NCBI RefSeq assembly: GCF_913055775.1
Contig: NZ_CAJXJX010000007.1
Span: forward strand, 1 to 36,745
Origin: an uncultured Demequina sp.
GTDB lineage: Bacteria; Actinomycetota; Actinomycetes; Actinomycetales; Demequinaceae
DNA: 36,745 nt
Direction: 5' to 3'
Part shown: positions 1 through 36,745 of the stretch, one piece after another
How positions within the stretch are numbered: the stretch's first letter is position 1
Layout: the number at the start of each line of letters is the position of its first letter
The notes under the pieces: model-generated
What the model saw: the letters and a program-made list of their open reading frames with translations, nothing else
The model's database searches: none
What the model was told of the DNA's origin: nothing
Made by a program: the position numbers and the translations under genes

Positions 1-241
1 CGTCGGCATCGGCGCGCACGCCGATGGGGTAGTCCTTGCCGTCCTCCGTCAGCAGCTTGAGCTCGAACTGGTGCGACACGTTGGTCGCGGTGAACGGCAC
101 GTGCACGGTCGACGCGACGGCCAGGCGGCGGTGCGCGGCCGGGAACTGCCGGACGTAGATGGTGTTCCAGCCGCCGCCCAGCGCGTAGATCTTGCCCTGG
201 ACGACCTCCGCCGAATCGGCGAGGAAGGCATCGACTCTCAC
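1..241 (-). CDS. Conserved hypothetical protein, N-terminal part (DUF6941-like)
   Basis: Only the first 80 codons are present; the gene runs off the left edge. The protein begins MRVDAFLADSAEVVQGKIYA and continues with LGGGWNTI, then a section with alternating hydrophobic residues that suggests beta strands. This opening (a 'LADSAE..QGK.YxLGGGW' pattern) resembles a family of about 130-residue actinobacterial proteins that I recall as DUF6941. I have no function for it. The GTG start at 241 is preceded by AAAGGA at a 6-base spacing. An in-frame ATG five codons upstream (position 256) is possible but would overlap that ribosome site. No signal peptide or membrane segment is visible. Confidence 0.7.
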   Translation of the reverse strand, partial: MRVDAFLADSAEVVQGKIYALGGGWNTIYVRQFPAAHRRLAVASTVHVPFTATNVSHQFELKLLTEDGKDYPIGVRADAD

Positions 242-266
242 AGGTGTTCCTTTCATCGAAAGTTCC

Positions 267-278
267 GTACCAGGGTAC
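267..278. promoter_or_regulatory. Small inverted repeat upstream of the first gene
   Basis: GTACC-AG-GGTAC is a perfect 5-bp inverted repeat located 26 bases upstream of the minus-strand GTG start. It could be an operator for that gene or chance; there is no second copy nearby. Confidence 0.25.
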
Positions 279-398
279 CGACCGGCGGGGACACTCGGTG
301 CCGTGTTCGCAATAGGCCGACGCGGGTGTGCCGATGCGGTGGCCGGGCACGGGCGATGCCGCGCGAGTGAGGCGCTCACGCGCGAGTAGGGTGATGCC

Positions 399-2294
399 GT
401 GGCAGGCACGATCAACCGCGACGACATCGCGGCGGTGCGCGAGCGCGCGCCGATCGAGGAGATCATCGGGCAGCATGTCGCGCTCAAGAGCGCGGGCGTG
501 GGCTCCCTCAAGGGTCTGTGCCCGTTCCACGACGAGAGATCGCCGTCCTTCAACGTGCGCCCGGCGGCCGGTCGCTGGCACTGCTTCGGGTGCGGCGAGG
601 GCGGCGACGTCATCGAATTCGTCATGCGCATGGACGGCCTGCCGTTCGCGGAGGCCGTCGAGTACCTGGCCGAGCGCGCGGGTGTCACGCTGCGCTACGA
701 GGCCGGCGGTGGGTCCCGGCGCGAGGGCACGGCGGGCCAGCGCAAGCGCCTGCTCGAGGCCCACCGCATCGCCGCCGCCTACTATGCCGAGCAGCTCGCC
801 AGCCCTGAAGCTCGCATCGGCCGGGACTTCCTGCGCGAGCGCGGCTTCGACCGCGAGGCCGCCGAGACGTTCGGTGTGGGCTACGCCCCGCAGGGGTGGT
901 CGCACCTCACCGAGCACCTGCAGCGCAGCGGCTTCACGATCGAGGAGCTGCGGGCGTCCGGGCTCGTGTCCGACGGCGCCAAGGGCGTCTACGACCGTTT
1001 CCGCGGACGCCTGGTGTGGCCCATCAGGGACGTCACTGGCGAGGTGATCGGCTTCGGTGCGCGGAGGCTTCACGAGGACGACCAGGGCCCGAAGTACCTC
1101 AACACCCCTGAGACCGCGCTCTACAAGAAGGCACAGGTGCTCTACGGCCTGGACCTCGCGAAGCAGTCGATCCGCGGTGAGCGGACCACGGTGGTGGTCG
1201 AGGGCTACACCGACGTCATGGCGTGCCACCTCGCGGGCGTCACGAACGCCGTCGCGACGTGCGGCACCGCGTTCGGAGCTGACCACGTCAAGGTGGTGCG
1301 CCGCCTCATGGGCGACACCGGCGGCCCGCAGACCAAGGTGGGGGAGACGGGCGCGAAGGTGGTCTTCACGTTCGACGGCGACGAGGCCGGCCAGAACGCC
1401 GCGCTCAAGTCCTTCCAGCTCGATCAGCAGTTCCTCGCGCAGACGTTTGTGGCCGTCGACCCTGACGGCAAGGATCCGTGCGATCTGCGTCAGGCGGGCG
1501 GCGACGCAGCCGTCACCGAGCTCATGGGGCGGCGTGTGCCGCTGTTCGAGTTCGTGATCCGGGCATCGCTGGGCTCTCACGATCTCGAGACCGCTGAGGG
1601 GCGCGTGGCGGCCCTGCGAGCCGCCGCACCCGTGGTGGCAGGGATCAAGGATCGCGCGCTGCAGCCCGAGTACGCGCGCCGCCTCGCGGGGTGGCTCGGT
1701 ATGGAGGTGAGCGCCGTCACCCGTGCCGTGACGGAGGCCGCGCGCTCGCGTCCGGCGGCGCCGGGTGAGCCCGCTCCTGCCACCGGCGCGATCCCCACAG
1801 CTGTCGAGGGTCCCGCTCGCGTCGACCGCCGCGACCCCGTGGTCCGCGCGGAGGCACTGTCCCTTGGTGTGCTCTTGCAGGTGCCGCGCGAGGTGGCGTC
1901 CGATCCGACGGGTCGGTCCGTGCTCGCGTCCCTCGGCCCCGAGGCCTACACGGTTCCGCAGTACCGGGCCGTGTTCGAGGCCGTGATGGCGACAGGACGT
2001 CCGGCCGATGCGGGGGCCGACTGGGCGAACGACGTCGCCGAGCAGGCGGGAGACACGCTTGCGAGCGTGATCTCCGAGCTCTCGGTCACGCCTCTCCCGC
2101 ACGACAAGCCCGAGACCATCGGCCACTGGGCGGGCACCGTGCTCGCACGGGTGATGGACCTGAGCCTGACCCGCCGTATCGCCGATCTACGTGGACGGAT
2201 GCAGCGTGCAGGCGAAGGCACCGACGCCGCGCGCGAGGCTTTCACCGCGATGATCGGTCTCGAGACGGAGCGGCGCCAGCTCCGCGAGGGGTGA
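399..2294 (+). CDS. dnaG: DNA primase DnaG
   Basis: Makes the RNA primers for lagging-strand synthesis at the replication fork. The 631-residue length fits actinobacterial DnaG. The N-terminal zinc finger has C41, H44 (CPFHDERSPSF) and C62, C65 (CFGCGEGGD). The catalytic core contains the YLNTPET region (about 233-239) and a Toprim domain with E268 in VVVEGYTDVMA and the DGDEAG acidic motif at 326-331. The C-terminal part from about 450 is the less conserved helicase-interaction region, entered through an Ala/Pro-rich linker. The GTG start at 399 gives the normal N-terminus just before the DDIAAVRERAPIEEII helix; the ribosome site is weak (GGGTGA). The gene stands alone: a hypothetical gene diverges upstream and the phosphonate transporter lies 229 bases downstream. 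Identification is secure. Confidence 0.97.
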   Translation: MAGTINRDDIAAVRERAPIEEIIGQHVALKSAGVGSLKGLCPFHDERSPSFNVRPAAGRWHCFGCGEGGDVIEFVMRMDGLPFAEAVEYLAERAGVTLRYEAGGGSRREGTAGQRKRLLEAHRIAAAYYAEQLASPEARIGRDFLRERGFDREAAETFGVGYAPQGWSHLTEHLQRSGFTIEELRASGLVSDGAKGVYDRFRGRLVWPIRDVTGEVIGFGARRLHEDDQGPKYLNTPETALYKKAQVLYGLDLAKQSIRGERTTVVVEGYTDVMACHLAGVTNAVATCGTAFGADHVKVVRRLMGDTGGPQTKVGETGAKVVFTFDGDEAGQNAALKSFQLDQQFLAQTFVAVDPDGKDPCDLRQAGGDAAVTELMGRRVPLFEFVIRASLGSHDLETAEGRVAALRAAAPVVAGIKDRALQPEYARRLAGWLGMEVSAVTRAVTEAARSRPAAPGEPAPATGAIPTAVEGPARVDRRDPVVRAEALSLGVLLQVPREVASDPTGRSVLASLGPEAYTVPQYRAVFEAVMATGRPADAGADWANDVAEQAGDTLASVISELSVTPLPHDKPETIGHWAGTVLARVMDLSLTRRIADLRGRMQRAGEGTDAAREAFTAMIGLETERRQLREG

Positions 2295-2523
2295 CGGACC
2301 CGGCTCGACCGGCACCGGAGCTTCGCCGACGGGCGGACGCATCCGTGCGGCGCCCGTCTCGAAATGGCAACGATCTCGTGAACTCCCTGTTACCGGCATG
2401 AAAAATCTTGCGTTCGGCGCGCGAGACGCGGCGGAAACCCGTTAGGTTCGGCAGAAGGCCGCGATGCCGCGGCGTCTGCCGACGCCATCCGGCGCCGGCC
2501 TGCTGAACCCGGAAGGTGAGACT

Positions 2524-3564
2524 GTGCGATTCAAGATGAAGTCTGTGGCCGTGACCGCCCTCGTGGGCGCTGCCGCGCTCACGCTGGCGAGCTGCGCGAG
2601 CGACGACCCCGCCGAGGAGCCCTCGGACGACATGTCGGCCACTGAGGCGGCCGACGACGAGATGGAAGAGGGCGGCGCCCTGCCTGACTCGCTCACGCTC
2701 GCGCTGGTGCCTTCCGACGAGGTCGACCAGATCACCACGGACGGTGAGTCGCTCGCCGCCGCGCTGTCCGCTGAGCTCGGCATCGACGTCGAGGTCTTCG
2801 TCCCGGACTCGTACGCCGCCGTGGTGGTCGCGCTGCAGACCGGCCAGGCCGACATCGGCTTCCTGGGCCCGATCGCGATGGTGCAGGCCGCTGACGAGGC
2901 CGGTGCGGTGCCGGTGCTCCAGTCGGTGCGCTACGGGTCGTCGAGCTACGTCACCCAGTGGTTCACGAACGACCCCGACACGTTCTGCCTCGACGACGTC
3001 ACGACCGAGGCTGACGAGGACGGCATCAACTACTCGTACTGCAACGGCGCGACCGGCTACGACGGCCCGCAGGGTGAGGACGCGCTTGCGCTGATCGACC
3101 CGTCGTCCGCGATCTCGTTCGTGGACCCGAGCTCGGCGTCGGGCTACTACTACCCGTCGACGCAGCTCGAGGCGATCCTCGGCATCGACCCGCTGACCGA
3201 CCTCACCGGCGCTGACTTCGCCGGCGGCCACCCGCAGTCGGTGCAGGCGGTCTACGACGGCGACTTCATCGTCGGTACCTCGTACAACGACGCCCGCACC
3301 AACCTCGCCGAGGAGTTCCCGGACGTGGGCGAGAAGGTCGTGGTCTTCGCGTACTCGACCAACATCCCGAACGACGGCGTGGTCCTCAACGGCAGCCTGT
3401 CGGAGGAGGCGCAGACCACCATCACCGACGCGCTGCTCGCCATGGCCGGCACCGAGGATGGGCTTGCCGCCCTCGACGCCGTGTACGAGATCGAGGGTCT
3501 CGAGCCCGCCGACCTCGACGCCCTGGAAGAGGCACGTCAGGTCGAGGCGAACTTCGGAGAGTAA
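2524..3564 (+). CDS. phnD: Phosphonate/phosphite ABC transporter substrate-binding lipoprotein
   Basis: A surface lipoprotein that captures an organophosphonate or phosphite for the downstream PhnC/PhnE transporter. It is 346 residues long with signal peptide MRFKMKSVAVTALVGAAALT followed by lipobox LASC (lipidated C24), then an acidic Asp/Glu-rich spacer to about residue 50. The mature domain shows PhnD-family features: LALVPSDE near 60, GQADIGFLGP near 107-116, YGSSSYVT near 137-144 and the ligand-loop pattern DPSSASGYYYP at 201-211 (family form DPxSxSGxxxP). Two extra cysteines, C155 and C173, flank an acidic insert and may form a disulfide. I chose GTG 2524, preceded by GGAAGG at 7 bases; an upstream in-frame ATG at 2464 would spoil the signal peptide. 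Which ligand is bound cannot be read from sequence. Confidence 0.93.
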   Translation: MRFKMKSVAVTALVGAAALTLASCASDDPAEEPSDDMSATEAADDEMEEGGALPDSLTLALVPSDEVDQITTDGESLAAALSAELGIDVEVFVPDSYAAVVVALQTGQADIGFLGPIAMVQAADEAGAVPVLQSVRYGSSSYVTQWFTNDPDTFCLDDVTTEADEDGINYSYCNGATGYDGPQGEDALALIDPSSAISFVDPSSASGYYYPSTQLEAILGIDPLTDLTGADFAGGHPQSVQAVYDGDFIVGTSYNDARTNLAEEFPDVGEKVVVFAYSTNIPNDGVVLNGSLSEEAQTTITDALLAMAGTEDGLAALDAVYEIEGLEPADLDALEEARQVEANFGE

Positions 3565-3582
3565 GCCTCAACGCATGCTGAA

Positions 3583-3614
3583 CGCGGTGGCCGCCCTCAT
3601 GGGCGGCCACCGCG
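3583..3614 (+). terminator. Strong hairpin between phnD and phnC
   Basis: A 14-bp perfect stem (arms 3583-3596 and 3601-3614) closes on a TCAT tetraloop. It starts 18 bases after the phnD stop and ends 25 bases before phnC. No T-run follows. It probably acts as an intercistronic attenuator or 3' mRNA stabiliser that keeps the binding protein more abundant than the membrane parts. Confidence 0.75.
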
Positions 3615-3639
3615 ACCGCATACCGGGCATAGTGAGAAC

Positions 3640-4410
3640 ATGATCAGACTCGAAGGCGTGACGGTCCGCTACCCCAACGGCGTGGTGGGCCTCGACGGCG
3701 TCGACCTGGAGATCCCCGACGGCCAGTTCGTGGTCGTGGTGGGTCTGTCGGGCGCAGGCAAGTCCACCCTCATCCGCACCATCAACGGGCTCGTGCCCAT
3801 CACCGAGGGCTCGCTCACCATCGACGGGCGCGAGGTCGCCGGAGCGTCCAAGCGCGAGCTGCGCGATATCCGCTCCTCCGTGGGCATGATCTTCCAGTCC
3901 TTCAACCTCGTGAAGCGCACCTCGGTCATGAACAACGTGATCATGGGGCAGCTCCACGGAATCCCCGCGTACCGCTCGCTCGTGGGCGCGTGGACCAAGG
4001 AGGAGAAGGAGATCGCCTTCCAGTCGCTCGAGCGCGTGGGCATCGTCGAGAAGACCTGGACGCGGGCCTCGCAGCTGTCCGGCGGTCAGCAGCAGCGCGT
4101 CGCGATCGCGCGTGCGCTGGCGCAGGACCCCAAGGTGATGCTTGCGGACGAGCCGGTCGCCTCGCTCGACCCGCCCACGGCGCAGATGGTGATGAAGGAC
4201 CTGCAGCGCATCAACCGCGACCTGGGCATCACCACGCTGGTCAACCTGCACTTCCTCGACCTCGCGCGCAAGTTCGGCGATCGCGTGATCGGCATGCGCG
4301 CCGGCAAGGTCGTGTTCGACGGGACCGGCGCCGAGGCGGACGATGCCGTGTTCGAAGACATCTACGGGCGTTCCCTCACGGCAGAGGACACCCTTCCCGG
4401 GACCCCATGA
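3640..4410 (+). CDS. phnC: Phosphonate ABC transporter ATP-binding protein
   Basis: The cytoplasmic ATPase that powers the PhnD/PhnE importer. The 256 residues carry Walker A GLSGAGKST (35-43), Q-loop Q86 in IFQSFNLV, signature LSGGQQQR (146-153), Walker B VMLADEP (166-172) with the D-loop SLDP, and H-loop H204 (NLHFLDLA). The sequence NLVKRTSVMNNV with LxGW/VGAWT is typical of the PhnC subfamily. The ATG follows the phnD hairpin by 25 bases, and the stop overlaps the phnE start by ATGA, so translation of the next gene is probably coupled. All catalytic elements are present, so it should be functional. Confidence 0.95.
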   Translation: MIRLEGVTVRYPNGVVGLDGVDLEIPDGQFVVVVGLSGAGKSTLIRTINGLVPITEGSLTIDGREVAGASKRELRDIRSSVGMIFQSFNLVKRTSVMNNVIMGQLHGIPAYRSLVGAWTKEEKEIAFQSLERVGIVEKTWTRASQLSGGQQQRVAIARALAQDPKVMLADEPVASLDPPTAQMVMKDLQRINRDLGITTLVNLHFLDLARKFGDRVIGMRAGKVVFDGTGAEADDAVFEDIYGRSLTAEDTLPGTP

Positions 4411-5213
4411 GCGTCGAAGCACCGCCTGCGGTTGCCGTCGATCGCCCACGGCGCCCGGCGCCGTCCCTGACCCTGATCGCCGGGCTGCTGCTCGCGGCCG
4501 CATTCACGGTGTGGGCCGCGCTCCAGATCGACTTCACTCTCGCGCCGCTGTGGCGCAACTTCTCCAACGGCTGGGTCGTGATCAGCCAGTTCCTCCAGCC
4601 CAACTGGTCATTCATCTTCCGCGTGTGGGACGCCTGGGTGGAGACCATCGCGATCGCGATCGTCGCCTCCGCAGTGGGTGTCCTGGTGGGCCTGCTCTTC
4701 GCGTTCGGCGCCTCGCGCATCACCAACCGGTCCGGGTGGATGTACCGCACGGTCAAGACCGTGCTGTCGGTGATCCGCTCGTTGCCCGATGTCGCCTACG
4801 TGCTGATCTTCGTCGCCCTGGTGGGAGTCGGTTCGCTCGCGGGAATCCTGGCGCTCATCATGTTCAACATCGGCATCGCGGCCAAGCTCACGGCGGAGAC
4901 CATCGACGCCGTGGATCCCGGGCCTCTCGAGGCCGCCGATGCCGGCGGATCCGGCACCTTCTCGCGTGCTCGGTGGGCGGTGCTTCCGCAGATCCTGCCC
5001 AACTACCTCTCGTACTGCCTGTACATCTTCGAGCTCAACATCCGCGCCTCCGTCGTGATCGGCATCGCGGGCGGCGGTGGCATCGGCCAAGTCATCAACG
5101 TGCAGTTCTCGCGCTTCAACTACGAGAACGTCGCCGCGATCACCGTGGCGATCTTCGTGGTGGTGCTCCTGATCGACCAGCTGTCGCAGTACCTGCGCCG
5201 GAGGTTCGTGTGA
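4407..5213 (+). CDS. phnE: Phosphonate ABC transporter permease (first PhnE)
   Basis: Inner-membrane permease of 268 residues in the MetI-like (binding-protein-dependent transport) fold. A membrane segment near 24-40 is followed by a periplasmic stretch, then about five more helices. The EAA-type cytoplasmic loop that contacts PhnC is seen as EAADAGGSGTFSRARWAVLPQILPN, and the C-terminal half has the PhnE hallmark ELNIRASVVIGIAGGGGIG. It starts with ATG inside the phnC stop (ATGA overlap), and its own stop overlaps the next permease by GTGA. Two different PhnE-type permeases in one operon imply a heterodimeric channel; both look intact. I therefore give the same symbol to both, as numbering is arbitrary. 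Confidence 0.93.
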   Translation: MSVEAPPAVAVDRPRRPAPSLTLIAGLLLAAAFTVWAALQIDFTLAPLWRNFSNGWVVISQFLQPNWSFIFRVWDAWVETIAIAIVASAVGVLVGLLFAFGASRITNRSGWMYRTVKTVLSVIRSLPDVAYVLIFVALVGVGSLAGILALIMFNIGIAAKLTAETIDAVDPGPLEAADAGGSGTFSRARWAVLPQILPNYLSYCLYIFELNIRASVVIGIAGGGGIGQVINVQFSRFNYENVAAITVAIFVVVLLIDQLSQYLRRRFV

Positions 5214-6127
5214 GTGCCGGGAACGAGTCACAGGCGACCAGCGGCGACGCCGTGACCACCGCATCGGCCGGTCGCACGCCTCGCCCGGCAGAGCCGTCCA
5301 AGGCCAAGGCGACCATCGCCTGGATCGCGCTCGCCGTGATCTTCGGCGGCGCGGTGGCGCTCTCCGACGCGAAGTGGGGGCAGCTGTCCGAGGTCTTCAC
5401 CGAAGGCGCCCGTTACTTCCGGCTGATGGGCGAGGGACTGCTCCACAGCCCGTTCTCGGAGCCGTACAGCGAGTACTGGACTCTTGCGTTCCAGAAGATG
5501 ATGGAGTCTGTCTACATGGCGTGGGTGGGAACCATGCTGGGCGCCGTGATCTCGATCCCCATGGGTTTCCTCGCGGCGCGCAACGTCGCCGGGCCGGTCA
5601 CGGTGCAGGTGACGCGCATCATCCTCAACGCGATCCGTGCGGTGCCCGAGCTGGTGTTCGTGATCGTCATCATGCTGCCGATCTTCGGCTTTGGGCCCGT
5701 GGCTGGAGCGGTCGCACTCGGTGTGGGTGCCGTGGGTACGCTCGGCAAGCTCACCGCGGAGGCGCTCGAGGGGATCGATCCGGGGCCCGTCGAAGCGGCG
5801 CAGGCATCGGGCGCGTCGCGCTGGGCTATTCTGCGCTGGGCCTACTGGACCCAGGTCCTGCCTGAGGTCATCGCCTTCTGGCTCTACCGATTCGAGATCA
5901 ACATTCGCGCGTCCGCGGTGCTGGGCATCATCGGCGCGGGCGGCATCGGCCAGCTCCTGAGCCAGTTGTTCTCCAAGCGCGACTGGGACCAGATCGGCAT
6001 CACTCTCGTCGTGATCATCCTGGTGACCATCGCGGTCGACTCGATCTCCGGCGCGATCCGCCACCGGATCATCTCCGGGTCGGGGCAGAAGGTCACGACT
6101 GAGGAGAAGGCCGAGGCGGCGGTCTGA
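5210..6127 (+). CDS. phnE: Phosphonate ABC transporter permease (second PhnE)
   Basis: The 305-residue partner permease. Residues 1-33 form a Ser/Thr/Ala-rich cytoplasmic N-terminus, followed by a membrane helix (about 35-51), a long periplasmic section and the MetI-like core. It shares with its neighbour the EAA loop EAAQASGASRWAILRWAYWTQVLPE and the motif EINIRASAVLGIIGAGGIGQLL. The GTG start at 5210 overlaps the upstream stop by four bases, so the two subunits are probably made at a 1:1 ratio. The C-terminus (SGSGQKVTTEEKAEAAV) is a charged tail. No C-P lyase, phosphonatase or phosphite dehydrogenase gene lies in this window, so metabolism of the imported compound must be encoded elsewhere. 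Confidence 0.93.
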   Translation: MSAGNESQATSGDAVTTASAGRTPRPAEPSKAKATIAWIALAVIFGGAVALSDAKWGQLSEVFTEGARYFRLMGEGLLHSPFSEPYSEYWTLAFQKMMESVYMAWVGTMLGAVISIPMGFLAARNVAGPVTVQVTRIILNAIRAVPELVFVIVIMLPIFGFGPVAGAVALGVGAVGTLGKLTAEALEGIDPGPVEAAQASGASRWAILRWAYWTQVLPEVIAFWLYRFEINIRASAVLGIIGAGGIGQLLSQLFSKRDWDQIGITLVVIILVTIAVDSISGAIRHRIISGSGQKVTTEEKAEAAV

Positions 6128-6263
6128 CGGTGTTCGGGCACGATGCCTTCGCGTCGTGCATCCGGCGGCTCGCGGGCGCCACGCTGCGGCCGCTCCCCAG
6201 AGCCTCCGCGTCGCGGCGCGGTCTCCTGGTCCTCCGTGGGGCGGCGTGGCAAGATGGCGGGCC

Positions 6264-6920
6264 ATGAGGGCGCGCGCAGTAGTGGTAACGATGGTCGTCT
6301 TCGCTGGAGTTGCAGCATGCGCGGCGCCGCCCGAGGCGTTCGTCGAACCGCTGCAGGCGACGCCCGGCCTGAGCGCTTCGCCCTCTCCAGGCGACACGGT
6401 GAGCGAGTTGGGCGCGCCAGCCATCGACGTCTCACCGCCCGCGGTGCCGATAGTGACGGTGTCGCGATCGCCGGAACCCGAACCGGAACCCGCACCGGCG
6501 CAAGCGCAGCGACCCGACACGTCGGGGTCGCAAGGCGAGCCAGCTCCCACCCGGAATGCGGCACCGACCGCCACCGAACGGGCGTGCGACTCGATCAACA
6601 CCGAGCGCTCGACCTATGGCTACGCAGTGGTGCCGTGCTCGTACAGCAGCGCGCTCGCCGACCTCCTCGGCGAGATCCTGGCCCTCGACAACGACATGGG
6701 GGTGGTGAGCTGGCACATCATGCACATCCCCACGATTGCCGACGTCGGCACCGAGTTGCGGGTGCTCGATGACGTGGGGCCAGCGATCGCGATGATGGGG
6801 CCCGGCGGACAATATGTCACGGGCGCTGACTACTCCGTCCTGCATCTCGCGTGCAAGCACGCACCGAGCAATATTCCGACTGGTGAGGTCTTGTGGCACT
6901 GCGCTTTTCTCATGGTCTGA
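6264..6920 (+). CDS. Putative secreted lipoprotein of unknown function
   Basis: A 218-residue protein with a short signal peptide (MRARAVVVTMVVFAG) and lipobox VAAC, so C19 is probably lipidated and the protein anchored outside the membrane. Residues 20-105 are a Pro/Ser/Thr-rich linker with an EPEPEPAPAQ run, typical of a cell-wall spacer. The C-terminal 110 residues form a compact domain with four cysteines (C108, C125, C197, C213), which could make two disulfides, and the phrase GVVSWHIMHIPTIADVG. I do not recognise the domain. ATG 6264 is chosen because it begins the signal peptide; upstream in-frame codons do not. Coding bias is clear and the gene is intact. Confidence 0.75.
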   Translation: MRARAVVVTMVVFAGVAACAAPPEAFVEPLQATPGLSASPSPGDTVSELGAPAIDVSPPAVPIVTVSRSPEPEPEPAPAQAQRPDTSGSQGEPAPTRNAAPTATERACDSINTERSTYGYAVVPCSYSSALADLLGEILALDNDMGVVSWHIMHIPTIADVGTELRVLDDVGPAIAMMGPGGQYVTGADYSVLHLACKHAPSNIPTGEVLWHCAFLMV

Positions 6921-6972
6921 GAACGACCTCGCGCGACGGCCATGCCGACCCGCCGACGGTGCAGACGCGAAA

Positions 6973-6997
6973 GGCCGGTCCGCGCTGCGGACCGGCC
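6973..6997. terminator. Hairpin between lipoprotein gene and tRNA-Asn
   Basis: GGCCGGTCCGC and its exact complement form an 11-bp stem with a GCT loop. It lies 9 bases beyond the 3' end of the minus-strand tRNA-Asn and 52 bases beyond the plus-strand lipoprotein stop. On the minus strand it is followed by TTT, so it can terminate both convergent transcripts. Confidence 0.7.
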
Positions 6998-7005
6998 TGC
7001 GTGAG

Positions 7006-7078
7006 CTCCTCCAGTTGGACTCGAACCAACAACCCTTCGATTAACAGTCGAATGCTCTGCCAATTGAGCTATGGAGGA
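7006..7078 (-). tRNA. tRNA-Asn (anticodon GTT)
   Basis: A 73-base cloverleaf on the minus strand. The acceptor arm TCCTCCA pairs with TGGAGGA, with discriminator G. The D-arm is AGCTCAATTGGCAGAGC. The anticodon stem TTCGA/TCGAA encloses loop CTGTTAA, giving anticodon GTT. The T-arm carries GGTTCGAGTCC. CCA is not encoded. A TAAACT -10 box lies at 7091-7096 on the minus strand. Confidence 0.97.
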
Positions 7079-7090
7079 TCGCGAGCCACG

Positions 7091-7096
7091 AGTTTA
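7091..7096 (-). promoter_or_regulatory. Likely -10 box of the tRNA-Asn promoter
   Basis: TAAACT on the minus strand fits the actinobacterial TANNNT -10 pattern and lies 12 bases upstream of the mature tRNA 5' end. No good -35 is visible. Confidence 0.45.
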
Positions 7097-7217
7097 CACG
7101 ATTCGCACCCGCCTCAGCGACCATGCCGTCTCGCTCCACGCTGCCCTCGCCAAGGGCAGCGCGGCCTCGCGCGCGTACGCGGCTAGACTGGCCCGCGGCC
7201 GTCTCCGCGGCGGCCCC

Positions 7218-7291
7218 GGGCCAGTAGCTCAGCCGGTCAGAGCAGCGGACTCATAATCCGTCGGTCGCGGGTTCGAGCCCCGCCTGGCCCA
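7218..7291 (+). tRNA. tRNA with CAT anticodon, probably tRNA-Ile2
   Basis: A 74-base cloverleaf: acceptor GGGCCAG pairs with CTGGCCC, discriminator A, D-arm AGCTCAGCCGGTCAGAGC, anticodon stem GCGGA/TCCGT around loop CTCATAA, T-arm GGTTCGAGCCC. The CAT anticodon occurs in initiator Met, elongator Met and Ile2 tRNAs. An initiator is excluded because the anticodon stem lacks the three G-C pairs and the first acceptor bases pair. The C4-G69 and C5-G68 acceptor pairs are those read by TilS in E. coli Ile2, so I favour Ile2 (lysidine-modified, reading ATA). Elongator Met remains possible. Confidence 0.85.
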
Positions 7292-7351
7292 CCTTTCCGC
7301 ATGGCCATGCTCGCCCTGCACGGTGTCGGGCGGCGGCTCTAGGGTGTCCGC

Positions 7352-7654
7352 ATGGGAGAGTACGCGTTCGACGCCCAGCTCTGGCTCTGGAACGGCGAGG
7401 GCGCACAGTGGGTCTTCGTGACGGTGCCCGAGGGCGTCGCCGATCACGTCGAGGCCCAGCAGACCGGTCCTGAACGCGGCTTCGGCGCCGTGAAGGTCCA
7501 GGTCGTCATCGGTGCGAGCACCTGGAAGACCTCGATGTTCCCCTCCAAGGAGCACGCGTCGTACATCCTTCCGATCAAGGCTGCCGTTCGTCGTGCCGAG
7601 GGCATTGCCGCAGGTGACACCGCAGCGGTGTCGATCACGCTCATCGCACCGTGA
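7352..7654 (+). CDS. DUF1905 domain protein
   Basis: A 100-residue single-domain protein. It opens MGEYAFDAQLWLWNGEGAQW and contains VFVTVPEGVADHVE, the FGAVKVQVVIGASTWKTSMFP strand pair and a C-terminal SYILPIKAAVRRAEGIAAGDTAAVSITL. This order of motifs (W-x-FVxxP near the start, then 'V.V..g...w.tSlfP', then 'LPvka.vR.a.gi..GD.v') is that of DUF1905, a small beta-barrel family of unknown function. It has no signal peptide. It sits 60 bases after the tRNA(CAT) gene and 77 bases before the SPFH gene, with no operon evidence. Confidence 0.85.
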   Translation: MGEYAFDAQLWLWNGEGAQWVFVTVPEGVADHVEAQQTGPERGFGAVKVQVVIGASTWKTSMFPSKEHASYILPIKAAVRRAEGIAAGDTAAVSITLIAP

Positions 7655-7731
7655 TCAGGGTGTTTCGGGCCTGCGCGCGCGTCGCCGCGGTGCGATAGCC
7701 TGGCGCCACACACCACGACCAGGGGGCAGGC

Positions 7732-8928
7732 ATGGGTTTCATTCAGGCAGCAGTGGGCGCGATCAGCGGGACCCTGGCGGACCAGTGGATCGACTTCCTC
7801 ATCCCGCCGGACAACGTCCCCCAGACTGCCGTGGTCTTCCCCGCGATCCCCAAGGGACAGAACGCGGGACGTGGCTCGAACGTCCGTGGTTCCGAGAACA
7901 TCATCACCAACGGCTCCAAGATCGTGGTGCCCGAGGGCATGGGCCTCATCACGTTCCAGGACGGCCGCATCACGAACTTCGTCGCCGAGGCCGGTGGCTA
8001 CATCTACTCCGATGATGACCAGCAGGCCAAGTCGCTCTTCACCGGGGGCGGCTTCCTGTCCTCGACCGTCCAGTCCTCGTGGGAGCGCTTCAAGTACGGC
8101 GGCCAGCCTGGTGTGCAGCACCTCGCCTTCTATGTGAACCTCAAGGAGATCCCGAACAACCGCTTCGGCACCCAGGGGCCCATCTACTGGGATGACCGTT
8201 ACCTGGGCACCCAGGCGGGCGCCGTCACGCGTGGGTCGTACACGCTCAAGGTCGTCGACCCCATCCTGTTCACCAAGGCGCTCCTGCCCGCCGCGTACAT
8301 CTCGCAGAACGCCGGCATCTTCGACCTGTCCGCGGTGGACAACCCCGTCTCTGAGCAGCTTTTCAACGAGGTGGTCGGCTCGCTCGCGGCGGCATTCTCG
8401 CGCTACACGAACGACATCGAGCGCGGGAACCGCATCTCGAAGATCCAGGGCGACGCGCTGGGCTTCGCGAAGTCGCTGTCGGAGGTGGTCGAGGAGAACT
8501 ACCACTGGACGGACGAGCGCGGACTCACCATCCACGCGGCGGCGCTGCTCGCCATCGAGTACGACGCCCCCACGGCGAAGCTCCTGGAAGACGTGCAGAA
8601 GGCCGATGCGCTGTCGGGCGGCCGTGGCGACTCCTTCCTGCGCCAGTCCGCAGCTCGAGGCATCCAGGCCGCGGGCGAGACCGGCGGCGGGGACGGGCTC
8701 GCGTTCATGGGCATGGGCATGAACGCCGCCGGCGGAGCGCTCGGCGGTCTCATGCAGAATCAGCCCGGCCAGCAGCAGGTCCCGCAGCAGGGCGGTGCGC
8801 CAGCCGCGGCCGCACCGGCTGAGCCCACCGCCGCAGACAAGATCCGTGAGGCCAAGGGCATGCTGGACGAGGGCCTCATCACTCAGGAGGACTTCGACGC
8901 GCTGAAGCGAAAGGCGCTGGGCCTCTAG
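7732..8928 (+). CDS. SPFH-domain protein with C-terminal SHOCT domain (YdjI-like)
   Basis: A 398-residue protein resembling Bacillus YdjI, a 'virion core/SPFH' type protein. Residues 1-45 contain the ending WIDFLIPPDNVPQTAVVFPA; an SPFH/Band-7-like region spans about 50-300 with NGSKIVVPEGMGLITFQDGRI, the GGYIYSDDDQQAKSLF segment and EIPNNRFGTQGPIYWDD. A Gly/Gln/Pro/Ala-rich linker (about 315-362) leads to a short terminal SHOCT domain (DKIREAKGMLDEGLITQEDFDALKRKALGL), a module thought to mediate oligomerisation. There is no membrane helix, so the protein is probably cytoplasmic and membrane-associated through its neighbours. It is followed after 22 bases by a zinc-ribbon membrane protein. 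In B. subtilis such proteins belong to an envelope-stress complex; the role here is inferred. Confidence 0.85.
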   Translation: MGFIQAAVGAISGTLADQWIDFLIPPDNVPQTAVVFPAIPKGQNAGRGSNVRGSENIITNGSKIVVPEGMGLITFQDGRITNFVAEAGGYIYSDDDQQAKSLFTGGGFLSSTVQSSWERFKYGGQPGVQHLAFYVNLKEIPNNRFGTQGPIYWDDRYLGTQAGAVTRGSYTLKVVDPILFTKALLPAAYISQNAGIFDLSAVDNPVSEQLFNEVVGSLAAAFSRYTNDIERGNRISKIQGDALGFAKSLSEVVEENYHWTDERGLTIHAAALLAIEYDAPTAKLLEDVQKADALSGGRGDSFLRQSAARGIQAAGETGGGDGLAFMGMGMNAAGGALGGLMQNQPGQQQVPQQGGAPAAAAPAEPTAADKIREAKGMLDEGLITQEDFDALKRKALGL

Positions 8929-8950
8929 GGCGGCGCTGCTGGGGGAGCGC

Positions 8951-10189
8951 ATGACACCGCCACCGAACACGCCGGGAGCAGGCATGCCCGCGCAGCCGGA
9001 GCCGCAGGAGCCGGTGCGCGAGATCGACACGACGACCGGGCAGGGCCACGGGCACGACGACTGCCCCCAGTGCGGCTCGACCGAGGTGTCCCGCAAGGGG
9101 AACACCCTGAGCCTGATCTGCGGATTCTGCCGCTACGAGTGGGTGGGCTCTCGGCTCGAGGACGCTCACGGGCTGGGCGCCGGGATCGGCGAGCTCGATG
9201 GCCGGACGTTCCTGTCGGGAGCCGCAGACATCACCAGCGACCAGGACCTCGTCACGATCAAGTGCCAGGGGTGCGGCTCCGAGGTCGTCATCGACACGGC
9301 CCGTGCGCTCGAGGCGCGCTGCCACTGGTGCCGCTCGATCCTGTCGATCAACGACAAGATCCCCAACGGCGCCGTCCCCGACGGGATCCTGCCCTTCCAC
9401 ATCACGAAGCAGGAGGCGATGACCCGCATCGCCGAGTTCGCGGGCAAGCGCAAGTTCTTCGCGCTCAAGAAGTTCCGGTCGGAGTTCAAGGCAGACAACA
9501 TCATGGGCGTGTACATGCCGTACATGACCGTGGACGGCAACGTCACCGCGGTGCTCAAGGGCGCAGGCGAGGTGCAGACGCGCAAGTACCGCGTGCAGAC
9601 CAGCAAGAACTCGAGCACCACGTACTACGACGCCAACGTCTACGACGTCGCCCGCCAGTTCGACTTGCACATCGACGACCTCATCGTGGAGTCCTCGGCC
9701 GCCCGCTCGAACATCGACAACCGCGCGAACACGAACAACATCATCAACGCGATCCTCCCGTACGACGTCAAGAACATGGTCGCCTTCGACTCGAACTACA
9801 TGGGCGACTTCTCTGCGGAGAAGCGGGACCTCAACATCGACGACGTCGCGCGGCGCGCTCATGCGCAGTTCCTGGGCATGGCCCGCGAGTCGATCCGCGA
9901 CGACATCCGGTCCTACGATCGCGGCGTGCGCTGGACCCACGAGGACATGGAGGTCCACGGCAGCCGCTGGGCCTCGGTGTTCCTGCCCGTGTGGCTCTAC
10001 AGCTACGCGCAGCGCCAGGATGATGGCAGCGTCATGGTCCACTACATCGCGGTCAACGGCCGCAACGGCAACGTGATGGGCAGTGTCCCCGTCAACAAGG
10101 GCCGGCTGTTCGCCGTCGCGGCACTGGTGACGGCGGTCGCTGCGGTGGTCGCCTGGCCCCTCGGTCTCGCGGCGCTGGCGGCGGGGTGA
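8951..10189 (+). CDS. Double zinc-ribbon protein with C-terminal membrane anchor (YdjG-like)
   Basis: A 412-residue protein. A Pro-rich start is followed by two C4 zinc ribbons: C38, C41, C57, C60 (CPQC...CGFC, TFIIB-like) and C105, C108, C124, C127 (CQGC...CHWC). The middle region from about 145 (GILPFHITKQEAMTRI) to 375 has no catalytic motif I recognise, but its order matches the YdjG/'TFIIB-type zinc ribbon' proteins of Firmicutes and actinobacteria. One or two hydrophobic segments at about 385-412 would anchor the C-terminus in the membrane. The ATG at 8951 has an excellent ribosome site (GGGGGAG). The stop overlaps the next gene by GTGA, so the two are translationally coupled. Its likely role is in a membrane complex with the SPFH protein. 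Confidence 0.8.
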   Translation: MTPPPNTPGAGMPAQPEPQEPVREIDTTTGQGHGHDDCPQCGSTEVSRKGNTLSLICGFCRYEWVGSRLEDAHGLGAGIGELDGRTFLSGAADITSDQDLVTIKCQGCGSEVVIDTARALEARCHWCRSILSINDKIPNGAVPDGILPFHITKQEAMTRIAEFAGKRKFFALKKFRSEFKADNIMGVYMPYMTVDGNVTAVLKGAGEVQTRKYRVQTSKNSSTTYYDANVYDVARQFDLHIDDLIVESSAARSNIDNRANTNNIINAILPYDVKNMVAFDSNYMGDFSAEKRDLNIDDVARRAHAQFLGMARESIRDDIRSYDRGVRWTHEDMEVHGSRWASVFLPVWLYSYAQRQDDGSVMVHYIAVNGRNGNVMGSVPVNKGRLFAVAALVTAVAAVVAWPLGLAALAAG

Positions 10190-10755
10190 TGGCCATGGAG
10201 CAGGTGGTGGCGACCACGCTCGCGTCGAGCGGCGAGGGCGGCTCGGCGTTCTTTGGGCTCGTGCTGTTCGCGGTGCCGTTCGTGGTCGGATGGTTCACCT
10301 ATTCGACCTTCTACCGGCGCTACCGCAACCCGGACAAACGCTATCTCTTCGAGCACACGACGGCGGCCGCGCGCACGAATCTCCAGCGCTGGGACACGTT
10401 CGTTCGCGAGCACAAGCGTCAGCGCAACGCGAAGATCAAGGACCGCAACGACGACGAGCCCCTGAGGCGCGCGCCGCACTCTCGCGTCCGCGAGGCACTC
10501 GAGCCGCGACAGGCTCAGGAGGAGCGGGTCGCTCTAGAGGCCCGCGAAGCTCAGCCGCCGCGCGATGCGCAACCGGCCCGCGACGCCCAACCACCCCGTG
10601 ACGCGCAGACCGACCGCACGGCCGAGCCGGAGCGGGAGGACAGCGTCGGGGGCGCTCATGCCGGCGTGGACGACGCGACCGGCACGCCGCCTGCAGCCGG
10701 CGAGACGCGCCACGACGGCGACCTCGACGAGGGGCCGTGGACGCCCCGGGGATGA
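10186..10755 (+). CDS. Small membrane protein of the SPFH/zinc-ribbon module (YdjH-like)
   Basis: A 189-residue protein with one clear membrane helix (about 21-40, FFGLVLFAVPFVVGWFTYS) followed by a basic cytoplasmic-type stretch (FYRRYRNPDKRYLF...REHKRQRNAKIKDR). The C-terminal half is low complexity, including five tandem hexapeptides of the pattern RDAQPP at residues 120-149, ending in an acidic tail. The start could be GTG 10186 (overlapping the previous stop), ATG 10189 or ATG 10195; the last has GGTGA six bases upstream. Position and topology correspond to YdjH in the Bacillus ydjFGHI operon, but sequence similarity beyond the helix is weak to the eye. Likely a membrane partner of the two preceding proteins. 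Confidence 0.65.
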   Translation: MMAMEQVVATTLASSGEGGSAFFGLVLFAVPFVVGWFTYSTFYRRYRNPDKRYLFEHTTAAARTNLQRWDTFVREHKRQRNAKIKDRNDDEPLRRAPHSRVREALEPRQAQEERVALEAREAQPPRDAQPARDAQPPRDAQTDRTAEPEREDSVGGAHAGVDDATGTPPAAGETRHDGDLDEGPWTPRG

Positions 10756-10771
10756 CGGGCCGCCGCCCGGC

Positions 10772-11647
10772 CTAGGCGCCGCGCAGCACGGAGGTGATCG
10801 CGCGGGGGAGAGCGTCGGCGATGTCGAGGGCCGCCAGCGGGCCGCCCGCAACGGCCGCGCGCGCTGCACTCGCGTGGATCCACGACGCGCAGGCTCCTGC
10901 GTCGACGGCGGCCATGCCGGAGGCGAGCAGCGCGCCCGCGATCCCGGCCAGGACGTCGCCGCTGCCGGCGGTCGCGAGCCACGGGGGAGCCTCGGGGAGT
11001 TCGACCAGCGCGCCGCCGGGTGACGCGACGATGGTCCGGGATCCCTTGAGCAGCACGGTGGCCCGCGCGGTCTCCGCCAAGAGGCGGGCGTGCGCGACGC
11101 GATCGGCGGCGACGTCCATGACGCTCACGTCGTGACGCAGCGCCTGGAGCGTGCGCATGAGCTCTTCGGCGTGCGGCGTGAACAGCACCCGGTCGGGGGG
11201 CGCCTCGCGCGAGCCCGATGCTCGCGACCGCGCGACGGCCTCCAACGCGCCCGCATCCACGACGAGCGGAGAGCCCGAGGCCATGGCGGCGCCGATCGCC
11301 GCATCCTGTTCGGGATGGTCGGAGACTCCGGGCCCCACGATCCACGCCTGCGCGCGCGGCAGCCGCTCTGCGGCCTCACCTGGGTCGTGGATCACGCACT
11401 CGGGCCGGTGGGCGAGCACCAGGTCCTGCGCGCGGCGAGGCCCCACGTAGCGGACCATGCCCGCACCGGCACGCACAGCGCCGGACGCCACGAGGGCGGC
11501 GGCGCCGGGGTAGGCATCCGAGCCGGCGACGATCCCCACCACTCCGCGCGAGTACTTGTCGTCATCGGGTCCGGGCACGGGCCAGTGTTCGCGCACGTGC
11601 GCGCCTGTCCACGAGGTCGCCCCAGCCACGTCACCAGAGTGGCACAC
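10772..11647 (-). CDS. nnrD: ADP/ATP-dependent (S)-NAD(P)H-hydrate dehydratase
   Basis: Repairs hydrated NADH/NADPH (the S epimer) back to the active cofactor using ADP or ATP. The protein is 291 residues and has a ribokinase-like fold. Motifs include [14 protein letters not shown] with YPGAA (30-50), the [12 protein letters not shown] stretch, the TPHAEELMR segment, [12 protein letters not shown] and the nucleotide/catalytic motif [18 protein letters not shown] near the C-terminus. In most bacteria this domain is fused to the epimerase; here the epimerase is a separate gene at 12234-12878. The start is uncertain: GTG 11647 is used, while GTG 11629 or 11596 would also keep the domain intact. 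It converges with the module at 10755, 16 bases away. Confidence 0.9.
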
Positions 11648-11715
11648 GACCGCCCCTCGTTCGTGGAGCCACCAGCGACGATGCAGGACTGGCCCGGCGT
11701 GAGAGAATGCCTGTC

Positions 11716-12213
11716 ATGGCCATGCGCGAGATCAGGACCACCGGCGACCCCGTGCTCAGGACGGTGTGCGACCCCATCACGACCATCGACGAGAGCGTGC
11801 GCACGCTCGTCGACGATCTGCTCGAGACCGTCGACTACGAGGGCCGCGCTGGCCTGGCGGCCAACCAGATCGGCGTGAGCCTGCGGGCGTTCTCGTGGAA
11901 CATCGATGGGGACATCGGCTACATCCTCAACCCGGAGATCGTCGAGCGCTCCTCGGACCTGCAGGAGCTCGGCGACGAGGGCTGCCTGTCCGTGCCCGGT
12001 CTGTGGTACCCCTGCGAGCGACCTGCCTACACGAAGGCCGTCGGCACCGACCTCGACGGCAACGAGGTGGTCATTGAGGGCGAGGAGATCTGGGCTCGTC
12101 TCATCAACCACGAGTGCGATCACCTGGATGGCAAGCTCTACCTCGATCGCCTCGCGCGTGACGTCCGCAAGCGCGCGATGCGCGAGCTGCGAGAGTCCCT
12201 CGAGAACGCATAG
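11716..12213 (+). CDS. def: Peptide deformylase
   Basis: Removes the formyl group from the N-terminal methionine of new proteins. The 165-residue enzyme has the three family motifs: GLAANQIGV (motif 1, GxGLAAxQ with the first G replaced, RAGLAANQ), EGCLSVPG (motif 2, metal-ligand Cys) and HECDHLDG (motif 3, HExxH with the two metal His and catalytic Glu). The metal centre is complete, so it should be active. ATG 11716 gives the usual N-terminus [15 protein letters not shown]; in-frame ATGs at 11707 and 11722 are alternatives. It lies alone on the plus strand between the two minus-strand NAD(P)HX repair genes. Its start is 68 bases from the nnrD start (divergent), and its stop is paired with that of nnrE in a shared hairpin. 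Confidence 0.95.
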
Positions 12214-12236
12214 GCGGTGGGTCGCGTGACCGCCTA
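12211..12236. terminator. Bidirectional hairpin made from two stop codons
   Basis: TAGGCGGT (12211-12218) pairs with ACCGCCTA (12229-12236). The left arm begins with the def stop codon and the right arm ends with the stop codon of the minus-strand epimerase gene. The 8-bp stem separates two convergent genes; no T-run is present. Confidence 0.55.
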
Positions 12237-12878
12237 GAGGCGTGGCACCCCCACGTCGGCGACCACGACACGGCCGGCCGATGCGGCGGCCGGGTCCTCG
12301 ACGAGGCACGGCTTGAGCACGGTGAAGGTGACGGTGACGTCCGCATGCACGTGATGGTCGCCGACGGCTCCGGTGTCGACGCCCACACCGCTGGGGACGT
12401 CGACCGCGAGCACGGTCGTGGCTGCGGACACCGCCGCGACCACGGACGCGGCAGGCTCCCGCAGCCCGGGCCTGCCGCCAATGCCCACGATGCCGTCGAC
12501 CACGAGATGGGCGTCGGACACGGCAGTGCGCGCAGCGTCCAGGTCCGCGCCGGCGTCGATGACAGCGGCGCCAGCCGCGAGCGCCTCGCCCAGACCGTCG
12601 GGGTGCGCGGAGGGCCCCACGAGCACCACGGTGGTCTCCGCGCCTCGATAGTGGAGGCGAGCCCCGGCGAGCATCGCATCGCCGCCGTTGCTGCCCGAGC
12701 CCGCGAGCACCGTCACCCGGGACCCGCGTATCCTGCCCACCTCGCGCGCGAGGAGCGCCTCCGCCTCAGCCGCCACCGCATCGGCCGCCCGTGCCATCAG
12801 CGTGCGTTCGGACACCGTGCGCATCGCCCGGGTCTCTGCGGCCCGTACCTGGTCGGACGTCATCACGGCGGAGGTCAT
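12234..12878 (-). CDS. nnrE: NAD(P)H-hydrate epimerase (YjeF N-terminal domain)
   Basis: Interconverts the R and S forms of hydrated NAD(P)H so that the dehydratase can repair both. It is 214 residues, equal to the epimerase domain alone. The sequence runs MTSAVMTSDQVRAAETRAM, then VTVLAGSGSNGGDAMLAGARLHYRG (family form GxGNNGGDG, here slightly changed), DAHLVVDGIVGIG with the catalytic Asp region, VLAVDVPSGVGVDTG, and ends with VTVTFTVLKPCL and GRVVVADVGVP. The alternative start at 12863 would remove five residues. No dehydratase domain follows; that enzyme is encoded separately about 600 bases away on the same strand, with def inserted on the other strand. Confidence 0.9.
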   Translation of the reverse strand: MTSAVMTSDQVRAAETRAMRTVSERTLMARAADAVAAEAEALLAREVGRIRGSRVTVLAGSGSNGGDAMLAGARLHYRGAETTVVLVGPSAHPDGLGEALAAGAAVIDAGADLDAARTAVSDAHLVVDGIVGIGGRPGLREPAASVVAAVSAATTVLAVDVPSGVGVDTGAVGDHHVHADVTVTFTVLKPCLVEDPAAASAGRVVVADVGVPRL

Positions 12879-13015
12879 GCGCCCAGGTTTCCACACGCCG
12901 GGCGAGGACGCTGGCGCATACGCGCGCGATGAGGCACGATAGAGGCACACCCGGGCAGTCGGGCGGTTCCTTCGAGGTCGTAGGGGAAGACGCACCTCAA
13001 CAGGAAGGAAGGGTC

Positions 13016-13513
13016 ATGGCTGCGATCACGCGAGGTGTCCTTTTCGTGCATTCGGCGACCCGTGCGATGTGCCCGCACATCGAGTGGGCCGCCCAGTCTG
13101 TGCTGGGCCCGCGCGCCTCGTTCGAATGGACCGATCAGCCCGCCGGCACGTCGCTCTTCCGCGCCGAGGTGGCCTGGCAGGGCACGCCCGGCACCGGCGC
13201 GCGTCTTGCCTCCGCCCTGCGGGGATGGGAGCACGTGCGCTACGAGGTGACCGAGGACCCGTCCTTCGGCGCCGACGGCGGTCGCTGGTCGCACACCCCG
13301 TCGCTCGGCATCTTCCACGCCGTGACGGACGTGCACGGCAACATCGTCGTACCCGAGGACCGTATTCGCGCCGCGCTGGAGTCCGGCGCGTCGGTGACCG
13401 AGTTCAAGCGGGCCATGGACCTCGCGCTCGGCGCTGCCTGGGACGAGGAGCTCGAGCCCTTCCGCTACGCCGGCTCGGGCGCACCCGTGCGGTGGCTGCA
13501 TCGCGTAGGCTGA
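13016..13513 (+). CDS. DUF3145 family protein
   Basis: A 165-residue cytoplasmic protein starting MAAITRGVLFVHSATRAMCP, with HIEWAAQSVLG, FEWTDQPAGTSLFRAEVAW, LRGWEHVRYEVTEDPSFGADGGRWSHTPSLGIFHA and DVHGNIVVPEDRIR. This is the actinobacterial family DUF3145, which I know is often encoded beside the fab or acetyl-CoA carboxylase genes, so a link to lipid synthesis is suspected but unproven. The ATG at 13016 has a strong ribosome site (AGGAAGGAAGGG). It is 138 bases from the divergent epimerase start. The gene is complete with no catalytic motif I can name. Confidence 0.88.
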   Translation: MAAITRGVLFVHSATRAMCPHIEWAAQSVLGPRASFEWTDQPAGTSLFRAEVAWQGTPGTGARLASALRGWEHVRYEVTEDPSFGADGGRWSHTPSLGIFHAVTDVHGNIVVPEDRIRAALESGASVTEFKRAMDLALGAAWDEELEPFRYAGSGAPVRWLHRVG

Positions 13514-13563
13514 CCGGTCACCGGCGCTGAGGTCGGTGCCGCAGTCGAGCAGGAGCGCACAGC

Positions 13564-13929
13564 ATGCAGGAACTGAACCGTGACGAGGCCCTCACCCTCC
13601 AGGCCATGGAGGAGGCGATGTGGCGCCCGGAGACCCGCTTCGATCGCCGCTACATGGAGGCCGTGCTGGCGGAGAACTTCTCCGAAGTGGGGCGCTCGGG
13701 GAGGCTTTTTACGCGCGGGGACACGCTCGAGCTGCAGCCGGTCGAGATCGACATCGAGTTGCCCTTGCGCGGCTTCGAGGCGGTCGCGGTGTGCGAGGAC
13801 GTCGCGCTGGTCCGCTACACGTCGGTGCCGAGCCGCGCGACCCGCGGCGCCACCCACCGCACCAGCGTCTGGGTCAACGATGGTCGCTGGCGGCTGCGCT
13901 TCCACCAGGCGACGCCGACGGACATCTAG
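13564..13929 (+). CDS. NTF2-like (DUF4440/SnoaL-type) small protein
   Basis: A 121-residue protein with the pattern of an NTF2-like cone fold: an N-terminal helix (RDEALTLQAMEEAMW), then RRYMEAVLAENFSEVGRSGRLFTRGDTLE (family form 'l..ll.ddf.evg.sGr..tr.e.i'), followed by strands VAVCEDVALVRYTSV and a terminal THRTSVWVNDGRWRLRFHQATPT. This matches the DUF4440 group, which includes small enzymes and ligand-binding proteins; the substrate cannot be predicted. It lies 50 bases after the DUF3145 gene on the same strand and may be cotranscribed. It converges with fabF. Confidence 0.8.
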   Translation: MQELNRDEALTLQAMEEAMWRPETRFDRRYMEAVLAENFSEVGRSGRLFTRGDTLELQPVEIDIELPLRGFEAVAVCEDVALVRYTSVPSRATRGATHRTSVWVNDGRWRLRFHQATPTDI

Positions 13930-13951
13930 CCCCGCATCGGCGCGGTCGATT

Positions 13952-13981
13952 CTCGCTCGTCTAGCGCCTTAGGCGAGCGAA
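13952..13981. terminator. Weak hairpin between NTF2-like gene and fabF
   Basis: TCGCTCG pairs with CGAGCGA across a 14-base loop in the convergent gap between 13929 and 14048. It is a candidate bidirectional terminator with a modest stem and no T-run. Nothing else is recognised in this 118-base gap. Confidence 0.35.
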
Positions 13982-14047
13982 ATGGGCCCGATTCGCTCGG
14001 GTAAGGGCATAGGCGCACCAGAATCGACCGCCGGGACGATGCGGTGG

Positions 14048-15286
14048 TCAGGCAGTCGCGAAGGTGAGGGCCACGTTGTGGCCGCCGAAGCCGAACGAGT
14101 TGTTGATCGCGGCGAGGTCGCCATCTGCCGGAAGCGCCCGGGGCACGTCGCGCACCAGGTCGACCTGCAGCTCAGGGTCGGGCTCCGAGACATTGATGGT
14201 CGGGGGAGCCGTGCGCTCGACCAGCGCCTTGATGGTGAACACGGACTCGAGCGCGCCCGCGCCGCCGAGGAGGTGCCCCGTCATCGACTTGGTCGCGCTC
14301 AGCAGCACCTGGTCGGCGTGGTCGCCCAGGAGGCCCCTGATGCCCCGAGCCTCGATCATGTCGCCCACCGGCGTCGACGTGGCGTGAGCATTGACGTGAG
14401 CGACGTCGCGGGCGGTGAGCCCGGCGCGCTCGAGGCTCAGCTGCATGGCCCGAGTCTGGCCGGTGCCGTTGGGCTCCGGCGCGGCGATGTGGTGGCCGTC
14501 TGCGGTCATGCCGACGCCCAGGAGCCTGGCGTAGATGTGCGCGCCGCGCGCACGGGCGTGCTCCTCGGACTCGAGCACGACGACGCCGGATCCCTCTCCC
14601 AGCACGAAGCCGTCTCGAGAGACGTCGTACGGTCGCGACGCCGCCGCGGGGTCGTCGTTGCGCTTGGACAGCGCCGCCATCGCTGCGAACGCGCTGATGG
14701 GGAGCGGATGGATCGCGGCCTCAGTGCCACCTGCCACGACCACGTCCGCCCTGCCCGACTGGATCATCTCGAAGCCCATCCCGATGGCCTCGGCGCCCGA
14801 CGCGCACGCCGACACGGGGGAGTGGGAGCCCGCGCGGGCGGTGAGCTCGAGCGAGACGTACGCCGTCGGCGAGTTGGGCATCAGCATCGGCACGGTGAGC
14901 GGCAGGACGCGCGACGCGCCCTTCTCCTTCATCGTGTCCCACGCGCTCAGCAGCGTCCACACGCCGCCGATGCCCGACGACACCACGGCGCCCAGGCGCT
15001 CGGGGTCGATCTCGGGCGAGCCCGCATCGGCCCAGGCCTCGCGCGTGGCCACGATCGCCATCTGGGCGCTCGGGTCCATGCGCTTGGCCTCGGGCCGCGA
15101 GACCACCTCCGTCGCCGGCACCGCCAACTGCCCCGCGAAGTTCACGGCCATGCCGTAGGTCTCCGCCCAGTCGTTGTCGAGGGTGCGCACGCCGGATCGC
15201 CCGGCAAGCGCGGCCTCCCAGGTGCTGGGCACGTCCCCGCCGAGCGGGTTGGTGGTGCCGAGTCCGGTGACGACGACTGTGGTCAT
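14048..15286 (-). CDS. fabF: 3-oxoacyl-[ACP] synthase II
   Basis: Condenses malonyl-ACP with growing acyl-ACP in type II fatty acid synthesis. The 412 residues show the KASII fold with the full Cys-His-His triad: C161 in VSACASGAEAIG, H301 in NAHATSTPVGD and H338 in KSMTGHLLGGAG, plus K333. The start ATG at 15286 yields MTTVVVTGLGTTNPLGGDV, the normal N-terminus, with an AGGAGG-type site (tccAGGAGGaccctc on the coding strand). It is the last gene of the fabD-fabH-acpP-fabF operon, 59 bases after acpP. KASII-type length and motifs exclude a polyketide-type assignment, and no AT or KR genes adjoin. Confidence 0.96.
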   Translation of the reverse strand: MTTVVVTGLGTTNPLGGDVPSTWEAALAGRSGVRTLDNDWAETYGMAVNFAGQLAVPATEVVSRPEAKRMDPSAQMAIVATREAWADAGSPEIDPERLGAVVSSGIGGVWTLLSAWDTMKEKGASRVLPLTVPMLMPNSPTAYVSLELTARAGSHSPVSACASGAEAIGMGFEMIQSGRADVVVAGGTEAAIHPLPISAFAAMAALSKRNDDPAAASRPYDVSRDGFVLGEGSGVVVLESEEHARARGAHIYARLLGVGMTADGHHIAAPEPNGTGQTRAMQLSLERAGLTARDVAHVNAHATSTPVGDMIEARGIRGLLGDHADQVLLSATKSMTGHLLGGAGALESVFTIKALVERTAPPTINVSEPDPELQVDLVRDVPRALPADGDLAAINNSFGFGGHNVALTFATA

Positions 15287-15345
15287 GAGGGTCCTCCAGG
15301 AGAGGTCAGTGGCGAGGTGGAAAGGGGTGGAGCTGAGGGAGTACG

Positions 15346-15591
15346 TCAGCCCTGCGCGGCGCCGATGAAGGTGACGGCGTCGCCGACGGTGGTGAGGTCC
15401 TTGACCTTCTCGTCGGGGATGCGCACGTCGAACTTCTCCTCGGCGAGCGTGACGATGGTCATCATCGACAGCGAGTCGATGTCGAGGTCATCGGTGAAGG
15501 ACTTGTCGAGCTGGACCTCGGCGGTGTCGAGGCCGGTCTCCTCGGCCACGATCTCGGCGAGGCCGGCGAGGATCTCAGTGGTGTCTGCCAT
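15346..15591 (-). CDS. acpP: Acyl carrier protein
   Basis: Carries the growing acyl chain on a 4'-phosphopantetheine arm. It is an 81-residue acidic four-helix protein with the attachment site DIDSLSMM; S40 is the modified serine. The ATG at 15591 is preceded by AAGGAGAAG, a strong ribosome site, as expected for a highly expressed protein; a longer in-frame reading begins at 15627 but adds a non-ACP leader. It lies between fabH (80 bases upstream) and fabF (59 bases downstream), the standard actinobacterial order. Confidence 0.97.
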   Translation of the reverse strand: MADTTEILAGLAEIVAEETGLDTAEVQLDKSFTDDLDIDSLSMMTIVTLAEEKFDVRIPDEKVKDLTTVGDAVTFIGAAQG

Positions 15592-15671
15592 GTGTTCTTC
15601 TCCTTGTGCTGGGTGATGCCGGGGCATCGGGGTTCGTGAGGGACGTAGGAACTCTAGTGCGGTCGGCCTGC

Positions 15672-16670
15672 CTAGGGCAGGACGACCACCTGCGCGGCGT
15701 AGACCAGGCCCGCGCCGAAGCCGATCTGCAGCGCGAGGTCGCCGCTGGCAGCGTCGCCGTCGCGCAGCATGCGCTCGGTCGCGAGAGGGATGGACGCCGC
15801 CGACGTGTTGCCGCTGTCGACGATGTCGCGGCCGACCTTCACGTGCTCGGGCAGGCCGATCTGCTTGACCATCTGGTCGATGATGCGGATGTTCGCCTGG
15901 TGGGGGATGAACGCCTTGATGTCGTCAGGCGTGACACCGGCGGCCTCGATCGCCTCGCGCGCGACAGGGGCCATCTTGAAAGACGCCCACTTGAACACGG
16001 ACGGGCCTTCCTGCACGAGCGTGGGGAAGGCGGTGTCGCGGTCGTCGCGCACGTCCAGCCAGGACGTGGTCTGGCGAATGAGCTGGGACCCTGCGCCGTC
16101 CGATCCCCACACCGTGGGGCCGATGCCGGGCGTGTCAGATGCGCTCACGACGACGGCGCCCGCGGCATCTCCGAGCAGGTAGGAGATCGATCGGTCGGCG
16201 GGATCGACGAAGTCGCTCATCTTCTCCGCCCCCACGACGAGGACGTTCCGGGCATTGCCCGAGCGCACGAGCGCATCGGCCTGGCCGATGCCGTAGCAGT
16301 ACCCCGCGCAGGCTGCGGAGATGTCGAAGGCCGCTCCGGTCGAGCCCAGGCGATCCGCGAGCACCGGGGCGCCGCCCGGCGTCATGTGCGGATAGGTGAT
16401 GGTGGAGAGGATCACGGCGTCGATCTCGGCACCGCTCACGCCTGCCTGCTCGAGCGCGATGAGCGAGGCCCGCTCCGACAGGTCGAGGACCGAGGTGTCC
16501 TCGTCGGCCCGCACGCGGGGCACGATGCCGGTCCTCTTGCGGATCCACTCATCGGAGGAGTTGATCGGCTCGATGATGTCCTCGTTCGGGACCGCGTTCT
16601 CGCCGCGGGCGACGCCGAGGCCGGCGATCCGGGAGAACTCGGCTCCTCGACGGATGTTCAAGGTCGTCAC
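15672..16670 (-). CDS. fabH: 3-oxoacyl-[ACP] synthase III
   Basis: Starts fatty acid synthesis by condensing an acyl-CoA primer with malonyl-ACP. The 332 residues contain the thiolase-fold catalytic triad: C121 in DISAACAGYCYGIG, H257 in FIPHQANIRIID and N288 in SGNTSAASIPLA. The start is GTG 16670, overlapping the fabD stop by GTGA, so the two are coupled. N-terminal motifs NEDIIEPINSSDEWIRKRTGI and RVRADEDTSVLD are typical. In actinobacteria this enzyme often prefers branched-chain primers, which would suit iso/anteiso lipids; this is family knowledge, not visible here. Confidence 0.96.
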   Translation of the reverse strand: MTTLNIRRGAEFSRIAGLGVARGENAVPNEDIIEPINSSDEWIRKRTGIVPRVRADEDTSVLDLSERASLIALEQAGVSGAEIDAVILSTITYPHMTPGGAPVLADRLGSTGAAFDISAACAGYCYGIGQADALVRSGNARNVLVVGAEKMSDFVDPADRSISYLLGDAAGAVVVSASDTPGIGPTVWGSDGAGSQLIRQTTSWLDVRDDRDTAFPTLVQEGPSVFKWASFKMAPVAREAIEAAGVTPDDIKAFIPHQANIRIIDQMVKQIGLPEHVKVGRDIVDSGNTSAASIPLATERMLRDGDAASGDLALQIGFGAGLVYAAQVVVLP

Positions 16671-17581
16671 GCGTGCTGCTCCAGGAGTTCTCGGGCGGCG
16701 GGGAGGTCGTCGGGCGTTTTGAGTGCGACGGCAGGCACGCCCTTCAGCGAGCGCTTGGCGAGTCCGGTCAGGACGCCTCCGGGTGCCACCTCGATGATCC
16801 CGGTGACGCCGTGATCGAGCATACGCTCCTGGCACAGATCCCAGCGGACGGGATTGGCGACCTGCCGGACGATGCGGTCGAGGGCGTCGGCGCCCGTCGC
16901 CACGGACTCTCCGTCCGCGTTCGACAGCAGCGTGGTGGCGGGGTCCTGCGGAGCAACCTGGCTGGCAGCCTCGGCCAGGGCCGCGACCGCGGGTGCCATG
17001 TACGCGGTGTGGAAGGCACCCGCCACCTGGAGCTCGATGGCTCGCGTGCGCGTCGGGGGCTGGGCGACGAGAGCCTCGATGGCCGCCTTCGCACCAGCGG
17101 CCACGATCTGTCCGCCACCGTTCATGTTGGCGGGGGTGAGGCCCAGCTCCTCGAGCCTGGCCACGACGTCTGCCGGCACGCCGCCGAGAACGGCCGCCAT
17201 CGACGTGGGCTCGGCCGCCGCAGCGGCCGCAGCCATCGCCTGCGAGCGCACGGTGACGAGGCTCATGGCGGCGGCATCGTCGATGACCCCCGCGAGGGCC
17301 GCCGCTCCCAGCTCGCCGACGCTGTGTCCCGCGATCAGGCCGGCGGTCGAGTCGCCGAGCACCGCACGCGCCGTGGCGAGACCCGTCGCCACCAGGAGCG
17401 GCTGGGCGATCGCCGTGTCGCGAATGGTGTCCGCATCGGAGCTCATGCCGTGAGCGATGACGTCGACGCTTGTGGCTTCCGACAAGGCCTCGAGAGCGGT
17501 CGCGACCTCGGGAAGCTCGAGCCAGGGCTCCAGCATCCCGGGGGATTGAGCTCCCTGACCGGGAAACAGAACAGCGATCAT
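16667..17581 (-). CDS. fabD: Malonyl-CoA:ACP transacylase
   Basis: Loads malonate from CoA onto ACP. A 304-residue alpha/beta enzyme with MIAVLFPGQGAQSPGM at the N-terminus, the nucleophile elbow GHSVGE (S87), the catalytic His in AGAFHTAYM (H191) and a GQIVAAG segment. The ATG at 17581 is the normal start; a reading frame continues open upstream for another 380 codons, but it lies antisense-frame over fasR and has no FabD similarity. An alternative ATG 18 bases upstream would add MGDARS. fabD is the first gene of the fab operon, 77 bases after the fasR stop, with a candidate regulator site in that gap. Confidence 0.96.
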   Translation of the reverse strand: MIAVLFPGQGAQSPGMLEPWLELPEVATALEALSEATSVDVIAHGMSSDADTIRDTAIAQPLLVATGLATARAVLGDSTAGLIAGHSVGELGAAALAGVIDDAAAMSLVTVRSQAMAAAAAAAEPTSMAAVLGGVPADVVARLEELGLTPANMNGGGQIVAAGAKAAIEALVAQPPTRTRAIELQVAGAFHTAYMAPAVAALAEAASQVAPQDPATTLLSNADGESVATGADALDRIVRQVANPVRWDLCQERMLDHGVTGIIEVAPGGVLTGLAKRSLKGVPAVALKTPDDLPAARELLEQHA

Positions 17582-17647
17582 GCTCCTAGCATCTCCCATC
17601 TGAGCCGGGGCGGCCCGGATTTTCGTGACGGTTTCGGCCGCCCGTGT

Positions 17648-17664
17648 TTGTCGGATATCTACAA
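17648..17664. promoter_or_regulatory. Candidate FasR site upstream of fabD
   Basis: TTGTCGGATATCTACAA lies 66 to 83 bases upstream of the fabD start and overlaps the fasR stop. It matches the fasR-upstream palindrome at 12 of 17 positions, with identical TTGTCG left and ACAA right ends, but is itself an imperfect repeat. The link to FasR is inferred from position and similarity. Confidence 0.4.
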
Positions 17665-18840
17665 CGGGGTGTGTGCGGAGTCGCGAAGCCGACCGAGAGC
17701 GAATGCCGTCTCGAGCACGTGGGCGTCGCGGGTCGACAGCACGTCCCAGCCGGTGAGCTGCGCCACCTTCTTCAGGCGGTAGCGCACGGTGTTCGCGTGA
17801 ACGAACATGGTGCGAGCGGCGAGTTCGAGCGAGCGGCCGCAGTCGAGGTACGTCGCGATGGTCTCGCCCAGCGAACCGCCGGCGCGCTGGATCGGGTCGT
17901 AGGCGATGGTGATCAGGCGCTCGCGCGCGGCCGCGTCGCCCACCAGGACACGCTCGGGGAGCAGGTCGTCGGCGGCGGTGGGGCGCGGGGCGAGCGACCA
18001 CGCGGGAGCGGCGACCACTCCGGACAGCGCGGCGCGGGTCGATCGCGCGACCTCCACCAAGGTGATGGCGGCAGGACCGATGACCACTGGTCCGGGCCCG
18101 AAGCTCGACAGCAGCTGCCTCGCGAGCGTGGGGTGGTCGTCGTCCGAGCGCGCGATCACGATGAGGTCCTCCCCGTGGATGCCGACGAGGGCGCCGGGAG
18201 CGGCACGCCGGATGGTGCGGCGGAGCTCCGCCGACTGCACCTCGCCCAAGGTGCCATCTGTCAGGCCCACCATCGCGAGCGTGGGCCCAGGCTTCCAGCC
18301 GAGCGCCGCCGCACGCGAGGGGAGGTCCTCGTCGATCTCGCCGCGCACGAGGGCGTCGACCACGAGCGCTTCGAGCCGCGCGTCCCAGGCGCCGCGGGTC
18401 TCCGCGGCGCGCGCATAGACCTCGGCTGCGGAGAAGGCGATCTCGCGCGAGTAGACGAGGATCGCCTCGCGAACCTCGCGCTCCGATCCCGGCGACGCGA
18501 AGCCGTCCGCGTTGTCCTCCACCACTCTCACCACGGTGCGAACGATCGACAGCGTGTGCTGGAGCGACACTGATCGCGTGAGCTCCGGTGGCGCGGCGGC
18601 GAACACCTCGGTCGCACTGCGGTGGCTGTGCTGTGGGTCGGCGTACCAGGCGACGAAGGAGTCGATTCCGGCCTGGGCGACGGTGCCCACCCACGAGCGC
18701 TCCTGGGCGGGCAGTTCCCGGAACCACGAGTACTCGGCATCAAGGCTCGTGATGGCGGCTGTCGACAGACGGCCCGTCGCCGAGCGGAGACGGCGAAGGG
18801 TCTCCGCACGCGACTGGGTCATGGCCATGGCGGCCAGCAT
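17659..18840 (-). CDS. fasR: PucR-type transcriptional regulator of fatty acid synthesis (FasR-like)
   Basis: A 393-residue regulator resembling Streptomyces FasR, which activates the fabD-fabH-acpP-fabF operon; the gene order here is the same. The N-terminal part (about 1-160) is helical, with WFRELPAQERSWVGTVAQAGIDSF. A middle GGDEF-like/CdaR region follows (PTLAMVGL...GALVGIHGEDLIVIARSD), and the C-terminus has the PucR helix-turn-helix: ETIATYLDCGRSLELAARTMFVHANTVRYRLKKVAQLTGWD. Start is uncertain among ATGs at 18840, 18828 and 18822, none with a good ribosome site. It lies directly before fabD. A 17-bp perfect palindrome 9 bases upstream of its start suggests autoregulation. Symbol by family and context. 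Confidence 0.88.
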   Translation of the reverse strand: MLAAMAMTQSRAETLRRLRSATGRLSTAAITSLDAEYSWFRELPAQERSWVGTVAQAGIDSFVAWYADPQHSHRSATEVFAAAPPELTRSVSLQHTLSIVRTVVRVVEDNADGFASPGSEREVREAILVYSREIAFSAAEVYARAAETRGAWDARLEALVVDALVRGEIDEDLPSRAAALGWKPGPTLAMVGLTDGTLGEVQSAELRRTIRRAAPGALVGIHGEDLIVIARSDDDHPTLARQLLSSFGPGPVVIGPAAITLVEVARSTRAALSGVVAAPAWSLAPRPTAADDLLPERVLVGDAAARERLITIAYDPIQRAGGSLGETIATYLDCGRSLELAARTMFVHANTVRYRLKKVAQLTGWDVLSTRDAHVLETAFALGRLRDSAHTPL

Positions 18841-18848
18841 AGGGCGGT

Positions 18849-18865
18849 TTGTCGAGACTCGACAA
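18849..18865. promoter_or_regulatory. 17-bp perfect palindrome upstream of fasR
   Basis: TTGTCGAGACTCGACAA is an 8-bp inverted repeat about a single central A, 9 bases upstream of the fasR start. A 17-bp perfect palindrome at a regulator promoter is a strong operator candidate. The other 160 bases of this divergent gap show nothing I recognise. Confidence 0.65.
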
Positions 18866-19022
18866 TCGCCGGCGAGCCGGATCCGCTTCTCAGGGTTCTC
18901 AGCCCCGATCGATTGTGCAAGGCCTCCAACCAGGCTTGCCTCGAGGCCGCCTTCCGGCCCGCAGTCCTCGCCAAGAACGGGTCGCGCCGCTACGGTGAGT
19001 CCCAGGTGACACAGAGGAGTCG

Positions 19023-20207
19023 ATGATGACAGACGCTCGCCCCAAGCCCCTGGTGGGTGCCCTGCTCGGTCTGCTGCTGGGCCTCGTGGTGGTGGCCCTC
19101 CTGTGGATCACCGGTGTCCTTCCACCGGACCGGCTGCCGCTCTTCGGCATCGTCGCGCTCTCGATCTTCGTCGTGGGGTGGATCCTGACCCAGCGCATGA
19201 GCCTGGTGCGGGCGAAGTTCATCATCGTCGTCATCATCTCCGCGACGCTCGGCGGCGTCGCGCTGACCGGCATCCCGGAGTTCATGGGCGGCGGTTCGCT
19301 GTCCGATGGCTGCCATCTGGACGCGTCGTCCTCACTCGAGCCCGCTCAGATCGGACCCGAGGACACCGCGGCGATGAACCCGTTCGACGTCACCACGACC
19401 GACACGATCTCCTGGAACTCGAGCTCGGATGCGGTTCTCACTGATTGGAACGCGGGGCTCTACGTGGTGGTCGGGGGCTTCGACATCCCTCTGTGGAGCG
19501 GCGAGCACGAGAACTCGGGCGAGGCCCAGGAGTGGGCCGGAGACGAGGCCGTCGAGCCCCACATCGATTCTGTCCAGAACCGCACAGGGATCGTCGTGAC
19601 CGGCACGTACCACGTGCACGGGTCGCTGACGGCCGACGGGGGAGACTGCGACATGCAGGCCTACGTCCGCGTCGCGCCGGCAAGCGCGTTCGACGGGATC
19701 CTGCTGGCGGCCCTGTGGGCGCTGCTGGTGGTGATCATCATCGTGATCATCATCGTGGCGGTCGGCGTGCGCCGCTCGATCAAGGCGGCCGATGCGGCGC
19801 TCGCCATGGTGGGGACGTCGGCCATCGCAGGAGAGACGAGCACTGCGGAGCCGGCGGGTGCCGGAGCCGCAGCCGGTGCCGCAGCGGCTGGAGCAGCCGC
19901 TGCAGGCGCGGCCGCGGACACGTCGTCCGAGGACGAGGCCGCCGGAGACGCACCCGCGAGCACCGACGGAATCTCCTCGTATGCGGAGTACCGCCAGGCC
20001 GATGAGGATGCGCGTGACAAGGCGCTCGGAGAGCAGGCTTCGGACGGCTCGTTCGACCAGGACAACTGGCGCTCCATCGATGACAGCCGTGGTCTCGGCG
20101 ACCTGCTCGACACGCCCGATGCGGAAGGCACGGATGACGAAGCCGCCGCGGCCGATGACGACCAGGCCGGACCGGATCAGCCGCGCGGACCGGGCGGCGG
20201 CATCTAG
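19023..20207 (+). CDS. Membrane protein of unknown function
   Basis: A 394-residue protein with three N-terminal membrane helices (about 10-30, 38-57, 65-85), an extracytoplasmic domain (about 90-222) with C97 and C209 that could form one disulfide, a very hydrophobic fourth helix (about 225-248, LLVVIIIVIIIVAVGV) and a long cytoplasmic tail. The tail has an Ala/Gly run (about 275-305) and then an acidic low-complexity end. I do not recognise the family. ATG 19023 and ATG 19026 both follow a GAGGAG site. Four helices put both termini in the cytoplasm. Between fasR and aceE it has no obvious functional link to either. Confidence 0.75.
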   Translation: MMTDARPKPLVGALLGLLLGLVVVALLWITGVLPPDRLPLFGIVALSIFVVGWILTQRMSLVRAKFIIVVIISATLGGVALTGIPEFMGGGSLSDGCHLDASSSLEPAQIGPEDTAAMNPFDVTTTDTISWNSSSDAVLTDWNAGLYVVVGGFDIPLWSGEHENSGEAQEWAGDEAVEPHIDSVQNRTGIVVTGTYHVHGSLTADGGDCDMQAYVRVAPASAFDGILLAALWALLVVIIIVIIIVAVGVRRSIKAADAALAMVGTSAIAGETSTAEPAGAGAAAGAAAAGAAAAGAAADTSSEDEAAGDAPASTDGISSYAEYRQADEDARDKALGEQASDGSFDQDNWRSIDDSRGLGDLLDTPDAEGTDDEAAAADDDQAGPDQPRGPGGGI

Positions 20208-20235
20208 CCAGACGCGGCGGCATCGAGCCAGACGC
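20196..20235 (+). repeat. 20-bp tandem duplication over the stop codon
   Basis: GGCGGCATCTAGCCAGACGC (20196-20215) is followed at once by the same 20 bases with one change, TAG to GAG. The first copy contains the stop of the preceding gene and the second would have read through it in that frame. Confidence 0.85.
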
Positions 20236-20237
20236 AG

Positions 20238-20271
20238 AACGAGGGGCTCGGCGACTGCCGAGCCCCTCGTT
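20238..20271. terminator. Strong bidirectional hairpin between convergent genes
   Basis: AACGAGGGGCTCGGC and its exact complement form a 15-bp stem around a GACT loop. It sits between the plus-strand membrane protein stop (20207) and the aceE stop (20286). The A/T end pairs give a short T end on either strand, so it can serve both genes. Confidence 0.85.
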
Positions 20272-20285
20272 CGTGGCGGTGGCGC

Positions 20286-23000
<2,715 letters not shown>

Positions 23001-23187
23001 CGGTGACCTTCCTCTTGGGCGCAGGGGTGGTGCGCCGACACATGTGGGGGATGCGGGGCGGATGTGCCCGCCGCTCCCGCCATTCTTGCCATTTCTCGCG
23101 CGATTGTCACGCCAGCCCCGTGCGGCGACCGCGACTCGCGAATCACGCGCCGTTGCCACCGTCCGCTGCCGGGCTCTACTGTGAGAC

Positions 23188-23664
23188 GTGAGCACGCAGT
23201 CAGCGTGCACTGCCGACGAAGGGAGCATCGCCACCGTGGCGACACAGGATGGTGCCAGCACCGTGGACGCTGGGATCCTCGACCGGTTCGGACTTGAGCA
23301 CGGCATGATCATCCAGGAGTTCGGCTACGACGACGATGTGGATGAGTCGTTGCGCACGTCCGTCGAGGACGCCACCGGCGAGGAGATCGTCGACGAGGAC
23401 TACGGCGACGTCACCGACGGAGCGATCGTGTGGTTCCGAGACGGCGACGATGATCTCGCCGACCTGCTGATGGACGTCCAGTCGCTGCTCGACGACGGCG
23501 GCGGCGTCTGGCTCCTGACACCCAAGGCGGGGACGACCGGTCACGTGCTGCCCGGCGACGTCGAGGAGGCCTCGTCTCTTGCGGGCCTCCACGCGACCTC
23601 GACCTTCGTCGTCGGCGAGGGATGGTCGTGCACGCAGCTGGTCGAGAAGGGACGCTCCAAGTGA
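23188..23664 (+). CDS. DUF3052 family protein
   Basis: A 158-residue acidic protein with [58 protein letters not shown] and a C-terminal [12 protein letters not shown]...GWSCTQLV. This is the actinobacterial DUF3052 family, usually about 140 residues. A second start, GTG 23236, after GAAGGGAG would give 142 residues and may be the true one. The function is unknown to me. The family lies beside an AhpE gene and aceE in mycobacteria as well, and here it overlaps the peroxiredoxin gene by GTGA, which suggests a shared role in peroxide or redox response. The 187 bases between it and aceE hold the two divergent promoters, but I see no clear boxes. Confidence 0.87.
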
Positions 23665-24122
23665 CCGAGCCCTTGGTGGGCCGGCCCGCACCTGACTTCA
23701 CCCTCACTGACCAGCACGGGCGCCACGTCTCGCTGAGCGACTACCGAGGCGCCGCGGTCCTCCTCGTGTTCGTGCCGTTCGCGTTCTCGGACACCTGCAC
23801 CAACGAGCTGATCGACCTGCGGGACGCCCCCGACCTCACCGAGGGGCGGGCTCTCGAGGTGCTGGTGGTCTCCTGCGACTCGCTCTACACCCTGAAGGCC
23901 TGGGGTGATGCGCACGACTACAGCGGCGAGCTGCTCAGCGACTTCTGGCCCCACGGCGAGGCGTCCCGCGCCTACGGCGTCTTCAATCCTCAGAAGGGTC
24001 TGGCCACACGCGGGACGTTCCTCATCGACGGAACGGGCGCGGTGGTGTGGAGCGTGGTCAACCCCACGGGTCAGGCTCGCGACATCGACGACTACCGTCA
24101 GGCCATCGCGGACCTGGTCTGA
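23661..24122 (+). CDS. ahpE: One-cysteine peroxiredoxin (AhpE-like)
   Basis: Reduces hydrogen peroxide, organic peroxides or peroxynitrite. At 153 residues it has the same length as mycobacterial AhpE, and shares with it APDFTL, the peroxidatic site PFAFSDTC (C46), LLSDFWPHGEASRAYGVFN and RGTFLIDGTG. The usual Thr of the PxxxTxxC site is Ser (S43), a tolerated change. No resolving cysteine is present near the C-terminus, which fits the one-Cys type that uses an external thiol. The start GTG 23661 overlaps the DUF3052 stop; a longer upstream reading has no similarity. tRNA-Val follows after 52 bases. Confidence 0.92.
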   Translation: MTEPLVGRPAPDFTLTDQHGRHVSLSDYRGAAVLLVFVPFAFSDTCTNELIDLRDAPDLTEGRALEVLVVSCDSLYTLKAWGDAHDYSGELLSDFWPHGEASRAYGVFNPQKGLATRGTFLIDGTGAVVWSVVNPTGQARDIDDYRQAIADLV

Positions 24123-24174
24123 GGCGCGGCACGCCTGCCGGCATGAGGCCCGCGGTGCGCCACAATGGTGCCGC

Positions 24175-24248
24175 GGGCCCTTAGCTCAGTTGGTTAGAGC
24201 ACTGCGTTTACACCGCAGGTGTCGTCGGTTCGAGTCCGGCAGGGCCCA
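24175..24248 (+). tRNA. tRNA-Val (anticodon TAC)
   Basis: A 74-base cloverleaf with acceptor GGGCCCT paired to AGGGCCC, discriminator A, D-arm AGCTCAGTTGGTTAGAGC, anticodon stem CTGCG/CGCAG around loop TTTACAC and T-arm GGTTCGAGTCC. The anticodon is TAC, reading GTA/GTG. CCA is not encoded. A tRNA-Val next to ahpE is also seen in mycobacteria. Confidence 0.97.
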
Positions 24249-24283
24249 CGCTGACCACGAGTTGTCAACGGAGGGAGCGCGAC

Positions 24284-25075
24284 GTGGCCGAGCCGATGGG
24301 TGAGAAGTACGACCGCTATGCCCAGCGCACCGACCATTGGCTGGCGGTGCTCGCGTTCGTCTTCCTCATCGTGTGGTCGACGCGCATCATCTTCTTCGTG
24401 TCGCTGCCGCCGGTCGTGCGCAACATCCTGCTGGTCGCTCAGGGCTGGATCTGGCTGGTGTTCCTGGTCGACATCATCATCCGCGCCATCATCTCCAAGA
24501 AGTCGTGGCGCTATCTCTGGACCCACCCGATCGACGTGATCGCGGTGGCCGTGCCCGCCGCGCGCCCCCTGAAGGTGCTCACGGCCTTCACGCAGAGCGC
24601 GGCCTTTGCGACGAGCAAGGGCCGGATGAAGACCATGCAGGCGGTCGCGATCTCGGTGGTCCTGCTGATCTGGATCGGCTCGGTCGCGGTGCTGTCGGCC
24701 GAGGGGCACATCGAGGACTCCCAGATCAACACCTTCGGTGATGCGCTCTGGTGGGCCGTGGTGACGGTCACCACCGTGGGCTACGGCGACTTCGCCCCGG
24801 TGAGCGTCGAGGGTCGCATCATCGCCGTGATCATGATGCTGTTGGGCATCGCCCTCATCGGTGTGGTCACTGCGTCCGTGGCGGCAGCCTTCGTGCGCCT
24901 GACCTCCGAGGGCGACGAAGTGGACGACGAACAGCGCGAGCAGCTGCACCACGACGAGCTGATTGCGCGGATCGACCGTCTGGAGGGCAGGCTCGAGCGC
25001 CTGTCGGGCGGGGCCGAGGCTCCGCCGCCGGACGGCTCCGACCCCGCGGCGTCGGACAGTACGCGAAGCGAGTAG
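24284..25075 (+). CDS. Voltage-gated-type potassium channel
   Basis: A 263-residue channel subunit. Membrane segments lie at about 18-40, 46-70, 82-95, 118-138 and 178-203; the pore loop carries the K+ selectivity filter TTVGYGD (163-169) preceded by the pore helix ALWWAVVTVT. The voltage-sensor part is reduced: only scattered Arg/Lys residues (R92-R97 region) rather than a regular S4 series, so true voltage gating is doubtful. A C-terminal coiled coil (ELIARIDRLEGRLERL, about 230-245) probably holds the tetramer together. The GTG start has a strong GGAGGGAG site. No RCK/TrkA domain is present. It stands alone after tRNA-Val. Confidence 0.92.
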   Translation: MAEPMGEKYDRYAQRTDHWLAVLAFVFLIVWSTRIIFFVSLPPVVRNILLVAQGWIWLVFLVDIIIRAIISKKSWRYLWTHPIDVIAVAVPAARPLKVLTAFTQSAAFATSKGRMKTMQAVAISVVLLIWIGSVAVLSAEGHIEDSQINTFGDALWWAVVTVTTVGYGDFAPVSVEGRIIAVIMMLLGIALIGVVTASVAAAFVRLTSEGDEVDDEQREQLHHDELIARIDRLEGRLERLSGGAEAPPPDGSDPAASDSTRSE

Positions 25076-25100
25076 CCCCCACCGACCGGTAGCGTGGGGG
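25076..25100 (+). terminator. Hairpin covering the ribosome site of the next gene
   Basis: CCCCCAC pairs with GTGGGGG across an 11-base loop directly after the channel stop. The right arm contains the GGGGG that serves as ribosome site for the ATG at 25102, so the stem could terminate the channel transcript and also limit initiation on the next gene in read-through RNA. Confidence 0.5.
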
Positions 25101-25101
25101 C

Positions 25102-25920
25102 ATGGCCACGGTCGCTGACATCGCGGAGATTCTCGAGTTTCGCTTCGATCCGGCTCTTGCCGAAGGCTGGGACGTCAACGGGCTGTCGGTGGGTGACCCC
25201 CGCGCGACCGTCGAGCGCGTCCTCTTCGCGGTCGACCCGACGCTCGCCGTGGTCGAGGAGGCCATCGACGCGGGCGCTCAGCTGATCGTGACCCACCACC
25301 CCCTCATGCTCCGCGGCGTGACGTCCGTGGCGGCGACCACGGCGAAGGGCGCGGTGGTGCACCGCGCGATCTCCGCAGGCATCGCTCTCTACAACGCCCA
25401 TACGAACGCCGATGCGGCGGCAGGGGGAGTCTGCGATGCTCTGGCGGCGGCGCTCGGCATCGAGTCGACCGTGCCGCTCGTGCCTGCCGAGGACGACGGC
25501 AGCGTCGGCAGCGGCAGGCTGGGCGTCCTGGCAGGACCGTTGCCGCTGAGGGACTTCGCGGAGCGCGTCGCCGAGGCGCTGCCGCAGACCCACCATGGCG
25601 TGCGGGTCGCCGGCGATCTGGATGCGGTGATCACCACCGTGGCGGTCGTCGGAGGTGCCGGCGACTCGTTCTTGGCGCTCGTCCAGAGCGCCGGAGCTGA
25701 CGCGTACGTCACCGCAGATCTCAGGCACCACCCCGCTCTGGACGCGCGCGAGCTCGCCGAGATCGGCGACGGACGGCCTCATCTCGTGGACGTCTCGCAC
25801 TACGCATCCGAATGGCTGTGGCTCAAGGAGACCGCCGAGCACGTTGCGGACGCCGCAGGCATCGACGCGATCGTCTCCACCCTCAGCACCGACCCCTGGA
25901 CCGCGCGCTTCGGCGCCTGA
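25102..25920 (+). CDS. NIF3-like dinuclear metal-centre protein (YbgI/SA1388 family)
   Basis: A 272-residue member of the family annotated as Nif3-like or 'GTP cyclohydrolase 1 type 2 homolog'; the biochemical role is not settled. Metal-ligand motifs are visible: AQLIVTHHPLML (two His), LYNAHTNADAAAGGVCD (His and Asp) and, at the C-terminus, HLVDVSHYASEWLWL (His and Glu). Start MATVADIAEILE fits the family. The downstream C4 zinc-ribbon gene follows after 20 bases, then a phosphatase; this NIF3-zinc ribbon-phosphatase order is well known in actinobacteria (for example Rv2230c-Rv2228c). Confidence 0.92.
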   Translation: MATVADIAEILEFRFDPALAEGWDVNGLSVGDPRATVERVLFAVDPTLAVVEEAIDAGAQLIVTHHPLMLRGVTSVAATTAKGAVVHRAISAGIALYNAHTNADAAAGGVCDALAAALGIESTVPLVPAEDDGSVGSGRLGVLAGPLPLRDFAERVAEALPQTHHGVRVAGDLDAVITTVAVVGGAGDSFLALVQSAGADAYVTADLRHHPALDARELAEIGDGRPHLVDVSHYASEWLWLKETAEHVADAAGIDAIVSTLSTDPWTARFGA

Positions 25921-25940
25921 CACCTCACCGGAGGCTTCCC

Positions 25941-26678
25941 TTGCCCAACGCTCCCGTCGACCACCAGCTGCGGCTCCTCGACGTCCAGGCGGCTGACCTG
26001 CGGATTCAGCAGGCCGAGCACCGCCGCGTCACGCTCGATGTGCTCGGCAGGCTCGACGAGCTCACCCGTGAGGACGCGGCGCTCGAGGAGGAGACCGTCG
26101 CGCGCGCCACCGAGGTGTCCGACCTCCGTCGCGAGGTGACCAAGGCCGAGGATGACGTCCAGTCCGTCCGCGCCCGAGCGGACCGCGACCGCGGACGGCT
26201 CGAGTCCGGCAGCTCGAACGCGAAGGACCTTCAGGCGCTCCAGAGCGAGCTCGAGGTGCTGACGCGCAGGCTCAGTGACCTCGAGGACATCGAACTCGAG
26301 GTCATGGAGCGTCTCGAGAACGCCGAGGCTGCCCACGCGGACGCCGTCGCGCGTCGGGAGGACATCGCCAAGCGCCGGCGTGAGCTTGAGCACCAACGCG
26401 ACGTGGAGTTCCGATCGATCGACGAGGAGATCCGCGTCGCGCAGGAGGAGCGGTCGGCTGCGGCCGAGGGCCTCGACGCCGGGCTGCTGTCGCTGTACGA
26501 GCGGCTGCGCGGCCAGTACGGCGGCGTTGGAGCCGCACCGCTGCAGGGGAGCACCTGCCAGGGGTGCCACATGACCCTCAACCCCGCAGATGTGCGTGCC
26601 ATCGAGTCCGCGGCCCCGGAACAGGTCATGCGCTGCGAGGAGTGCGGGCGGATCCTCGTGCGCAAGGCGGCTTCGTGA
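25941..26678 (+). CDS. Coiled-coil protein with C4 zinc ribbon
   Basis: A 245-residue protein. Residues 5-180 form a long charged helical hairpin (coiled coil rich in Glu/Arg, with DLQALQSELEVLTRRLSDLEDIE), and the C-terminus carries a C4 zinc ribbon: CQGC and CEEC separated by about 30 residues. This is the CT398/Rv2229c-like family; the coiled-coil hairpin is thought to bind nucleic acid or partner proteins. The start is TTG 25941, preceded by GGAGG at 6 bases and matching the family N-terminus (DHQLRLLDVQAADLRI); no ATG or GTG fits. Its stop overlaps the next gene's GTG by four bases. Confidence 0.9.
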   Translation: MPNAPVDHQLRLLDVQAADLRIQQAEHRRVTLDVLGRLDELTREDAALEEETVARATEVSDLRREVTKAEDDVQSVRARADRDRGRLESGSSNAKDLQALQSELEVLTRRLSDLEDIELEVMERLENAEAAHADAVARREDIAKRRRELEHQRDVEFRSIDEEIRVAQEERSAAAEGLDAGLLSLYERLRGQYGGVGAAPLQGSTCQGCHMTLNPADVRAIESAAPEQVMRCEECGRILVRKAAS

Positions 26679-27502
26679 TCGACGAGACCGAGGCCGGTCC
26701 GGACGCGGGGCCCGAGTACGACGACCACGTCGACGATCACGCGGGGGAGACTGCGTCCGCCGCCGCGGCGCAGGAGGTCACCCCGAAGGGCACCTCGCTG
26801 TTCGGCATCGCCGGTGGCGACCTGGTGCGCCCCCTGACGCTGGTGCTGGTGCGACACGGCGTCACCGACATGACCCTCCGGCACGAGCTGTCGGGATCCG
26901 GGCAGAGCGGGCCGTCCCTCAACTCCCAGGGCCGTATCCAGGCGGCGAAGGCCGCCGACGCCGTCCACCGCATCGGCCGCACGACCTGGGACCGCGTGCC
27001 GCATGTGTCCCGCGTGCTCGCCTCCCCCATGACCCGTACCCAGGAGACGGGCGCGGCCATCGGCCGCCGCATCGGCGCCCATGTCGAGACAGAGCCGCGC
27101 GTGCGCGAGATCGACTTCGGCGACTGGGAGGGACTCACCACCGACCAAATCGCCGAGCGTGACGGCGACGCGATCCACCAGTGGCGCTTCGGCCAGCTCG
27201 CCGCGCCCGGCGGGGAGTCGATCCCCGATGTCGGCGCGCGCTTCGACGGGTTCCTCGTCGAGGCCGCCGCCGAGCATGCGCGGATGTGCGCCGGGGGCGA
27301 GGATGTGTCGCGGGCATGGGCGGTGGCGTCGCACGCGGTCGCCATCAAGTCCGCCGTGGCGGTCTCCCTGGAGATGCCCGCCACGCACTGGGGCCACATC
27401 TGGCCGCAGCCCGCCTCCCTCACGCTGCTGCAGCTGCGCGTGCGTACAGATGGCACCATCGCCGAGCGTCACGTGCTGTGCGTCGGGGCTCCGACGGGCT
27501 GA
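26675..27502 (+). CDS. Histidine phosphatase family protein (CobC-like) lacking RNase H
   Basis: A 275-residue phosphatase. The catalytic His lies in LVLVRHGVTDMT (R60-H61-G62); SPMTRTQETG, REIDFGDWEG and VASHAVAIKS supply the remaining active-site residues. In other actinobacteria the gene at this position encodes a fusion of RNase HI and this phosphatase (as in Rv2228c); here only a short acidic segment (residues 1-50) precedes the phosphatase domain, with no RNase H motifs. The GTG start at 26675 overlaps the zinc-ribbon stop, so a longer N-terminus is not available. The substrate may be alpha-ribazole phosphate or a sugar phosphate; not decidable here. Confidence 0.9.
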   Translation: MIDETEAGPDAGPEYDDHVDDHAGETASAAAAQEVTPKGTSLFGIAGGDLVRPLTLVLVRHGVTDMTLRHELSGSGQSGPSLNSQGRIQAAKAADAVHRIGRTTWDRVPHVSRVLASPMTRTQETGAAIGRRIGAHVETEPRVREIDFGDWEGLTTDQIAERDGDAIHQWRFGQLAAPGGESIPDVGARFDGFLVEAAAEHARMCAGGEDVSRAWAVASHAVAIKSAVAVSLEMPATHWGHIWPQPASLTLLQLRVRTDGTIAERHVLCVGAPTG

Positions 27503-27522
27503 CCGGCCCTAGGCTGGCACGC

Positions 27523-28062
27523 ATGAGCGATGCGCTGCCGGCGACTCCGGTGATCCTTCACCGAGAGCCCTGGAACGCAGTGTGGCGGCGTCTGGGCTTC
27601 CGGTCCGCGATCCTGGGCGCGGGTCTGCTGCTCGGGGGCGTCCCCGGCGCATGGGGCGGACTCGCGGGAGGCGGTCCGCTGAGGGCCGTGGGATGGCTCG
27701 TGGGGCTGGTGGGCCTGGTGTTCGTCTTCCTGTCGGTCGCAAATCTGGCCCGCAACGACCGCGCGCTGCTTCGTCTCGACGCGACCGGTGCGATCGAGCG
27801 CCCCCCGTCGGTGCAGGAGACCTGGCTGGGGCGCCCGCTCGAAGCCGTGCGCGGCACGGACATCGAGGTGACCGAGGCGATCATCTCCGTGGTGCCGTCG
27901 CGAGCGGATCCGCGGGTCACGCTGACCTCAGGGGAAGCGGCGGTCCGAGACGTGCCCCTTCACGGTGTGGGCGCCGAGGACTTCGTGGCGCACGCGAACG
28001 CGCTGACCGCGGACTGGGGGGTGCGGTGGCGCTATGTGGCGCCGCCGACGAGCGAGGACTGA
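27523..28062 (+). CDS. Small membrane protein of unknown function
   Basis: A 179-residue protein with two membrane helices in a hairpin (about 28-50, SAILGAGLLLGGVPGAWGGL, and 54-76, VGWLVGLVGLVFVFLSVANL), followed by a soluble C-terminal domain of about 100 residues rich in beta-type segments (TDIEVTEAIISVVPSRADPRVTL). The topology is N-in, C-in. No family is recognised. It starts 20 bases after the phosphatase stop on the same strand, without a clear ribosome site, and may be the last gene of the NIF3 cluster. It converges with the formate/nitrite transporter gene 19 bases away. Confidence 0.7.
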   Translation: MSDALPATPVILHREPWNAVWRRLGFRSAILGAGLLLGGVPGAWGGLAGGGPLRAVGWLVGLVGLVFVFLSVANLARNDRALLRLDATGAIERPPSVQETWLGRPLEAVRGTDIEVTEAIISVVPSRADPRVTLTSGEAAVRDVPLHGVGAEDFVAHANALTADWGVRWRYVAPPTSED

Positions 28063-28081
28063 ACCGCCTCGACGCCGAGGG

Positions 28082-28960
28082 CTAGGCGCCGGCCCCGGTC
28101 CGGCGCTTGCCCATGAGCCGCCGTGCGTCGTTGGCATAGGCGTAGTACCAGCCGATCAGGACGCCACCTCCCACGAAGTTGCCCAGCAGCACGATCCCCA
28201 GGTTGCCGAGAGCGAGGCCGAAGTCGAGGTTGCCGCTGAGCGCCTCGATGGTGAAGACCACCGTGTTGGCGACCGAGTGCTCGAAGCCCACGAACGCGAA
28301 GACGAACACGCTCATGATCATCGCGATGGAGGCCGTGAGGTCGTCGCGGATGCGGCCGTTGTACACGAGCAGCATCGCGAGGTTGATCATGAAGTTGCAC
28401 AGCACGGCGCGCAGGAACAGGTCCAGCCATCCCGATGCGCCGTCCGCGACGTAGGCGAGCTTGTGCTCGACGCCCGCTGCCATCTGCACGCCCACGTCGC
28501 CGGACAAGATGGACGAGCCTGCGACCATCAGCGCGATGGCGAGGCCTCCCACGAAGTTGCCGCCGTAGCAGAGCCCCAGGATGCGCAGCGAGCGCAGCCC
28601 AGTGGTCTTGCGGTAGTACGCGCCTATCGACACGATCATCATGTTCGACGTCAGCAGCTCGGACTTCGAGAAGTAGATGAACACGAGCGCGAAGCCGAAG
28701 ACGAGTGCGCCCACGATCTGCCCGATCGCCACCAGGTCCCCGCTGCCGACCCCGGCGAATGCGGCGATGACGGCGTAGTACGTGAGGTACATGACGCCGA
28801 TCAGCGCGCCCGCCATCGCCGCTCGCATGATGTAGACGCGGGCGAGCTTGCCGCTCATCGCCGTCTTGGTCTCGAGGGCGTCCAGAACCGTGGAGATGAA
28901 CTGCTCGCCGGGGAACAGCTGCTTCTGCTCGCGGCTCGGTTCCGCAGTGGCGTCGGTCAT
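28082..28960 (-). CDS. Formate/nitrite transporter (FNT) family channel
   Basis: A 292-residue inner-membrane protein with about six helices of the aquaporin-like FNT fold, which forms pentamers and passes small monovalent anions such as formate, nitrite or hydrosulfide. The pore signature with the central His is VGFEHSVAN. Other FNT positions include the cytoplasmic start SREQKQLFPGEQFISTVLDALETKTAMSGKLARVYIMRAAMAGALIG, the KSELLTSNMM segment and NFVGGG near the end. The N-terminal start MTDATAEPSR at 28960 is preferred; earlier in-frame codons lie over yaaA. It follows yaaA by 43 bases on the same strand. The exact anion cannot be told from sequence. Confidence 0.9.
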   Translation of the reverse strand: MTDATAEPSREQKQLFPGEQFISTVLDALETKTAMSGKLARVYIMRAAMAGALIGVMYLTYYAVIAAFAGVGSGDLVAIGQIVGALVFGFALVFIYFSKSELLTSNMMIVSIGAYYRKTTGLRSLRILGLCYGGNFVGGLAIALMVAGSSILSGDVGVQMAAGVEHKLAYVADGASGWLDLFLRAVLCNFMINLAMLLVYNGRIRDDLTASIAMIMSVFVFAFVGFEHSVANTVVFTIEALSGNLDFGLALGNLGIVLLGNFVGGGVLIGWYYAYANDARRLMGKRRTGAGA

Positions 28961-29003
28961 GGGGTCCAGCCTGGCACGAGACGCCAGGCGCGTCGATTCG
29001 CTG

Positions 29004-29756
29004 TCAGCCGGCGATGACGATCGTGAGTTCGTGCTCCGTGAGCGCGACGTCGACGACCCCTGTGAGGGTGCGTGCCACGTCGGCGAGATCGTCCGGCGAC
29101 TCGGCCACCGCATCGGCCGTCACCAGCGCTCCGGTGAGGAGGCCTCGCGTGTGCTTGGCCATGTGGCTGACCACGGTGCGCTTGCCGTCGAGCTCGCGCT
29201 CCACGCGCACGCTCACGTGAGGGATCCCCGCGGGTCGCCACGCGGCGACGTACGACGAGCTCCGGCAGTCGACAACGAGGCGGCCGTCCGCGACGTGGGA
29301 CAGCTCTTCCGCGAGGTGACGGCGCCAGAACGAGGCCAGCGGGCCGATGCGGCCGAGGCTCGTCGACATCGACAGGCGATAGGCGGGGATTCGGTCAGCG
29401 GGGGAGACCGCACCCCAGAGAGCGGACACGATGCGCACGCGGTCGCGGGCTCGTTCGAGTGCTGTGCCCGACCACTGCGCCGCGCCCGCCGCGTCGTACA
29501 AGACGCCGGAGTAGACCTGCGCGGCGGGTGCGGCGGGTGCCTCCCAGAGGTCGCGGTTGCGTTCGACCTCGGCGGCAAGCGACGGGCCCACGCCCAGCAC
29601 GTCGAACGCGTTGCGCTGGCCACTGACCTTGACGAGCGCCTCGCCCACGCGGCGGCGAGTGGCCGCGAGGGCCGGGTGGGAGAGCGCGTCGACGTCGACG
29701 CGCGCGCCGCTCGTGGGCGCGGTCTTGCCTTCGGAGGGCGGGAGCAGGATCAGCAC
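29004..29756 (-). CDS. yaaA: YaaA family peroxide stress protein (UPF0246)
   Basis: In E. coli, YaaA lowers free intracellular iron under hydrogen peroxide stress and binds DNA. This 250-residue protein begins MLILLPPSEGKTAP, the family signature, and contains VYSGVLYDAAG, RVRIVSALWGAVSPADRIPAYRLSM, VVDCRSSSYVAAW and a C-terminal SHMAKHTRG-type lysine/His region. The start is GTG 29756; an upstream ATG at 29825 would prepend residues unlike the family. It is followed on the same strand by the FNT gene. With AhpE it gives two peroxide-related genes in the window, although they are far apart. Confidence 0.92.
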   Translation of the reverse strand: MLILLPPSEGKTAPTSGARVDVDALSHPALAATRRRVGEALVKVSGQRNAFDVLGVGPSLAAEVERNRDLWEAPAAPAAQVYSGVLYDAAGAAQWSGTALERARDRVRIVSALWGAVSPADRIPAYRLSMSTSLGRIGPLASFWRRHLAEELSHVADGRLVVDCRSSSYVAAWRPAGIPHVSVRVERELDGKRTVVSHMAKHTRGLLTGALVTADAVAESPDDLADVARTLTGVVDVALTEHELTIVIAG

Positions 29757-29931
29757 GGGACCAGGGTACGGGGACGACCGCGTGCAGAACTCTCGGATGA
29801 ACTGAGCGGTCGGCGCGCGCGTCAACGGGACCGAGCTGTGTGGCGCTCAGTTGATCCGAGTCCTGGGTGCGTGCGGGAGGGGAACAGGGGGTGCGTGCGC
29901 GGTGGAGGCAGGGGCCGATGCGCGGGCGGGG

Positions 29932-29960
29932 TTGACGTCGACATCGAGTTGACGCCGACA
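29932..29960 (+). repeat. Direct repeat TTGACGYCGACA upstream of padR
   Basis: TTGACGTCGACA (29932-29943) and TTGACGCCGACA (29949-29960) are direct repeats offset by 17 bases, 11 of 12 positions identical. The second copy supplies the -35 of the regulator promoter; the first may be a duplicate -35 or part of a protein site. Confidence 0.55.
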
Positions 29961-29977
29961 CTTACGCGATATATCGT
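29949..29977 (+). promoter_or_regulatory. padR promoter with operator palindrome
   Basis: The -35 TTGACG (29949-29954) and -10 TATCGT (29972-29977) are 17 bases apart. A perfect 10-bp palindrome CGATATATCG at 29967-29976 overlaps the -10; a related half site, ACATATCG, lies at 29990-29997, just before the ribosome site. An AT-rich palindrome with ATAT centre is typical of PadR operators, so autorepression is likely. Confidence 0.7.
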
Positions 29978-30010
29978 GAAGCAGTCGAAACATATCGAAG
30001 GGAGTTCGAC

Positions 30011-30604
30011 ATGAAGCACAACCACGACATGAATGCCTGGCCGATCGACGGCGGCGGCCCCTCTCGGGGGCGCCGAGGACACGGCGGGCACGGCGTGCCC
30101 GGAGGTCCCGGCGGCCCGGGTGGTCCTGGCCCCCGCAGTCGCGGGCACCGCGGCGGGGGACGAGGACGGGGGCGCGGCGATGTCCGCGCCGCGATTCTCG
30201 TGCTGCTCGCGGAGCAGCCTCGCCACGGCTACGACCTCATCCGCGCGATCGAGGAGCGCACCGACGGTGCGTGGGCCCCGAGCCCCGGCTCGATCTACCC
30301 GACGCTGCAGTCCCTCCAGGACGAGGGCCTCGTGCAGGTGGAGGAGGTCGACGGTCGCCGCACGGCTTCCCTGACGGACGCGGGCCGCACATGGATCGAG
30401 GAGCACGCGCCGGATGAGGAGCGCTTGTTCGACGTCGAGCGCGGACGCGGGGCCCACCGCGAGGTGATGGGCGAGCTGCGCACGCTGAACGAGGCGGTCA
30501 CTCACGTGATCCGCTCGGTGGACACCCCGGAGGCGACAGCTCGGGCCACCGAGATTCTCGTCGCCGCCCGCAAGGATCTGTATCGGCTGCTGGCTGACGC
30601 CTGA
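30011..30604 (+). CDS. PadR family transcriptional regulator
   Basis: A 197-residue repressor. Residues 10-56 are a Gly/Pro/Arg/His-rich low-complexity segment. The PadR winged helix follows: DVRAAILVLLAEQPRHGYDLIRAIEER with APSPGSIYPTLQSLQDEGLVQVEEVDGRRTASLTDAGRTWIEE (about 57-135). A C-terminal helical region (about 150-197) would form the dimer. The ribosome site is GAAGGGAG eight bases before ATG 30011. No target gene adjoins (an RNA gene lies downstream), so it may control itself or a distant efflux gene. The glycine-rich N-terminus is seen in other actinobacterial PadR proteins. Confidence 0.9.
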   Translation: MKHNHDMNAWPIDGGGPSRGRRGHGGHGVPGGPGGPGGPGPRSRGHRGGGRGRGRGDVRAAILVLLAEQPRHGYDLIRAIEERTDGAWAPSPGSIYPTLQSLQDEGLVQVEEVDGRRTASLTDAGRTWIEEHAPDEERLFDVERGRGAHREVMGELRTLNEAVTHVIRSVDTPEATARATEILVAARKDLYRLLADA

Positions 30605-30610
30605 GGCACC

Positions 30611-30668
30611 ACGACAGGCGCGGCGCACGGGCTCGACGGGAGTCGACCCCAGGCGCCGCGCCTGTCGT
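30611..30668 (+). terminator. Long hairpin terminator after padR
   Basis: ACGACAGGCGCGGCGC (30611-30626) pairs perfectly over 16 bp with 30653-30668. The interior holds a smaller stem, TCGAC/GTCGA around GGGA. It begins 6 bases after the regulator stop and lies before the RNase P RNA promoter, so it should insulate the two. Confidence 0.8.
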
Positions 30669-30703
30669 CTGCCCGGCCGCTGCCGCATCCGCGTCGCACC
30701 CGC

Positions 30704-30709
30704 TATTCT
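30704..30709 (+). promoter_or_regulatory. -10 box of the RNase P RNA promoter
   Basis: TATTCT fits the actinobacterial -10 consensus and ends 6 bases before the start of the conserved RNase P RNA P1 helix. The region at the -35 distance (TGCCGC) is a poor match. Confidence 0.6.
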
Positions 30710-30715
30710 GGGCGT

Positions 30716-31100
30716 GCGGATGAGCTGGCCAGGCGACCGCGTGGTCCTCTTCGGAGGATCCCGAGGAACGTCCGGGCTCCGCAGGGCAGGGTGATGGCTA
30801 ACGGCCACCCGGGGTGACCCGCGGGACAGTGCCACAGAGAGCAGACCGCCTCGCCTCCTCGGAGGCGCGGTAAGGGTGAAAGGGTGAGGTAAGAGCTCAC
30901 CGCGCGACCGGCGACGGAAGCGGCACGGTAAACCCCACCTGGAGCAAGGCCAGACAGAGAGCGTTCGAGGGCTGCCCGCCCGAGCTCTCGGGTAGGTCGC
31001 TGGAGCCCTGGAGCAATTTAGGGCCTAGATGGATGGTCGCCCCTCGTGAGCGGTGACGCGAGCGAGCGACAGAACCCGGCGTATCGGCCAGCTCATCCGC
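30716..31100 (+). ncRNA. rnpB: RNase P RNA, bacterial type A
   Basis: The catalytic RNA that removes 5' leaders from tRNA precursors. The P1 helix closes the gene: GCGGATGAGCTGGCC at 30716 pairs with GGCCAGCTCATCCGC ending at 31100. Conserved blocks are present in order: GAGGAACGTCCGGGCTCC (P4 5' strand), CAGAGAGCAGACCGCC, GGTAAGGGTGAAAGGGTG, GAGCTCACCGCG, CGGCACGGTAAACCCC (substrate-CCA loop region), CTGGAGCAAGGCCAGACAGAGAGCG and GACAGAACCCGGCGTATCGGCC (P4 3' strand). The length of about 385 nt is typical of actinobacteria. The exact ends are set by the P1 helix and could differ by a few bases. Confidence 0.96.
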
Positions 31101-31121
31101 CCCGCAGGCGGCGCCTGCGGG
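31101..31121 (+). terminator. Hairpin terminator of rnpB
   Basis: CCCGCAGGC pairs with GCCTGCGGG around a GGC loop, directly abutting the 3' end of the RNase P RNA. A 9-bp GC stem without a T-run, as is common in this genome. Confidence 0.7.
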
Positions 31122-31222
31122 GGTGCAGCGGTCAGCCGCACGGCGGGCCGGGCGCAGGACCGATGTGTCCCGCGCGCGTGTGAGCACCGATGGTGCTGGA
31201 GTGAGATGAGAGAAGGGGTCCG

Positions 31223-33385
31223 ATGGCTCGACAGGCCCAGCGGGGTTCGAACCGCGCAGGCAAGAATGGCGGTGGCGCGCGCCGGCAGCGTTCGCGTCCC
31301 CGTGGCAAGGGACTGATCCCGCTCCTCGCGGCCTACGCGAACGATGTCGACCGCGCATTGCAGCGGCCGCCCGTGCGCCAGAGCGTGCGCACGACCTTCC
31401 AGGTGGTCGCCCTGCTGGTGCGCGAGGAGCGCGCGCGAGTCAAGGACGATCCTTCCCTCAGCGCGTCGGCCCGCGACGAGCTGCTCAAGCGGCTCGATGG
31501 TGTGGGCACCATGCTCGCGAAGATCGCCGCGCGCGACACGTCGCTGCTGTCGCTGCTGGCGGAGGACGCACGCGTCAGCGAGTCGGCGCGTCGCTCGAAG
31601 GCCGACATGCTCAGGGAGGCGGGCCGCGACGTCCCTGATGAGCCGGAGCCGGAGCCGGAGCCGGCCCCGGTGACGACCACCGAGTCCTCCAAGCGGGTCG
31701 TGCCGCAGTCGGCGATCGCACGCCAGCTCGCCAACCCCTTCCTCGCGCCTGACTTCGAGGCGGCCCGCCAGCGGCAGGCCGCGCAGCCGCGACGCCTCGC
31801 GGGCTGGGAGCTGCTCGACCCGCTGTTCCGGTCCTTCGAGCAGGACGCGCCCGGCGCCGCCGCATGCATGGCCCTGCCGGACGCGACCGCCGCGGCTGCG
31901 TCCGCGCGCGTGCCGCTCGGCCGTACCCTCATGGCGCATCAGGCCCAGGTGGTCGCGGCCGCGGCCCGCGGACATCGGACGTTCCTGCTCGCGGACGAGC
32001 CCGGACTGGGCAAGACCGCGCAGGCGCTGCTCGCGGCGCAGGAGGCGGACGCGTACCCCCTGCTTGCCGTGGTGCCGAACGTGGTCAAGGCGAACTGGGC
32101 TCACGAGGTCGAGATGTGGACGCCGAACCGCACCGCGACCGTGGTCCACGGCGACGGCGACAAGGTGGATGCGTTCGCAGACGTGGTCATCGTCAACTAC
32201 GCGATCCTGGACCGGCACGCCGGGTGGTTCGCCGATCATGGCTTCCGCGGGATGGTGGTCGATGAGGCCCACTTCATCAAGAACAAGTCCTCGCAGCGCT
32301 CTCAGCATGTCTTGGCGTTGTCCGAGCGCATCCAGCAGCGCACACCGAACCCGTTCCTCATGGCGCTCACCGGCACCCCGCTCATCAACGACATCGAGGA
32401 CTTCCGGGCCATCTGGCAGTTCCTGGGCTGGATCGATGACGACAAGCCGCTCGGCCCTCTCATGAATGCGCTCGAGGCCACCGGCCTGGACCCGTCGGAC
32501 CGAGGGTTCTACTCCGCCGCGCGGGCGGCGGTGGTGGAGCAGGGCATCGTGAGGCGCCGAAAGGTCGACGTCGCGGCCGACATCCCACCGCGCCGCGTCG
32601 CAGACCTGCCCGTCGAGCTCGATGGGCCCGTCGGGCGCACCATCCGTGCCGCCGAGACCGCGCTGGCAGAACGCATGGTCCAGCAGTACCGCCGCGCGGT
32701 GGACGCGCGCGGCGAGGGCTCGGACACCGACGGCGTCGACCTCGACCTGGCGCGCAGGATCGCCACCGCGGAGCTCAAGGACGCCAGCTCCAAGAAGACG
32801 GGCGAGAACATGTTCTCGCTGGTCAGGCGCATCGGCCAGGCGAAGGCCGGGCTCGCGGCGGACTACGCCGCACAACTGGTCCGCAACGTCGGCAAGGTCG
32901 TGTTCTTCGCGAAGCACCTCGACGTCATGGACGAGGCCGAGCAGCTGTTCGCGGAGCGCGGCATCGGCTACGCGACGCTCCGCGGCGACCAGAGCGCGAA
33001 GTCCCGCGAGCAGGCCATCGCCGCCTTCACCGAGGACCCCGACGTGCACATCATCGTCTGCTCGCTCATGGCCGCCGGAGTCGGCGTCAACCTGCAGGCC
33101 GCCTCGAACCTCGTGCTCGCGGAGCTCTCGTGGACCGACGCGGAGCAGACGCAGGCCATCGACCGCATCCACCGCATCGGCCAGTCCGAGCCCGTCACGG
33201 CGTGGAGGATCATCGCCGCGCAGACCGTCGACTCGCGCATCGCCCAGCTAATCGATCGGAAGTCGGGCCTCGCAGCGCGCGCGCTCGACGGCGCCGAGGT
33301 CGAGGACGAGGACGCCGCGCTCGACGCGCATGTGGAGGCGCTCGTGGGACTCCTCGTGGACGCTCTCGGCGCTACGGCGGCATGA
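31223..33385 (+). CDS. SNF2-family DNA helicase/translocase (SMARCAL1-like)
   Basis: A 720-residue ATP-driven DNA translocase. Residues 1-230 have no domain I recognise: a basic start (residues 7-29), a helical segment and an EPEPEPEP hinge (140-147). The motor spans about 232-700: Walker A DEPGLGKT (258-265, with P where most members have M), motif Ia VVPNVVKANW, DEAH (347-350), motif III LTGTP (382-386), then in the second RecA lobe VVFFAKHLDVMDEAEQLF, VCSLMAAGVGVNLQAAS and QAIDRIHRIGQ (about 645-656). The short helicase core and gap pattern resemble SMARCAL1/annealing-helicase-like proteins, suggesting repair or fork remodelling. ATG 31223 follows AGAAGGGG. The cutC gene overlaps its stop by ATGA. 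Confidence 0.9.
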   Translation: MARQAQRGSNRAGKNGGGARRQRSRPRGKGLIPLLAAYANDVDRALQRPPVRQSVRTTFQVVALLVREERARVKDDPSLSASARDELLKRLDGVGTMLAKIAARDTSLLSLLAEDARVSESARRSKADMLREAGRDVPDEPEPEPEPAPVTTTESSKRVVPQSAIARQLANPFLAPDFEAARQRQAAQPRRLAGWELLDPLFRSFEQDAPGAAACMALPDATAAAASARVPLGRTLMAHQAQVVAAAARGHRTFLLADEPGLGKTAQALLAAQEADAYPLLAVVPNVVKANWAHEVEMWTPNRTATVVHGDGDKVDAFADVVIVNYAILDRHAGWFADHGFRGMVVDEAHFIKNKSSQRSQHVLALSERIQQRTPNPFLMALTGTPLINDIEDFRAIWQFLGWIDDDKPLGPLMNALEATGLDPSDRGFYSAARAAVVEQGIVRRRKVDVAADIPPRRVADLPVELDGPVGRTIRAAETALAERMVQQYRRAVDARGEGSDTDGVDLDLARRIATAELKDASSKKTGENMFSLVRRIGQAKAGLAADYAAQLVRNVGKVVFFAKHLDVMDEAEQLFAERGIGYATLRGDQSAKSREQAIAAFTEDPDVHIIVCSLMAAGVGVNLQAASNLVLAELSWTDAEQTQAIDRIHRIGQSEPVTAWRIIAAQTVDSRIAQLIDRKSGLAARALDGAEVEDEDAALDAHVEALVGLLVDALGATAA

Positions 33386-34128
33386 TGGCGCCTGGCACCG
33401 GGAATCCACCGCGCGTGAAGGTGGAGATCGTGATCGACGACGTCGAGGGAGCGTTGGTCGCTGAGCGGGAAGGCGCCGACCGTGTCGAGCTCTGCGCGGA
33501 CCTGGGAGTGGGCGGCACGACCCCGAGCATCGGCATGATTCGCGGCGTGCTGGCGGCCGTCGACAGCGTCGGGGTCCAGATCATGGTGCGTCCCCGCGGT
33601 GGCCACTTCGTCTACGCGGATCACGAGATCGGGGTGATGGAGGCCGATGCGCGGGCCATCGCGGAGATCGCCCGCAGTGCATCCGTCCGCGTGGGCATCG
33701 TGACGGGTGCGCTGACGCCTGCGGGAGACGTCGACACCGCTGCGCTCGGTCGTGTCATCGACGCGGCCGGCGACGTGCCCGTCACCTTCCACAAGGCGAT
33801 CGACGCGACGGCCGATGCGCTGGCCGCCTTCGCGTCGCTCGTCCCGTTCGTCGAGCGAGGGCTGGAACGGGTCCTCACGTCGGGCGGCGCGGCCACCGCG
33901 CTCGAGGGTGCGCCGACTCTGCGCGCCATGCTCGCCGTCGCCGGCGGGCCTGCTGTGCTGGCCGGCGGGGGAGTGCGCCCGCACAACATCGACGCACTGC
34001 TGGGCGCGGTACCGGTGGGGGAAGTGCATCTGCGTGCGCAGGCCCCGAGCCCGCGCGGCGACGGCACGCTCGTCACGGACCCCGCCGTGGTCAGCGCGGC
34101 CGTGGCGGCAGCCGCCGCACGGCCGTAG
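33382..34128 (+). CDS. cutC: CutC family protein (copper homeostasis)
   Basis: A 248-residue TIM-barrel protein. Family motifs are VKVEIVIDDVEGALVAEREGADRVELCADLGVGGTTPSIGMI near the N-terminus, VQIMVRPRGGHFVY, VTFHKAIDAT, RVLTSGGAATALEG and VLAGGGVRPHNI. CutC was linked to copper tolerance in E. coli, but a direct copper role has been disputed, so the annotation is by family. Start ATG 33382 overlaps the helicase stop (ATGA); GTG 33414 is also possible and would begin VKVEIVID, the family's usual N-terminus. Coupling to the helicase looks like gene-dense packing rather than shared function. Confidence 0.92.
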   Translation: MMAPGTGNPPRVKVEIVIDDVEGALVAEREGADRVELCADLGVGGTTPSIGMIRGVLAAVDSVGVQIMVRPRGGHFVYADHEIGVMEADARAIAEIARSASVRVGIVTGALTPAGDVDTAALGRVIDAAGDVPVTFHKAIDATADALAAFASLVPFVERGLERVLTSGGAATALEGAPTLRAMLAVAGGPAVLAGGGVRPHNIDALLGAVPVGEVHLRAQAPSPRGDGTLVTDPAVVSAAVAAAAARP

Positions 34129-34229
34129 CGAACGCCATCCAGTGCCGCGCGCTCACCCGGATGCCGTCGGTTGGCAGCGGCAGGACTTTGGGACCATGCG
34201 CCGGGACGTGGTGAGCGTAGGGTCGAAGC

Positions 34230-34874
34230 ATGGGCACCTGGCAGGCCATCGCGGCCGCGGTGTGGATCGGCACCGGGCTGATCACTGGCGCGTGGATGGC
34301 GAGACGAGGCCACGACTGGCGGTGGACCATCGTCGCCGTGGTGCTGGGTCCCGTGTTCGTGCCGATCGCGCTCGAGCGCGTCGAGAGGACGCCGCGAGTC
34401 GCGGTGTCCGGTGCCGATGGCGAACCCGCGGCTCGCACCGCGACGCACGGACCACGCATTCTTGTGGGCATCGATGGTTCGCCGGAGTCGGACCGCGCTC
34501 TTGACGCCGCGCTGACGCTGCTCGGCGGAGAGCACGGGGTGGTCGTGCTCGCGGAGGTCGTCACGTACGACGACGCCGAGGCGGACGACCCCGATGCCGT
34601 GCGTGCGGCCACGCGACACGTCGATCGCGCCGCGTCCCGAGCCGCGTCCGCCGCCGTCAACGTCGAGGTCCTGGCGGGCCCGGCCGGGGAGGCTCTCGCC
34701 CGATACGCGGTCGAGGCGGACCTCGACTTCGTCGTGGTCGGGAGGCGGGGAGGCGGCGCCACGTCGCACCTGCTCGGGAGCGTCTCCGACTACCTGGTCC
34801 ACCACAGCGAGATCCCCGTGCTCGTCGTCGAGCCGCGCCCGTCGCCGCCTCGCGGGGCGCCCGACCCGAAGTAG
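34230..34874 (+). CDS. Membrane-anchored universal stress protein
   Basis: A 214-residue protein with two short N-terminal hydrophobic segments (about 4-22 and 33-50) joined to a universal stress (UspA) domain (about 75-205). The domain starts PRILVGIDGSPESDRAL and ends with the ATP-binding signature GRRGGGATSHLLGSVSDYLVHHSEIPVLVVE (GxxG-9x-GS). Most Usp proteins are soluble; this one should lie on the inner face of the membrane. It is followed after 4 bases by a P-type cation ATPase, with which it is probably cotranscribed. In Mtb, Usp Rv1996 and ATPase ctpF are neighbours as well. Confidence 0.85.
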   Translation: MGTWQAIAAAVWIGTGLITGAWMARRGHDWRWTIVAVVLGPVFVPIALERVERTPRVAVSGADGEPAARTATHGPRILVGIDGSPESDRALDAALTLLGGEHGVVVLAEVVTYDDAEADDPDAVRAATRHVDRAASRAASAAVNVEVLAGPAGEALARYAVEADLDFVVVGRRGGGATSHLLGSVSDYLVHHSEIPVLVVEPRPSPPRGAPDPK

Positions 34875-34878
34875 CGCC

Positions 34879-36745
34879 GTGCGCGCCCGTGGGGCCTCGC
34901 GGACTCCGCGCCCTCGCGAGCGCGGCGCCGGGGCCCCGCATGCGCTGAGCACAGGCGACGTTCTCGAGCGGCTCGGCACCGATCGGGACCGGGGACTGAG
35001 CGAGGACGAGGCCCACCGGCGCCTCGCCGACGACGGCCCCAACACCCTGCCTGCCGACGGCGGGCCGGGGCTGGCAGCCCGCATCGCCCGGCAGTTCCAC
35101 CATCCCCTCATCTACGTGCTGCTCGCGGCGGGAGCGATCACGGCGGCGATCGGACACCACGTCGACTCTGCGGTGATCATCGCGGTCGTGCTCGTGAACG
35201 CGGTGGTGGGCTTCATCCAGGAGCACCGAGCCGAGGTCGCGCTCGACAGCCTCCGCTCCATGGTCACGTCTCAGACGAGGGTGGTGCGCGACGGGATTGC
35301 TCGCTCGATGGACAGCGAGTCGCTCGTGGCGGGCGACGTCGTGGTCCTGGAGGCGGGGGATCGCGTTCCGGCAGATCTGAGGCTGATCGCGTGCGCAGAG
35401 CTCGCGATGGACGAGTCCGCCCTCACCGGCGAATCCGCGCCTGCCCTCAAGGGTCATGAGGCCGTCCCCGCCGCGACGTCCGTCGCCGACCGCACCTGCG
35501 TGGCGTTCGCGGGCACTCTCGTCACCGCAGGTGGTGGCACGGGTGTGGTGACGGCGACCGGGCTCCGCACCGAGCTGGGGAGAATCCATGAGCTCGTGGA
35601 CTCCGCGGAGGTGCTGGCGACGCCGCTGACCCGCAAGCTCGCCCGCTTCAGCCGCGACCTGACCATCGTGATCGTGGGGCTCGCCGTCGCAACCTTCGCC
35701 GTCGGATGGATCCGAGGACAGGCTGTCGTGGACACGTTCATCGCGGCCGTCGCGCTGGCCGTCGGCGCCATTCCCGAGGGCCTCCCGGCCGCGGTGACGA
35801 TCGTCATGGCGATCGGCGTGGGGAGAATGGCGCGTCGCCGTGCGGTCATCCGCCGGCTGCCGGCGGTCGAGACCCTCGGCAGCACCACGGTGATCTGCTC
35901 GGACAAGACGGGCACCCTGACCGAGAACCAGATGACGGTGCGGGCCGTATGGATTCCTGGCGTGGGGGAGCACGCCGTGACTGGCACGGGCTATTCGATC
36001 CACGATGGTGCGATCGGCGAGCCGGACGACGAGCACGCGTCCGTGGATGCCAACCACGCGCTGCGCTGGTCGGTGCTGGCCGGGGCGGCATGCAACGACG
36101 CTCGCCTCCACGAGCGCGAGGGGCGCTGGGGGGCCGTGGGCGATCCCACGGAGGCGGCCTTGCTCGTGGTCGCGGCCAAGGCGGGCCTGCACCAGGAGCA
36201 TGTGAGTCGCGACTACCCGCGCGTGTCGACGATCGCCTTCGACTCCGACCGGCAGTACATGGCGACCCTGCACGGGGCGGAGGAGTTCGACTCCTCGCAC
36301 GTGGTGCTCGTGAAGGGGGCGGCCGAGCGTGTCGTGGCGCTGTGCACGGCGCAGGCTCGTCCCGACGGCGGGCTGGAGCCCGTCGACCACGCAGCTGTCG
36401 AGCAGGCCACCCACCGCCTCGCGGAGCGGGGATTGCGGGTGCTCGCCACGGCCATGGTCGCGGACGCGAGCCCCACGGACTTCACCGAGGAGTCGCTGGC
36501 CGGCCGCCTGGTGCTCACCGGCCTGCACGGGATGCTGGATCCGCCGCGATCGGCAGCGATCGACGCCGTGCGCGCGTGCGCGACCGCGGGCATCAAGGTC
36601 AAGATGATCACGGGGGACCACGCCGCGACCGCGACCGCGATCGCCCGGCAGATCGGACTGCTGGCGGAGCACGCAGGCCCGCGCGACGTGCTCACCGGCG
36701 ACCGGCTGGCGCAGCTGACGCCCGCGGAGTACCCCGCCGCTGTCG
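34879..36745 (+). CDS. P-type cation-transporting ATPase, N-terminal 622 residues (P2 type, CtpF/PacL-like)
   Basis: The gene runs off the right edge, so it has no stop in the window. The N-terminal cation-ATPase domain (LSTGDVLERLGTDRDRGLSEDEAHRRL) leads into membrane helices and the actuator motif DESALTGES. Helix M4 has AVGAIPEGLPAAVTI, typical of P2 (Ca2+/Mn2+-type) ATPases. The phosphorylation site is CSDKTGTLTENQMT; the nucleotide domain shows GDPTEAALL and VKGAAERV, then MLDPPRSAAIDAV and MITGDHAAT. The start GTG 34879 lies 4 bases after the stress-protein stop with no good ribosome site, giving a basic leader; a later start cannot be excluded. The transported ion cannot be fixed without helices M5-M6. 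Confidence 0.93.
   Translation, partial: MRARGASRTPRPRERGAGAPHALSTGDVLERLGTDRDRGLSEDEAHRRLADDGPNTLPADGGPGLAARIARQFHHPLIYVLLAAGAITAAIGHHVDSAVIIAVVLVNAVVGFIQEHRAEVALDSLRSMVTSQTRVVRDGIARSMDSESLVAGDVVVLEAGDRVPADLRLIACAELAMDESALTGESAPALKGHEAVPAATSVADRTCVAFAGTLVTAGGGTGVVTATGLRTELGRIHELVDSAEVLATPLTRKLARFSRDLTIVIVGLAVATFAVGWIRGQAVVDTFIAAVALAVGAIPEGLPAAVTIVMAIGVGRMARRRAVIRRLPAVETLGSTTVICSDKTGTLTENQMTVRAVWIPGVGEHAVTGTGYSIHDGAIGEPDDEHASVDANHALRWSVLAGAACNDARLHEREGRWGAVGDPTEAALLVVAAKAGLHQEHVSRDYPRVSTIAFDSDRQYMATLHGAEEFDSSHVVLVKGAAERVVALCTAQARPDGGLEPVDHAAVEQATHRLAERGLRVLATAMVADASPTDFTEESLAGRLVLTGLHGMLDPPRSAAIDAVRACATAGIKVKMITGDHAATATAIARQIGLLAEHAGPRDVLTGDRLAQLTPAEYPAAV

Follow-up and report, generated by a model that had tools for sequence, protein, structure and literature searches.

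MabR (Rv2242) is a PucR-type regulator, orthologous to the FasR protein treated here and, like it, encoded just upstream of fabD. In the accessible text of PMC5541348, it is reported to activate the fasII operon, with a DNA affinity modulated by long-chain acyl-CoA, and to recognise the sequence 5'-TTTTGT(N)9ACAAAA-3' in the fasII promoter, replaced repeats being left unbound. The same text gives −87 and −147, counted from the start of transcription, as the positions of the MabR operators, and the same core is carried by the 23-base MabR oligonucleotide in the accessible part of PMC11617747. FasR of Streptomyces coelicolor is described as 42% identical to MabR, as reading highly similar repeats near −67 and as inducing its operon (PMC5541348, same portion). 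The word stem 'autoregul' is absent from the main text of PMC5541348 and PMC11617747. The TetR-type FasR of Corynebacterium glutamicum, which links acc control with fatty-acid synthesis in the accessible part of PMC11602165, belongs to an unrelated family and has the name alone in common with the FasR of this study. The same part describes direct transcriptional control of acetyl-CoA carboxylase genes as poorly known, and names TetR proteins as the sole confirmed regulators of acc operons before the LysR-type AccR was added.

The window, that is, the whole stretch of DNA that was analysed (36,745 nucleotides), belongs to the genome of an uncultured Demequina sp. (2.7 Mb in 208 contigs). The genes of the locus are the following:

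17659..18828, minus strand: fasR (start proposed), PucR-family regulator, MabR orthologue, with domains PF17853 (GGDEF-like) and PF13556 (PucR HTH)
16667..17581, minus strand: fabD, malonyl-CoA:ACP transacylase (PF00698), first gene of the fabD-fabH-acpP-fabF operon
15672..16670, minus strand: fabH, 3-oxoacyl-ACP synthase III (start approximate)
15346..15594, minus strand: acpP, acyl carrier protein (start approximate)
14048..15286, minus strand: fabF, 3-oxoacyl-ACP synthase II

The longest open reading frame of fasR covers 17659–18840 on the minus strand and is followed by fabD, fabH, acpP and fabF. Both Pfam domains of FasR scored above their cut-offs, and no TetR N-terminal DNA-binding domain was detected in the Pfam scan of the protein; the match of fabD to NCBIfam TIGR00128 lies below the cut-off. 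FasR matches both crystallised MabR domains, 9f80 (E 4e-50) and 9fb1 (E 3e-18), and its DNA-binding helix-turn-helix stretch is nearly intact (FVHANTVRYRLKKV in FasR, FVHPNTVRYRLKRI in MabR). FasR (SCO2386) of S. coelicolor is the same regulator, with the same fabDHPF target. The regulator itself, this type of operator and fabD as its target have all been described before. A gene order with fasR directly upstream of fabD on the same strand is found in the window and in all 46 Demequinaceae loci that were compared. In one of them (L047, genome G041) the fasR frame contains one TGA and its first 19 residues are unaligned, possibly through an assembly fault; the operator described below is still present there. 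An Rfam scan of positions 17400–19100 gave no match.

Two FasR operator candidates with a TTGT-N9-ACAA core were located:

18849..18865, minus strand: TTGTCGAGACTCGACAA, site in the fasR promoter
17648..17664, minus strand: TTGTCGGATATCTACAA, site in the fabD promoter

The core occurs in the window at exactly these two places. As the first-pass annotation had reported, TTGTCGAGACTCGACAA is a perfect palindrome (8+1+8), and TTGTCGGATATCTACAA, read as given, agrees with it at 12 of 17 positions. With the opposite strand of TTGTCGGATATCTACAA the agreement is 13 of 17, and 66 nt separate the end of this site from the fabD ATG at 17581. The relatedness of the two sites was upheld; the 12 matching bases were not retained as the shared element, which consists of two 4-bp ends and a 9-bp spacer. 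The whole 17-bp palindrome was rejected as a motif, conservation being limited to the outer 4+4 bp. A search of the genome with the 17-mer (up to 3 mismatches) returned four places, of which fasR alone was relevant, and the TTGT-N9-ACAA pattern did better.

The MabR operator of the fasII promoter likewise has a TTGT-N9-ACAA core between the regulator gene and fabD. Its half-sites, however, span 6 bp (TTTTGT and ACAAAA), whereas in Demequinaceae the inner 4 bp alone are fixed and the outer TT and AA are not conserved. The full MabR half-sites are not present in the window, where the core is flanked by GA/AC at the fasR site and by CG/AC at the fabD site. Among 65 fabD sites of loci L135–L214 (mainly Streptomycetaceae), the two bases of the left TT are kept in 74% and 83%, and the right AA is not kept (A in 58%, then mostly T).

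Conservation and position were read directly from 46 loci around fasR, taken from 44 Demequina genomes and two of a sister genus (Demequinaceae); a third genus of the family gave no FasR match. An exact TTGT-N9-ACAA stands upstream of fasR in 43 of 45 promoters, the misses being L016 (7/8) and L018 (4/8, i.e. no site); L049, whose promoter lies beyond the contig, was left out of this count. Upstream of fabD the site is exact in 39 of 46 loci and matches at 7/8 in the other seven. The first-pass annotation had named loss of the palindrome from near relatives as grounds against its proposal of a FasR binding motif. The site is kept, and the proposal is supported by a core that equals the published MabR operator core and is conserved at both promoters.

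The comparison was extended to 60 loci of other Actinomycetales (L055–L114) from 14 further families, chosen from 254 genomes with a match (another 43 of the 297 genomes of the order gave none) and mostly limited to one locus per genus (five come from one genus). Of these 60 loci, 48 have an exact fasR site and 12 do not. For fabD, an exact site is present in 32 of 54 loci and a 7/8 match in 13 more, six loci with an unplaceable fabD start having been dropped. Among named Actinomycetales the fasR site is exact in 25 of 26; five of these 26 are Demequina, the set partly repeats the earlier genomes, and two of its 28 members were dropped for short upstream sequence. The inner 9 bp of the site vary freely apart from a symmetric preference for G at position 6 and for C at position 12 (79%, symmetrised set). 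Since the genomes are related, the counts within Demequina are not independent; the argument rests on a site that recurs in other families, on inner nine bases that are free to vary and on positions that are fixed.

The fabD site holds a rigid position. In Demequinaceae all 39 exact sites end 66–69 nt before the start codon, and so do all 33 in other Actinomycetales (one more than the 32 counted above, owing to a looser filter); the 44 exact sites found in 50 Streptomycetaceae loci all stand at 68 nt. In the seven loci of family f22, which we take to be Mycobacteriaceae, the distance is 67, 68 or 82 nt. These distances come from a search limited to the last 120 nt before fabD. The spacing is fixed though the fasR stop ranges from 29 nt downstream to 184 nt upstream of the first base of the site. 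In the window, the last fasR codon TTG (17664–17662) and the stop TAG (17661–17659) form the first six bases of the operator on the minus strand. By a strict test for TTG-TAG inside the operator, 43 of 46 Demequinaceae loci share with the window an operator that starts inside the end of the regulator gene, and 12 of 60 other loci do so by a looser pattern; as exceptions, L024 keeps TTGTAG but has a 7/8 operator, and in L014 and L015 the site lies 7 nt after the stop. Because the distance to fabD is fixed and the distance to the stop is not, the overlap suggests that the sequence was compacted around an operator of set position.

A consensus promoter scan found no sigma-70 promoter, and −10 elements were identified by comparison of relatives:

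17588..17593, minus strand: GATGCT, probable −10 hexamer of fabD, with A at −11 and T at −7
18836..18841, minus strand: TATGCT, probable −10 hexamer of a leaderless fasR promoter, containing the ATG 18840 of the longest open reading frame

With GATGCT as −10 element, the fabD transcript would be leaderless. Upstream of fabD this pair (A at −11, T at −7) occurs in 26 of 44 loci from Demequinaceae, in 41 of 55 from other Actinomycetales and in 91 of the 110 in the set L115–L224. This A/T block and a similar block before accA point to leaderless transcripts.

At fasR, the palindrome had been annotated in the first pass as lying 9 bases upstream of the gene. The site is close to the gene; the distance did not stand, as it is 8 nt to ATG 18840, and this codon is itself part of the probable −10 element TATGCT, which is why the fasR start was placed at 18828. 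The true start is probably 18828 (or 18822), and the site ends 20 nt before 18828. In relatives such as L005, the ATG equivalent to 18840 is out of frame with the conserved fasR start. In the window this operator runs from about −36 to −20, and its TTGTCG, 18 nt before TATGCT, may double as a −35 element. A TANNNT sequence 6–9 nt beyond the fasR operator was found in 42 of 43 Demequinaceae and 19 of 48 other Actinomycetales, and the same test applied to fabD operators gave 0 of 38 and 1 of 33, respectively. When a start codon 4–9 nt after the −10 was demanded, a −10 was found within 80 nt after the fasR operator in 43/43 Demequinaceae and 48/48 others, against 3% of shuffled stretches. The operator overlaps the −35 to −10 region in all 43 Demequinaceae and in 31 of the 48 other Actinomycetales; in the remaining 17 it lies 19–45 nt upstream of the −10.

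The first-pass annotation had also proposed autoregulation, which the position of the site supports. This site overlies the −35 region of a promoter that is leaderless, so that negative autoregulation appears to be the likeliest form. FasR might instead bind both sites and activate its own gene. The accessible parts of PMC5541348 and PMC7324645 present MabR and the FasR of S. coelicolor as activators, and the operator stands upstream of the fasR −35 region in the above-mentioned 17 of 48 other Actinomycetales, where activation would be as plausible as repression. Five Demequina loci (L025, L027, L028, L030 and L041) carry tandem exact TTGT-N9-ACAA sites 22 bp apart, i.e. two helical turns, upstream of fasR. 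Against positive autoregulation speaks the overlap with the −35 to −10 region in the window and in 43/43 Demequinaceae, which is the usual position of a repressor, as well as the distance from fasR operator to −10, which differs between families, unlike the fixed fabD spacing. A rigid and distant site such as that of fabD would suit an activator, and a site atop the core promoter would suit a repressor. Taken together, positive autoregulation is considered unlikely and repression of fasR by its own product is preferred.

A second palindrome, (G)CCCCC-N(2-6)-GGGGG(C), was observed upstream of fasR in 13 of 45 Demequinaceae promoters (L014, L015, L016, L017, L019, L021, L023, L024, L029, L042, L043, L045 and L046), 6 or 8 nt upstream of the operator; no distance applies to L016, which has a 7/8 operator. 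It was absent from the fabD (46), accA (43), bioY (43) and order-level fasR (60) regions and from this window. It is possibly an operator for a second regulator of fasR.

Further targets were sought in nine Demequina genomes. Exact TTGT-N9-ACAA sites numbered 64, versus 116 for a reversed control, so there is no genome-wide enrichment. Of the 64 sites, 35 stand at four promoters, namely those of fasR, fabD, accA and bioY, and in genomes G028 and G031 all five exact sites are located there. Among the 29 sites elsewhere, 23 (all but six of those in G012) were read and no common target stood out, and nine of 20 such sites from six genomes lie inside open reading frames by a rough codon-bias test. 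One strong-looking FasR-type site, at position 1025 of L422 (G012), lies downstream of two apparent MaoC/HadAB-type dehydratase genes, an identity judged by eye from the translations. In the genome of the window, the sites at accA and bioY lie outside the window:

G000:C4:3297-3366: paired sites 53 bp apart upstream of accA, the second site 7/8
G000:C29:18450-18466: site 92 nt upstream of bioY

The accA gene, coding for biotin carboxylase (PF00289, PF02786, PF02785), was located in 43 of 44 Demequina genomes. Each of the 43 loci carries one or more exact sites within 200 nt, and 40 of the 43 promoters display a pair 53 or 54 bp apart, with one site exact and the other at least 7/8. In many Demequina a CCTACG...CGTA stretch recurs between the paired sites. 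Outside Demequina, 48 genomes were chosen, two of them without accA at the threshold; an exact site within 300 nt was found in 25 of 46 and a pair in 8 of 46. The bare 53-bp pair, searched with up to 2 mismatches and no gene in the query, matched 39 of 294 genomes of the order versus 22 for the reversed control, none of the latter being Demequina. In Demequina the bare pair was matched in 16 of 23, always upstream of accA, and the other seven have the 54-bp spacing. It was also found upstream of accA in seven non-Demequina genomes (G103, G131, G139, G152, G155, G181 and G261), the matches in G072 and G259 lie at fasR, and most others look unrelated. Single matches of the bare pair outside Demequina carry little weight, because the reversed control matches 22 genomes and at least two matches belong to the fasR region.

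For bioY (PF02632), 22 of 43 Demequina promoters contain an exact site, placed at −76 to −94, and 36 of 43 a site of at least 7/8, versus 0.1 expected when the same stretch is shuffled; seven of the 43 are without a 7/8 site. In the genome of the window bioY is followed by an ABC ATPase gene. On the side of the site away from bioY stands an ABC-F ATPase gene in divergent orientation, and the site could serve either of the two. On this sequence evidence, accA is very probably a FasR target in this lineage and bioY probably one, with less certainty than accA. As FasR targets both appear to be new: a literature search for which most subscription papers were out of reach turned up no account of accA or bioY being controlled by a PucR-type FasR/MabR.

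Sites at bioY and accA would also fit a biotin-sensing regulator, and the operators might belong to such another protein sharing the motif. In the accessible text of PMC3398298, bioYMN of C. glutamicum is biotin-regulated and the TetR regulator BioQ, with the motif TGAAC-N3-GTTCA, is predicted for actinobacteria. The BioQ motif differs from TTGT-N9-ACAA, which is the motif shown for the FasR orthologue MabR (PMC5541348 and PMC11617747, accessible parts) and stands at fasR itself and at the known target fabD. Another regulator is thus regarded as very improbable, and FasR is retained as the protein that would bind these sites.

The fasR site could also be a conserved core promoter alone, with TTGT as −35 element and no operator, and TTGTCG is indeed spaced from TATGCT as a −35 hexamer would be. 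However, ACAA does not belong to the promoter elements, yet it is kept just as constantly as TTGT and lies exactly 9 bp off, and the distance from palindrome to −10 differs in other families. Spacers of 5–8 and 10–14 bp are nearly absent: almost all of these controls gave 0, the largest count being 5/46 for a 12-bp spacer at fabD. A core promoter without an operator is hardly to be expected in view of these results, and an operator placed on the promoter is the preferred reading.

Taken by itself, the palindrome says little, because the window contains nine perfect 8+1+8 palindromes versus 1.8 expected from base composition. Among 607 pieces of the window, overlapping, 120 nt long and clear of both sites, six agree with the fasR site in 12 of its 17 bases and none in 13; the resemblance of the two sites is by itself only mildly unusual. 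A shared TTGT-N9-ACAA that recurs at the same promoters in relatives is well beyond chance. Eleven other half-site pairs, tried on seven sets, gave 0 in nearly all cells and at most 2, and dinucleotide shuffles over the seven sets gave a mean of 0.02–0.07 genomes and a maximum of 2. A chance palindrome with a chance match is already refuted by conservation at fixed positions in 43/45 and 39/46 Demequinaceae promoters, against maxima of 1 genome (fasR) and 2 genomes (fabD) in 200 dinucleotide shuffles, and has practically no probability left.

The distribution of the site at the regulator gene sets Demequina apart from Streptomyces. Both share the fabD site, which in Streptomycetaceae is exact and 68 nt before fabD in 44 of 50 loci, whereas an exact site within 400 nt upstream of fasR was found in 0 of 50 named Streptomycetaceae. 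It was likewise found in 0 of 11 loci of family f21, presumably also Streptomycetaceae, and, unlike in Demequina, in 0 of 7 presumed mycobacterial loci (f22). The best scores upstream of fasR in the 50 Streptomycetaceae are 7/8 in 16, 6/8 in 25 and 5/8 in 9, and 7/8 matches occur in 2 of 11 (f21) and 2 of 7 (f22). Several of the 7/8 matches in Streptomyces represent one recurring sequence, TTGTCCGG-N-TCGTAGAA, about 190–230 nt before the aligned start.

By analogy with the published work on orthologues, TTGT-N9-ACAA would be the operator and the regulator would activate fabD; from the sequences we infer FasR binding in Demequina, repression of fasR and control of accA and bioY. A FasR dimer would read the TTGT and ACAA ends across their spacing of nine base pairs. 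The fabD operator, whose centre lies about 75 bp before the leaderless start, most likely serves activation of fabDHPF. The fasR operator covers the −35 region and the spacer, where bound FasR most likely blocks RNA polymerase, and by this block FasR would limit its own synthesis. With FasR acting at bioY, accA and fabD, biotin uptake, malonyl-CoA supply and chain elongation would move together. As a whole, a reading in which both sites are FasR operators, with likely activation of fabD, likely self-repression of fasR, very probable control of accA and probable control of bioY, is held with high confidence.

With more reserve, though still as the better supported view, this reading may be widened to the Actinomycetales. 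The PucR-type FasR would then be a negatively autoregulated master switch of the entire malonyl-CoA route, acting on bioY, on fabDHPF and, by way of a pair of operators separated by five helical turns, on accA; its site at fasR would be absent from Streptomyces and probably from mycobacteria, and the fab operator of Demequina would lie within the end of fasR. An operator shared by accA, fabD, bioY and fasR would represent a simple wiring by which malonyl-CoA supply is matched to fatty-acid synthesis, and this wiring would apply to a large group of actinobacteria. The contrast with Streptomyces would offer a natural comparison of one regulator with and without a site at its own gene.
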